Shown here: positions 1-45,870 of the stretch, in pieces
Layout of the letters: every line of letters begins with the position of its first letter
How positions within the stretch are numbered: the first letter of the stretch is position 1
Source: Nesterenkonia massiliensis
GTDB lineage: Bacteria; Actinomycetota; Actinomycetes; Actinomycetales; Micrococcaceae
Direction: 5' to 3'
Length of the DNA: 45,870 bases
Assembly (NCBI RefSeq): GCF_000455245.1
Contig: NZ_HG005166.1
Location: 320,195-366,064 of the forward strand
Notes under the pieces: generated by a model
The model's input: the letters and a program-made list of their open reading frames with translations, nothing else
Database searches by the model: none
Told to the model about the DNA's origin: nothing
Made by a program: the position numbers and the translations under genes

Positions 1-966
1 GTTCCGGTTGACCCCGCTGCCGCGCTCGACATCCTTGCGGGTCACTGCAGCGCGCAGGATCGGGTCAGGCTCGGACTCCCGCTCGGTGCGCTGGGTGTGC
101 AGCCTGGTCATCGCATCCCGCAGTCGGGATTTCACGCTCGGCAGCGCCGCCCCCACACTCTGGGCCAGCTGGTGGTGCGAGAGGCCGCTCAGATACGTCA
201 GCGCCAGGGCCTGTGCCTGAGAGTCTGACAGGGCCAGCAGGTCCTCGAGGATCTCCTCGGGCAGACCGGCGACGCCGCCCCCGTCGCTCTGGGCCACCGC
301 GGTCAGCTGGATCGGTTCGGCTGCCCCTTCACGGAAGCGCTCCACAAAAATCCGGTGCGCCAACGGCACCAACCACTCCAGGACCTGCTCGTATTCGTTC
401 GGCCGGTACTCAGCGGGGGCCTCCTGATCACCCTGCTGTTCCGCGGTGAAGTCTGCATATTCGTCCGTCAGCAGCTGCGAGGCCTGGGTCTGCAGGCGCA
501 GATCACGGGCCCGGGCATCAGCCTGGTCCCACAGGTGCTGGTACACCGCCACGGTGGAAGCCTGTGCACCAGCCGGCTCGGCATGCATCAGCAGCGCCAG
601 GCCGTAGATGACATCCGAGGTGGACTCATAGAACGCCGAGAATGAGGCAGTCTCACCGCGGGCAGTGCCGGTCAGCAGCTCGGCGAGAGTGGGCTCCACG
701 GGTTCGCCCGCAGGTTCTGCCTCGCGGTCAGCAGCGGAGTCTGTATCCGGATCGGCCGGGGCTGCAGCGCCGTCGTCGAACTCATGCGGTTCCTCTTCCG
801 TGCTGCCGCTGGCATACGAGAGCGGGGATTCCGAAGAGCTCCCGGGCTGTGCCCGCTGAGGCAGTTCATCCTGACGGTACTCGTCACCGGCCTCGGCAGA
901 TTCGGCTGCGGCCGGATCCTCAGGGTGTCGCGGGTCGTGAGTCTCGCGCTCGGGGTCGGTGCTCAT
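1..966 (-). CDS. ECF-like sigma-70 family factor, partial (C-terminus beyond window)
   Basis: An open frame runs from ATG at 966 to the window edge, giving 322 codons without a stop. Residues 1-93 are a long acidic, Pro/Ala/Glu/Asp-rich extension that looks disordered. Residues about 94-150 resemble sigma region 2 (LAELLTGTARGETASFSAFY), but the usual acidic core-binding segment is replaced by AGAQASTVAVYQHLW, so this region is degenerate. Residues about 240-290 resemble region 4, with a helix-turn-helix (LSHHQLAQSVGAALPSVKSR). The family recruits RNA polymerase core to specific promoters. An anti-sigma gene often follows such a factor but would lie outside the window. A TACACT box 7 nt before the ATG suggests a leaderless mRNA. 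The sigma-like fold is fairly secure from region 4. Whether it is an active sigma factor is uncertain because of region 2. Confidence 0.7.
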   Translation of the reverse strand, partial: MSTDPERETHDPRHPEDPAAAESAEAGDEYRQDELPQRAQPGSSSESPLSYASGSTEEEPHEFDDGAAAPADPDTDSAADREAEPAGEPVEPTLAELLTGTARGETASFSAFYESTSDVIYGLALLMHAEPAGAQASTVAVYQHLWDQADARARDLRLQTQASQLLTDEYADFTAEQQGDQEAPAEYRPNEYEQVLEWLVPLAHRIFVERFREGAAEPIQLTAVAQSDGGGVAGLPEEILEDLLALSDSQAQALALTYLSGLSHHQLAQSVGAALPSVKSRLRDAMTRLHTQRTERESEPDPILRAAVTRKDVERGSGVNRN

Positions 967-979
967 GATGGTGAGTGTA
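964..979 (-). promoter_or_regulatory. candidate leaderless promoter of the sigma-like gene
   Basis: On the minus strand TACACT (979-974) is followed by 7 nt and then the ATG at 966. This is the spacing expected between a -10 box and a transcription start, so the mRNA may begin at the start codon. No ribosome binding site and no clear -35 are visible. Inference from spacing and the TAnnnT match. Confidence 0.45.
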
Positions 980-1066
980 GTCAGCCCCGCGCCGTCAGGG
1001 CATGACCAACACCCTGCCGGTGGCCCGGCTTGCCCAGCTGAACGGGTCGATGACCGGGGGGTGGGA

Positions 1067-1540
1067 TTAGACTGCGCCGTCGAACCCTTGCTGCCGCCAG
1101 GCTTCATAGACTGCGATAGAGACGGAGTTGGCCAGATTCAGCGAGCGGCGCCCGGGAAGCATAGGGATGCGCACCAGATCCGTGATGCGGCTGTCCTGCT
1201 TGACGTGATCGTCCAACCCGGTGGACTCCCGGCCGAAGAGCAGCACATCCCCTGGGCGGTACTTGATATCGACGTGCCGGGTGTTGCCCTCACCGGTGAA
1301 GGCGAAGATCCGCTGCGGGTTCAGCGCGGCATAAGCAGCCTCGAGGTTCTCGTGTTCGGTCATCACCGCCAGATCGTGATAATCCAATCCCGCGCGACGC
1401 AGCTTGGTATCGGAGAAGTCGAAGAGGGTGGGTCCGGCAATGTGAAGTTCAAAGCCGGTGATAGCCGCCAGCCGGATGAGATTGCCGGTATTGCCGGGGA
1501 TCTCCGGCTGGTCAAGAATCACGCGCAGGTTAGTAGACAC
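1067..1540 (-). CDS. trmL: tRNA (cytidine/uridine-34-2'-O)-methyltransferase TrmL
   Basis: A 157-residue SPOUT-family methyltransferase of normal length, starting at GTG 1540. TrmL methylates the wobble ribose of certain leucine tRNAs, using S-adenosylmethionine, as a dimer in the cytoplasm. The three SPOUT motifs are visible: NTGNLIRLAAITG near residue 17, LFGRESTGL near residue 101, and the knot segment MLPGRRSLNLANSVSIAVYE near residue 127. The last two form the trefoil-knot cofactor site. It lies between the DnaJ-domain gene and the sigma-like gene on the same strand. There is no good Shine-Dalgarno; CAGAAT 7 nt before the GTG could be a -10 box of a leaderless start. Assignment is strong from the motifs; the exact tRNA target is family knowledge. 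Confidence 0.93.
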   Translation of the reverse strand: MSTNLRVILDQPEIPGNTGNLIRLAAITGFELHIAGPTLFDFSDTKLRRAGLDYHDLAVMTEHENLEAAYAALNPQRIFAFTGEGNTRHVDIKYRPGDVLLFGRESTGLDDHVKQDSRITDLVRIPMLPGRRSLNLANSVSIAVYEAWRQQGFDGAV

Positions 1541-1564
1541 CTAAGACATTCTGGCAAACCTCTA

Positions 1565-1611
1565 CGGCCGCTGCTCAGAGAGGCGCTGCTCAGGGGTGGG
1601 GCGCTGCTCAG
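1565..1611. repeat. three degenerate copies of a CGCTGCTCAG motif
   Basis: The 10-mer CGCTGCTCAG occurs three times, ending at 1578, 1593 and 1611, with 15 and 18 bp between copies. The last copy contains the stop codon of the DnaJ-domain gene. A CTGCTCAG core also repeats with 15-bp period at 45230-45304. No function is apparent. Confidence 0.6.
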
Positions 1612-2636
1612 TCGACGTCGGGGGTGGCCAGCTGGTCACGCAGGGCGGTCATCAGATGTCTGTCCACCAGGTTCGCCTGCGCGGAGGCGGCAAGGGTCTC
1701 GGCGATCAGCGACAGTGCTCGGCCGGCCGGCAGCGGGGCGGCTCCGGAGGCCACGCCACGGGATTCCACCACCGGATGGAAGAGGTCTCCGTCGGGGGAG
1801 TGCAGGATCACCTGAGTGTGGGTCTGCAGTGCGGGCGCATCACCGGCGGCCCGCGCAGTTTCCTGCAGGGTCCCGCGCAGCCGACGGACTGCCGCGCTGA
1901 GGTTGGGCAGCGGGATGGTTCTGCCGCGGGCTCGCAGCGCGCGTCCATCCCAGGAGACCGCATCGGCCGGCACCTCGAAGGAGGCCACCAGTACCAGCGT
2001 CTGACCGCAGGCCACCACATGCTCGGCCCGCTGATCACCGCGTGGAGTACGACGACGCCCGCGACGGTCAGTCTCCACCGGATCCAGCAGCACATCATTA
2101 AACAGCCGTGCCGCAGGAAGCTGTCCCAGCACATGCTTCTCCAGCAGAGCCGCAGTGCGCTGCTGCACACGCTGACTCCGGCTGCCGAAGAGCCCGCGTG
2201 CGACGAACTCTCCATGGACTTTCTGACTCGTCAGCGTCAGGGAGAGGGGCTCGGGGTTCGATAGCGGGGGTTCGTAGCGCGGGGGCTGATCGGCCTGCGG
2301 TGAACGGCTTGTGCCGCGTCGTCGCGAGTCCGTCCCGTTCTGCCCCCGGGCCGAGGCGGCACCGGAGGTGGAGGCGGTGAAGCTGCGGGAGTAGATGCCG
2401 GAGGCCCCGGCGTCGTCGTCGGTCTCCTGCGGGATCTCCCGGGACCGGTCATAGGCCGCGCGCTTCTCAGGAGTGCCTAGTGTCTCCCAGGCCAACTGCA
2501 CCTGGTGGAACTCCTCTGCGGAGCCGCCCTGGTCCGGGTGGGTCTGGCGGGCCCGACGGCGGTAGGCAGCGCGCAGTGACTGCGCATCGGCCTGGGGCGC
2601 CACTTGCAGCACCGCGTAGAAATCGGGCTCACTCAT
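1608..2636 (-). CDS. DnaJ-domain protein
   Basis: A 342-residue protein with an N-terminal J domain (residues about 5-68: DFYAVLQVAPQADAQSLRAA, then the HPD motif in RRARQTHPDQGG). The HPD tripeptide stimulates DnaK ATPase, so this is a potential Hsp70 co-chaperone. There are no Gly/Phe-rich or zinc-finger regions, so it is not DnaJ proper. Residues about 70-125 are Ser/Pro/Arg-rich linker. The remaining 200 residues have no domain I recognise. It is divergent from the cysteine desulfurase gene. TAGTCT at 2651-2646 lies 9 nt before the ATG, so the 5' leader may be absent or very short. The J domain is certain; client and role are unknown. Confidence 0.88.
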   Translation of the reverse strand: MSEPDFYAVLQVAPQADAQSLRAAYRRRARQTHPDQGGSAEEFHQVQLAWETLGTPEKRAAYDRSREIPQETDDDAGASGIYSRSFTASTSGAASARGQNGTDSRRRGTSRSPQADQPPRYEPPLSNPEPLSLTLTSQKVHGEFVARGLFGSRSQRVQQRTAALLEKHVLGQLPAARLFNDVLLDPVETDRRGRRRTPRGDQRAEHVVACGQTLVLVASFEVPADAVSWDGRALRARGRTIPLPNLSAAVRRLRGTLQETARAAGDAPALQTHTQVILHSPDGDLFHPVVESRGVASGAAPLPAGRALSLIAETLAASAQANLVDRHLMTALRDQLATPDVD

Positions 2637-2721
2637 CAGTGCATAAGACTACCGCCCAGCAGTCCCTGCATTTGGTCGCCGGAAGGATCTCATCTGCAGG
2701 AGAAAATGCCGGTAGGCGGCG

Positions 2722-2738
2722 TAGAATCGCACACCGTG
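2722..2738 (+). promoter_or_regulatory. candidate leaderless promoter of cysteine desulfurase
   Basis: TAGAAT (2722-2727) is an excellent -10 box and is followed after 8 nt by GTG at 2736, in frame with the cysteine desulfurase. This supports GTG 2736 as both transcription and translation start, instead of the upstream ATG at 2706, whose AGGAG is only 3 nt away. Confidence 0.5.
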
Positions 2739-3932
2739 CAGCCCTCCCGCTATTTCGACCATGCCGCCACCACACCGGTGAAGCCCACGGCCATCCGCGT
2801 GCTGACTGAGCAGATGCCGCAGCTGGCCAATCCCTCTTCGCTGCACGGGGCAGGACGGCGGGCCCGACTGGCCGTGGATTCGGCGCGCGCCCAGCTTGCA
2901 GCTGCTGCTGGGGCCCACCCCAGCGAGGTGATCTTCACCTCCGGCGGCACTGAGGCAGACAACCTGGCCCTCAAGGGGCTGTGGTGGCAGCGCAGGTCTG
3001 AGGATTCCCGGCGCCACCGGATTCTGCTTCCGGGAATCGAGCATCACGCGGTGCTGGACACCGCCGAATGGTTGGAGAGCCATGAGGGCGCCCAGCTGGA
3101 CATCATTGAGGTGGACGGCGACGGCGTGCTCAATCTGGAGTCCTTGAAGCGGCTGCTGAGCCGTCAGCCGGAGACCATCGCGCTGGTGACCGCGATGTGG
3201 GCCAATAATGAGACCGGCGCGATCCAGCCGGTGCCCGAGATTGCCCGGCTCTGTGCTGAGGCCGGGGTTCCGTTCCACACTGACGCGGTGCAGGCCTTCG
3301 GCAGCGTACCGGTCAGTTTCAGTGAATCAGGGGCCTCCACTATGGCGATCAGTGGCCATAAGATCGGCGCTCCGGTGGGGGTCGGGGCACTGCTGGTGCG
3401 CCGCGATGTGAAGCTGACCCCGGTGCTGCACGGCGGGGGACAGGAGCGCGATATCCGATCCGGCACCTTAGATGCCGCGGGGATCTGTGCGTTCGCGGCC
3501 GTGGCGGAGGAGACCGTGGGTGCTCTGGAGGCGGAGTCCGCCCGGCTTGCCGGTTTGCGCGATGAGCTTCTGGAGGCGGTGGCGGGCCTTGAGGGGGTGA
3601 CGCTGCGCGGACCTGATCCGCGGGTGGTTCCGGAGAAGCGGCTGCCGAACAATCTGCACATCACCGTTGACGGTGCCGAGGGGGATTCGGTGCTGTTCAT
3701 GCTGGACATGGCGGGCTTTGATACCGCCACCGGGTCAGCATGCACCGCGGGTGTGCCCCGGGCATCCCATGTACTGTTGGCCATGGGCCTGAGTGAGGCC
3801 GAGGCTCGTGGGGCTCAGCGCTTCTCGCTGGGCTGGACCACCACCGCCGAGGACGTGCAGGCACTGGCAGGCTCGCTGCCGAGCGTGATCCAGCAGGCCC
3901 GAGCCGCCGGTATGGCAGCTGACCGGCGTTGA
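2736..3932 (+). CDS. cysteine desulfurase (NifS/IscS-like, class V aminotransferase)
   Basis: A PLP enzyme that takes sulfur from L-cysteine as an enzyme persulfide, releasing alanine, and supplies it for tRNA thiolation and Fe-S clusters. From GTG 2736 it has 398 residues, a normal length. The N-terminal YFDHAATTP is diagnostic. The PLP lysine is Lys209 in ISGHKIGAPVGVGALLVRR, and the catalytic Cys336 lies in TGSACTAGVPRASHVLLAMG. The alternative ATG at 2706 would add ten residues not expected in the family. Actinobacterial homologs usually precede mnmA. Here mnmA lies 4.8 kb away on the opposite strand, which suggests a local inversion or insertion while the sulfur-relay partnership persists. 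Family is secure; the choice of start is moderately supported by the TAGAAT box. Confidence 0.93.
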   Translation: MQPSRYFDHAATTPVKPTAIRVLTEQMPQLANPSSLHGAGRRARLAVDSARAQLAAAAGAHPSEVIFTSGGTEADNLALKGLWWQRRSEDSRRHRILLPGIEHHAVLDTAEWLESHEGAQLDIIEVDGDGVLNLESLKRLLSRQPETIALVTAMWANNETGAIQPVPEIARLCAEAGVPFHTDAVQAFGSVPVSFSESGASTMAISGHKIGAPVGVGALLVRRDVKLTPVLHGGGQERDIRSGTLDAAGICAFAAVAEETVGALEAESARLAGLRDELLEAVAGLEGVTLRGPDPRVVPEKRLPNNLHITVDGAEGDSVLFMLDMAGFDTATGSACTAGVPRASHVLLAMGLSEAEARGAQRFSLGWTTTAEDVQALAGSLPSVIQQARAAGMAADRR

Positions 3933-3951
3933 GGACGGGTGCACGCGCACT

Positions 3952-4012
3952 GACCCAGAATTTGTTTCACGAAACCCGCGTTTTGGGCCTCATGTGAAAC
4001 AAACGCTGGGTC
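3952..4012. terminator. long imperfect hairpin between convergent genes (inverted-repeat copy A)
   Basis: Outer arms GACCCAG (3952-3958) and CTGGGTC (4006-4012) and inner arms TTTGTTTCAC (3961-3970) and GTGAAACAAA (3994-4003) are perfect complements separated by 2-nt internal mismatches. The 23-nt loop holds GCGTTTTGGGCC. It sits between the 3' ends of the cysteine desulfurase and DUF6226 genes, so it could terminate both. There is no U-tract. It resembles two other elements in this window (8873-8942 and 9004-9100). Confidence 0.6.
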
Positions 4013-4027
4013 CTGACACCAGCACAG

Positions 4028-4687
4028 TCACGCCTTTTCCGCAGATTTAAGCGGCCACGGCTGCCATCTGCCATCGGGCAGCGCGCTCAGAGTCTGCGTG
4101 GCTGCCCTGCGGATATCCGCACTGAGACCTTCGGCTGACTCGGAGCTGCGACCACTGCCATCAGCCGTAGTCAAGGACCACTGCCACCCGTTCGTCAGCA
4201 GCCGCTCGTGAAACCTGCCCTCGGCCACAGCGAGCACCAGCTCTTCCAACTCCTGGACGAGGTGCTCTAGGTCATCATCACAGGCATCGCACCCGCAGAC
4301 CGGAAAGAGCTGCTGCTGCTCGACCAGCCTAGCCACCAGCCCAGCCTGTACGACGACGCCCGGGAAGTCCGTCCATGCCAGACGCAGCGGTGCACTCATT
4401 GGAGAGGACGGTGTCAGCCGCAGTTCCCGGTGCGTGCTGGTGCCTTCGCCAGGTTTCTCCCGGGTGAACCAGGAGTCCTGCTCGAGGTGCACATCGTAGG
4501 TGGAGGTGAGATGCTCCAGCAGCGCATCGGCTACTTGGTGCAGGGGTGCGAAACGCTCTGGATGTGTGCTCACGCTGTAGGAGTCCTCGGGAGGCTGCCC
4601 GTCCCAACGGTGCCCGTAGCGGATCGGCTGGCCGGCCGGGTCGGGATAGTCCAGGTCCGGCAACCTCGGCCGGTGGTAAGTAGTCAC
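4028..4687 (-). CDS. DUF6226 family protein
   Basis: A conserved actinobacterial protein of unknown function, 219 residues from GTG 4687. The N-terminal segment (TTYHRPRLPDLDYPDPAGQP, then YGHRWDG and PPEDSYSVSTHPERFAPLH) matches what I recall of the family's opening region, which is why GTG 4687 was chosen. The frame stays open upstream to 4900, but that part is Arg/Cys-rich and looks like a shadow. Residues about 110-150 form beta-like segments, and a CGCDACDDD motif near residue 133 could bind metal. The C-terminal half is Trp-rich. It starts 4 nt after an upstream small ORF and ends 95 bp from the convergent cysteine desulfurase. Cytoplasmic by absence of signal or membrane segments. Function unknown. 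Confidence 0.75.
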   Translation of the reverse strand: MTTYHRPRLPDLDYPDPAGQPIRYGHRWDGQPPEDSYSVSTHPERFAPLHQVADALLEHLTSTYDVHLEQDSWFTREKPGEGTSTHRELRLTPSSPMSAPLRLAWTDFPGVVVQAGLVARLVEQQQLFPVCGCDACDDDLEHLVQELEELVLAVAEGRFHERLLTNGWQWSLTTADGSGRSSESAEGLSADIRRAATQTLSALPDGRWQPWPLKSAEKA

Positions 4688-4691
4688 GCGC

Positions 4692-4934
4692 TTAAGCCTG
4701 CGGCCAAAGCCAGGCGGCGTCAATGAGAATCCCTTGCTGCAGCGCCCTGGGCTTCTCAGGTCTTGGCGGCACCGCCTGCCGCCACAACGGGTGGGAACCT
4801 GCCGTGAACGCCTCGTGAAATCCCACCGGTTGTTGCGGATCTGCGGTCTGTCGGTGCAGTTTGCGCAACAACGAATGGGACGCTGCGCCGGGGGCTCCAC
4901 GGGCCGCCCCTGCGCGCGCAGGCAGCGCGGACAA
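4692..4934 (-). CDS. possible small CDS between MetE-like and DUF6226 genes
   Basis: An 80-codon frame starting at TTG 4934, 14 nt after the MetE-like stop, and ending 4 nt before the DUF6226 GTG. The second half (VGFHEAFTAGSHPLWRQA, LIDAAWLWPQA) reads like protein, and the spacing on both sides fits a coupled operon. Against it are the TTG start without a good ribosome site and the lack of any family I recognise. It could be a real small gene, the decayed end of a larger one, or untranslated spacer. Confidence 0.3.
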   Translation of the reverse strand: MSALPARAGAARGAPGAASHSLLRKLHRQTADPQQPVGFHEAFTAGSHPLWRQAVPPRPEKPRALQQGILIDAAWLWPQA

Positions 4935-4948
4935 GCGCGTCGCTCTGC

Positions 4949-6043
4949 CTAGCCCTCGTTGATGTGTTCTGTCAGCGCTTCTGCGGTATCGCGGATGCGG
5001 GTAGCCAACCGCATCGCCTGCGCCTGACCCACCTGTCCCAGCAGTGAGCGATCCTGCGCACCGAATGGGGTGACTGTCACTGCACCCAACGCGTTCAGCG
5101 GCATGCCCAGGCGCTGCCAGGGCTGCAGCAGCCGAGCGGAAAGGTCGGTGACCTGCGGCAGGCCGGTGGGTCCGGCTGCCGTCGGGGCCGCTTCACCGGC
5201 GCGCAGCAGTCCAGCAGAGAAAAGCGCGCCGCCTTCGGCGAGCTCCGCGACCCGTTCCCAGTCTGGAGTTCCCAACAGTGGCACAGCGATCCCGAATCCG
5301 TCTACCCGCGCCTGGTTACGACTGAAGAAATCCTCCGCCTGCTCAGCAGTTACCGCGGTCCCGAAGTCCAACAGCACCTCATCTGCCCCGGCGGTGCGCA
5401 GGGCATCCACCACCGCGCCCAGCAGTGACCTAGTCTCGTCCCGGGACACCGCGCGCAGGGACTGATATCCGCTGACGGTAGGGACCTGGGCCGTCCGCAC
5501 CCGGGCGTAATCGGGCTCCAGGATCACCACAGATAACGACGACGGCGCCACGGCTCGGCGCACATGGGCCACGTGCTCAGCCGCACCGGCCGCCAGTGAC
5601 TCGGCCAGATCCCGCCGCGCGCCATGATCGGCCAGCACCTTCTCACCGCCGGGCAGTGCCAGCCCCGCTGCGAAGCTCACTGGCCCCAGCATCTCCAGAC
5701 GCAAGGGGCCGACGTCGTCGCCTTGATCAGCGCGAGCACCACGAACATCAGCCAGGGTGTCCACATCAGAGCGCAGCAGCTGTGCGGCGCGCTGATGATC
5801 TGCCCCTGGCCGCGGCACCAGGCGCCAGCCGTAGGAGGTCAGCTCCGTATAGAGCTCGGAGAGTTGGGCACTCGCACGGCCCAGCAGCGATGCGTGGTGG
5901 CCCCTGTCCGGCAGCTCAGCGAGCGCCCCCATATGGGGTGCGCTGAACTCGGATTCAAGCAGCTGATACGCCTGATCCACCGCCGGGCCGGACATGACTG
6001 CCGGGGCAGCTGAGCGAATCAGGTTGACGGTGCTCCCGCTCAC
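4949..6043 (-). CDS. MetE-like (cobalamin-independent methionine synthase-fold) protein lacking zinc cysteines
   Basis: A 364-residue protein resembling the C-terminal barrel of cobalamin-independent methionine synthase, as found in the actinobacterial methionine synthase-like family near ligA and mnmA. Family-like stretches include LTSYGWRLVPRPGADHQRA, LRLEMLGPVSFAAGLALPGG and VPTVSGYQSLRAV. The whole protein contains no cysteine, so the Cys ligands that hold the catalytic zinc in MetE are absent, and the N-terminal MetE half is missing. Methionine synthesis by the MetE mechanism is therefore unlikely. Its ATG overlaps the chorismate mutase stop (ATGA), implying translational coupling. The fold assignment is good; the activity is unknown. 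Confidence 0.8.
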   Translation of the reverse strand: MSGSTVNLIRSAAPAVMSGPAVDQAYQLLESEFSAPHMGALAELPDRGHHASLLGRASAQLSELYTELTSYGWRLVPRPGADHQRAAQLLRSDVDTLADVRGARADQGDDVGPLRLEMLGPVSFAAGLALPGGEKVLADHGARRDLAESLAAGAAEHVAHVRRAVAPSSLSVVILEPDYARVRTAQVPTVSGYQSLRAVSRDETRSLLGAVVDALRTAGADEVLLDFGTAVTAEQAEDFFSRNQARVDGFGIAVPLLGTPDWERVAELAEGGALFSAGLLRAGEAAPTAAGPTGLPQVTDLSARLLQPWQRLGMPLNALGAVTVTPFGAQDRSLLGQVGQAQAMRLATRIRDTAEALTEHINEG

Positions 6044-6405
6044 CGCTGCTGCGGTTCCTGCGGGCCGCCTTCAGACGCGGTTTCGGAAATGGCCTGGTGG
6101 TGGCGGATGACTTCCTCGATGATGAAGTTCAGGAACTTCTCGGCGAACTCCGGGTCCAACTGGGCGTCCTCGGCGAGCCGCTTCAGCCGGGCGATCTGGT
6201 TCTTCTCACGGGCCGGATCGGCAGGGGGCAGCTGATGCTTGGCCTTGAGCACACCCACCCGCTGGGTGGCCTTGAACCGCTCTGCCAGCAGATGCACCAG
6301 CGCGGCGTCGATATTGTCGATGCTGGATCGCATAGAGAGCAGCTCTTCAAGCACCTCGGGTTCTACGTACTGGGCTGCTTCGCCGGCGCGGGGATCAGTG
6401 CTCAT
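6040..6405 (-). CDS. chorismate mutase, AroQ type
   Basis: A 121-residue all-helical chorismate mutase (AroQ/CM_2). It converts chorismate to prephenate, the first step to phenylalanine and tyrosine. The helix-1 pattern VLEELLSMRSSIDNIDAALV, followed by LLAERFKATQRVGVLKAKH, carries the conserved Arg and Lys positions of the dimeric active site. The C-terminal FAEKFLNFIIEEVIRHHQ completes the fold. There is no signal peptide, so it is cytoplasmic, and the size suits a monofunctional enzyme. TAGGCT six nt before the ATG suggests a leaderless mRNA. It leads a unit whose next gene, the MetE-like protein, overlaps by four bases. Confidence 0.9.
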   Translation of the reverse strand: MSTDPRAGEAAQYVEPEVLEELLSMRSSIDNIDAALVHLLAERFKATQRVGVLKAKHQLPPADPAREKNQIARLKRLAEDAQLDPEFAEKFLNFIIEEVIRHHQAISETASEGGPQEPQQR

Positions 6406-6417
6406 GGTCCAAGCCTA
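6403..6417 (-). promoter_or_regulatory. candidate leaderless promoter of chorismate mutase
   Basis: TAGGCT (6417-6412, minus strand) is followed by six nt and the ATG at 6405. The same hexamer at nearly the same distance precedes the genes starting at 14558 and 27864. No -35 consensus is visible. Confidence 0.5.
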
Positions 6418-6449
6418 GCGGCTGAGCTGCCAGCATTTAGTTCTGCGGC

Positions 6450-7367
6450 TCACATGCAGAGACCATCGTCGCTGACTCCGCGCATGCACAGCGCCGTCCG
6501 CTCCACCTGGGAGAGCTCATAGCCCGCATCGCGCTCTTCCACAGTGACGAACAGACGGTCCCCGGCGACTGAATCATCCATCATTCCGGTGGCATCAACG
6601 ATGTAGTAATCCACGTCCACAAAATCGGGGTTATTAACGATCTCCACATCCGGGCCGTCCTCGGCTTGGCCCTCTTCACCCCAGTCCGCGGTGTGCAGTT
6701 CTGCTACCTGCAGTGCCAGTTCTTCAGGATCTGCGGAGGCTGAGACCTGATCGGCGTACTGATCGGTGATGTCCTCATGCTCGCCGAAGTAATAGAGGTG
6801 TCCGGCCTGCACCCACCCATAGCCGTCAGCCAGCTGGATCTCGATCCAGCTCTGCTCTGATTCCGGCACGTAACGTTCGCGACCGCCCAGCAGCACCGTA
6901 TCGCCGGCAAACACCTCACCGACCATTTCATCCATCTCGCCCTCGAGTGTGGGCACCGCAAGTACCGGCAACGGCCCGGCGGTGCCGATGACGCCGACCG
7001 CCTCGCCCTCGCGGGAGAAGTAAGTCTCGGCTGATTCTCCCGGCAGATCGGCATCATCTACGCGGTCAGTGCCGCCGATGGGCAGCTCGGGCTCGGGATC
7101 TGCTGCTGTCTCGGTCGTATCCGCTGGGGGCTCTTCGGTGCCGGTGCCGGTGGCGCCGTCGTCGGTTTCGGGGGTATCGGTCGCCTCATCCTCGGTGTCG
7201 GTGGGCTCCGGAGTAGACGGGGTCGCCTGGTCCTGTTCTGTCGCGGTCGGAGCGGGTTCGCCCTCCTGATCCGGGGTGCATGCGCTGAGTGCCAGTAGCG
7301 CCGCGGTACTCAATGCGGCCGCTGCGGAGAGTCTGCGGGCTGGCTTACGAGACGTTCCGTACTGCAT
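6450..7367 (-). CDS. secreted lipoprotein with SH3-like domain
   Basis: A 305-residue lipoprotein. The N-terminus has an Arg/Lys-rich region, a hydrophobic stretch (LSAAAALSTAALLALS) and lipobox LSAC, so it should be processed by signal peptidase II and tethered to the outer membrane face. A Thr/Glu/Asp/Pro-rich linker of about 75 residues follows. Then comes an SH3-like barrel (GEVFAGDTVLLGG, SWIEIQLADGYGWVQAGHLY). The last 90 residues are acidic and end with two close cysteines (ALCMRGVSDDGLCM) that could pair. ATG 7367 was chosen because it follows GAGGA at good spacing and directly begins the signal sequence. The frame extends upstream to 7430 but without signal character. It may bind envelope components; ligand unknown. 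Confidence 0.85.
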   Translation of the reverse strand: MQYGTSRKPARRLSAAAALSTAALLALSACTPDQEGEPAPTATEQDQATPSTPEPTDTEDEATDTPETDDGATGTGTEEPPADTTETAADPEPELPIGGTDRVDDADLPGESAETYFSREGEAVGVIGTAGPLPVLAVPTLEGEMDEMVGEVFAGDTVLLGGRERYVPESEQSWIEIQLADGYGWVQAGHLYYFGEHEDITDQYADQVSASADPEELALQVAELHTADWGEEGQAEDGPDVEIVNNPDFVDVDYYIVDATGMMDDSVAGDRLFVTVEERDAGYELSQVERTALCMRGVSDDGLCM

Positions 7368-7495
7368 CGTTACTGTCCTCTGCGGTCGGTTCCAGTGCCA
7401 TGTTCCAGCCTTGGAGGGGCAGCTGAACACAGCCTCAGAAAGGAATCACAAGTGTGTTGCAGAACGGAATCAGGGGTTCATCACCACTTCGCCGA

Positions 7496-7520
7496 AACCC
7501 CGGTCGAACAGCCCGGGGTT
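7496..7520 (-). terminator. hairpin at the 3' end of mnmA
   Basis: Perfect 8-bp arms AACCCCGG (7496-7503) and CCGGGGTT (7513-7520) enclose a 9-nt loop, starting two bases after the mnmA stop codon. Stable and GC-rich without a long U-run, as is common for actinobacterial terminators. Confidence 0.7.
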
Positions 7521-7522
7521 GC

Positions 7523-8707
7523 TCAGGCGGGCTGGTAGTTGCGGGAGCGCGCGGTGTCGATCGTGGCTTGCCCCAGGACTCGGGTGTCCTGGTACATAAC
7601 AGCGGTCTGACCGGGGGCAACTCCCTTGAGCGGGTCCTGCAGCTCCACCACCAGGGTGGGTGCGGCCGCGGCGTCGCCGTCGCCCTCTGGATGAGCTGCG
7701 TCTTCGGCTGGACCTGAGTCCTCGGCTGGATCGGGGGCTTCCACACGAGCCCGGGCGGGCACCGGATCTGCATGGGCGCGGATCTGCAGTTGGATCTCGA
7801 ACCACTCGCCGCTGGCGGCCTCGGGTACCGGCTTACCGGCCCAGGACAGCCGGATGCCGGTGATTCGGTCGATCTCCAGCAGCTCTTGGGGTCCAGCCAC
7901 CACAGTGTTGTCCTTGGGGCGGATCTCCAGTACGAAGCGCGGCTTGCCATCAGGGGCGGGCCGACCCAGTTTCAGGCCGCGGCGCTGGCCCACGGTGTAG
8001 GCCTCCGCGCCCCCGTGTTCGCCGATCTGGTTGCCCTCAGCGTCAAGGATCGGGCCGTTCTTCAGCTCGATCTGCTCCGCCAGCCAGCCGCGGGTGTCGC
8101 CGTCGGGGATGAAGCAGATGTCGTGGGAATCCGGCTTCTGCGCCACGGACAGCCCGCGCTCAGCGGCCTCAGCGCGCACCAGATCCTTCGAGGGAGTGTC
8201 TCCCAGGGGGAAGTAGCAGTGCGCCAGCTGCTGTTCGTTGAGCACGCCCAGCACATAGGACTGATCCTTGGTCCAGGTGGCGGCACGGTGCAGCTCCCGG
8301 CCGTTCTCGGTCTCGATGATCTTGGCGTAGTGACCGGTAGCCACCGCGTCGAAGCCCAGCGCGATGGCCTTGTCCAGCAGCGCCTCGAACTTGATCTTCT
8401 CGTTGCAGCGCATACAGGGGTTGGGGGTGCGGCCGGCGGCGTATTCGGAGATGAAGTCATCCACCACATCGGCCTTGAAGCGCTCGGAGAAGTCCCATAC
8501 GTAGAACGGGATGCCCAGCTTCTCGCAGGCCCGCCACGCATCAGAGGAGTCCTCAATGGTGCAGCAGCCGCGTGAGCCGGTCCGCAGCGTTCCGGGCATG
8601 CGGGAGAGCGCCAGGTGTACGCCGACCACTTCATGGCCAGCATCCACGGCGCGCGCGGCGGCGACGGCGGAATCAACGCCGCCAGACATTGCTGCAAGGA
8701 CTTTCAT
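7523..8707 (-). CDS. mnmA: tRNA-specific 2-thiouridylase MnmA
   Basis: A 394-residue enzyme that thiolates U34 of Lys, Glu and Gln tRNAs, using ATP and sulfur relayed from a cysteine desulfurase. The PP-loop SGGVDS is at residues 8-13. The catalytic cysteines are Cys101 in [13 protein letters not shown] and Cys198 in [11 protein letters not shown]. The central [10 protein letters not shown] and C-terminal beta-barrel are present. The barrel carries an Ala/Asp/Glu/Pro-rich insertion at about 323-350 that separates two conserved strands and looks like a disordered loop. The upstream spacer holds a 16-bp palindrome 45 bp before the ATG. A TAGAAA box 6 nt before the ATG could allow a leaderless start, as no strong ribosome site is seen. 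The cysteine desulfurase at 2736-3932 is its probable sulfur partner. Confidence 0.95.
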
Positions 8708-8751
8708 AGCTGCTTTCTACGGTACGGACTCAACCCCAGCGGGGACAATAC

Positions 8752-8767
8752 GAGCCGACGTCGGCTC
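8752..8767. promoter_or_regulatory. perfect 16-bp palindrome upstream of mnmA
   Basis: GAGCCGACGTCGGCTC is fully self-complementary with no loop, so it suits a dimeric protein rather than an RNA hairpin. It ends 45 bp upstream of the mnmA ATG. No regulator is identified. Confidence 0.45.
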
Positions 8768-8779
8768 ACTCACACTGAT

Positions 8780-8813
8780 CATCTCAGCAGGCGGTTCAGA
8801 TGCGCCTGAGATG
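8780..8813. repeat. inverted repeat with alternative pairing
   Basis: CATCTCAG (8780-8787) pairs with CTGAGATG (8806-8813). CAGGCG (8788-8793) can alternatively pair with CGCCTG (8803-8808), so the two stems are mutually exclusive. It lies about 75 bp upstream of the mnmA start on the minus strand. Confidence 0.4.
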
Positions 8814-8872
8814 AAGACCCGCTGGGGAAACTCCAAGGCATAACGACGACGGCGGCAGCGGCATTCCCAGAG

Positions 8873-8942
8873 TTCAGTGGTCAGTATGTCCGCCAAACGG
8901 GGCCAAAACCCGGCGTTTTAAGAGACAAAGCGACCACTCAAC
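8873..8942. repeat. long imperfect inverted repeat, copy B
   Basis: Outer arms TTCAGTGGTC (8873-8882) and GACCACTCAA (8932-8941) match at 9 of 10 positions. Inside, TGTC (8887-8890) pairs with GACA (8924-8927) and AAACG (8895-8899) with CGTTT (8914-8918). The core reads GGGTTTTGGCCCC on the minus strand, close to the loop of copy A (GCGTTTTGGGCC). Confidence 0.55.
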
Positions 8943-9003
8943 ATGGTGCGAGTCTCAGCGGCCGCCCGCCAGGTACGCGCCACTAGACCCGCGCGGCTCC
9001 CAG

Positions 9004-9100
9004 CCCTGTTCGGTCACGCGTTTTCACCGTAGTTTCGGTCCCCCGGAGCGATGTACCGCCGAAAGTAGCGGCAGAATGCGTGACCGAACGCAGCACAGGG
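9004..9100. repeat. long imperfect inverted repeat, copy C
   Basis: TTCGGTCACGC (9009-9019) and GCGTGACCGAA (9078-9088) are perfect 11-bp arms. CCCTGT (9004-9009) and ACAGGG (9095-9100) flank them with offset. Inside, a second imperfect stem forms around TTTCGG and CCGAAA. It lies 26 bp beyond the DUF58 stop, so it may act as the operon terminator, but its length exceeds that of an ordinary terminator. Confidence 0.6.
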
Positions 9101-9125
9101 CTTCCCCGGCAGGGTTCCCCGCGTC

Positions 9126-10427
9126 TCAGAGCTTCCCGGTGGCCTTCAGCCTGATGTAGGCATCGGCCAGCGCCGGCGGCAGCTCCTCAGGTGCCGCTTC
9201 CACCACCTCAACGCCCATGGCCGAAAGCTCCGCGGCAACAGTCCGGTGTTCGATCAGCGTCCGCTCCGCTGCCGCGGCCCGGTACACCTGGGCTGCCGTA
9301 CCCCGCTGCTGGCCACGGCGCTGCAGCTCCGGATCCTGCACTGAGGCCACCACCACTCGGTGCTTGGCGGTCAACGTCGGCAGCACCGGCAGCAGCCCTT
9401 CCTGCAGAGAGGCCGAATCCAGCGCGGTCAGCACCACAACCAGGGAACGGTGTGAACTGACCGCGGCGACCTGAGCCGGCAGCTGCGAGAAATCTGCCTC
9501 CACCAGTACCGGCTCCACCGGCGCCATCGACGTGGCCATCAGATTGAGGAAGTCCCCGCGCTCCGAGGATGAGGCGCGCGCTACCAGCTGACGCTGGAAG
9601 GCCATGAAGTCCACTCGATCACCGGCTGAGGAGGCCAAAGCTCCCAGCAGCAGAGCCGCCTCGATTCCGGCATTGAGCCGAGGCTCATCCTCCACCCGGG
9701 CCGCCGAGGTGCGAGAAGCGTCTAAGCAGAGGATCACCCGGCGGTCCCGCTCGGGCCGCCAAGTGCGCACCACAAGATGTCCGCCGGCACCGTCCTGCCG
9801 CCGCGCCGTGGCGCGCCAGTCGATGGAGCGCACATCATCACCGCGCACATAGTCGCGCAGCGAGTCGAACTCCGTGCCGGCTCCGCGCAGCTGCACTGCC
9901 GTAGTGCCGTCGAGCTCACGCAGTCGGCGCAGCTTCGAGGGCAGATGCCGGCGGGAACGGAACTCCGGCAGCACCCGCAGCTCATGAGCCACATGATGCA
10001 CCACCTGTCGGCCTGCTAAGCCCATCGGCCCTATTGAACGGATTGTGATGTGCTCACTGCGCAGGTTACCGCGCCGCTTCGGGGTCAGCCGAACCTGCAC
10101 GGTGGTGGCACCCCCGGCCGATACCTGCAGCCGCTGCAAGCCATCCTCGGCCCCGGCTGTGGGCTGCCAGCCGTCCTTGACCCAGCCGCGCAGTGCCCGT
10201 GCACCTGAGTTTTCCACCCGGGTGCCCGCCGTCGTGGTCTCTGAGCTGCGCAGCGGTCCCACCGGTTCACGGACAACCTTCAGCCGCCGGGGGGAGCCGG
10301 CAAGCAGCACGTCAGCCAGGATCAGTGCCGCCAGCAGCACCATCCACAGCCAGAAGAGACCGGGAAGTACGACGACGGCTAAGGCCAGTCCCAGCGTCAC
10401 CCACAGCAGGCGAGGTGTGAAGATCAT
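9126..10427 (-). CDS. DUF58 domain membrane protein (MoxR operon)
   Basis: 433 residues from ATG 10427. Two adjacent hydrophobic helices at the N-terminus (about 5-40: LLWVTLGLALAVVVLPGLFW) anchor it in the membrane. The DUF58 core follows, with the family signature GTEFDSLRDYVRGDDVRSID then WRATARR near residue 190. A von Willebrand A-like segment follows, with CLDASRTS in place of a canonical DxSxS metal site. DUF58 proteins accompany MoxR ATPases and probably act with them in maturing envelope or metal-containing proteins. It is the last gene of a five-gene operon, 28 nt after moxR. The frame extends upstream into moxR, but ATG 10427 directly precedes the first helix. The target of the system is unknown. 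Confidence 0.88.
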   Translation of the reverse strand: MIFTPRLLWVTLGLALAVVVLPGLFWLWMVLLAALILADVLLAGSPRRLKVVREPVGPLRSSETTTAGTRVENSGARALRGWVKDGWQPTAGAEDGLQRLQVSAGGATTVQVRLTPKRRGNLRSEHITIRSIGPMGLAGRQVVHHVAHELRVLPEFRSRRHLPSKLRRLRELDGTTAVQLRGAGTEFDSLRDYVRGDDVRSIDWRATARRQDGAGGHLVVRTWRPERDRRVILCLDASRTSAARVEDEPRLNAGIEAALLLGALASSAGDRVDFMAFQRQLVARASSSERGDFLNLMATSMAPVEPVLVEADFSQLPAQVAAVSSHRSLVVVLTALDSASLQEGLLPVLPTLTAKHRVVVASVQDPELQRRGQQRGTAAQVYRAAAAERTLIEHRTVAAELSAMGVEVVEAAPEELPPALADAYIRLKATGKL

Positions 10428-10455
10428 GAGGTTCTCGGCAAATCCGGGGCAGCTA

Positions 10456-11412
10456 TCAGCGCGGCACCGCGGTGGAGGCCAGGATGCCCTGCAGGACATC
10501 ATCAGCCCCGGCACCGTCCATGGCGGCCTCGGGGGTCAGCGAGACCCGGTGGCGCAGCGCAGGTACGGCCAGCGCCTTCACATCATCGGGGGTGACATAT
10601 TCACGGCCGGAGAGCCAGGCCCAGGCCTTTGCGGCGTTCATCAGTGCGGTGGCACCGCGCGGGGAGACTCCCAGCTGGAAGCTCGGCGCCTGCCGGGTGG
10701 CCCGGGCGATGTCCACGATGTAGCCGACGACCTCGGGAGCAATACTCACCTGGCCCACTGCCTGCCGGGCGGCGATGATGTCCGAGGCGCCTGCCACCGC
10801 GCGGACACCGGCGGCTGCCAGATCCGAGGGGTTGAAGCCGGCAGCGTGGCGGCGGATGACTTCGACCTCATCCTCCCGAGCCGGCAGCGCCAGGGTGACC
10901 TTCAGCAGGAAACGGTCCAGCTGGGCTTCTGGCAGCGGGTAGGTGCCTTCATACTCCACCGGGTTCTGGGTGGCAGCTACCAGGAACGGGTCCGGCAGCC
11001 GGCGGCCGATACCGTCTACAGAGACCTGGCGCTCTTCCATCGCCTCCAGCAGTGAGGCTTGGGTCTTGGGCGGGGTGCGGTTGATCTCATCGGCCAGCAG
11101 CAGATTCGTGAAGACCGGCCCCTCGCGGAAGCTGAAGTCCCCGGTGCGGGAGTCATAGACCAGGGAGCCGGTGACATCGCCGGGCATCAGATCCGGGGTG
11201 AACTGCACACGGGCAGTATCCAAGCTCAGGGAGGCGGAAATGGCGCGCACCAACAGGGTCTTGGCCACACCGGGCACGCCTTCTAGCAGCACGTGGCCGC
11301 GCACCAACAGCCCGATGATCACACTGCTGACCGCAGCATCCTGTCCGACGACGGCCTTGGCCACTTCTTCTCGGACTGCGGCCAGCTTGCCGCGCAGATC
11401 ATCGCTGCTCAT
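10456..11412 (-). CDS. MoxR family AAA+ ATPase
   Basis: 318 residues, the standard MoxR length. Walker A GVPGVAKT (45-52), Walker B LLLADEINR (104-112), sensor ATQNPVEYEGTYPLPEAQLD and the C-terminal lid (SPRGATALMNAAKAWAWLSG, YVTPDDVKALA) are all intact. MoxR ATPases form rings that remodel or insert cofactors into partner proteins, usually with DUF58/VWA proteins encoded beside them. Its start overlaps the end of the DUF4350 gene by 14 bases, and DUF58 follows at 28 nt, so it is the core of the operon. Cytoplasmic. Assignment is strong; the substrate cannot be read from sequence. Confidence 0.95.
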   Translation of the reverse strand: MSSDDLRGKLAAVREEVAKAVVGQDAAVSSVIIGLLVRGHVLLEGVPGVAKTLLVRAISASLSLDTARVQFTPDLMPGDVTGSLVYDSRTGDFSFREGPVFTNLLLADEINRTPPKTQASLLEAMEERQVSVDGIGRRLPDPFLVAATQNPVEYEGTYPLPEAQLDRFLLKVTLALPAREDEVEVIRRHAAGFNPSDLAAAGVRAVAGASDIIAARQAVGQVSIAPEVVGYIVDIARATRQAPSFQLGVSPRGATALMNAAKAWAWLSGREYVTPDDVKALAVPALRHRVSLTPEAAMDGAGADDVLQGILASTAVPR

Positions 11413-12739
11413 CGTTCTCCTTCATTGTTGTGCTGGCATCACTGGGTTCATCGGCGCGGCACAGACCCAGCTGCACGCGCACCTCACGATCAAGAGTCTG
11501 CAGAGCCTGAGCATAGGACACTAGCTCGCGATGGTTGGCCGGACGCTGCTGCTGCAGCAGGGCAGTGACTTCCACCTCTGGGCGTCCGGTATGTCTGGCT
11601 GCTGATTCGGCCACAATCTGCGCCGCAGGGTGCCGACCCAGGCGCAGCAGTCTGGCAAGCTTCAGCAGCGCAGCATTGCGCAGTACTGCAGCGGCGGCGG
11701 TGACGGCACCGCTGTGGCTGTACATCCGTGCCCGGCCCTCGGCGGCCTCAGATGCCGGGACCTCCACAGGCAGCGGCTCGGTGACCACCGGTCCGTAGCG
11801 CCGTCCGTAGGCAACTGCGCCCACAACGGTCCCCAGCAATAGCCAGCCAGCCAGCGGCCAGAACCACCGGGGCAGGAAATCCCAGGGCGAACTCCATTGC
11901 TGGACGTCAAGAAGTTCAGCCGCACCTGGGGTGTACCAGATCAGCTGGCTCGAACTGTTCTGTGCGGAGGCGAAATCGCCGTCCTGCGGGGCGGTTGACT
12001 CCGAGACCACGGTCCCAGCTGCTGCTGCGCGGAAGAGGCCCAGGCCTACCGCGGCATTGCCTTCGGCAGTGATGTGCCGATTGGTGAAGGCCTCAGGTGC
12101 AGCGAAGGCAATCCCATGGTCGGTGGGGACCAGAGCGTACTCGCCACCGGCTTCGCCCTCCCAGATGGGGAAGCATCCTTCCGGGGCGCTCAGCGTCTCG
12201 CCCTGTGCCTGAAGGCTTCCGGCGCTGCGGGCGAACTCCAACTGGCAGTGCAGTCCGGGGGACAACGTCTCCGCGATGCCTGTTGCTGCGGAGGGAATCG
12301 GCAGCGCCGACCATATCCCCTCCAGCGCCAGCATCTCTTCCAGCAGGTAGGTATTCTCCGCTATCCAGACCACCGCGGTCTGATCCTGGGCAGCGCGCTG
12401 ACGCAGGGCGGCGCTGAACGCCTCGGGAGGGGTGAAGCCGTCAGAGAGTACGACGACGCCAGCCTCCGGGTGTTCTTGCATCAACCGCTGGGCTTCAGCA
12501 GCGGTGCGAGCCTGGTGGAGTGTGACACCCTCATGCTGAAGTACCTGCGCTAAAGCGGCATAGCCATTGAGATCGGTGTTCTGCAGACCATAGGGCCGGG
12601 ACTCACGGTCGCTGGTCAGCTGCATGGCCACAGCAACAATGGCCCCCAGGACCAGCAGCGCGATCCAGAACTGCCAGCGCCCCAGAGCGGCGCGGGCGGC
12701 GGCACCGGTGCTGGCCACAGTGGTTGCGGGAGCGCTCAT
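11399..12739 (-). CDS. DUF4350 domain membrane protein (MoxR operon)
   Basis: 446 residues from ATG 12739, whose ATGA overlaps the DUF4129 stop. It has one N-terminal membrane helix (FWIALLVLGAIVAVAMQL, about 24-41), a long extracytoplasmic region with the DUF4350 pattern (YGLQNTDLNGYAALAQVLQH and VVVLSDGFTPPEAFSAAL), and a second helix near residue 305 (WFWPLAGWLLLGTVVGAVAY). A cytoplasmic C-terminal tail of about 120 residues is rich in Ala, Leu and Arg. The DUF4350 fold resembles a glutamine-amidotransferase-like module, but no catalytic triad is evident. The gene is characteristic of actinobacterial MoxR operons and probably contributes an extracytoplasmic sensing or scaffold domain. The frame continues upstream to 12793, but the overlap supports 12739. 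Confidence 0.88.
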   Translation of the reverse strand: MSAPATTVASTGAAARAALGRWQFWIALLVLGAIVAVAMQLTSDRESRPYGLQNTDLNGYAALAQVLQHEGVTLHQARTAAEAQRLMQEHPEAGVVVLSDGFTPPEAFSAALRQRAAQDQTAVVWIAENTYLLEEMLALEGIWSALPIPSAATGIAETLSPGLHCQLEFARSAGSLQAQGETLSAPEGCFPIWEGEAGGEYALVPTDHGIAFAAPEAFTNRHITAEGNAAVGLGLFRAAAAGTVVSESTAPQDGDFASAQNSSSQLIWYTPGAAELLDVQQWSSPWDFLPRWFWPLAGWLLLGTVVGAVAYGRRYGPVVTEPLPVEVPASEAAEGRARMYSHSGAVTAAAAVLRNAALLKLARLLRLGRHPAAQIVAESAARHTGRPEVEVTALLQQQRPANHRELVSYAQALQTLDREVRVQLGLCRADEPSDASTTMKENDEQR

Positions 12740-13479
12740 CGTGGTGCCGCCTGCGCTCCCGGAGCAGCTGAGCCGGAACGATTCTGAGGCCATTGCCCAT
12801 CCTGGGCGGGATGCTCGTTTCGCAGCCGATACGCGGTAATCAGGGCTGCATCCAGGCGCAGCAGCTGATCGTAGTCGCGGTGGCCCAGCTGGACCCCGCC
12901 GTAGCGGGAAAGGTTGAACTTCTCCGCGGCACGAAAAATCTCCGGGGCCAGTGCCGGTACGCCCATGGCGTCCATGGCCGCGGTCTCCGCTGCAGGTGCA
13001 TCAGCTCCGCCTGGGAAATAGGCGGCGAGGTCCGCCGCTGCTTCGGTGGCGGTGCGGCCGCGCTGATCCCGTAAGCCGTTTTCCTCGCCGGTGCGCACCA
13101 TAGCCCGGAAGAGCTCACGGAAGGCCGCGTCATAGTCTCCGGCTCGCCGTCTGTCCTCGGCGCGCAGCCGCAGCTGCTCTGCGGTGACGCTCTCTTCGAT
13201 ATTCAGGGTCTGCTCTGCTGTGCCCGAGCGCTGCAGCCGGGGCCGGACTACCAGGATGCAGACAATGATGGCGCCAATGATAAGAACCGCAGCGATGATA
13301 GGCCCGTAGGGGATATTCACCGGCCCCACCTCCACACTGGCCTCCCCGAGCCAACTGAGGAACCGGTCCAGTGCCTGGCGCAGCGGACCGCTGTATTCCC
13401 GTTGGTAGCGCGGATCGGACAGCTCGCGTTCCAGAAGCTGGCGTCCCTGGTCGTCGGTGTAGGTGAGGCTCCCGGTCAC
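12736..13479 (-). CDS. DUF4129 domain protein (MoxR operon)
   Basis: 247 residues with a single membrane helix at about 56-80 (PYGPIIAAVLIIGAIIVCIL). The N-terminal segment carries the DUF4129-type pattern DDQGRQLLERELSDPRY. The C-terminal region (LRLRAEDRRRAGDYDAAFRE, then LFRAMVRTGEENGL, TATEAAADLAAYFP, FNLSRYGGVQLGHRDYDQLL) is the DUF4129 helical domain. That domain also occurs at the C-terminus of transglutaminase-like TgpA proteins. Its ATG overlaps the stop of the upstream membrane-protein gene, and its own stop overlaps the DUF4350 start, so three genes are translationally coupled. Likely a structural partner of the MoxR membrane complex. Confidence 0.88.
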   Translation of the reverse strand: MTGSLTYTDDQGRQLLERELSDPRYQREYSGPLRQALDRFLSWLGEASVEVGPVNIPYGPIIAAVLIIGAIIVCILVVRPRLQRSGTAEQTLNIEESVTAEQLRLRAEDRRRAGDYDAAFRELFRAMVRTGEENGLRDQRGRTATEAAADLAAYFPGGADAPAAETAAMDAMGVPALAPEIFRAAEKFNLSRYGGVQLGHRDYDQLLRLDAALITAYRLRNEHPAQDGQWPQNRSGSAAPGAQAAPR

Positions 13480-14558
13480 CGTGAGCCTCCAGGAGCTGCC
13501 CCAGGGGCCGCAGATGGTGAGGCGAAATAGCGGGGGTCTAAATTGCGCGGGGCGAAGAACCGTGCAAGATGTTCAGGCGAGCCGGGCAGGACAGTAGCGG
13601 CGTCGTCGTCGCTCTGGGTCTGTCCCGCGTGCAGCAGCGCGACATCCAGCGCTTCCTGGCGAATCCGGCAGTTCAGGTACATCACCGCAGCAAGGGCACC
13701 GGCCAGTGCCATCATCAACGCGCTGAGCACATTGTCATAGAGATGTCCTGCTGCAAGAACCAGAAGTCCCAGGGACTCCCCGGAATCCTCTGCGGACTGC
13801 CAGGCGATCTCACCACCCAAGCCGGAGGCCAGAGCCGCCGGCATCGACGCCAGCATGATGGCGATTCCAACAATGAGATAGAACAAGGCGATCACGGCGA
13901 TATTGCGCCACCACATACCGCGGTTCAGCGAAAATGAGCGGCCGATGGCGGCGAATGCGTTAAGCCGTTCGCTCACGATCACCACCGGACCGTACATGAA
14001 GGCCACGGTCAGCCAGCACAGCAGCAAGTAGAGTCCCGGCACAATCACGATGAGCCCCACGAACAGCGTCAGGCCCGCCAGGATCGCGCCGATGACCACG
14101 GCGATGAAGCCGATGATCGATAACAGCAGCCCCATAATCACCAGGTGGAGCAGCAGCCACCCCAGCTGCCGGGCACGCAAGAGCACTGTTTGCCGCAGTG
14201 TGGTGGGCAGCCCGTAGGCTGCACGCAGCGTGGGAATCACCAGCAGTCCCAACGAGACCGACATCAGCAGGCTGCCCAGCAGGGTGGAGATGGTCATCAG
14301 CAGCATGACTCTGCCGTCGCCTATGGCTGCCCAGGCCAGTTCGGCGTCGTCGAAGGCGGCAGGGTCAGTCAGCAGCCGGGTGAAGGAGTCGGTGCCGAAG
14401 AACGTCAGCACCAGCAGCGAGGCGGCGAAGTTCAGGACCCCGGCGAGGAAGGGCAGGCCCAGTGCGGCTCGGGGCGCATGACGGATCACAGCGAACGCCG
14501 CAGAGAACAGCTCATCCTGGGAGAGTGCTCTGAGGGGATAGGCAGTTCCGGCGGTCAC
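13476..14558 (-). CDS. polytopic membrane protein leading the MoxR operon
   Basis: 360 residues from GTG 14558. Six or so membrane helices are visible, for example ALGLPFLAGVLNFAASLLVL, LLHLVIMGLLLSIIGFIAVV, GLTLFVGLIVIVPGLYLLLC and IAVIALFYLIVGIAIMLASM. The segment YGPVVIVSERLNAFAAIGRS is typical of the membrane domain shared with glycerophosphodiester phosphodiesterase-like proteins, though no catalytic phosphodiesterase domain follows. The C-terminal 80 residues are cytoplasmic, ending in a Pro/Ala/Gly tail. It is the first gene of the five-gene MoxR operon and overlaps the next by four bases. TAGGCT seven nt before the GTG suggests a leaderless transcript. Function unknown. Confidence 0.85.
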   Translation of the reverse strand: MTAGTAYPLRALSQDELFSAAFAVIRHAPRAALGLPFLAGVLNFAASLLVLTFFGTDSFTRLLTDPAAFDDAELAWAAIGDGRVMLLMTISTLLGSLLMSVSLGLLVIPTLRAAYGLPTTLRQTVLLRARQLGWLLLHLVIMGLLLSIIGFIAVVIGAILAGLTLFVGLIVIVPGLYLLLCWLTVAFMYGPVVIVSERLNAFAAIGRSFSLNRGMWWRNIAVIALFYLIVGIAIMLASMPAALASGLGGEIAWQSAEDSGESLGLLVLAAGHLYDNVLSALMMALAGALAAVMYLNCRIRQEALDVALLHAGQTQSDDDAATVLPGSPEHLARFFAPRNLDPRYFASPSAAPGAAPGGSR

Positions 14559-14571
14559 ACGCGTTAGCCTA
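14556..14571 (-). promoter_or_regulatory. candidate leaderless promoter of the MoxR operon
   Basis: TAGGCT (14571-14566, minus strand), then seven nt, then GTG 14558. It uses the same hexamer as the chorismate mutase and glutamate dehydrogenase starts. No ribosome site precedes the GTG. Confidence 0.5.
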
Positions 14572-14606
14572 TCGCCTCATATATCCTGGGGAGTCAGCGG
14601 AGAGCA

Positions 14607-14612
14607 TAGGCT
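14607..14612 (+). promoter_or_regulatory. candidate -10 box of mtrA
   Basis: TAGGCT lies 72 bp upstream of the mtrA ATG, predicting a leader of about 65 nt that contains the strong ribosome site AGGGAGGAG. The -35 is not recognisable. It is divergent from the MoxR operon promoter 36 bp away. Confidence 0.3.
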
Positions 14613-14684
14613 TCGCTTATTCGTACGCATTCGCCGCGGCAGTCGCTGCGTGGGAGACCAGCCGCGGAATCAGGGAGGAGCCGG

Positions 14685-15368
14685 ATGAAAGCCAGGATCC
14701 TGGTAGTCGACGACGACGAGGCGCTGTCGGAGATGATTGGCATCGTCCTGCGCAATGACGGCTTTGAGCCGACATTCTGCGCCACCGGCGATGGTGCGTT
14801 GGAGGCTTTCCGTTCCTCCGATCCTGATCTGGTGCTGCTGGACCTGATGCTGCCGGGCAAGGACGGTATTGAGGTCTGCCGCGAGATCCGTGATGAGGCC
14901 GATACCCCGGTCATCATGCTCACCGCCAAGTCGGATACCGCTGACGTGGTGCGCGGGCTGGAGGCCGGAGCTGATGACTATGTGCCGAAGCCGTTTAAAC
15001 CTGCTGAGCTGATCGCCCGCGTCCGGGCACGGCTGCGCCCCTCGGATAAGCCTGGCCGGGCGGAGACTGAAACGCTGACTATCGGGGATCTGACCATTGA
15101 CGTGGCTGGTCATGAGGTCCGCCGCGGAGACTCCAAGATCTCGCTGACTCCTCTTGAGTTTGATCTGCTCTCCACCTTGGCGAAGAAACCCTGGCAGGTC
15201 TTTAATCGCGAGATGCTGCTGGAGGAGGTCTGGGGCTACCGTCACCAGGCTGATACCCGGTTGGTCAATGTCCATGTGCAGCGACTGCGTTCGAAGGTGG
15301 AGAAGGACCCGGAGAGCCCAGAGATCATTCAGACCGTTCGCGGCATCGGCTACAAGGCCGGGGGATAG
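14685..15368 (+). CDS. mtrA: response regulator MtrA
   Basis: 227 residues, an OmpR/PhoB-type regulator. The receiver domain (1-115) has the acidic pocket VVDDDEA, phosphoacceptor Asp53 in LLDLMLPGKDG, and the conserved KPFKPAEL lysine. The winged-helix domain (about 130-226) contains LTPLEFDLLSTLAKKPWQVF and VNVHVQRLRSKVEKDPESPE. MtrA is the essential actinobacterial regulator of wall, division and replication genes and is phosphorylated by MtrB. Assignment rests on close family identity plus the downstream mtrB-lpqB order. The ribosome site AGGGAGGAG lies at ideal distance from the ATG. Confidence 0.97.
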   Translation: MKARILVVDDDEALSEMIGIVLRNDGFEPTFCATGDGALEAFRSSDPDLVLLDLMLPGKDGIEVCREIRDEADTPVIMLTAKSDTADVVRGLEAGADDYVPKPFKPAELIARVRARLRPSDKPGRAETETLTIGDLTIDVAGHEVRRGDSKISLTPLEFDLLSTLAKKPWQVFNREMLLEEVWGYRHQADTRLVNVHVQRLRSKVEKDPESPEIIQTVRGIGYKAGG

Positions 15369-15373
15369 GGGAG
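15367..15373 (+). promoter_or_regulatory. Shine-Dalgarno sequence pointing to an ATC start for mtrB
   Basis: AGGGGAG begins inside the mtrA stop codon and ends seven nt before ATC at 15381. It is the only strong ribosome site near the 5' end of mtrB. No ATG, GTG or TTG is in frame between it and ATG 15486. Confidence 0.5.
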
Positions 15374-15380
15374 CGCCGCT

Positions 15381-17135
15381 ATCAGTCAGCAGAGCACCGC
15401 AGCAGCGGAGGAAGGTTCCGGCCGTCCGCTGCTGACCCTGGGGCGGCGCCTGAGTCGGCTGCCAAAACTCTGGGCGCAGTCCCTGATGTTCCGCGCCGTG
15501 TTCTATACGGGCCTCTTCACTGTGTTGGGGACCGGTCTGATCACCTACTTCCTGGTCCAGCAGGTCACCACGGGGCTGTATCAGGAGCGGCTTGAGCAGG
15601 TCCAGATTGAAGCTACTACCGCACTGGTGGATGCCCGCAATCAGTACGAATCGCTCTCCTTCTCAGAACCGCAGTCCGAAGAGGCTGCCATTGCGGTGCT
15701 GGACAATGTGGGCGGCCCGGCCGCACAGCAGCACCGCGGCATCATTCTGATCGGGCTGGAGGACACCGCCACGCCCTATATGGCCGATACCTCCACTGGA
15801 GCGCTGCCGCTGAGTATTATCGGCTCTGATCTGCGTGAATCGGTGCTGGCAGATAGGCAGAGCCAGTTCTGGCAGCCGGTGGGGATCCCTGTAAGCGGCG
15901 GGCAGCCTGTACCGGGCATCGTCTTCGGCATGCATGTCAGCATCGCCGGGCAGTCCTACGGGCTGTTCTTCGTCTATGACTTCTCCTCGGTGCAGGAGAA
16001 CATCCACTTCGTCTTCCGGATCTTCATCATTGCCGCAGCGGCCATGCTGCTGCTCAATATGCTCATCGCCGCCTGGGTGACCCGCACTGTGGTGCGCCCG
16101 GTCTCCTACGCCGCCGAGGTCTCCGAGCGAATCGCCGAGGGGCAGCTGGAACAGCGGCTGGCAGTGGTGGGCGAGGATGAGATCGCCCGTCTGGGAGTGT
16201 CCTTCAACAGGATGGCCTCCACTCTGCAGGAGCAGATCACCCAGCTGGCGAATCTCTCCAAGATGCAGCAGCGCTTCGTTTCCGATGTCTCCCATGAGCT
16301 GCGCACCCCGCTGACCACCATCAGCATGGCTGCGAGCATGCTGCATGAATCCCGCGAGGACTTCGACCCCATCAGCCAGCGCTCCACTGAGCTGCTGCAC
16401 CACCAGGTGGAACGCTTCCAGGCACTGCTGGCGGACCTGCTGGAGATGTCCAGATTCGACGCCGGCGCTGCTGAACTCTCCATCAGCGATGTAGACCTGC
16501 TCTCGCTGGCCCGCGAGGTGCTCATTGCCGCAGCCCCGCTGGCGGAACAGGCCGGAGCGGAGATGAATGTTGTGGTGCAGCGGGAGCCGGAATCGGCTGC
16601 GGCACAGAGTGCTGCCGGCGAGGGAGACTTCATTGCCGAAGTGGACCGCCGACGGATCGACCGTATTCTGCGCAACTTGATCAATAACGCCATTGAGCAT
16701 GCCGAGGGGCGTCCGGTGGACCTGATTATTGCGGCCAGCCCCACCTCCGTAGGCATTGCGGTGCGGGACCACGGCATCGGGATGACTCCAGCTGAGGTTG
16801 CCCACGTCTTCGACCGGTTCTGGCGCGCCGATCCGGCCAGGGCGCGTACCACCGGCGGCTCCGGGCTTGGCCTATCCATCGCCACGGAGGACACCCGGCT
16901 GCACCAGGGAAGCCTGGACGCCTGGGGCCAGAAAGGTCAGGGTTCCTGCTTCCGGCTTGTGCTGCCCCGTCACCAGGGACAGCCTTACCGGGCCGCACCG
17001 CTGTCCCTGCCCCCGGTGTACCGGCCGCAGGACCGCGAGCGGATTACCGCAGAGAGCCAGGGCTTCATCGTCGGAGAGATCACTCACGACCGAGTGCACG
17101 AGCAGTCCCTCTACCCGCAGGAGGATTCATCATGA
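15381..17135 (+). CDS. mtrB: sensor histidine kinase MtrB
   Basis: Membrane kinase partner of MtrA. The frame is open from the mtrA stop. I place the start at ATC 15381, a rare initiation codon seven nt after AGGGGAG, because the 35 residues before the first conventional ATG (15486) read like a cytosolic tail (GRRLSRLPKLWAQS) and ATG 15486 has no ribosome site. This gives 584 residues (549 from ATG 15486). Helix 1 starts at about residue 38, an extracytoplasmic sensor domain follows, and helix 2 is at about 215 (IFIIAAAAMLLLNMLIAAWV). HAMP comes next, then HisKA with His305 in VSDVSHELRTPLTTIS. The ATPase boxes are NLINNAIEHAEG, DHGIGM and GGSGLGLSIA. Its stop overlaps lpqB by four bases. Confidence 0.93.
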   Translation: MSQQSTAAAEEGSGRPLLTLGRRLSRLPKLWAQSLMFRAVFYTGLFTVLGTGLITYFLVQQVTTGLYQERLEQVQIEATTALVDARNQYESLSFSEPQSEEAAIAVLDNVGGPAAQQHRGIILIGLEDTATPYMADTSTGALPLSIIGSDLRESVLADRQSQFWQPVGIPVSGGQPVPGIVFGMHVSIAGQSYGLFFVYDFSSVQENIHFVFRIFIIAAAAMLLLNMLIAAWVTRTVVRPVSYAAEVSERIAEGQLEQRLAVVGEDEIARLGVSFNRMASTLQEQITQLANLSKMQQRFVSDVSHELRTPLTTISMAASMLHESREDFDPISQRSTELLHHQVERFQALLADLLEMSRFDAGAAELSISDVDLLSLAREVLIAAAPLAEQAGAEMNVVVQREPESAAAQSAAGEGDFIAEVDRRRIDRILRNLINNAIEHAEGRPVDLIIAASPTSVGIAVRDHGIGMTPAEVAHVFDRFWRADPARARTTGGSGLGLSIATEDTRLHQGSLDAWGQKGQGSCFRLVLPRHQGQPYRAAPLSLPPVYRPQDRERITAESQGFIVGEITHDRVHEQSLYPQEDSS

Positions 17136-18898
17136 CCCGCCGCCTGCGTTCAGGCCTGCTGGCCTGCCTTGCACTGCTGGGCCTTGTCCTCAGCGGCTGT
17201 GCGCCCACGCTGCCCACGGATGGTCCGGTCCAGGCAGTCGAGGCGGAGGAGGTGGTGGCCTTCAGCTATGTCTACAGGCCCAGTGAGCCGTCACCGGGTG
17301 CCTCCCCTGAGGAGATCATCAACGGCTTTATCCAGGCCGGCGCTGGTCCCCAAGACGACTATTCGGTAGCGCGGCAGTACCTCACTGCTGAAGCCCGCAG
17401 CGAATGGTCTCCGGGACAGCAGACCATGATTTACTCCACCCCGCCGAATTACCAGCCGGCCGGGGAGGGGGAGTACCAGATGGAGCTCAATGTGGATTCC
17501 CGGGTGGACTCCACCGGCATTATGTTCCGCACCGATGAGTTTGTCCGTGAGACTTTTGAGCTGGAACAGGTCGAGGGTGAATGGCGGATCAGCTCCCTTC
17601 CCGAGGGACTGGGCAAGATCCTGGACCAGACGATGTTCGAACGGGCTCATACCGCGGTGGAGCAGTACTTCTTCGATCCGCAGCTGCGTTATGCAGTGCC
17701 GGACCAGCGCTGGTTCGTCACCAGGCCCAGCCTGCTGGGCGACATTGCTACCAGCATCCTGGCCGGTCCGGCCCCCTGGCTTGATCAGGCTGTGGTGTCC
17801 GCGTTCCCGCGTGGTGCAGAACTGGGGCGTCCCACCGTCACAGAAGAGGAGCAGGTCGCTTATGTGGACCTGAACCCTGCGGCACTGGCGGGGGCCTCGC
17901 AGTCTGATCTGCTGCTGATGCAGCGTCAGATGGAGATGGCGTTGGAACAGGTCGGCGGAGTCGAGGAAGTCAGGCTGACCGTGAACCAGGAAGAGTTGGA
18001 GCTGCCCAACCCGGAGGAGCTGCCGGAGGATCAGCAGCTGAATCTTCAGGCGCATCCACAGGTCAGCAATATCCAGGTAGGTGTTCTGAATGATCAGTTG
18101 GCCCTGCAGCGCGGCACTGTGACTGAGCAGATCGCGCAGCTGCCGGATATTGCTGAACTCGAGCCGCAGTCCCCTGCCATGTCCGAACTGACCGGTGCCG
18201 ATGCCTTCGCGTTCCTCAACGGTGACGGTGATGCGCTCTACCATGTGCGCCCCGGACAGGATGAAGCGGAGCTGGTACTGGAGGGCGAGGACCTCACGCG
18301 CCCCTCTATGGACAATTTTGGCTGGACCTGGACGGTCTCACATGACGACGGCGAAACCATGGTCAACACCGTGCCCTTTGATGATCCTGCTGCCGGAGAA
18401 GCACGCCAGATCAGCGCTGACCTGCTGGAGGATCGGCGGGTGACATCGCTGCGGATCGCTCAGGATGGCACGCGTGCCGTTCTCGTGGTGGATGATGCCA
18501 CCGAGTCAACCATCTACATTGCCGCTGTCATCCGTGATGAGCAGGGAGTACCGCGAGCGCTGGGGCAGGCTGTGCCGCTGCCGTCCGAAAGTGCCGTGAC
18601 CGAGGTGCGCTGGAGCGGATCCACCGGCGATGAGCTGTTGGCATGGTCCCCTTACAGCCCCGGAGAGGCCCAGGAACAAGGCGTGGAGGAACTGACTCGG
18701 GATATCTATCGGATTCAGCTCAGCACCGGCGAGGTGCAGAGCCTCTATCCTGTGCTGGGCCTGCTGAATGTCTCTGCAGGTGAAGGTCAGCCCCATGTCA
18801 GTACTGAAAGCGAATCAACGGCCTACTCTTCGCTGGTGGGTTCGCAGTGGCAGCCTAACTACGATATCGAGATCCGCGACCTGGCCTACCCCGGGTAG
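17132..18898 (+). CDS. lpqB: lipoprotein LpqB
   Basis: 588 residues. Signal sequence with hydrophobic LACLALLGLVLSG and lipobox LSGC gives a membrane-tethered extracytoplasmic protein. A GerMN-type domain lies at about 180-290 (VVSAFPRGAELGRPTVTEEE, VAYVDLNPAALAGASQSDLL). The C-terminal half (about 300-580) is a beta-propeller-like LpqB domain (WTWTVSHDDGETMVNTVPF, SLRIAQDGTRAVLVVDD). LpqB interacts with the MtrB sensor region and tunes MtrAB signalling and cell-wall physiology in mycobacteria. The ATG overlaps the mtrB stop, so synthesis is coupled to the kinase. Length and domain order are standard. Confidence 0.95.
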   Translation: MTRRLRSGLLACLALLGLVLSGCAPTLPTDGPVQAVEAEEVVAFSYVYRPSEPSPGASPEEIINGFIQAGAGPQDDYSVARQYLTAEARSEWSPGQQTMIYSTPPNYQPAGEGEYQMELNVDSRVDSTGIMFRTDEFVRETFELEQVEGEWRISSLPEGLGKILDQTMFERAHTAVEQYFFDPQLRYAVPDQRWFVTRPSLLGDIATSILAGPAPWLDQAVVSAFPRGAELGRPTVTEEEQVAYVDLNPAALAGASQSDLLLMQRQMEMALEQVGGVEEVRLTVNQEELELPNPEELPEDQQLNLQAHPQVSNIQVGVLNDQLALQRGTVTEQIAQLPDIAELEPQSPAMSELTGADAFAFLNGDGDALYHVRPGQDEAELVLEGEDLTRPSMDNFGWTWTVSHDDGETMVNTVPFDDPAAGEARQISADLLEDRRVTSLRIAQDGTRAVLVVDDATESTIYIAAVIRDEQGVPRALGQAVPLPSESAVTEVRWSGSTGDELLAWSPYSPGEAQEQGVEELTRDIYRIQLSTGEVQSLYPVLGLLNVSAGEGQPHVSTESESTAYSSLVGSQWQPNYDIEIRDLAYPG

Positions 18899-18992
18899 CG
18901 GCGCCCGGCTCACGACCCGACTCAGGGCGTAGTTTTCCACAGCCGAGACTCGCCGCTGGTTGGCAGCGCATCGGCTCGGCATGCTGGGAACT

Positions 18993-19841
18993 ATGGTTTC
19001 TGGGGCGGGGAGAGGATGCGGCGATGCTGCGCTGCGGCTGCTGGACCGGATGTGGTTCTCAACGCCGGGGACGGCACTGCGCGGTGCCGTGTCCGAGGCA
19101 GCTGATCTGATGAGCCCCACCTGGTGCGTGGGATGTCGGGCAGCTGCGACCGTGCTGTGCCCGCCCTGCCGTACCCAGCTGAGGCTAGTGAGCTCCCACC
19201 CTTTCCGCGCACATCCCTTCCGCGCGGAGGCTCCGGCGCAGGCCCTCCCCGTAATCGGTGCGGATTCTGAGGGACTCTATGTGTTGCCGGTGATCAGTGC
19301 GGCCCGCTACTCCGGCCTGATGGCTGAGGCGCTGCTGGCGTTCAAGGACCATGAGCGCACCGGGCTGCTCCGGCCGCTGGCAGCTGGGCTGTCACGCGCG
19401 CTGGAGGAAGCTGCCGCCACAGTCCTGGAGCCAGGGCCGGCGCTGCTAGTCACACCCCCGCCGTCGTTACGTTCGGTATTGCGTCGTGGCAGGCACCCAC
19501 TGGGCGAACTGGTCGCCGCACTCACGCTGCCCCCAGGCATGGTCCTCGAGCAGCAGCTGCTGCAGCGCTCGGATGGGCCTCGCGCCGTACTGGGCCGTGG
19601 ACAGAAGGCCAGGTCCGCAGCGGCGCGGCGGCGCAGCACCGAACTGACCCTGACAGCTCAGGCTCGTCACAGCATTGACGGCACGCAGGTGCTGTTAGTC
19701 GATGATGTGCTCACAACTGGTGCGACTCTTGCGGCAATGTATGCTCCGCTGGCCGCATCGGGTGCAGAAGTCCGTGGTGCCGCGGTGCTGGCGGCAGCTC
19801 CACGACCACCTCAAGATGACGCTCTGGCCGCTCAGCAGTGA
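18993..19841 (+). CDS. ComF family phosphoribosyltransferase-like protein
   Basis: 282 residues from ATG 18993, which follows GGGAACT. The frame also offers ATG 18981 and TTG 18960. A four-cysteine zinc ribbon occurs at Cys45, Cys48, Cys56 and Cys59 (CVGCRAAATVLCPPC). The type I phosphoribosyltransferase domain follows, with ARYSGLMAEALLAFKDHERT, PPPSLRSVLRRGRHPLGELV and the PRPP loop VLLVDDVLTTGAT at about 232. In competent bacteria ComF helps DNA uptake. In actinobacteria the gene is conserved near secA and its role is unproven. It lies 94 bp after lpqB, without overlap. Family is secure; physiological role is not. Confidence 0.88.
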   Translation: MVSGAGRGCGDAALRLLDRMWFSTPGTALRGAVSEAADLMSPTWCVGCRAAATVLCPPCRTQLRLVSSHPFRAHPFRAEAPAQALPVIGADSEGLYVLPVISAARYSGLMAEALLAFKDHERTGLLRPLAAGLSRALEEAAATVLEPGPALLVTPPPSLRSVLRRGRHPLGELVAALTLPPGMVLEQQLLQRSDGPRAVLGRGQKARSAAARRRSTELTLTAQARHSIDGTQVLLVDDVLTTGATLAAMYAPLAASGAEVRGAAVLAAAPRPPQDDALAAQQ

Positions 19842-19929
19842 CACGCCGGGGGAACCTTCCGGGGGCACTTCCAGTGGAGCAGGATTTGGCCTAGTGTGAA
19901 GTATGGGTACCTGAACAAGAGTCCCATCG

Positions 19930-19971
19930 CAGCAGCGATGGACTCGTTACGCGTTAGTCCATCCGCTGCTG
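19930..19971 (+). promoter_or_regulatory. strong hairpin in the hpf leader
   Basis: CAGCAGCGATGGACT (19930-19944) pairs with AGTCCATCCGCTGCTG (19956-19971) with one bulged C and an 11-nt loop. It lies 29 nt before the hpf ATG and just ahead of AAGGAGG, with no U-run. A TAGTGT box at 19892-19897 could start a leader of about 97 nt that includes it. It may be a leader stability element or a terminator of the comF-like gene. Confidence 0.6.
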
Positions 19972-20000
19972 TGCCGAGTACGGACACCAAGGAGGACGCC

Positions 20001-20726
20001 ATGACCCTGCAGGTCACCTACACCGGCCGCAACATCTCCATCCCTGATGCGTTCAAAGAGCACGTCGACCACAAGAGCAGCAAGATCGAACAGCTCGCTG
20101 ATAAGGGACAGCGGCTGGAGGTCAAGGTCTCCGAAAACTCCCACCGCCGTGCAGACACCTGCATCACCGTGGAGCTGACCGTGGTGGGTCGCGGAAAAGT
20201 GGTGCGCTCTGAAGCGCAGGCAGGGGACAAATTCGCCGCCTTTGAAATTGCCTGGAACAAACTCACCGAAAGGCTGCGCCGGGCGCGGGATAAGAAGAAG
20301 AGCCAGTCACGCAGCAACGGCACGTTGGGGCACCCCGCTCCGTCCGTGGGGGAGGCGTTGGCAGACGTGCCGCCAGTGGAAACCAGCCGCCCGCTCTACG
20401 AGCAGGTTCTCGATGCTGAGGCTGCAGACAACGTCCCGCCCCAGGAAGAAGAAATAGATGTACCGATCAGGATCCGCCGCAAGGTATTCGCCGCTGAGCC
20501 GATGAGCGTTGATGCCGCCGTCGACGCTATGGAACTGGTCGGGCACGACTTTTACCTCTACATCGACTCCGAAACAGGCCACCCCTCCGCCGTGTACCGG
20601 CGCCGCGGATGGACCTACGGGGTCATCTCACTGGATGCGCAGAAGACCGCGCAGGAGCCTGACACCGAGGAACGGGCTTACCGGGCCGATAACGGGACCA
20701 CCCGGTCCCATGTGCGGGCGGCATAG
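20001..20726 (+). CDS. hpf: long-form ribosome hibernation promoting factor HPF
   Basis: 241 residues from ATG 20001, seven nt or so after AAGGAGG. The N-terminal S30AE domain (1-110: VTYTGRNISIPDAFKEHVDH, RADTCITVELTVVGRGKVVR) binds the 30S decoding region. A charged linker with KKKSQSRS follows. The C-terminal dimerisation domain (about 160-230: IRIRRKVFAAEPMSVDAAVD, VGHDFYLYIDSETGHPSAVY) marks the long form, which alone makes 100S ribosome dimers in stationary or stressed cells. Its place before secA is conserved in actinobacteria. A hairpin in the leader suggests transcript-level control. Confidence 0.95.
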   Translation: MTLQVTYTGRNISIPDAFKEHVDHKSSKIEQLADKGQRLEVKVSENSHRRADTCITVELTVVGRGKVVRSEAQAGDKFAAFEIAWNKLTERLRRARDKKKSQSRSNGTLGHPAPSVGEALADVPPVETSRPLYEQVLDAEAADNVPPQEEEIDVPIRIRRKVFAAEPMSVDAAVDAMELVGHDFYLYIDSETGHPSAVYRRRGWTYGVISLDAQKTAQEPDTEERAYRADNGTTRSHVRAA

Positions 20727-20797
20727 CGGTACAGACGCTGTGTTGAACCAGCAGCGTTGAGCTGCCGTGACGGCCGCGGCCGGTGGAGAATCTGCCA

Positions 20798-20814
20798 GGA
20801 ATGAGAACCATTCC
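20798..20814. promoter_or_regulatory. inverted repeat upstream of secA
   Basis: GGAATG (20798-20803) and CATTCC (20809-20814) form perfect arms around five bases. It lies between hpf and secA, about 110 bp before the secA start and about 60 bp before a TACACT -10-like box (20874-20879). It could be an operator or part of the hpf 3' end. Confidence 0.3.
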
Positions 20815-20922
20815 GCGACAGCATCTGCCGGTCGCGGCCCATGCAGTGTTAGCAGGGGTGCGCTGTGGGGCCGTACACTGACATCTTGACTGATGCTGTA
20901 TTGATCTGATGGAGAACTGGCT

Positions 20923-23529
20923 GTGCCTACTCTGCTCGAACGAATCCTCAAAACCGGGGAGAAGAAGGTCCTCAAGCGGCTTCACGGTTATGCCGATGCC
21001 GTGAATCTCCTGGAGGATGAGTTCAAGGCGCTCTCCGACGCCGAACTCAGGCAGGAGACCGAGCGATTCAAGGAACGGCTCAACGAGGGTGAATCCCTGG
21101 ATTCACTGCTGCCGGAGGCATTCGCGGCAGTGCGCGAGGCCGCAGACCGCACCTTGGGCCAGCGCCACTATGACGTCCAGCTCATGGGTGGTGCCGCTCT
21201 GCATCTGGGAAATATCGCGGAGATGGGCACCGGTGAAGGCAAGACGCTGGTGGCCACAGCCCCGGCATATCTCAACGCGCTGACCGGCAAAGGCGTTCAC
21301 GTCATCACCGTTAATGATTACCTGGCCAAGTACCAGGCTGATCTGATGGGTCGTGTTTACCGCTTCCTGGGTCTGACGGTGGGGACGATCACCAATGACC
21401 TCAACCCCGCCGCGCGCCGGCAGGCCTACTCTGCAGACATCACGTACGGCACCAATAACGAATTCGGCTTCGACTTCCTGCGCGACAATATGGCGCAGTC
21501 CCTCGATGACCTGGTCCAGCGTGAGCACCACTTCGCGATCATCGATGAGATCGACTCCATCCTCATTGACGAGGCCCGCACTCCGCTGATCATCTCCGGT
21601 GCCGCCAGCGGAGACATTTCTCGCTGGTACAGCGACTTCGCCACATTGGTTCAGCGGCTGAAGCGCGACGAGGACTACGAGGTCGACGAGAAGAAGCGCA
21701 CGGTGGGTGTGCTGGAGTCCGGAATCGACAAGGTCGAGGACTACTTGGGCATCGAGAACCTCTACGAGACCCAGAACACCACACTGATTCAGTACCTGAA
21801 CAATGCCATCCGCGCCAAAGAGCTCTATAAGCGGGACACCGACTACGTGGTGGTCAAGAACGAAGTGCACATCGTTGATGAGCACACCGGACGTATCCTC
21901 AAGGGCCGCCGCTATAACGAGGGTCTCCACCAGGCCATCGAGGCCAAAGAGGGCGTTCAGATCAAACCCGAGAATCAGACCCGGGCGACCGTGACTCTGC
22001 AGAACTACTTCCGCGGCTACGAGAAGATCGCCGGCATGACGGGTACGGCTGAGACTGAGGCCGCCGAGTTCATGTCCACCTATAAGCTCGGCGTTGTTCC
22101 GATTCCGCCGAATAAGCCTCGCCAGCGAGTCGACCACAACGACCTGGTCTATAAGAACGAGGTCATCAAGTTCGACGCCGTCCTGAAGGACATCATCGAA
22201 CGCCACGAGAAGGGCCAGCCAGTACTGGTGGGCACTGAATCGGTGGAGAAGTCCGAGTATCTCTCCAAGCTGCTGGCTAAGCAGGGCATCCGCCACGAAG
22301 TTCTCAATGCGAAGAACCATGAGCGTGAGGCTGCCATTGTGGCTCGGGCAGGACGCCGCGGCTCGGTGACTGTGGCCACCAATATGGCCGGTCGAGGCAC
22401 TGACATCATGCTCGGCGGCAATGCCGAATTCAACGCAGTCCACGAGATGGAGAAACTCGGCCTGGACCCGGTGGAGAACGCCGAGGAGTACGAGGCCAAG
22501 TGGGATGAGGTCTTTGCCCGCGCGAAGGAAGCGGCTGAGGCTGAGGCCGCTGAGGTCCGCGAATTGGGCGGTCTCTACGTGCTCGGCACCGAACGCCATC
22601 AGTCACGTCGCATTGACAATCAGCTGCGGGGTCGTGCCGGCCGTCAGGGCGACCCGGGGGAGTCCCGCTTCTACATCTCGTTGACCGATGATCTGATGCG
22701 CCTGTTCAACCAGTCGGCTGCGCAGCGCATCATGAACTCCCCGGCCATGGCTGATGAGATCCCGGTGGAGCATAAGTTCGTCTCCGGGGCCATTGCCAAT
22801 GCTCAGCAGCAGCGCGAGTCGCAGAACACTGAGACCCGCAAGAACGTCTTGAAGTACGACGACGTAATGAACCGCCAGCGTGAGGCCATCTACTCTGACC
22901 GCCGCCGGATCCTTGAAGGCGACGATGTCCACGGCAAGGTCCAGCACTTCATCGAAGATGCTGTCTCGCTCATGATCGACGAGAAGACTGCCTCATCCTC
23001 CTCTGAGGACTGGGACTTAGAAGGCCTGTGGGAAGAACTCAAGGGCCTCTACCCGGTCTCGCTGGAGATTGAGGATCTGGTGGAGGAGGCTGGCGGCATC
23101 GACCAGCTTTCGGTCAAGCTGCTCAAGCGTGAACTGGTCTCCGATGCCAAGATCGCCTACGAGAAGAAGGAAGAGGAGATCGGTTCCGAGGCGCTTCGCC
23201 AGCTGGAGCGGCGGGTGCTCCTCTCGGTCATCGATGAGAAGTGGCAGGAGCATCTCTATGAGATGGACTACCTGAAGTCTGGCATCGGGCTGCGTTCGAT
23301 GGCTCAGCGTGATCCGCTGGTGGAGTACCAGCGCGAGGGTTATCTGCTGTTCCAGGCAATGGCTGAGGGCATCCGAGAGGAATCTGTGCGGAAACTGTTC
23401 GCCGCCGAGGTTCAGGCAATCACACCCGCCCACGCGCCGTCGCTGCCGGGGGTCAAGGATGGCCGTGTGGCAGCCTCGGGCAAACAGGTGAAGGTACCCG
23501 GTCTCAAGGACGCCCCAGGCTCGAACTAG
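20923..23529 (+). CDS. secA: preprotein translocase ATPase SecA
   Basis: 868 residues, the housekeeping SecA motor that drives unfolded preproteins through SecYEG. The start is GTG 20923, preceded by TGGAGA. Walker A GTGEGKT (102-108), [37 protein letters not shown], the [19 protein letters not shown] box and motor domain 2 with [16 protein letters not shown] and [17 protein letters not shown] are intact. The scaffold and helical-wing regions follow. The C-terminus ends in a short basic Gly/Pro tail without the cysteine-rich zinc domain that binds SecB in Proteobacteria, as expected here. A strong bidirectional hairpin follows. A single secA is seen in the window; whether a SecA2 exists elsewhere is unknown. 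Confidence 0.98.
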
Positions 23530-23555
23530 TTGAGCTCTGGCACGTTCGTGCAATG

Positions 23556-23603
23556 ACTAGCCTGAAGGCCCTGCGAGTTGTCTTGTGGGGCCTTCAGCCT
23601 AGT
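23556..23603. terminator. bidirectional terminator hairpin after secA
   Basis: The 16-base arms at 23556-23571 and 23588-23603 (core CTGAAGGCCC with GGGCCTTCAG) pair with one mismatch around a 16-nt loop that includes TTGTCTTGT. It lies between convergent secA and the Rv3235-family gene, overlapping the stop codon of the latter. Confidence 0.8.
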
Positions 23604-24163
23604 TCCAGGGCGGTGATCCTCCAGCGGGCCCGGTGAGCTTCACAGCGCAGGGCACAGGCCCTGGTGCGCTGATTGTCTGTGAAGATCACGCAGACCTCCC
23701 ATGCGGAGGGGCTTACCTGTTGTGTCCGAATGCTGCGGAAGACCAGCTGGGCGGGTCCGTTGCGGTGCTGTCCGGGAGAAAAACGCTGACGATGGCGAGC
23801 CAGTAGCGCTGCCCGGCGGCTCACTTTCTGGTAGATCTCGCCGTCGAGCCAGCGCTGCATCTGATGAACCGGTCGCAGCCCGGCAAACGTCTCGGCCATA
23901 GCCTGGCAGACCATCCTGGAGATCGCAGTGATCTGCCGTTGTTCTTCACGTTCACTTGCCAGCGGCACTGGCGCGCGGCCATCGGGTTTGAGTTCTGACG
24001 TCGCATTGAGTTCTCTTGCGCCCATAGCGTGGAGGAGCCGCGGGACCTCGTCTTCGCGCTGGAGCCGAAATCGGCTTGGCCGCCGCGATGGAGGTTGCTG
24101 AAGCAGTGCGGGCAGAGTGGCTGATGAGCTGCTGGGCTGGCTCTGCGCAGCGTTGAGCGGCAT
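23594..24163 (-). CDS. Rv3235 family protein
   Basis: 189 residues. The N-terminal 60 residues are Ser/Pro/Arg-rich and look disordered. The C-terminal 120 form the small alpha/beta domain of the Rv3235 (DUF6459) family, with ITAISRMVCQAMAETFAGLR, MQRWLDGEIYQKVSRRAALL and the terminal beta segments VFRSIRTQQVSPSAWEVCV and ACALRCEAHRARWRITAL. The family sits beside secA across actinobacteria and has no established function. It is convergent with secA and shares the terminator. It follows the LysM gene by 48 bp on the same strand, so the two are probably cotranscribed. Cytoplasmic, as no signal is seen. Confidence 0.8.
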   Translation of the reverse strand: MPLNAAQSQPSSSSATLPALLQQPPSRRPSRFRLQREDEVPRLLHAMGARELNATSELKPDGRAPVPLASEREEQRQITAISRMVCQAMAETFAGLRPVHQMQRWLDGEIYQKVSRRAALLARHRQRFSPGQHRNGPAQLVFRSIRTQQVSPSAWEVCVIFTDNQRTRACALRCEAHRARWRITALELG

Positions 24164-24211
24164 GTCTTCTCCTGTGCGATCGGCGTCGTATGGGGTTGTA
24201 GCAACGGAAGC

Positions 24212-24484
24212 TCAGCGAATAGCTGGGGGAACAGTCAGCACGGTTCCTGGGCGAAGCCGCGCGGGATCATCCCCGATCAGCTGACGGTTAGCGGTGAACC
24301 AATGGGGCCAGATTCGGGCGATTTCCCAGTCACTTGCATCTGGGCCTGCGTACTCAGCTGCGATGCTCCACAAGGAGTCCTCGAGTCCCACTGTGACCGT
24401 GCTGGTCTCGTCGGTGGATCTGGTGGCCGCCCCAGTGTGCCGCGGCGTGGGGGCTGGGCGGCGGGGTAGAAAACCTTGACTCAT
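24212..24484 (-). CDS. small LysM-domain protein
   Basis: 90 residues from ATG 24484, which follows GGGAG at good spacing. The frame extends upstream to 24535 without support. After a basic, Pro-rich start (GFLPRRPAPTPRHTG) comes a LysM-like module (about 30-88: VTVGLEDSLWSIAAEYAGPD, WEIARIWPHWFTANRQLIGD, LRPGTVLTVPP), here longer than a minimal LysM. There is no signal peptide or membrane helix, which is unusual for a peptidoglycan-binding module. It could act in the cytoplasm or leave by another route. It is upstream of the Rv3235-family gene and divergent from the 194-residue protein gene. Confidence 0.78.
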   Translation of the reverse strand: MSQGFLPRRPAPTPRHTGAATRSTDETSTVTVGLEDSLWSIAAEYAGPDASDWEIARIWPHWFTANRQLIGDDPARLRPGTVLTVPPAIR

Positions 24485-24642
24485 GCTGACTCCCTGTGAT
24501 GCGTCGTGACACTGCATGGATATGGTATGTGCCATTTAGTGTCGTTTGATATTTTCAGATGCTACACAGATGTATTGCGCTTGGGAAGAGCTGCAGGAAA
24601 TATGGGCACAGTATTGCCGTCAAAGCCGAAGGGGGTGTCAGC

Positions 24643-25227
24643 GTGCGCTGGGATGCACTCTTTGCTGACTTGGACGCTCAGTTGCAGGCGCAGGCGGATC
24701 AGCGATTCCAAGCTGAAGTGCAGCAGGCCCGTGAACTGGAGCGCTCTCAGCTGCTGCTGGCAGACCGACTGCGGGCCCACTTAGAGGATCAGCGATATGC
24801 CTCAGAACAGTTGAGTGTGCTGCTGCGCGGTGGCCGACGAATCACCTGCTGCTTGGAGACGGTGGGAGCGGATTGGATTGCAGGAAGTGCCGGTGTCCAC
24901 AGTCTGCTCATACCGCTGCCGGCGGTATTGATGGTGGAGAGTCTGGCCCGCACCGCCGCGCAGGAAACAAGTCCGACCCGCAGGCGCTTGACGATCGCGG
25001 CACCGCTGCGGGCGCTGATGAATGACCGAGCTGGGGTTGCCGTCTTTGGGGAGGGGGCCGACGGCGATGCTGAGCTGGCTGCCGGGCGGCTCATCGCCGT
25101 CGGCAAGGATCATTTTGATGTGCTGATGCCTGCCGCTGATGGTCACGCACCGGAGCGAGACGGGCGCAGTATTCGCACCATTCCGCTCAACGCCGTCGCG
25201 CTGATTCGCAGCCTAGCCGGAGCGTGA
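24643..25227 (+). CDS. conserved hypothetical protein (194 residues)
   Basis: Start GTG 24643 is preceded by AAGGGGG at ideal spacing. The frame is open upstream to 24559 but lacks coding character. The N-terminus (VRWDALFADLDAQLQAQADQ, RFQAEVQQARELERSQ) is a long amphipathic helix, probably a coiled coil, to about residue 50. The remainder has alternating beta-rich segments (ITCCLETVGADWIAGSAGVH, LIAVGKDHFDVLMP, IRTIPLNAVALIRSL), a pattern similar to small barrels. Homologs near secA occur in Micrococcaceae to my recollection, sometimes labelled fis-type regulators, but I see no DNA-binding motif. Cytoplasmic; function unknown. Confidence 0.75.
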   Translation: MRWDALFADLDAQLQAQADQRFQAEVQQARELERSQLLLADRLRAHLEDQRYASEQLSVLLRGGRRITCCLETVGADWIAGSAGVHSLLIPLPAVLMVESLARTAAQETSPTRRRLTIAAPLRALMNDRAGVAVFGEGADGDAELAAGRLIAVGKDHFDVLMPAADGHAPERDGRSIRTIPLNAVALIRSLAGA

Positions 25228-25290
25228 GGGCTGCATAGCCGGACTGGGGGTCTGAAGCCGGTGAGGTGTGAAGCAAGCGGCACAGCCGGT

Positions 25291-25518
25291 TTAACGCCCC
25301 GCGTGCTCCTGGGACGGGCTACTGGTGCTGCGCGACTCACGCTGGGCGGCGTACTGGCGCTCGATGTACTCATCCAGCTTCGCCTCCTCCACGCGCCACT
25401 GGCCGCGCCCGCCGATCTGGATTCCAACAATGTCTCCACTCTTGATCAGCGCCCGAGTTTGGGACATGGAGATGTTCAGGGCCTCGGCCACATCCGGAAG
25501 GGTCAGAAATTTACGCAT
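25291..25518 (-). CDS. small helix-turn-helix protein (excisionase/MerR-like fold)
   Basis: 75 residues from ATG 25518, which follows AAAGG at good spacing; a GTG two codons upstream is possible. MRKFLTLPDVAEALNISMSQ, TRALIKSGDIVGIQIGG and WRVEEAKLDEYIERQY form a winged helix-turn-helix of the helix_turn_helix_17/excisionase type. A short polar tail follows. Such proteins bind DNA as small regulators. There is no integrase, attachment site or phage gene nearby, so an excision role is not supported. It is divergent from the SAF-domain gene and could regulate the 145-bp AT-richer spacer between them. Confidence 0.85.
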   Translation of the reverse strand: MRKFLTLPDVAEALNISMSQTRALIKSGDIVGIQIGGRGQWRVEEAKLDEYIERQYAAQRESRSTSSPSQEHAGR

Positions 25519-25656
25519 AGCCACACCTTTCAGGGCATATCGGCTTTTTTGATGACATTTGCTTCTATTCTCGCATTGACGCTGCTCTGCGTGTTATTCC
25601 TCGTCTGCGTGTCATCACGTCTCATTTGAGCCCTATCGGTATCTGAAGGTTTCTAC

Positions 25657-25672
25657 TACTCTGGGCAGCGTG
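25657..25672 (+). promoter_or_regulatory. candidate leaderless promoter of the SAF-domain gene
   Basis: TACTCT (25657-25662) is followed by seven nt and GTG 25670. No ribosome site is obvious. It fits the recurrent TAnnnT-to-start spacing in this window. Confidence 0.4.
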
Positions 25673-26308
25673 ACGCAGAAACCCACTGATGTTCAGCGGC
25701 TCCGGCGCCCCTCATGGAGGGACCCGCGGTTACTCGGCGGAATCCTCATCGTGCTGCTCTCTACTGCCGCGGTGGTAGCCCTAGTGATGTCCCAGGACCG
25801 TACTACCGCCGTCTACGCGGCTGAACGCCAGCTCAGTACCGGAGACCAACTGAGCGACGACGACGTGCGCGTCGTCCATGTCCAGTTGGATGATCTGGCC
25901 GATCATTACCTCTCCGCAGCTGATCCGCTGCCTGCAGAGGGGCTTTTGCTTCGGGCTGTGCTGGAGGGGGAGCTCATTCCCCGCACCGCACTGGGGGAGA
26001 GCGATCCTGAGGGCAGACAGCCGGTGACAGTCAACGTGGAACAGGAACTGGCACGGGCCGTTCAGGTGGGACGGCGAGTCGATGTCTGGGCGGCCACTGC
26101 GGAATCGCCCACTGACGAGGCTGCAGTCGAGCGTCTGGTCACCGACGCTGAAGTCATCGATATTCGTGAAACCTCCTCCGCCTTCGGCAGTCAGTCCGCG
26201 GTCACCGTCGAGCTGTTGATCGAAGTCCCCGAGCTGCCGGACTTGCTCGCCGCCGAAGGCTCAGCAGCTGTGCTTTCGGTGTTGCCGGCCGGGACGCAGC
26301 AGCCATGA
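25670..26308 (+). CDS. SAF-domain, CpaB-like membrane protein
   Basis: 212 residues from GTG 25670. A basic N-terminus (RLRRPSWRDPR) precedes one membrane helix (LLGGILIVLLSTAAVVALVM, 21-40). An extracytoplasmic SAF domain follows (about 46-105: VYAAERQLSTGDQLSDDDVR, LLLRAVLEGELIPRTALG) with a CpaB/RcpC-like C-terminal portion (VTVNVEQELARAVQVGRRVD). In Flp/tad pili CpaB proteins assemble the outer channel. Here no pilin, prepilin peptidase or secretion ATPase is present, so this is an orphan. Its stop overlaps the CpaE-like ATG, giving a coupled pair. Confidence 0.82.
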   Translation: MTQKPTDVQRLRRPSWRDPRLLGGILIVLLSTAAVVALVMSQDRTTAVYAAERQLSTGDQLSDDDVRVVHVQLDDLADHYLSAADPLPAEGLLLRAVLEGELIPRTALGESDPEGRQPVTVNVEQELARAVQVGRRVDVWAATAESPTDEAAVERLVTDAEVIDIRETSSAFGSQSAVTVELLIEVPELPDLLAAEGSAAVLSVLPAGTQQP

Positions 26309-27831
26309 GTCGCTGCTCAGTGGTGACCATCGGCAGGCTTGCCGCTGACCATATTGCTGCGCTGGAGCGACTGCATACTTCGGTGACGGTGGATCGCCGG
26401 TGTGCGGATCTCGCGGAGCTCATTGCTGTAGCAGAGCTGCAACGGGCTGACGCTGCGTTGATCATCGGGGACACCGCGCCGCTGACTGCCTCGATGCTCA
26501 GCGGGCTGAGGCAGTGCGGAATCCGCGTGGTGGTGATCTCCGATGTCGCCCAGGAGCGCAGCCGGCTCAGCCGGCTCGGCGCCAGGTGCTTCAGCGATGA
26601 GGTGCAGGCCCAGACGCTGGCTGCTGCTCTACAAGGAAACGACGGCGCCACCGGTCCGGACGCAGAGGTGTCAGCCAGTGACGCTGAACCCAGTGTAGAT
26701 GAACCGCCTAGCCTTGCGGCAGCGCGTGGCGATCATCTGGCCCGTGAGTACAGTGGGGCTTTCCCAGAGAAGTCAGATCCGGCGCAGTCAGATCCACTGA
26801 GCGCCCAGGAAGACCCGGATTACCTCGATCTCAGCGGGAACCTGATGGAGATGGATCCGGCTGACGCCGAGGTCGCTGCGCATACTGCAGCCCAGACTTC
26901 TCAAGATATGAACCCTGGTGCAGATACCGACTCCGCTGCTTCCGGGCGGCGCGCCCCAGCAGGAGGACTACCGGGCATCACAGTGGTCTGGGGACCCGCG
27001 GGAGCCCCAGGGCGCACCACTGTCGCCGTCAATCTGGCTGCCGAGCTGGCCATGAGCAACGCCTCAGTGCTGTTGATCGACGCCGACGCCCACGCTTCGT
27101 CTGTTGCTGTACAGCTGGGGCTGCTCGAGGAATCTGCCGGACTCGCCCAAGCCTGTCGCGCCGCAGAGCTGGGCGGACTCGATGCTGACCGCCTGTCACA
27201 AGCCAAGACCACCGCGCAGTTGCAGGCTGCCGGACACAGCGCTGTGCTGCCGGTACTCACCGGCTTGCCGCGGGCCGAACGCTGGGCCGAACTGCGCCCA
27301 CGCGCACTGGAACGCGTGTTATCCCTGGCGCGCAGCCAGTACCAGCACGTGGTGGTGGATGTCAGCGCAGGCATCGAGGAGGACGAGGAGCTCAGTTTCG
27401 ACACCTCCGCACCCCAGCGCAACAGCGCCACCCTGACGGCGCTGCGTGAGGCAGATCAGGTGCTGGCGCTGGGAACAGCAGACGCGGTGGGGTTCTCCCG
27501 GCTGATCAAAGCCTGCGAGGAGTATCGTCACCGGCTGCCTCAGGCGCCCCAGCCCCAGGTCATCATCAATCAGCTGCGCACCTCCGCAGTGGGGCGCTCC
27601 CCGCGCAGACAGCTCACCGAAGCGTGGGAACAGCTCGCCGAGCAGAATCAACTACGGCACTTTCTGCCCTATGACCGGCAAGCCTGCGATGACGCGCTGC
27701 GCACCGGCCAGGTCCTAGCTGAGGCGGCACCCGAGTCGGCCCTGCGCCGGCAGCTGGCTGAACTTGCCGGGATCCAGCTGCCAGGGCGCCGTCGTCTGCG
27801 GATGTCTCGCCGTCGGGTCGCGGCGCGGTAG
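26305..27831 (+). CDS. CpaE-like MinD/ParA-family ATPase
   Basis: 508 residues. Residues 1-115 resemble an atypical receiver domain (VVTIGRLAADHIAALERLH, ADAALIIGDTAPLTASML, IRVVVISDVAQERSRLS). An acidic, low-complexity linker spans about 115-220. The C-terminal half is a deviant-Walker ATPase: VVWGPAGAPGRTTVAVNLAA near 232, LLIDADAHASSVAVQLGL, HVVVDVSAG. The P-loop has Arg (GRTT) where the ATP-contacting Lys of GKT is usual, and the deviant lysine near the loop start is also absent. CpaE proteins position tad pilus machinery, but no such genes are here. It overlaps the SAF-domain gene, which suggests a two-protein membrane/ATPase unit. Ends with a basic tail (GRRRLRMSRRRVAAR). Confidence 0.85.
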   Translation: MSRCSVVTIGRLAADHIAALERLHTSVTVDRRCADLAELIAVAELQRADAALIIGDTAPLTASMLSGLRQCGIRVVVISDVAQERSRLSRLGARCFSDEVQAQTLAAALQGNDGATGPDAEVSASDAEPSVDEPPSLAAARGDHLAREYSGAFPEKSDPAQSDPLSAQEDPDYLDLSGNLMEMDPADAEVAAHTAAQTSQDMNPGADTDSAASGRRAPAGGLPGITVVWGPAGAPGRTTVAVNLAAELAMSNASVLLIDADAHASSVAVQLGLLEESAGLAQACRAAELGGLDADRLSQAKTTAQLQAAGHSAVLPVLTGLPRAERWAELRPRALERVLSLARSQYQHVVVDVSAGIEEDEELSFDTSAPQRNSATLTALREADQVLALGTADAVGFSRLIKACEEYRHRLPQAPQPQVIINQLRTSAVGRSPRRQLTEAWEQLAEQNQLRHFLPYDRQACDDALRTGQVLAEAAPESALRRQLAELAGIQLPGRRRLRMSRRRVAAR

Positions 27832-27851
27832 TCCGGTGTGTGCCAGCCCGG

Positions 27852-27866
27852 TAGGCTGAAGGTATG
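27852..27866 (+). promoter_or_regulatory. candidate leaderless promoter of NAD-glutamate dehydrogenase
   Basis: TAGGCT (27852-27857), six nt (GAAGGT), then ATG 27864. GAAGGT could double as a weak ribosome site if transcription starts further upstream. Confidence 0.45.
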
Positions 27867-30800
27867 GCGGAGACAACGGCATTGTGGACAAGCGAAGACG
27901 CTGACCTAAAAGGCCTTACGGAGGCGTACTACGGGCATATCGCCGAGGAGGATCTGCGGCAGATCGGCCCCGATCAGCGTCGCGAAGGCGTCGCCGCCCA
28001 CGTGAAACTCGCAGCCCAGCGCAGCCCCGCAGCCCCTGCAATCTCGGTGACCACCGTTGGCCACCGCAGCGTGGTTCAGGTGGTCACAGAAGATATGCCG
28101 TACCTGGTGGATTCGGTGACCTCAGAGGTTACTCGCTGCGGTCATGCCATCTCGCTGGTGGTCCACCCCATCTTCCTAGCCTCTCGCAGCCTGGAGGATC
28201 AGAGCCTCAAGAGCGTCAAATCCGTGCCCACCCAAGGGCGTTCGCTCTCCTCCGGCGATACCCAGGCGCTGCCGTCGTTGGCTGAGATCCTCAATGAGAA
28301 CGACAAAACCCAGGTGGAATCCTGGATTGCCGTAGAGATTGACCGGGTCATCAGCCAGGAGCAGGGCGAGACTCTCATCAAGGGCCTGGCCCGGGTGCTT
28401 GACGATGTGTGCATCACCCACCGCGACCAGGATCGGATGATCGCCCAGGCCCGCAGTGCGGCCGCTGATATCCGTCAGCTCAGCAATGTGGAAGACCGTG
28501 ATGAGTCTGCCGAGCTGCTGGAGTGGATGGGTGAGGGCAACTTCCTCTTCCTGGGCTACCGCGAGTACCAGCTGATCGATGACAAGGACACGCTGCGCCT
28601 TGAGCCGCTGACCGGCACTGGCCTGGGGATCCTCTCCGACGTGGACGGCACTCCGCGCCCCAAGAGTTCCTCGGAGCTCTCGGCGGCAGGTCGTGAACGC
28701 GCCCACCAGCCGAAGGCGCTGGTGATCACCAAAGCCAATTCCCGCTCCACGGTGCGGCGTCGTACCTATATGGACTATGTGGCGGTGAAGACCTTCGACG
28801 AAGCTGGTGATGTCGTCGGTGAACGGCGATTCCTCGGACTGTTCAGCCAGCGGGCCTATACCCAGTCCATTTCGACCATTCCGCTGCTGCGCTCCCGTGC
28901 CAAGCAGCTGCTGGCCCGTTCCGGCTTCAGCCCGGACTCGCATTCCGGCAATGACCTGGTGCAGATCCTGGAGACCTATCCGCGCAATGAGCTGCTGCAG
29001 ATGGAGATCTCCGAGATCGAGGATGTGACGTGGCAGATCCTGCAGCTGCAGGAGCGTCGTCGGGTCAAGCTCTTCCTGCGCCAGGACCACTACGGGCGCT
29101 TCATGACAGCTCTGCTCTACCTGCCGCGCGACCGCTATAACACCGCCGTGCGCCGTCGGGTGGAGAACGAGCTGCTGAAGCATATCGACGCAGAATCCAT
29201 TGACTTCAATGTGCGGCTCTCAGATTCAGTACTGGCGCGCGTATTCTTCCGGATGCGGCTGCGCGAAGATGCCGCCCAGATGAGCATCAGCGCTGATGAG
29301 CTGCAGCAGCACCTGGCCCGGGCCATCCGCTCCTGGGGAGAAGGGATTGCCCAGGAGGCCAGCGAAGCCTACTCTGCAGCCCACGCCAGCCGGATCTCCT
29401 CGCGCTGGGGCGAGGCCTTCCCCGATGACTACCGGGTGCTCTACGAGGTGCCTGATGCGCTGCATGACGCCGCTGAGTTCGAGACCCTCGAAGCCCAGCC
29501 CGAGGCCGGACCGCGACTCTACTTCTATTCGCCGAAGGAAGAGGATCCAGCCGATATGAGGCTGAAGCTCTACCTCACCGAACCCAAGACGCTGACCGAC
29601 ACCCTGCCGGTCATCGATGACTTCGGGCTCTCCATCCTCGATGAGCGTTCCTACACGCTGACCACCGCCGATGAGCGCACCTTCTACCTTTATGACCTGG
29701 GGCTGTGCTATCCGACCAGCGCTGATCCCTACGAGACTATCGAGCTGTTCAAAGAGGCCTACAGCCATGTCCTCACCGGCCGAGCTGAATCCGATGTCTT
29801 CTCTCGCCTGGTGCTGCAGCTGAAGCTCAATATCCGCAAGGTCACCGTCCTGCGCGCCTACGCGAAGTACATGCGCCAGCTGGGCAGCCCGCATTCATAC
29901 GATTTCCTCGCCGAAGCGCTGCTGGCGAACCCGGAGGTGGCCACGGCGTTGATCGGCTACTTCACCGCGAAGTTCGACCCGCAGCTCGGTGGTGAGTCCG
30001 GTGCTGAATCCTCCCGCGACCAAGCCATGGAGGTCTGCCGGAAGAATGTGGTCGAGGCGCTGGAAGGTGTGAAGACTCTCGACGCCGACCGGGTGCTCTC
30101 CACCTTCCTGAATCTGATCGACGCCACCGATCGCACCAACCTCTATCAGGGCCAGGACTGGGTCTCACTGAAGCTGCGTCCGCAGGACATCGACTCCGCG
30201 CCCAAGCCTCGCCCAGCGCATGAAATCTGGGTCTACTCGCCGCAGGTGGAGGGCACGCATCTGCGCTTCGACAAGGTGGCGCGCGGCGGACTGCGCTGGT
30301 CTGATCGACAGGAAGACTTCCGCACCGAGGTCCTGGGTCTGGTGAAGGCGCAGATGACCAAGAACGCCGTCATCGTGCCTTCAGGTGCCAAGGGCGGGTT
30401 CTTCGCCAAACAGCTGCCCGATGCCCGTCAGGACCGCAGTGCCTGGTTCGAAGCCGGACGGGAGGCTTATAAGACCTTCATCCGAGCGTTGCTGGATATC
30501 ACCGATAACCAGGCGGAGGAGGACGGCAGCCTGCGGATCGTCCCGCCGCAGCATGTGGTCCGGCACGACGGTGATGACCCCTACCTGGTGGTGGCTGCGG
30601 ATAAGGGCACTGCCACGTTCTCCGACACTGCCAATGCCATCAGCGCCGAATACGGGCACTGGCTCGGCGATGCCTTCGCCTCGGGTGGCTCGGTGGGCTA
30701 TGACCATAAGGCCATGGGCATCACCGCCCGCGGTGCCTGGGAATCAGTGAAGTCGCATTTCTCCTCTCTGGGCGTGGACACTCAGAGTGAAGACTTCACC

Positions 30801-32696
30801 GTGGTCGGCATCGGTGACATGGGTGGTGACGTCTTCGGCAATGGCATGCTGCTCTCTGAGCACATCCGACTGGTGGCCGCGTTCAACCACCTGCACATCT
30901 TCATCGACCCCAACCCGGACTCCGCCGCCTCCTTCGCGGAACGGCGCAGGCTCTTCGAAGCTGACCGCTCAGGCTGGGATGCCTACAGCACAGAGCTGAT
31001 CTCCGCCGGCGGCGGTGTCTTCTCCCGCGATACTCGCAGTATCGAGATCACTGCCCAGATGCGGGATCGCTTCGGCATTTCCGACGACGTCGACGCGCTG
31101 ACTCCGCCGGAACTGATCAGTACCCTGCTGAAGGCTCCGGTAGATCTGCTCTACAACGGCGGCATCGGCACCTATGTGAAATCTTCGCAGGAGAGCCATG
31201 AGGATGTGGGGGACCGGGCCAATAACGGCATCCGTGTAGACGGCAGTCAGCTGCGCGCCAAGGTGGTGACCGAGGGTGGCAACCTGGGCCTGACGCAGGC
31301 CGGACGCATCGAGGCAGCACAGCACGGGGTGCTGCTGAACACTGATGCCATCGATAACTCTGCAGGGGTCGACTGCTCGGACCACGAGGTCAACATCAAG
31401 ATCCTGCTGGACCGGCTTGTGGATTCCGGCCACCTAGAAGCCCAACAGCGCAATGACCTGCTGCGTGAAATGACCGATGAAGTCGCCCAACTGGTGCTGC
31501 AGACCAATAAGGATCAAAACGTCTTGCTGCTGACTGACCGGCAGCGGCTCTCTGACTGGTCCCCCAGTTTCGGCCGACTGATCAGCTGGCTCGAACACAA
31601 CGCTGGACTCGATCGCAGGCTCGAGGTGCTGCCCACTGATGAGCAGATGAAGCAGCGCGCCGCAGACGGGATCCCACCGCTGACCGCCCCGGAGCTGTCG
31701 GTACTTGCCGCTTATGCCAAAATCCAGCTCAAGGGTGCTCTGGGCGCCTCCGATCTGCCGCAAGACCCCTGGTTCGCCGGCACTTTGGAGAGCTACTTTC
31801 CGGACCAGATCACTCAGCACTTCGCTCAACAGCTGCCGCGTCACCCGCTGGCCACCCAGATCATCAGCAACGAGATTGCCAATGATGTGGTCAATATGGG
31901 TGGCTCTACCTTCGTGTTCCGCACTGTGGAGGAGACCTTCGCCTCCGAAGCACAGGTGGTCCGTGCCTTCGTGATCGTCCGTGAGCTGTTCAAGCTTGAT
32001 GAGTTCGACGCCGCCATGCGCCAGCTGCCGGTGAGCTTCCCCACCGAGCTGTGGGCACCGATCTACGTTGATATGCGCCGGCTGCTTGACCGTGCGGTGC
32101 GCTGGTTCGTCAACCACGGCAGCCATGACCGCAGCATCGCCGAAGAGATCAGCCTCTACGCCCGGCACATTGAGCCGCTCTACGGCAAAGTGGAGTCGCT
32201 GCTGCGCGGGGCCGACGCCGAGCGGGTCGCTCGTCGTCGTGAAGAGGTCATTTCACACGGTATGGATGAGGAGCTCGCCGGCTGGCACTCCCAGCTCTTT
32301 GAGACCTTCTCCCTGCTGGACATTGCGGCACTGGCGCAGCAGCACGGGTTGGACTCGCACACTGTGGCGGAGATCTACTACACGGTGTACCACGACTTCG
32401 ACGTGGATCGACTGCTCAACCACATCACCGGACTGCCGCGGAAGGACAAATGGCAGGCCCTGGCACGCGGGGCTCAGCGTGATGATCTCTACTTCGCGCT
32501 GAAGGAGATCACGGAGTCGGTGCTCACCAGCGGCCATGAGGGCGACGCAGTGGAGCGCCTGCACAACTGGAAGCAGGCCCATGCTGGCGCTCTCAGCCGT
32601 GCTGAACGGCTGAAGGACGAGATCACCGGACGTGATCACAACATCGCCTCGATCACTGTGCTGCTGCGCCACCTCCGCGGACTCATAGGGACCTGA
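27864..32696 (+). CDS. large NAD-dependent glutamate dehydrogenase (about 180 kDa class)
   Basis: 1610 residues, the normal size of the L_180 class. It oxidises glutamate to 2-oxoglutarate and ammonium with NAD, a catabolic role at the carbon/nitrogen junction. Residues 1-700 form the N-terminal ACT-like regulatory region (VEDRDESAELLEWMGEGNFL, FLGYREYQLIDD). The catalytic region starts at about 800 (FDKVARGGLRWSDRQEDF, KAQMTKNAVIVPSGAKGGF). The Rossmann part contains VVGIGDMGGDVFGNGMLLSE, VVTEGGNLGLTQAGRIEAAQ and NSAGVDCSDHEVNIKILLD (around 1165), the family signature. The C-terminal 350 residues are helical. Activity in relatives is modulated by the GarA FHA protein and by amino acids. It is followed 28 bp later by pdtaS on the same strand. 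Confidence 0.97.
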   Translation: MAETTALWTSEDADLKGLTEAYYGHIAEEDLRQIGPDQRREGVAAHVKLAAQRSPAAPAISVTTVGHRSVVQVVTEDMPYLVDSVTSEVTRCGHAISLVVHPIFLASRSLEDQSLKSVKSVPTQGRSLSSGDTQALPSLAEILNENDKTQVESWIAVEIDRVISQEQGETLIKGLARVLDDVCITHRDQDRMIAQARSAAADIRQLSNVEDRDESAELLEWMGEGNFLFLGYREYQLIDDKDTLRLEPLTGTGLGILSDVDGTPRPKSSSELSAAGRERAHQPKALVITKANSRSTVRRRTYMDYVAVKTFDEAGDVVGERRFLGLFSQRAYTQSISTIPLLRSRAKQLLARSGFSPDSHSGNDLVQILETYPRNELLQMEISEIEDVTWQILQLQERRRVKLFLRQDHYGRFMTALLYLPRDRYNTAVRRRVENELLKHIDAESIDFNVRLSDSVLARVFFRMRLREDAAQMSISADELQQHLARAIRSWGEGIAQEASEAYSAAHASRISSRWGEAFPDDYRVLYEVPDALHDAAEFETLEAQPEAGPRLYFYSPKEEDPADMRLKLYLTEPKTLTDTLPVIDDFGLSILDERSYTLTTADERTFYLYDLGLCYPTSADPYETIELFKEAYSHVLTGRAESDVFSRLVLQLKLNIRKVTVLRAYAKYMRQLGSPHSYDFLAEALLANPEVATALIGYFTAKFDPQLGGESGAESSRDQAMEVCRKNVVEALEGVKTLDADRVLSTFLNLIDATDRTNLYQGQDWVSLKLRPQDIDSAPKPRPAHEIWVYSPQVEGTHLRFDKVARGGLRWSDRQEDFRTEVLGLVKAQMTKNAVIVPSGAKGGFFAKQLPDARQDRSAWFEAGREAYKTFIRALLDITDNQAEEDGSLRIVPPQHVVRHDGDDPYLVVAADKGTATFSDTANAISAEYGHWLGDAFASGGSVGYDHKAMGITARGAWESVKSHFSSLGVDTQSEDFTVVGIGDMGGDVFGNGMLLSEHIRLVAAFNHLHIFIDPNPDSAASFAERRRLFEADRSGWDAYSTELISAGGGVFSRDTRSIEITAQMRDRFGISDDVDALTPPELISTLLKAPVDLLYNGGIGTYVKSSQESHEDVGDRANNGIRVDGSQLRAKVVTEGGNLGLTQAGRIEAAQHGVLLNTDAIDNSAGVDCSDHEVNIKILLDRLVDSGHLEAQQRNDLLREMTDEVAQLVLQTNKDQNVLLLTDRQRLSDWSPSFGRLISWLEHNAGLDRRLEVLPTDEQMKQRAADGIPPLTAPELSVLAAYAKIQLKGALGASDLPQDPWFAGTLESYFPDQITQHFAQQLPRHPLATQIISNEIANDVVNMGGSTFVFRTVEETFASEAQVVRAFVIVRELFKLDEFDAAMRQLPVSFPTELWAPIYVDMRRLLDRAVRWFVNHGSHDRSIAEEISLYARHIEPLYGKVESLLRGADAERVARRREEVISHGMDEELAGWHSQLFETFSLLDIAALAQQHGLDSHTVAEIYYTVYHDFDVDRLLNHITGLPRKDKWQALARGAQRDDLYFALKEITESVLTSGHEGDAVERLHNWKQAHAGALSRAERLKDEITGRDHNIASITVLLRHLRGLIGT

Positions 32697-32724
32697 GGCT
32701 GAGGCTGGGTCGGAAGGAATACCG

Positions 32725-34257
32725 ATGTCTGTGCTGAGTGACCGACTGGATAACAATCCGCATCTGCTGAGCTCAGATGTGGAGTGGATTCATGCACTGG
32801 TCAGTGACTGGCAGCTGCTCTCCGACCTGGCCTTCTCTGACCTGGTGCTGTGGTTCCCGCATACCGAAGACGGCGTGATCGCAGCTCAGGACCGCTCCTA
32901 TGTGGCGCTGGCCCAGGCCAGGCCCTCCACCACCCAGACGCTGATACACCGCGATGTGGTGGGGGACCGGATCCGCGCGGACCTGAAACCCATGGTGGAG
33001 CGGGCCTGGGTGGCTCAGGTGGAGACAAACTCCTCTGACCAGGGGCAGCCATCGCCGGGGCGGATGCGGGTCACCGCTGTCCCGCTGGTCCGTCCCGATG
33101 CCCACGGCCGCCCACGCACCGTCGCGGTGATCACCATGCACTTCTCGGTCTCGGCACTGCGCACACCTTCCCGGCTTGAACTGACCTACCGACGCTGCGC
33201 CGCCGATCTGCTCTCGATGGCCGCCGAAGGAGCCTGGCCGGATTCAAGTCATGAGTTCACCGGCTACTCCGGGGCACCGCGCGTAGGTGATGGGCTGCTG
33301 CGCCTGGACGCTGAAGGGCAGATTACCTTTGCCAGCCCCAACGCAGTTTCGGCGTTGCTGCGCTTAGGGGTCAATGACACTCTCGAGGGCCGCTCGCTGG
33401 CGGGTATCGGGGCAGAGCTGCAGCGAGCCACCGGGGTGGTGGTGGATGAATCCCAGCCGCTGATGCTCACCGGCCGACGCGCCATGCGTGCTGAACTGGA
33501 GGCTCACGGGGCCGCCGTCACGCTGCGGTCTATTCCGCTGCGCCGCGAAGGCAAGCGGTTCGCCGCCCTGGTGCTCTGCCGGGACGTCACCGAGCTGCGC
33601 CGTCGGGATAAGCAGCTGATGAGCAAAGACGCCACCATCAAGGAGATCCACCACCGGGTGAAGAACAACCTGCAGACTGTCTCGGCGCTGCTGCGCATGC
33701 AATCACGCCGGATGGATTCCCAGGAGGGGCGCGAGGGCCTGCGCCGAGCGATGCGCCGGGTGGAGACCATCGCGATGGTGCATAACTCGTTGTCCCAGGG
33801 ACTTGAGGACACCGTGGATGTCGATGAGCTGATGCGACGTCAGCTGCGGCTGGCGGCTGAGATGGCGGAGTCTGACAGGACCGCGGTGACCGAGCTGGTG
33901 GGCAGCTTCGGACAGCTGCCTCCAGATATGGTGACTCCGCTGGCACTGGTGCTGACTGAGATTGTCGCCAATGCGGTGGAGCATGGATTCAGCGACGATC
34001 CTGAGCATAAGACCATTCACGTGTCTCTGCGGGTGGACCGGCATACTGATGCGGCTGGCCGGCAGCGGTTGGATATTGAACTCACCGACGACGGCGTGGG
34101 CTTGCCTCAGGAGGGCTGGGAGCCTGGCCTGGGGCTACAGATTGTTAAAACACTGGTGCGCGGAGAGCTCTCGGGATCCATCGCCTGGGACAGCAGCCCG
34201 GCGGGGACGAAAGTAACTCTCCGCGCACCAATATTGGGATCAGAGGAGCGCAGCTGA
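32725..34257 (+). CDS. pdtaS: cytosolic sensor histidine kinase PdtaS
   Basis: 510 residues without membrane helices. Residues 1-150 match the PdtaS N-terminal GAF-like sensor (DLAFSDLVLWFPHTEDGVIA, RVTAVPLVRPDAHGRPRTVA). A PAS domain covers about 185-295 (GDGLLRLDAEGQITFASPNA). The HisKA_2 dimerisation helix carries the phosphoacceptor near His309 (EIHHRVKNNLQTVSALLRMQ). The ATPase domain has LTEIVANAVEHGFSDD, ELTDDGVGLP and GLGLQIVKTL. In mycobacteria PdtaS phosphorylates the ANTAR regulator PdtaR, which acts on RNA; no pdtaR is in this window. The ribosome site GGAAGGA precedes ATG 32725. Its stop is one base from the whiB1-like stop on the other strand. Confidence 0.93.
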   Translation: MSVLSDRLDNNPHLLSSDVEWIHALVSDWQLLSDLAFSDLVLWFPHTEDGVIAAQDRSYVALAQARPSTTQTLIHRDVVGDRIRADLKPMVERAWVAQVETNSSDQGQPSPGRMRVTAVPLVRPDAHGRPRTVAVITMHFSVSALRTPSRLELTYRRCAADLLSMAAEGAWPDSSHEFTGYSGAPRVGDGLLRLDAEGQITFASPNAVSALLRLGVNDTLEGRSLAGIGAELQRATGVVVDESQPLMLTGRRAMRAELEAHGAAVTLRSIPLRREGKRFAALVLCRDVTELRRRDKQLMSKDATIKEIHHRVKNNLQTVSALLRMQSRRMDSQEGREGLRRAMRRVETIAMVHNSLSQGLEDTVDVDELMRRQLRLAAEMAESDRTAVTELVGSFGQLPPDMVTPLALVLTEIVANAVEHGFSDDPEHKTIHVSLRVDRHTDAAGRQRLDIELTDDGVGLPQEGWEPGLGLQIVKTLVRGELSGSIAWDSSPAGTKVTLRAPILGSEERS

Positions 34258-34258
34258 G

Positions 34259-34507
34259 TCAGCTCGCCCGACGTGCCCGTGCGGCACGCCGCTTGAGGGC
34301 GCGACGCTCGTCTTCGCTCATTCCGCCCCAGACGCCGGCGTCCTGGCCGGTGTCCAGAGCCCACTGCAGGCAAGTATCCATTACAGGGCAGCGACGGCAG
34401 ACGCTCTTGGCTTCTTCAATCTGAAGCAGAGCGGGGCCGGTGTTGCCGACGGGGAAGAACAGCTCGGGATCCTTATCAAGGCATGCTGCTCGGCTGCGCC
34501 AATCCAT
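34259..34507 (-). CDS. whiB1: WhiB-family [4Fe-4S] transcriptional regulator (WhiB1-like)
   Basis: 82 residues. Four cluster ligands are visible: Cys9, Cys37, Cys40 and Cys46 (AACLDKD, SVCRRCPVMDTC). The GVWGG turn at 58-62 and a basic tail (ALKRRAARARRAS) complete the WhiB fold. WhiB1 binds sigma-A and is nitric-oxide sensitive through its cluster, and it is essential in Mycobacterium tuberculosis. The pairing with a convergent pdtaS and the short size favour WhiB1 over other paralogs. It starts at ATG 34507 with AAGGAG 12 nt upstream. A CRP-like palindrome lies 244 bp upstream, which matches known cAMP-receptor control of whiB1 in mycobacteria. Confidence 0.9.
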   Translation of the reverse strand: MDWRSRAACLDKDPELFFPVGNTGPALLQIEEAKSVCRRCPVMDTCLQWALDTGQDAGVWGGMSEDERRALKRRAARARRAS

Positions 34508-34697
34508 TGGGGATCACTACTCCTTGGGCACTGTCGTCTCAGGGGCGGGACGCCAGTTGGTCATGGGTGCTTCAGCTTGAAACGCTGCAGCAGGCCTGCG
34601 GCGGCGGTCATCCTGGTGCGAGAGTGGATGCCTCGAGAGCTTCGGGGCCGCAGGAGGGCTACTGGGTTTCGCTGAACGGGTACCTATCAAGGCTGGC

Positions 34698-34728
34698 ATG
34701 TTACGCGAAGGCAAACAAGACCTCTCAA
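34698..34728 (-). promoter_or_regulatory. candidate whiB1 promoter
   Basis: On the minus strand TTGAGA (34728-34723) and TAACAT (34703-34698) are separated by 19 bp, somewhat long. Transcription near 34691 would give a leader of about 184 nt and place the CRP-like site near -67. Confidence 0.35.
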
Positions 34729-34750
34729 TGGGTGAATTTTGCGTAAACTG

Positions 34751-34766
34751 TGTGTGATTTATCACA
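34751..34766. promoter_or_regulatory. CRP/GlxR-like site upstream of whiB1
   Basis: TGTGTGATTTATCACA matches the CRP/GlxR consensus TGTGA-N6-TCACA at nine of ten specified positions. It also contains perfect arms TGTGAT and ATCACA around TT. It lies between whiB1 and the stop of the APH-fold kinase gene, in an AT-richer patch. Site prediction only. Confidence 0.5.
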
Positions 34767-36038
34767 TCAGTTTTTCTGGTTCTGGCCCATGATGGGCAAG
34801 CTGCCCGCTGAGCTGGGACGATGCAGCATCGACTCCGCTGTGGACAGAAAGTGCTCGAACTGCTCGGGCCTTCTGGCTCCAGGTGCCAAGGTAAGCAGGA
34901 CCGCGGCCGTCCGGGCTGCCAAGTCATCGGGATCATGGATGGCGGCCAGGTGATCCCAGAAGAGCTGGATATGTCTGTCTACCCCAGCGTAGCCCTGTGG
35001 ATCAAAGCTGGGAAGGGCGAGCATATGCGCGAAGAAAGTGGCGGCGTCGTCGGCGGCGTAACCCGGACCTACCGTATCGGTGTCAATGAGGGCACTCAGC
35101 GAGGTCGCCTGCTGGTCGACAAAGAGGTTCGCCGGGTGGAAATCGCCGTGGATGGGCACCAAAGGGCCAGGCTCGGGAAGCAGCCTCTGCCGGATGCCCA
35201 GCAGCAGATCATCGACCCGCTGTGTCGGTGCGCCCTGGGAGTGCAGCACTGGGCCGAAAGCCTGCACGCGGGAGGCCGCGGAGACCTTTGCGGGTAGCTG
35301 AAGTGCCTCAGCGCTGATGCTGTGCAGAGCCGAGAAGATCAATTCGGGGCCTATCTGAACTGCTGGATCAGGTGCGGTGGGTCGGTAGAGATGATGAGTC
35401 AGCGGTATGCCACGGGCGGCTTCACTGACGAGTATCCCGTCTCCGGCATCCCAGAGAGGTGGGGCTAACGCGCAGCTGTCGTGACGCTGCAGAAGGGTTC
35501 TGGACCGGCTGGGACGCACGGTTTTGATGTAGACATCCTCCACCGAGTCTGCCCCTCGCTGGAGGGTGAACCGGTGTACTGCTCGGCGCAGCGGGCGCAG
35601 CACCAGCAGCTCCCCGGAATGTACCTCCACTGTGGTTCCCCAGATTCTGCGCAGCAGTCTCGGAAGCGCCTGCTGGTCTTCCACCAGCACCAGACCTGGA
35701 AGTGCGGGGTCCTGCGGGAAGGCCCAGAGATGCAGTGCCCCAAGTGGTGAGTCCAGTCGAACCGCCTGCAGGGCCGCGCGCTGGTCATCGCTGAGCTTTA
35801 CCGTGGAAATGATGAGCATCAGCTTGGCCCCGCCGGAGTCGACCAGATATTTGGCGCTGGTCTCTGCACCGGGGCGGGTGTAAATCTGTTCTAGCCGCCA
35901 CTGGCCCACTCGAAGGCCAGCGGAACTCAGTGCCAGCTCCAGCAGCTCTCCGGCCTCCTCAGAGCGCAGCAGCTGCTCCAGTGCAGCCTGCGGTGCGGCC
36001 TGGTCTCCGTGACCGGAGTCTCCCATGGCAGAGATCAT
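34767..36038 (-). CDS. APH-fold phosphotransferase (aminoglycoside phosphotransferase/choline kinase superfamily)
   Basis: 423 residues from ATG 36038. A start at 36077 is also open but lies in a palindromic operator. The N-lobe (TSAKYLVDSGGAKLMLIIST and VEDVYIKTVRPSRSRTLLQ) holds the likely ATP lysine in VYIKTV. The catalytic loop is VPIHGDFHPANLFVD with Asp and Asn intact, and the metal Asp is in ALIDTDTVGPGYAADDAA. The substrate is unknown; such proteins phosphorylate small molecules or sugars, and nothing indicates drug resistance. TAAAAA seven nt before the ATG could be a -10 of a leaderless mRNA. It is divergent from the two-component operon, so the shared spacer may control both. Distantly related kinases lie at 42870-45364. 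Confidence 0.82.
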   Translation of the reverse strand: MISAMGDSGHGDQAAPQAALEQLLRSEEAGELLELALSSAGLRVGQWRLEQIYTRPGAETSAKYLVDSGGAKLMLIISTVKLSDDQRAALQAVRLDSPLGALHLWAFPQDPALPGLVLVEDQQALPRLLRRIWGTTVEVHSGELLVLRPLRRAVHRFTLQRGADSVEDVYIKTVRPSRSRTLLQRHDSCALAPPLWDAGDGILVSEAARGIPLTHHLYRPTAPDPAVQIGPELIFSALHSISAEALQLPAKVSAASRVQAFGPVLHSQGAPTQRVDDLLLGIRQRLLPEPGPLVPIHGDFHPANLFVDQQATSLSALIDTDTVGPGYAADDAATFFAHMLALPSFDPQGYAGVDRHIQLFWDHLAAIHDPDDLAARTAAVLLTLAPGARRPEQFEHFLSTAESMLHRPSSAGSLPIMGQNQKN

Positions 36039-36061
36039 GGTCCTATTTTTACCGCCTGCGA

Positions 36062-36077
36062 ATGAGAAAACTCTCAT
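36062..36077 (+). promoter_or_regulatory. palindromic operator, copy 1 (two-component operon)
   Basis: ATGAGAAAACTCTCAT has perfect 6-bp arms ATGAGA and TCTCAT around AAAC. It ends 46 nt before the kinase GTG at 36124. Extra half-sites TTTTCATT (36081-36088) and ATGAGAAAC (36108-36116) follow. The identical 16-mer occurs at 42347-42362 in the same orientation relative to its downstream gene, so chance is unlikely. Confidence 0.7.
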
Positions 36078-36123
36078 GGTTTTTCATTTCCGAAGCCTCG
36101 CAAGAGAATGAGAAACTAAGCGG

Positions 36124-37680
36124 GTGGTCCCGGAAGTCAGACAGAATCTCCCAGAACAGCAGGCCACGGGTCGGCGTCGACTCAGCCAGAGCTGGAGCAT
36201 GCGCCAGATCAGCGTGCGCTCCCGCATTCTGATGGCGGTACTGGGGTTGGCTGCACTCGGTCTGGTGGTGGCCGGATATACAGCTTTTGCTATCCAGCAG
36301 ATCCAGGTGGAATCCCGGATAAACGCCGAACTGCAGGCTGACTCCGAGCAGTTCCGATTACTCCACGACGTCGGCGTTGACCCGCGCACTGGTGAGAGCT
36401 TCTCCTCCCCGGCAGACCTCGTGCATATCGCCATGCAGCGCATTATCCCCACCCGCAACGAGGGTGCGGTGGGATTTGTCGACGGCGAGGTCGCCTTCAC
36501 CTCCGCAGTGGCCCCGGTGGCACTGGAGGAGGACGCTGAGCTCGTCGAGGCTCTGCGTCCCTATGCACTCTCTGACCGGGCCAGCTTCACCACCATCAGC
36601 ACCTCGCGCACCACCTACCGGGCCGCCGTCGTCCCCGTTCACGCCCAGACCACTGCCGAAGACATCGATGGACAGGACCATGAAGTAGCCACCTTCGTCC
36701 TGGCCTATGACCTCACCGCCGAACGAGGAGTCTTCGCAGACGGCTTCATCATCTATGCCATTGTCGCCGCCTTCTCTCTAGTGGTGGTGGCCGTGGTGGG
36801 ATGGATTGTGGCAGGCCGCGTCCTGCACCCAGTGCGCGTACTCGCAGGTGCTGCTCGGCGGATTGGGCGCGAGGATATCAGCGAGCGCATCCCAGTGGCA
36901 GGCGGCGATGATCTGGCGGAAATGACCAGAGCAGTCAACGAGATGCTCGAGCGCCTTGAAGGGGCCTTCCGTGCTCAGGACCAGCTGGTGGCCGATGTCA
37001 GCCACGAGCTGCGGACTCCGCTGACCATCCTTCGTGGCCACCTGGAGGTGCTTGATGTAGGAGATCCCGCCGATATCATCGCCACCCGGGAACTGGCCAT
37101 CGATGAGCTGAAACGGATGAACCGGGTCGTAGATGACCTCACCACGCTGGCTCAGGCCGAGCATCCTGAATTCGTTCAGCCCCAGCCCACTGATATCGGC
37201 ACCCTCACAGATGAAGTCTTCGACAAGGCAATCGCCTTGGGGCCCCGGCGGTGGACCATCGCTGAACGCACCGAAGCGGTGGCGATGCTGGACCGCGAAC
37301 GCATCACCCAGGCGTGGCTGCAGCTTGCCGCCAACGCCGTGAAGTTCTCTCCCGAAGGCTCCGTTATCTCCTTGGCCTCGCAAGTGCAGGGCGATGACCT
37401 CCTGCTAAGCCTGCGAGACCAGGGCGAAGGGATCGCCGAGGAGGACCAGCAGCGAATCTTCGAGCGGTTCGGCAGAACCGATAAGTCCAAGCCTGGGTCC
37501 GGGTTGGGGCTGCCCATCGTCGCAGCGATAGTCCGCGCACACGGCGGGCACGTAGTGGTCGAGTCACAACCCGGAGCCGGCGCGACCTTCACCATGGTGA
37601 TACCGGCTGGCATTGTGGAAGTCTCCGGATCCCAGGAAGGCCCGAGCGAACCAGACACAGAAGGGGAGGCTCCCGCATGA
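36124..37680 (+). CDS. membrane sensor histidine kinase
   Basis: 518 residues from GTG 36124, or 493 from ATG 36199, which lacks good ribosome-site spacing. Helix 1 is at about 36-58 (MAVLGLAALGLVVAGYTAF). A 145-residue extracytoplasmic sensor domain has no family I recognise. Helix 2 is at 207-230 (FIIYAIVAAFSLVVVAVVGW). HAMP spans about 231-283, and His294 lies in VADVSHELRTPLTILRGHLE. The ATPase boxes are LAANAVKFSPEG, LRDQGEGI and SGLGLPIVAAIV. The acidic tail (EGPSEPDTEGEAPA) is disordered. It is translationally coupled to the response regulator by ATGA. The palindromic operator upstream suggests autoregulation. Signal sensed is unknown; the envelope is likely. Confidence 0.92.
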   Translation: MVPEVRQNLPEQQATGRRRLSQSWSMRQISVRSRILMAVLGLAALGLVVAGYTAFAIQQIQVESRINAELQADSEQFRLLHDVGVDPRTGESFSSPADLVHIAMQRIIPTRNEGAVGFVDGEVAFTSAVAPVALEEDAELVEALRPYALSDRASFTTISTSRTTYRAAVVPVHAQTTAEDIDGQDHEVATFVLAYDLTAERGVFADGFIIYAIVAAFSLVVVAVVGWIVAGRVLHPVRVLAGAARRIGREDISERIPVAGGDDLAEMTRAVNEMLERLEGAFRAQDQLVADVSHELRTPLTILRGHLEVLDVGDPADIIATRELAIDELKRMNRVVDDLTTLAQAEHPEFVQPQPTDIGTLTDEVFDKAIALGPRRWTIAERTEAVAMLDRERITQAWLQLAANAVKFSPEGSVISLASQVQGDDLLLSLRDQGEGIAEEDQQRIFERFGRTDKSKPGSGLGLPIVAAIVRAHGGHVVVESQPGAGATFTMVIPAGIVEVSGSQEGPSEPDTEGEAPA

Positions 37681-38336
37681 CCTCAGTGCTGATCGTAGAA
37701 GATGAGGACCGCATCGCGTCCTTCGTGGAGAAGGGGCTCAGCTCTGCCGGCTACGCCACTGTGCGTGCCAAAACTGCAGGTGAAGGGTTCGAGTTCGCGC
37801 TCAACACCAACGTTGACCTCGCTGTTCTTGACCTCGGTCTGCCCGATGAGGACGGCCTGAGCCTGCTGGCGCGGCTGCGCAGCCGTGGTTGGGGCGCCCC
37901 GGTGATTATCCTGACAGCCCGCGGGGCGGCGGCAGACACCGTGCGCGGACTGGAGGCCGGAGCCGATGACTATATGGCTAAACCCTTCAGTATTGATGAG
38001 CTGCTGGCCAGAATCCGGCTGCGCCTGCGCTCAGGGTCAGCTGAGGAGCCGACCACGTTGACTGCAGGTGCTTTGACCCTTGACCTGCACGGTCGCACCG
38101 TACGCGTCGACGGTGTGGAACACGAACTGTCCTCCAGAGAATTCGCCCTGGCGGAGACCTTCATGCGCCACCCGGGGCAGGTGCTCAGCCGTGAGCAGCT
38201 GCTGGAGATGGTCTGGGGCTACAGCTTTGATCCGGGTTCCAACTTGGTGGATGTCTATGTGCGGTATCTGCGCGCCAAAATCGGTGCCGAAGCCATCCGC
38301 ACCGTCCGTGGTGTGGGGTACCGGCTAGACGTCTGA
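37677..38336 (+). CDS. OmpR/PhoB-family response regulator
   Basis: 219 residues. The receiver (1-115) shows the acidic pocket IVEDEDR, phosphoacceptor Asp52 (VLDLGLPDEDG), ILTARGAAADTV and the conserved lysine in YMAKPFSIDELLAR. The winged-helix effector (about 128-218) shows HELSSREFALAETFMRHPGQ, LEMVWGYSFDPGSNLVDVYV and IRTVRGVGYRLDV. It overlaps the kinase gene by four bases. The identical palindromes upstream of its own operon and of the small secreted-protein gene are the best candidates for its binding sites, although OmpR-family sites are more often direct repeats. The wall-anchored protein follows 230 bp later. Confidence 0.94.
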   Translation: MTSVLIVEDEDRIASFVEKGLSSAGYATVRAKTAGEGFEFALNTNVDLAVLDLGLPDEDGLSLLARLRSRGWGAPVIILTARGAAADTVRGLEAGADDYMAKPFSIDELLARIRLRLRSGSAEEPTTLTAGALTLDLHGRTVRVDGVEHELSSREFALAETFMRHPGQVLSREQLLEMVWGYSFDPGSNLVDVYVRYLRAKIGAEAIRTVRGVGYRLDV

Positions 38337-38424
38337 GCACCACGCCATCGGCCGCAGAAGTTCCCGAAGCCCTCCCCTTCGGCGCATGGCGCTGCTGCCT
38401 ACTGCTCGCACACCCCAGTGCTCC

Positions 38425-38456
38425 CTGGGAGTTCGCCCAATAGTTACTGGGAGTTC
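38425..38456 (+). promoter_or_regulatory. direct repeat upstream of the wall-anchored protein gene
   Basis: CTGGGAGTTC occurs at 38425-38434 and 38447-38456, 22 bp apart start to start, which is two helical turns. The first copy overlaps the palindrome CTCCCTGGGAG (38421-38431). It lies about 110 bp before the start codon, where an OmpR-type activator could bind. Inference from spacing only. Confidence 0.35.
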
Positions 38457-38566
38457 ACTTTGCTCTGATTCGCTGACAGGCGTTTGCACCCGGTCGCAGA
38501 GCCCTTTGCTGGTCTGCGCGGGGCCTGAGCCCAATCGCTGTCTGTTGATGAGGAATGTCTGCTTTT

Positions 38567-41500
38567 ATGAGCACTCAAGCTGACGCTGTGCACCCACAGC
38601 GCGCACGTATCGTCAAAGGTCTGGTCAGTCTGGGAGCGGTCGGTGCGCTCTTGGGCGCCCCGTTAGCCCCCGCCACTGCCACAACTGAACCTGTAGCGGA
38701 CCCGGAGGTTCCCGGTAGTCAGTCGGTGGTCGGCATCGAGCAGCTGGCTGTTTCCGTGGTCGGGGACGGAACGCGCACCGGCAATGAGGCAGTTCCAGTC
38801 AGCATCCACCTGTTCAACCCTGATGGGACGCTCAACGGCGTCACCGGCATTCCCTACGCAGGGGATGAGGACGGTCAGCACCGCTTCGTGCTCGGCGCTG
38901 ACCGGGATCAGGCCGGTGCCCTGCAATTATCGGCGGACGGCTCCACCCTGGTGATCGGCGGCTATGACGCCGAGCTAGGCGCAGCCACCAACGGTGCGCT
39001 CAGCGAACTGGGCACCCAGCGGGTGGTGGCGGCCATTTCCGCAGACGGCAGCGTGGATGTCTCCACCTCCCTGGCAGGTGCCTTCAGCGGCGGTCATATC
39101 CGCGGCGTCGCTGCCCTGGACAGCACCCGGTACTGGGTCGGCGGGCATGGCAATAACGATGCCCAGGCGCCCTATGATGCCGGCGTACTCACGGTTGAAG
39201 CCGGCGGAGATGACCCCGCCGTCGTCGTGCCTGGCAACTCCGGGCAGTTGCGTAACCACCGCGTGCCCGGCATTTACGATGGCCAGCTCTACGTCAGCTC
39301 CGACCGCTCCAATTACAGCGGCATTGTTCAGATCGGCAACGGAGTGCCCACCGAGACCATTGCCGAGGAGGAGTTCGAGGTGATCGCTGCCACCCCCGAG
39401 GGGCGTGATGTGCCGCATGACTTCGTCTTCGCCGGGGAGTACCTCTACGTGGCCTTCACCGAGGGTGATGAGCCCGCGCTGGTGCGCTACGCCGAGGTCA
39501 GCGGTTCCTGGGAGCCTGACTCCGCCTACCCGGGTGAATTCTGGGGTGTGGAGGCTGCTGAGACTGAGGACGGTGTGGCTGTTTATGCAACCCGCGGCTC
39601 CGGGTTCGGCAACGAACTGGTGCAGATCCTGGACACCAACGGCCTGGATGAGGCTTCCTCCCAGGTGATCGCTACCGCAGAGGAGAACTACGCGTTCCGC
39701 GGCGTCGCCTTCGCCCCCGGCTTTGCGCCCGGTGGAGCCGTCGAGCTTGAAGACCTCGAGCTGCTGCCGGCCGATCTCGACTGGCAGGTCCAGGTGCCCT
39801 ACGGGGAGGGTGATGCGCTTTCGGCAGTGCTCGGGGCCGACACCAACCCGCGGGCCCGATTCGAGCTGACCAGTGAGGAGATCACCGATCTCGGTTCAGC
39901 TGAGTTCCAGGTCAGCAGTGCCGATGAGGATGTGGTGACCGCGGACGCCGTCGTCATCAAGAACCACGACGACGGCACCTACAGCTTAAGCGCAGAGCCG
40001 CAGTCAGCAGGTATCACCGAGCTGCGGATCACCGCGACGCTGGAGGGCGAGAAGATCGCCGAATCCACGCTGCGCTACTGGGTCTCCGAGTCCCTGCCGG
40101 AGGAGAGCGCCCTGGCACATGTGGGTATGGCTGATGCCTCCACCGCCCAGGATGTCGGCGACGGGCATCTGCTGGTGGCTGACGACGACAGCCTCGGCAT
40201 CCGTCTCTACGGACCCACCTTTGACGTGCCGGTGAACTTCTTCCCCATCCAGGGCGAGGACCACGAACACATCCCCTATGAGCGGGCGCCCGGCGAGACG
40301 TGGGACATGGAGGCCTCTGCTCGGATGGACGACACGATCTTCTGGATCGGTTCCATCGGCAATTCGCGCTCCGGCAACGTGCGGCCCGACCGGGATACCA
40401 TCGCCGCCACTGAGCTGACCGGATCCGGTGCCGAGACTGAGCTAGAGACCCTGGGGTATGCTCGCGGCTTCAAGGACGCGCTGGTGGCCTGGGATAACGC
40501 CGATGGCCACGGCCTGGGCGCGGGCGCTTTCGGCTTCGAGCGGGCTGTGCAGCCCGGCTACTCGGTGGAGGGCCCGAACAGCCTCAACGTTGAAGGTGCG
40601 GCCATGGCACCTGACGGTCAGTCCCTGTGGCTGGCCTTCCGTTCCCCGCTGGTGGATCCTGAGGCCGGGGTCGGCAGCAATGATGTGCCCGAGAGCGCCG
40701 GCGATCACGCGCTGATCGTCGAGATCGCCGACATCTACGATGTCACCGTCAACGGCGCTGAGATTCACATCACCGATTACCACCTGCTGGACCTGGGCGG
40801 CCGGGCCATTCGCGGCATGGCCAATACCGGGGACGGACACTACGCCATCCAGGCGGGCTCCGCCGACGACGCGGGCAACTTCGCCATCTTCGGCTGGACC
40901 GGGGACCCCGACGATGCTCCGGTGGAGTCGGTCAACCAGATGGGCATGGCGTGGGACAAGGACGGCTCCTACGAGTCGCTGCCGCTGGTTCCTTCACTGC
41001 AGGATGGCACCAGCATCCGGGTGGTGCAGGACGTGGGAACCGTGGATCTCTACGACAACGGGATCGAGGCCCAGAGCTTGACTCCGGAGTTCATGAAGTT
41101 CTTCAGCCACGACTACGTGCTGGACTTCCAGGGCGCCTTTGCTGAAGAGGGCGCAGATCCCGATCCCGCCCCGCAGCCTGAGCCGGAGCTCACCCTTGGC
41201 GCAGAGCGGATCGAAGCCGGCGAGGAGATCACTGTGAAGGGCGCTGGCTTCAGCGCAGGAGAGCAGCTGCTGCTGCAGCTCAACCCGGAGCTGGGCACTG
41301 TGGAGGCTGATGAGTCCGGTGAGTTCAGTGTCACCGTGAGGATTCCCGAGGACATCCCGGCTGGCGACTACATGTTGCGGGCGCTGAACTCCGACGGCGA
41401 TGTGTTGGCCGAAGCTCCGTTGACAGTGACTGAATCTGCACAGGACGAGCCCACCGGGGTGCCGACGGATGAGGCGACGGTCGATCCGACCACGGATCCC

Positions 41501-41692
41501 ACGGCTGATCCTTCGCAGACCGCCACAGAGTCCCCCACTGCCTCGCCCACTGAGCCCGGTGAGGCGGGTACTGACGGGCTGGCCCGCACCGGCGCTGCGA
41601 TCGGCGCGGTCTTCGGCGGCGCATTGCTGCTGGTGCTGCTGGGGCTTGTGATGCACCTACGAGCACGTCGCAGCGGCCAGTTCACGGACTAG
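38567..41692 (+). CDS. LAxTG cell-wall-anchored double beta-propeller surface protein
   Basis: 1041 residues from ATG 38567. GAGGA lies 12 nt upstream; an ATG at 38555 abuts GAGGA and is less likely. The signal peptide is basic (HPQRARIVKG) then hydrophobic (LVSLGAVGALLGAPLAPATA). Residues about 45-390 form a beta-propeller-like domain (LQLSADGSTLVIGGYDAELG, RGVAALDSTRYWVGGHGNND). An Ig-like linker follows, then a second propeller at about 515-870 (DGHLLVADDDSLGIRLYG, LNVEGAAMAPDGQSLWLAFR). An Ig/IPT-like domain comes next (LTLGAERIEAGEEITVKGAG), then a Thr/Pro/Asp-rich wall-spanning stretch. The terminal sorting signal is LARTG, hydrophobic helix and RARRSG, as used by class E sortases. Ligand or enzymatic role unknown. 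Confidence 0.88.
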   Translation: MSTQADAVHPQRARIVKGLVSLGAVGALLGAPLAPATATTEPVADPEVPGSQSVVGIEQLAVSVVGDGTRTGNEAVPVSIHLFNPDGTLNGVTGIPYAGDEDGQHRFVLGADRDQAGALQLSADGSTLVIGGYDAELGAATNGALSELGTQRVVAAISADGSVDVSTSLAGAFSGGHIRGVAALDSTRYWVGGHGNNDAQAPYDAGVLTVEAGGDDPAVVVPGNSGQLRNHRVPGIYDGQLYVSSDRSNYSGIVQIGNGVPTETIAEEEFEVIAATPEGRDVPHDFVFAGEYLYVAFTEGDEPALVRYAEVSGSWEPDSAYPGEFWGVEAAETEDGVAVYATRGSGFGNELVQILDTNGLDEASSQVIATAEENYAFRGVAFAPGFAPGGAVELEDLELLPADLDWQVQVPYGEGDALSAVLGADTNPRARFELTSEEITDLGSAEFQVSSADEDVVTADAVVIKNHDDGTYSLSAEPQSAGITELRITATLEGEKIAESTLRYWVSESLPEESALAHVGMADASTAQDVGDGHLLVADDDSLGIRLYGPTFDVPVNFFPIQGEDHEHIPYERAPGETWDMEASARMDDTIFWIGSIGNSRSGNVRPDRDTIAATELTGSGAETELETLGYARGFKDALVAWDNADGHGLGAGAFGFERAVQPGYSVEGPNSLNVEGAAMAPDGQSLWLAFRSPLVDPEAGVGSNDVPESAGDHALIVEIADIYDVTVNGAEIHITDYHLLDLGGRAIRGMANTGDGHYAIQAGSADDAGNFAIFGWTGDPDDAPVESVNQMGMAWDKDGSYESLPLVPSLQDGTSIRVVQDVGTVDLYDNGIEAQSLTPEFMKFFSHDYVLDFQGAFAEEGADPDPAPQPEPELTLGAERIEAGEEITVKGAGFSAGEQLLLQLNPELGTVEADESGEFSVTVRIPEDIPAGDYMLRALNSDGDVLAEAPLTVTESAQDEPTGVPTDEATVDPTTDPTADPSQTATESPTASPTEPGEAGTDGLARTGAAIGAVFGGALLLVLLGLVMHLRARRSGQFTD

Positions 41693-41710
41693 AACGCGTC
41701 CTGCCAGATC

Positions 41711-41744
41711 ACGAGGCCCCGGTCAAGAACAACCGGGGCCTCGT
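41711..41744. terminator. strong bidirectional terminator hairpin
   Basis: Perfect 13-bp arms ACGAGGCCCCGGT (41711-41723) and ACCGGGGCCTCGT (41732-41744) enclose an 8-nt loop. It lies between the wall-protein gene and the convergent small secreted-protein gene. Confidence 0.85.
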
Positions 41745-41794
41745 TGGCGTCCGGGCTGGGTCTACAGTGCAGTCCCGGGCCGCGTTGCCGAAGT

Positions 41795-42253
41795 TCAGGA
41801 ACTGGGGGCCGACGGGGCAGACCAGCTCTGCGCGCTCGGGGCTGACCAGGAGGACACCGGAGCGGCTGTGCGGGTCTGCGGCGGAGCAGGTACCACTGTC
41901 TGAGTCTGCCGTGGTGCTTGGGTGCTCGGCTGCGGGGCGGGGGCTTCCTCGGCGCGCTGCGGAACCGGAGTCTCAACAGCGCTGCGTGAGGGGGCGGGTG
42001 AGGAAGCCGACTCTGCCGAGGGCGGCGTCGCCGGTGAGGCGGTGCTGGTGGCAGTGGGGCTCGGGCTCGGGGATTGGCTCGGGCTCGGGGACTCGCTGGG
42101 ACTCTCACTCGGGGAGGTGTTACTGGCAACGGACATAGCCGGTCCCAGATCCACCTCGGTGGGATTGCTCATCGCATGGGCCAGCGCAGTGCCGCCGCCG
42201 AGGGCCACAATGCCCAGCGCTCCGGTGAGGACCCACGTGCTCTGCTTGCTCAT
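41795..42253 (-). CDS. small secreted Ser/Pro-rich protein
   Basis: 152 residues. The N-terminus STWVLTGALGIVALGGGTAL is a signal sequence or anchor helix with possible cleavage near ALAHA. A short conserved-looking segment (MSNPTEVDLGPAMSVASN) follows. The remainder is low-complexity Ser/Pro/Glu/Thr (SPSESPSPSQSPSPSPTATS) ending in Trp-Ser-Ala-Pro repeats, with no cysteine. It is probably an extended wall-associated or secreted peptide. The identical palindromic operator found before the two-component operon lies 93 nt upstream of its ATG, with a second ATGAGAG half-site 22 bp away, so it is a likely regulon member. No known domain; function unknown. Confidence 0.75.
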   Translation of the reverse strand: MSKQSTWVLTGALGIVALGGGTALAHAMSNPTEVDLGPAMSVASNTSPSESPSESPSPSQSPSPSPTATSTASPATPPSAESASSPAPSRSAVETPVPQRAEEAPAPQPSTQAPRQTQTVVPAPPQTRTAAPVSSWSAPSAQSWSAPSAPSS

Positions 42254-42346
42254 CTCGGAAGCGTTCCTCTCAGCCCCTAGGGCTGTAGATCTTCTTATGA
42301 CACTACCGATCCTCGCCGCCCACTATGAGAGCACCAGGAGAGTGAG

Positions 42347-42362
42347 ATGAGAGTTTTCTCAT
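42347..42362 (-). promoter_or_regulatory. palindromic operator, copy 2 (small secreted protein)
   Basis: Read on the minus strand this is ATGAGAAAACTCTCAT, identical in all 16 bases to the site at 36062-36077 and in the same orientation relative to the downstream gene. A half-site ATGAGAG on the plus strand (42325-42331) lies exactly 22 bp from ATGAGAG at 42347. It could also affect the plus-strand membrane protein gene 53 bp away. Confidence 0.7.
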
Positions 42363-42415
42363 CTGCCGTCAGGTTCTGCCGTAGACCCGGGACAGGCGGG
42401 TGATTCAATAGGGGC

Positions 42416-42823
42416 ATGTCCGAAACACCTGCCGCGGCGCGCCCCCTAGCTATCTGGATCGTCTACCTCATCCTTTTCTTACAAGGCGCGGCGGTGATCC
42501 TGTTCACCATAGGGTCGGTCCTCACCTCCGAGGCAGCGGTGCTGGACACAGCCGGGCAGATCGCCCTGGTGGTGCTGTACCTGTTAGCCGGTGTGGTGCT
42601 GATGATCCTGGGATTCCGGATTTTCCTGGGCGCAGCTGGTGCCCGCACTCCGACGATGGTGCTGCAACTGCTGCTGGTGATCCTCTCCTTCAGCTTCTTC
42701 GCAGGCGGGACCCCGTTGGTAGGGGTGATCTTCCTGGTGCCCGCCGCCGCGGTGCTGGTGCTGCTGTTCACCCCGGCTTCGCAGAGCTGGCTGGAGATCA
42801 AGTCCGGACCCCGGTTCAGTTGA
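42416..42823 (+). CDS. small four-helix membrane protein
   Basis: 135 residues. Four hydrophobic helices are clear: LAIWIVYLILFLQGAAVILF, IALVVLYLLAGVVLMILGF, MVLQLLLVILSFSFFAG and LVGVIFLVPAAAVLVLLF. It has short loops and a polar C-terminus (SQSWLEIKSGPRFS). No domain family is recognised; it resembles many small actinobacterial integral membrane proteins. It is divergent from the secreted Ser/Pro-rich gene across a 162-bp spacer containing the palindromic operator, so it may belong to the same regulon. It ends at a 13-bp tandem repeat. Confidence 0.78.
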   Translation: MSETPAAARPLAIWIVYLILFLQGAAVILFTIGSVLTSEAAVLDTAGQIALVVLYLLAGVVLMILGFRIFLGAAGARTPTMVLQLLLVILSFSFFAGGTPLVGVIFLVPAAAVLVLLFTPASQSWLEIKSGPRFS

Positions 42824-42861
42824 ACAGCTCAGCTAAACAGCTCAGCTAAACAGTTCAGCTG
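42823..42861. repeat. three tandem 13-bp repeats
   Basis: AACAGCTCAGCTA occurs at 42823-42835 and 42836-42848, with a third copy AACAGTTCAGCTG at 42849-42861. It begins inside the stop codon of the membrane protein gene and ends near the stop of the convergent kinase gene. Slippage-type repeat with no clear function; a weak AGTTC/GAACT stem follows. Confidence 0.75.
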
Positions 42862-42869
42862 AGCCGAAC

Positions 42870-44018
42870 TCAGCCAGTAGTACTGACGGCGGCACGCAGC
42901 CCGGCGGCCAGCTCCGCGTACTGCGGACGCACCGCATACACACAGCCCAGGCGCAGCAGTGCGGCCTGCTCATAGGTTCGCAGGGTCTCTTCGGGGACTG
43001 CCGTCGCCTCGGCGGTCTGATCGATATGACTGATGACGACGTCGGCCTGTTGTGCAGTCCACACGCCCTGGCACCTGCGAAGCCGCGCGTGAGCGCGCAG
43101 ATTGCCAAGGTCCAGCGCCGGATCCGCCAGGCATGCAGTGTCCACATCCAGCAGACCCGGCCCTTGGGGTGACCACAGCAGCTGTTTATCGTGCAGATCC
43201 CGATGGCAGACCCTCAGCTGCGCTGCAGGAAGAGCCTGCAGGTGTGCGCCGAGTCGCCGCGCAGCCCGAGCCGCGGAGTCAGCGTCGTCAATATAACGTG
43301 AGACCTGGCTGATCCAGGACATGAGCAGTGCGGCCTCATCGGCAGCACTGTGGACCGGGATGCTCTGCCGGGTTTGCGCTATCCCGGCACTCTCGGAGCG
43401 AGTGACTGCCTCATGCCAGGCCTGGAGAACATCGCGCCAAGCGGTGTCCCATAGTGTCTCGGGAAGCGCGGCAGCGTCATGGAGCCCTACGCCGTTGACA
43501 CTGGAGAGAATCACTTCTGAGTCACTGTGGTGGAGCACCTCCGGGGTGACGAAGGGTCCGGAGAAAGGTCCAGCACGCTGGATGCCGTCCAGGATGCCGC
43601 TGGCTTTGCCGCCTTTGACCACTTTAACGTAGCTGTTCTCCTCAGCGAGGTGGACCACCGCGCGCTTGGCCGGACGATGTGAGACCACCCTGCCGCGCTG
43701 GGCCCACTTCCAGAGCGTCTTCAGCTGCGGGTCCTGTCCATAGGTCAGCAGCTGGAGCCGTTGTTCGTCCCACCAGCCAGCCCGCACTTCACCGCCGGCC
43801 TGTGCTTCACCCCCGGCGAGGGCCTCTACCGCCAGCAGAGCATCAGCGTTTTTGGCGGGCCAGGCGCGCTGGATCTGCCATTCGGTGTTGTCGATGGTGA
43901 GCCAGCGCGGGGGAAGCGCATGGGGAGACCCGCGCTGCTGCGTCAGCTGTTCGGCGGGAATGGCACGAGTCTGCGCAGCAGAATCGGCGGTGGCATTGGC
44001 CGTACTGGGGGTGCTCAT
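42870..44018 (-). CDS. APH-fold kinase, second of an ABC-linked pair
   Basis: 382 residues. The N-terminal 110 residues are Ala/Trp-rich and unlike classical kinases. The N-lobe has NSYVKVVKGGKASGILDGI with the likely ATP lysine. The catalytic loop is CHRDLHDKQLLWSPQG, so Gln stands where HGDxxxxN has Asn. The metal Asp lies in GLLDVDTACLADPALDLGNL. The Gln-type loop is known in maltokinase-like proteins of this superfamily. It is translationally coupled (ATGA) to the preceding kinase gene, which is itself coupled to an ABC exporter. The substrate is unknown. Two paralogs in one operon suggest a heterodimer or successive steps on one exported compound. Confidence 0.8.
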   Translation of the reverse strand: MSTPSTANATADSAAQTRAIPAEQLTQQRGSPHALPPRWLTIDNTEWQIQRAWPAKNADALLAVEALAGGEAQAGGEVRAGWWDEQRLQLLTYGQDPQLKTLWKWAQRGRVVSHRPAKRAVVHLAEENSYVKVVKGGKASGILDGIQRAGPFSGPFVTPEVLHHSDSEVILSSVNGVGLHDAAALPETLWDTAWRDVLQAWHEAVTRSESAGIAQTRQSIPVHSAADEAALLMSWISQVSRYIDDADSAARAARRLGAHLQALPAAQLRVCHRDLHDKQLLWSPQGPGLLDVDTACLADPALDLGNLRAHARLRRCQGVWTAQQADVVISHIDQTAEATAVPEETLRTYEQAALLRLGCVYAVRPQYAELAAGLRAAVSTTG

Positions 44019-45364
44019 CGCAGGATTGCCTCCTCGGCGCAGGTGATGGCTGCGGTGATCAGCTGCGGCCAGTTCTGCTCCCTGTGGCGGAAGGGATCAA
44101 GCGCCCCGGTCAGATGTGAGTAGGCCTCCCACGCGCTTAACAGGTCAAGGTCCAGCTCATCGGCACTGATGCCCAGCTGGGTGGCATAGCCGTGCAAGAA
44201 AGGTTCCACGAGCTGCGGCAGGCCCTGACGGAAGCACGTGGCTGCCCAGGAGCCCAGGTCTCGCAGGGGGTGACCTATTCCGCTGCGTTCTAAATCGATG
44301 AGCCGGATTTTATGGCTGTTCGGGGCAGCCAGAATGACCTGGTCAGCTGAAAGGTCTCCATGCAGTTCACAGGGAGCGAGCAGCTCAGCGTGTTCGCGCC
44401 GGCCCAGCGCCGCCTCACGGAGTCTGCGTTCAATGACCTCTGCCAATTTCTCAGCACGTTCACCCAGCCACGGGGCGAAGCGCTGGATCGGCGCCACAGC
44501 CTGGGTGGCAGACACTGGCAGGACCTGCAGTCGGCTGCCCGCGGCCGCGTCGTCGTTGTCAGTGTTCAACCTGGTGGTTGAGTGCAGGAGTGCCACAGCC
44601 GACCCTGCGCTGTGAGCCGCGGGCTCGAAGGGGTGATGGGTGAGGTCCCCGACACCCCACATGGGGGTGATCACCGCGGTGTCACGCTCGCCCAGAGCCT
44701 TCGCATTGGTGACAGGCACTCCCAGTTCGCGCCAGCGCGCGGTGGTCTCCAGGAGCTTGGCAGCACCGGATTCCACCACGCGCACCACATGGCTGGGGCG
44801 GCCCCGGGGGCCTACTGCGGCGACTACCCGACGGCGTGGGTTATAGCGCAGCATCTCCCAGTGGGCGCCATCCTCACCGAATCGCTGACTGGTGGCGGCA
44901 AAGGCTGAATGAAGCGCAGTGGCCAGGACCGGATCTGCCCAGACCGGACCACTGAACAGCCACGGCGACTCATCCTGGTGGACGTGCAGAGTCTCACCGA
45001 CCCTCGCCGCCCGTTGAATAGCTTTGGTGAATTTATCCGCATCAGTGGTCAGCGCCGCATAACCGTAGGCACCGCAACGGTCCACAAAGGTCACCACCAC
45101 AGAATGGTCGGGTTTGATGCGCAGATGCGTGATGCGGACCTGACGGGTCAGCAGCTCGGAGAGCTTCGCTGGATTCAGCAGCAGCTCAGCTCCAGGAAGC
45201 TGGGCAGAGCGTGCAGCCCAGACATCAGCCTGATCAGCACTGGGCTGCTCAGCACTGGGCTGCTCAGCGCTGGACTGCTCGAGGCTTGGCTGTTTGAGAG
45301 TCGGCTGCTGGTCGCGCGCCTGCTCGAGCTGGTGGACGCGGGGTAGTTCGCCGGTGACACTCAT
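44015..45364 (-). CDS. APH-fold kinase, first of an ABC-linked pair, with pentapeptide repeats
   Basis: 449 residues. Residues about 11-45 are seven degenerate pentapeptides of the xQPSx type (EQPSA EQPSA DQADV), encoded by 15-bp DNA repeats. The N-lobe follows (ITHLRIKPDHSVVVTFVDRC, GRPSHVVRVVESGAAKLLE). The catalytic loop is CELHGDLSADQVILAAPN, with Gln at the usual Asn position, and the metal Asp is in RLIDLERSGIGHPLRDLGSW. Both ATG and stop overlap neighbours by four bases, coupling ABC exporter, this kinase and the next. Target unknown. Similarity to aminoglycoside kinases is at superfamily level only. Confidence 0.82.
   Translation of the reverse strand: MSVTGELPRVHQLEQARDQQPTLKQPSLEQSSAEQPSAEQPSADQADVWAARSAQLPGAELLLNPAKLSELLTRQVRITHLRIKPDHSVVVTFVDRCGAYGYAALTTDADKFTKAIQRAARVGETLHVHQDESPWLFSGPVWADPVLATALHSAFAATSQRFGEDGAHWEMLRYNPRRRVVAAVGPRGRPSHVVRVVESGAAKLLETTARWRELGVPVTNAKALGERDTAVITPMWGVGDLTHHPFEPAAHSAGSAVALLHSTTRLNTDNDDAAAGSRLQVLPVSATQAVAPIQRFAPWLGERAEKLAEVIERRLREAALGRREHAELLAPCELHGDLSADQVILAAPNSHKIRLIDLERSGIGHPLRDLGSWAATCFRQGLPQLVEPFLHGYATQLGISADELDLDLLSAWEAYSHLTGALDPFRHREQNWPQLITAAITCAEEAILR
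45230..45304. repeat. 15-bp coding tandem repeats
   Basis: Five consecutive 15-bp units (starting at 45230, 45245, 45260, 45275 and 45290) derive from CTGCTCAGCACTGGG, with the second and third nearly identical and the outer ones decayed. Period 15 preserves the kinase reading frame. Confidence 0.75.
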
Positions 45365-45870
45365 CGGGCATACTCCTTCGCAGGGTGGATGGGCACAGCC
45401 GAAGCAGCTTTCACCTGCTGCTGGGCCTGGAAGCGGGTGTTCTCCTTCGCCATCGCTTCTTGCTGGAATGCAGCCCAGCGCGAGAGTTTGCTGTCTGGAT
45501 CGGCCAGCAGGCTTTGGGGCGCGCCGTCTTCCACAATGCGCCCACCCTCAAGCCACAGCACTCGGTCCAGGCCCTGCACGGTGGAGAGCTCATGGGTAAT
45601 GGCAATGGTGGTTCGCCCATGGGTCAGCTCCCGCAAGGACTCTTCCACCAAGTGTCGCGACGCCGGGTCCAGGCCGGAGGTAGGTTCATCCAGCAGCACG
45701 ATCGGTGCATCACGGACCAGCGCCCGGGCGATGGCGATGCGCTGACGCTGGCCGCCGGAGAGCGTGTCACCGCGGTGACCCAGCACCGTCTCGTAGCCTT
45801 CGGGAAGGGACAAAATGAACTCGTGAATACCGGCACGGCGGGCTGCTTCGATGATTTCCGGATCGGTAGC
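45361..45870 (-). CDS. ABC exporter ATP-binding domain, partial (N-terminus beyond window)
   Basis: 169 residues remain. They include the Q-loop-to-signature helix region (IIEAARRAGIHEFILSLPEG), signature LSGGQRQRIAIARALVRDAP, Walker B IVLLDEPTSGLDPAS and the switch His in TIAITHELSTVQG. The arrangement is typical of fused permease-ATPase exporters (type IV ABC), with a Gln/Ala-rich C-terminal tail (QEAMAKENTRFQAQQQVKAA). The permease part would lie upstream beyond 45870. The stop overlaps the kinase ATG (ATGA), so transport and phosphorylation genes are translated together. Substrate unknown. Confidence 0.9.
   Translation of the reverse strand, partial: ATDPEIIEAARRAGIHEFILSLPEGYETVLGHRGDTLSGGQRQRIAIARALVRDAPIVLLDEPTSGLDPASRHLVEESLRELTHGRTTIAITHELSTVQGLDRVLWLEGGRIVEDGAPQSLLADPDSKLSRWAAFQQEAMAKENTRFQAQQQVKAASAVPIHPAKEYAR

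Follow-up and report, generated by a model that had tools for sequence, protein, structure and literature searches.

Organization of the locus

The window analysed here is the whole stretch of 45,870 nucleotides from Nesterenkonia massiliensis (contig NZ_HG005166.1, positions 320,195 to 366,064). It contains two exact copies of a putative operator, one between a divergent APH-fold kinase gene (APHa) and a histidine kinase-response regulator pair (HK-RR), the other 5' of a gene for a small secreted protein.

34767..36038, minus strand: APHa, divergent APH-fold kinase, ATG at 36038, start 24 nt from operator 1
36062..36077, no strand assigned: operator 1, ATGAGA-N4-TCTCAT, exact, between the divergent APHa and HK-RR
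36108..36113, plus strand: extra half-site ATGAGA, just 5' of the HK start codon
36124..37680, plus strand: sensor histidine kinase (HAMP, HisKA, HATPase_c) with a predicted extracytoplasmic PAS/CACHE-like domain
37677..38336, plus strand: OmpR/PhoB-family response regulator
41795..42253, minus strand: small secreted Ser/Pro/Ala-rich protein, 152 aa
42309..42314, minus strand: predicted -10 element GAGGAT of a putative promoter, 11 nt past the last repeat
42326..42362, minus strand: operator 2, ATGAGA-N4-TCTCAT, then TCTCC and TCTCA repeats with an 11-bp period, 5' of the secreted-protein gene
42416..42823, plus strand: small membrane protein, divergent from operator 2, a doubtful regulon member
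42870..44018, minus strand: APHb, APH-fold kinase, last gene of the run GTa-GTb-GTc-ABC-APHc-APHb
44015..45364, minus strand: APHc, APH-fold kinase, in the same run

The regulator combines a receiver with Trans_reg_C and adjoins a HAMP-HisKA-HATPase kinase, an arrangement that places it in the OmpR/PhoB family. Operator 1 faces not only the kinase gene, whose start codon lies 47 nt beyond it (the same distance is seen in locus L023), but also APHa, which amends the orientation given in the earlier note. The note's suggestion that APHa may respond fits this position, and homologues of APHa adjoin the motif in other families too. A site with at most one mismatch is found at the position of operator 1 in 10 of 12 orthologous loci, and an eleventh genome carries it on a separate contig (L049). 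The aATGAGAAACTgA block around the extra half-site is largely conserved among 13 aligned HK-side sites, and a WhiB gene is kept in the neighbourhood of the orthologous loci.

The small membrane protein had also been suggested as possibly responding; this now looks weak, as 7 of 12 congeneric loci have the gene on the side of APHa and WhiB instead. The large secreted protein at 38555-41692 was rejected as a target, with no TCTCA or TGAGA seen by eye in 38337-38554, and no match to it was found in the 12 orthologous loci. The small secreted protein matched neither a Pfam nor an NCBIfam entry at E 0.001. None of nine proteins scanned next to the two-component genes is a PepSY protein; the sole one found in the genome lies on another contig and was rejected as a regulon member here, its 3.15-kb locus holding nothing below four mismatches. 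Congeners G007 and G023 each have an exact site next to a PepSY gene, and G038:C49 is a third PepSY-adjacent candidate site. Locus L080 encodes a lipoprotein that appears PepSY-like by eye only, with no match from the Nesterenkonia PepSY protein.

The palindrome and its half-sites

A scan of the window confirmed the coordinates and strands of two identical copies of ATGAGAAAACTCTCAT, at 36062-36077 (plus) and 42347-42362 (minus). With up to three mismatches allowed, these remain the only two in the window against 0.17 expected; at this tolerance two matches also turn up in 2 of 100 shuffles. Allowing up to two mismatches, the 2.67-Mb genome has no further copy; numerous copies outside promoters, named beforehand as grounds for abandoning a regulatory reading, were sought and not found for the exact and two-mismatch 16-mer. 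The degenerate pattern at up to two mismatches occurs at 57 genome places per strand view, of which a minority was inspected, against 19 for the control. Two genome sites with one mismatch, C3:321435 and C10:22482, fall within or at long reading frames and were set aside.

Aligned sites of relatives reduce the conserved unit to two 6-bp arms, ATGAGA-N4-TCTCAT. In these relatives the spacer is unlike between both sites while the arms are constant, so the AAAC spacer common to both copies here is incidental. The exact 16-mer is real; the palindrome proper consists of the two arms around a 4-bp spacer. The extra half-sites proposed near both copies were also borne out, as ATGAGA at 36108-36113 and as an 11-bp ladder at 42326-42352 on the minus strand.

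Repeat ladder and -10 element

At the secreted-protein promoter, the palindrome is followed by two further TCTCA-type repeats with an 11-bp period and by a -10 element at a fixed distance. A good ladder is present at 36 of 49 distinct exact sites, with the direct repeats of about 11-bp period that characterize the OmpR/PhoB family. When these 36 were pooled, nAnnnT stood 11 nt past the last repeat in 33 of them, offsets from -6 to +6 yielding no more than 4 of 36; as only good-ladder sites were kept, the ladder in this alignment is circular, while the -10 element is not. The HK-side promoter is the least regular of the promoters and, taken together with the proportion of good ladders, this means that autoregulation could be either positive or negative.

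A third putative operator before a glycosyltransferase run

The two sites do not simply bracket one locus, as had been supposed, since a third operator was found 5.5 kb to the right of the window. Here the inverted arm stands one helical turn farther away, giving ATGAGA-N15-TCTCAT. The element precedes an apparent operon that encodes an ABC transporter and two APH-fold kinases besides three glycosyltransferases, of which two are clear and one is putative. The same-strand order is GTa-GTb-GTc-ABC-APHc-APHb, so that the run ends with the two other APH-fold kinases of the window. Neither these genes and their operator nor the direct repeats figured in the earlier note.

The N15 variant, first noticed in three loci, was found by a genus search as one copy each in 14 of 30 genomes, all of them among the 16 regulator-positive ones, of which two lack it; the control gave none. 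All 14 copies lie directly 5' of the first gene of the run, and all 14 promoters have the fixed -10 element. On the side of the gene, 7 of the 14 sites have a good third repeat, and at 8 of the 14 it is the ladder directed away from the gene that is the better one. The first gene of the run has no Pfam family even at E 1; homologues of it in other families, at L076, L077 and L105, bear the N4 motif.

Co-occurrence of motif and regulator

Among Nesterenkonia genomes, the exact motif is found in 15 of the 16 with an orthologous response regulator and in none of the 14 without it, a contrast that may represent one or few events on the tree. The sixteenth genome, 65% complete, has a one-mismatch site, and the reversed control pattern gives one site in all 30. 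Across 80 genera, one genome each, 35 of the 39 with the motif have the regulator, as do 9 of the 41 lacking it (p 4e-10), where a regulator was called at E<=1e-58, a cut-off chosen after inspection of the data; four motif-bearing genera thus fall outside the association. The sample took in 39 of 40 motif-bearing genera (the window's own being omitted) and 41 of 69 motif-less ones, with genome G391 omitted, and mixed genera were represented by a motif-bearing member. Records carrying both motif and system are titled Nesterenkonia, Rhodococcus, Nocardioides, Pseudonocardia and Brevibacterium, among others.

The association is also seen at the level of the recognition segment. WGxxFDPGSN-VDVYV is present in the regulators of 45 of 80 named loci, and an exact site occurs in 26 of these 45 against 1 of 35 loci with other regulators (p 6e-8), this criterion having likewise been set after data inspection. 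The 45 loci hold 32 exact sites, whereas 59 palindromes with permuted arms average 0.05; all 32 have spacer 4, none being found at spacers 0-3 and 5-14, and TCTCA is enriched at +21 and +32. Fourteen of the 45 have no site at up to one mismatch, including all six Cellulomonas-titled and both Streptomyces loci. A rescan of 13 of these 14 gave a weak remnant in two (L121, L122) and nothing in 11.

Interpretation and alternative explanations

The earlier note had proposed that the palindrome is the operator of the 37677-38336 regulator, in an autoregulated circuit with a secreted output. Co-occurrence of motif and regulator, the position in 12 orthologous loci, the class of recognition segment and a correct prediction for a third operator all support this. 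On these sequence comparisons we consider it probable that the locus encodes an autoregulated OmpR/PhoB-type system acting on surface-glycan genes, APH-fold kinases and the secreted protein.

Two identical 16-mers within 6 kb could also arise as a repeat, a mobile-element trace or a chance match of no regulatory meaning, but the arms are fixed while the spacer is free, and order-wide 122 of 396 genomes have the motif, while the reversed control has a hit in 1 of 396. Copies of the motif number 0 to 7 per genome and fall mostly at a few gene classes, among the matches listed, so that such an origin has a negligible probability. Motif loci with no obvious known gene class are L071, L078, L079, L085, L093, L100 and several copies in G209. 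It is more conceivable, and still very unlikely, that a different factor, such as another OmpR-family regulator or the adjacent WhiB, binds the sites and that the kinase-regulator pair is merely one target. The genome does contain other response-regulator-like candidates (23 at first look), and the conserved WhiB gene lies nearby; the motif, however, follows the 37677-38336 regulator and its recognition segment, and four congeners whose homologues (50-56%) have an altered segment have no motif. WhiB proteins are, to our knowledge, near-universal in actinobacteria, so WhiB would not explain the absence of the motif.

A more serious contender, to which we give a minor share of the probability, is that the same regulator is a repressor which silences these promoters until the signal arrives. 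This reading draws on the overlap of the palindrome with the presumed -35 region of APHa and on the largely conserved second half-site just 5' of the HK start codon. Some glycosyltransferase promoters have half-site arrays on two sides, which would suit it as well. Against it, no consensus sigma-70 promoter was found at the sites and there is no consensus -35 for a free-running promoter, while the 11-nt spacing from repeat to -10 (33 of 36 and 14 of 14 sites) is the arrangement of an activator.

Under the preferred reading of an autoregulated activator system, the sensor kinase would perceive an envelope signal through its extracytoplasmic PAS/CACHE-like domain and phosphorylate the regulator, which would dock on TCTCA half-sites in a ladder of up to three, head to tail with an 11-bp period. 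An inverted half-site would cap the ladder 4 bp away at the HK-RR/APHa and secreted-protein promoters and 15 bp away, one helical turn farther, at the glycosyltransferase promoter. At the secreted-protein and glycosyltransferase promoters the predicted -10 lies 11 nt beyond the position of the third repeat, a PhoB-type geometry in which the activator takes the place of the -35 box and from which activation may be presumed. The regulon in this genome would then comprise its own HK-RR, APHa, the Ser/Pro-rich secreted protein and the apparent glycosyltransferase/ABC/two-APH operon. Most likely the system adjusts a surface glycan or glycoconjugate to the state of the envelope, and the secreted protein may be a surface product or the feedback ligand of the sensor.

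More tentatively, and with less than even confidence, we suggest an envelope regulon spread across the actinobacterial class, in which a single two-component system, through a hybrid inverted-plus-ladder operator, governs APH-fold kinases, the synthesis and export of surface glycan, and an exported protein, small and disordered, of two interchangeable chemistries (Ser/Pro-rich or Asp/Trp-rich). Outside the cell this protein would serve the sensor as feedback ligand or as polymer partner.

No prior description of the motif or module was found in the literature searched, which includes a minority of the subscription journals, and the two-component system is apparently uncharacterised so far. A readable operator code makes the regulon testable. 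It would tie orphan APH-fold kinases to surface-glycan genes, not drug resistance, and it points to a class of tiny disordered secreted proteins. The hybrid operator, with an inverted half-site displaced by one helical turn from one promoter to another, also offers a good case for studying DNA recognition in the OmpR family.

Comparison with known two-component systems

The promoter geometry resembles that of PhoB-type activation. MacRS of Streptomyces coelicolor, whose OmpR-family regulator of membrane-protein genes has the palindromic site TGAGTACnnGTACTCA, is similar in having a palindrome; its half-sites are 12 bp apart and those here 10, the inner bases differ in the aligned sites and an 11-bp ladder is not known from MacRS, and the element here does not match the MacRS site. 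A review passage mentions no more than a consensus for morphogenesis genes. Assignment to the WalK equivalog of NCBIfam was rejected (168 bits against a cut-off of 725), any likeness to the WalK/YycG sensor being at most one of fold class, at 7% identity, as was a heavy-metal CopR/CusR type (185.9 of 292.55 bits for TIGR01386, 190.1 of 279.2 for TIGR01387).

CutRS of Streptomyces is, according to PMC12802291, a comparable two-component system of OmpR-family type acting on exported-protein genes. The CutR site given there is TAWATAAA, whereas the conserved element here is ATGAGA-N4-TCTCAT; CutS homologues have two conserved sensor cysteines, and the kinase here has no cysteine (of 41 aligned sensor domains, 2 have one or more). 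The locus is therefore not CutRS. In DbfQRS of Vibrio cholerae, as described in PMC12714742, a small exported protein is encoded beside a two-component system and co-regulated with it, and positive autoregulation is suggested. The module described here would share such co-regulation with DbfQRS and other PepSY-TCS modules; it differs in that its small protein is of low complexity, Ser/Pro-rich or Asp/Trp-rich, and that the PepSY protein of the genome has no good site. A further likeness in operator design is to MtrAB and PhoRS of Corynebacterium, where PMC3353115 gives 8-bp repeats with a 3-bp linker for MtrA and PhoR, that is, an OmpR-family regulator on tandem repeats with an 11-bp period. 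The present system differs from these in its repeat, TCTCA, in the presence of a further, inverted half-site 4 or 15 bp away, and in its regulon.

Two copies of a palindromic operator

The earlier note held that an identical 16-bp palindrome precedes a two-component operon and a small secreted-protein gene, and both position and strand were borne out: ATGAGAAAACTCTCAT occurs exactly at 36062-36077 (+) and 42347-42362 (-), with a 4-bp spacer separating its 6-bp arms, ATGAGA and TCTCAT. These are the only copies in the window at up to 3 mismatches, against 0.17 expected, and the whole-genome search that the note proposed (2,672,431 bases, 19 contigs), allowing as many as 2 mismatches, added no further copy. 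The genes around the first site are as follows.

34767-36038, strand -: APHa, a divergent APH-fold kinase, on one flank of site 1
36124-37680: sensor histidine kinase, on the other flank of site 1
37677-38336: OmpR-family response regulator, overlapping the histidine kinase gene by 4 bases

The second site lies upstream of the gene for a 152-residue secreted protein, which past residue 24 consists of 24% Ser, 21% Pro and 17% Ala and has no family match in a family-profile search. A secreted protein of 1045 residues, whose tail looks LPxTG-like by eye (LARTG plus a membrane anchor), is encoded between the regulator and this gene (38555-41692, +); it has no match across 12 orthologous loci and its gene therefore looks like an insertion. 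APHa may be leaderless, with a -10-like AAAAAT ending a few bases before its ATG (36038-36062, -), and by eye a similar sequence is seen in relatives.

Operator architecture and promoter geometry

Beyond the palindrome, the secreted-protein promoter carries two more TCTCA-like half-sites at an 11-bp period. When the 32 exact sites in 45 named loci were viewed from both strands (64 views), good TCTCA matches were found at +21 (19 views) and +32 (18), and elsewhere between offsets 11 and 44 no position had more than 3. All 32 sites have a spacer of 4, never 0-3 or 5-14, and 59 permuted-arm palindromes yielded a mean of 0.05 sites as compared to 32. Pooled, 36 of 49 distinct exact sites show a good ladder of such half-sites, 33 of these 36 with an nAnnnT hexamer 11 nt past the last repeat position; at offsets of -6 to +6 it occurs in no more than 4. 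This repeat-to--10 geometry is the expectation for a PhoB-type activator, and no sigma-70-like consensus promoter was found at the sites in the region 35900-42600. The regulator would be expected to activate its target promoters, and autoregulation of the kinase-regulator pair may be positive.

Conservation and co-occurrence with the regulator

Of the 12 orthologous loci examined (L022-L033), 11 carry the secreted-protein site, which is exact in 10 and has a single mismatch in L033, where no match to the secreted protein was found; the twelfth genome has it on another contig (L040). Ten of the loci have the site between APHa and the histidine kinase, 4 of them exactly and 6 with one mismatch, and an eleventh genome has it on another contig (L049); L033 has none. 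The secreted protein may play a part in the circuit. In aligned sites the arms are constant and the spacer varies, so the identical spacer at both sites of the present genome is incidental. In L029 (7483-8239) the secreted-protein gene is a tandem duplicate, each copy with its own operator.

Within Nesterenkonia, 16 of 30 genomes encode the regulator with at least 77% identity, four have homologues of 53-56% only, with a changed recognition segment and no motif, and ten have no match at the cut-off. All 25 exact ATGAGA-N4-TCTCAT sites fall in 15 genomes inside the regulator-positive 16, and the sixteenth (65% complete) has a site with 1 mismatch; the reversed control pattern gave 1 site across the 30 (Fisher p 2e-7 for motif and regulator, uncorrected for relatedness). 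Module members account for 22 of the 25 sites (one, in G038, from coordinates alone); of the three elsewhere, both inspected adjoin a PepSY lipoprotein gene.

Across the order, the exact motif is found in 122 of 396 genomes and 40 of 109 genera, and the control in 1 of 396 genomes. With one genome per genus for 80 genera, mixed genera being represented by a motif-bearing member, and a cut-off of E<=1e-58 chosen after the values were seen, the regulator was detected in 35 of 39 motif-bearing vs 9 of 41 motif-less genera. In 80 named loci, the 45 whose regulators have a WGxxFDPGSN-VDVYV segment include 26 with an exact site (31 at up to 1 mismatch), compared with 1 (2) of the 35 others. However, 14 of the 45 lack a site even when 1 mismatch is allowed, among them every one of the six Cellulomonas-titled loci and the two Streptomyces loci, and these count against the tracking. 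The operator, with its architecture, its genes and its tracking of the regulator, is an observed property of these genomes, and the regulator probably binds it.

A third operator and a glycosyltransferase run

Searching this genome for the ladder gave 2 places (0 mismatches each; control 3), one being a known site and the other a third operator.

G000:C2:371541-371567, strand -: third operator, preceding GTa, 5.5 kb right of the window

GTa has no Pfam or NCBIfam match and is a putative glycosyltransferase, because its homologue in L105 scores 21.6 bits to Glyco_tran_28_C, just below the cut-off of 22. Past it, in the same orientation and separated by short gaps or overlapping, follow genes for two GT1-type glycosyltransferases, an ABC transporter with an MsbA-like layout and two APH-fold kinases, APHc and APHb. 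Eleven of the 12 orthologous loci keep this gene order to the extent that each stretch covers it, the L022 contig stopping short of the run. The regulon probably has a glycan function. The transporter gene is apparently split over two frames (window 45361-45870, -; L193:1819-3570, -), its LSGGQ-bearing end being in a different frame from the remainder, by assembly error or a real break.

In three GTa promoters the inverted arm is 15 bp away from the ladder instead of 4, a difference of 11 bp. As a prediction test, 30 genomes were scanned for ATGAGA-N15-TCTCAT: a single copy was found in each of 14 of the 16 regulator-positive genomes and in none of the 14 regulator-negative ones (control 0). 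All 14 copies are directly upstream of a GTa orthologue (57-100% identical), with the GTa-side -10 at exactly 11 nt and a good second repeat in all 14, and a good third in 7. In 8 of the 14 the side away from GTa has the better ladder, so the arrays are two-sided. In L027, upstream of GTa (~17790-17880), three inverted ATGAGA half-sites at an 11-bp period oppose the TCTCA ladder, making the array almost symmetric, and other GTa promoters have similar two-sided arrays.

Genes adjoining the motif and relation to known systems

Of 30 order-level motif loci of ~3 kb, 20 contain an APHa homologue. Other neighbours are GTa homologues, DUF4956 membrane proteins (three loci, in one of which a VTC-domain gene comes next), a PIG-L protein in Actinotignum, and small exported proteins that by eye either are Ser/Pro-rich or have an Asp/Trp-rich tail, the latter type preceding the kinase-regulator pair in several Rhodococcus, Nocardioides and Pseudonocardia loci. 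Some motif loci have no such gene class. One genome, G209, has seven exact copies, several with no obvious gene of a known class adjoining.

The literature searched yielded no account of the motif or the module. The operator code appears to be new, as do the module and the breadth of its occurrence. The system itself has both of the features of an OmpR/PhoB-type two-component system that were tested.
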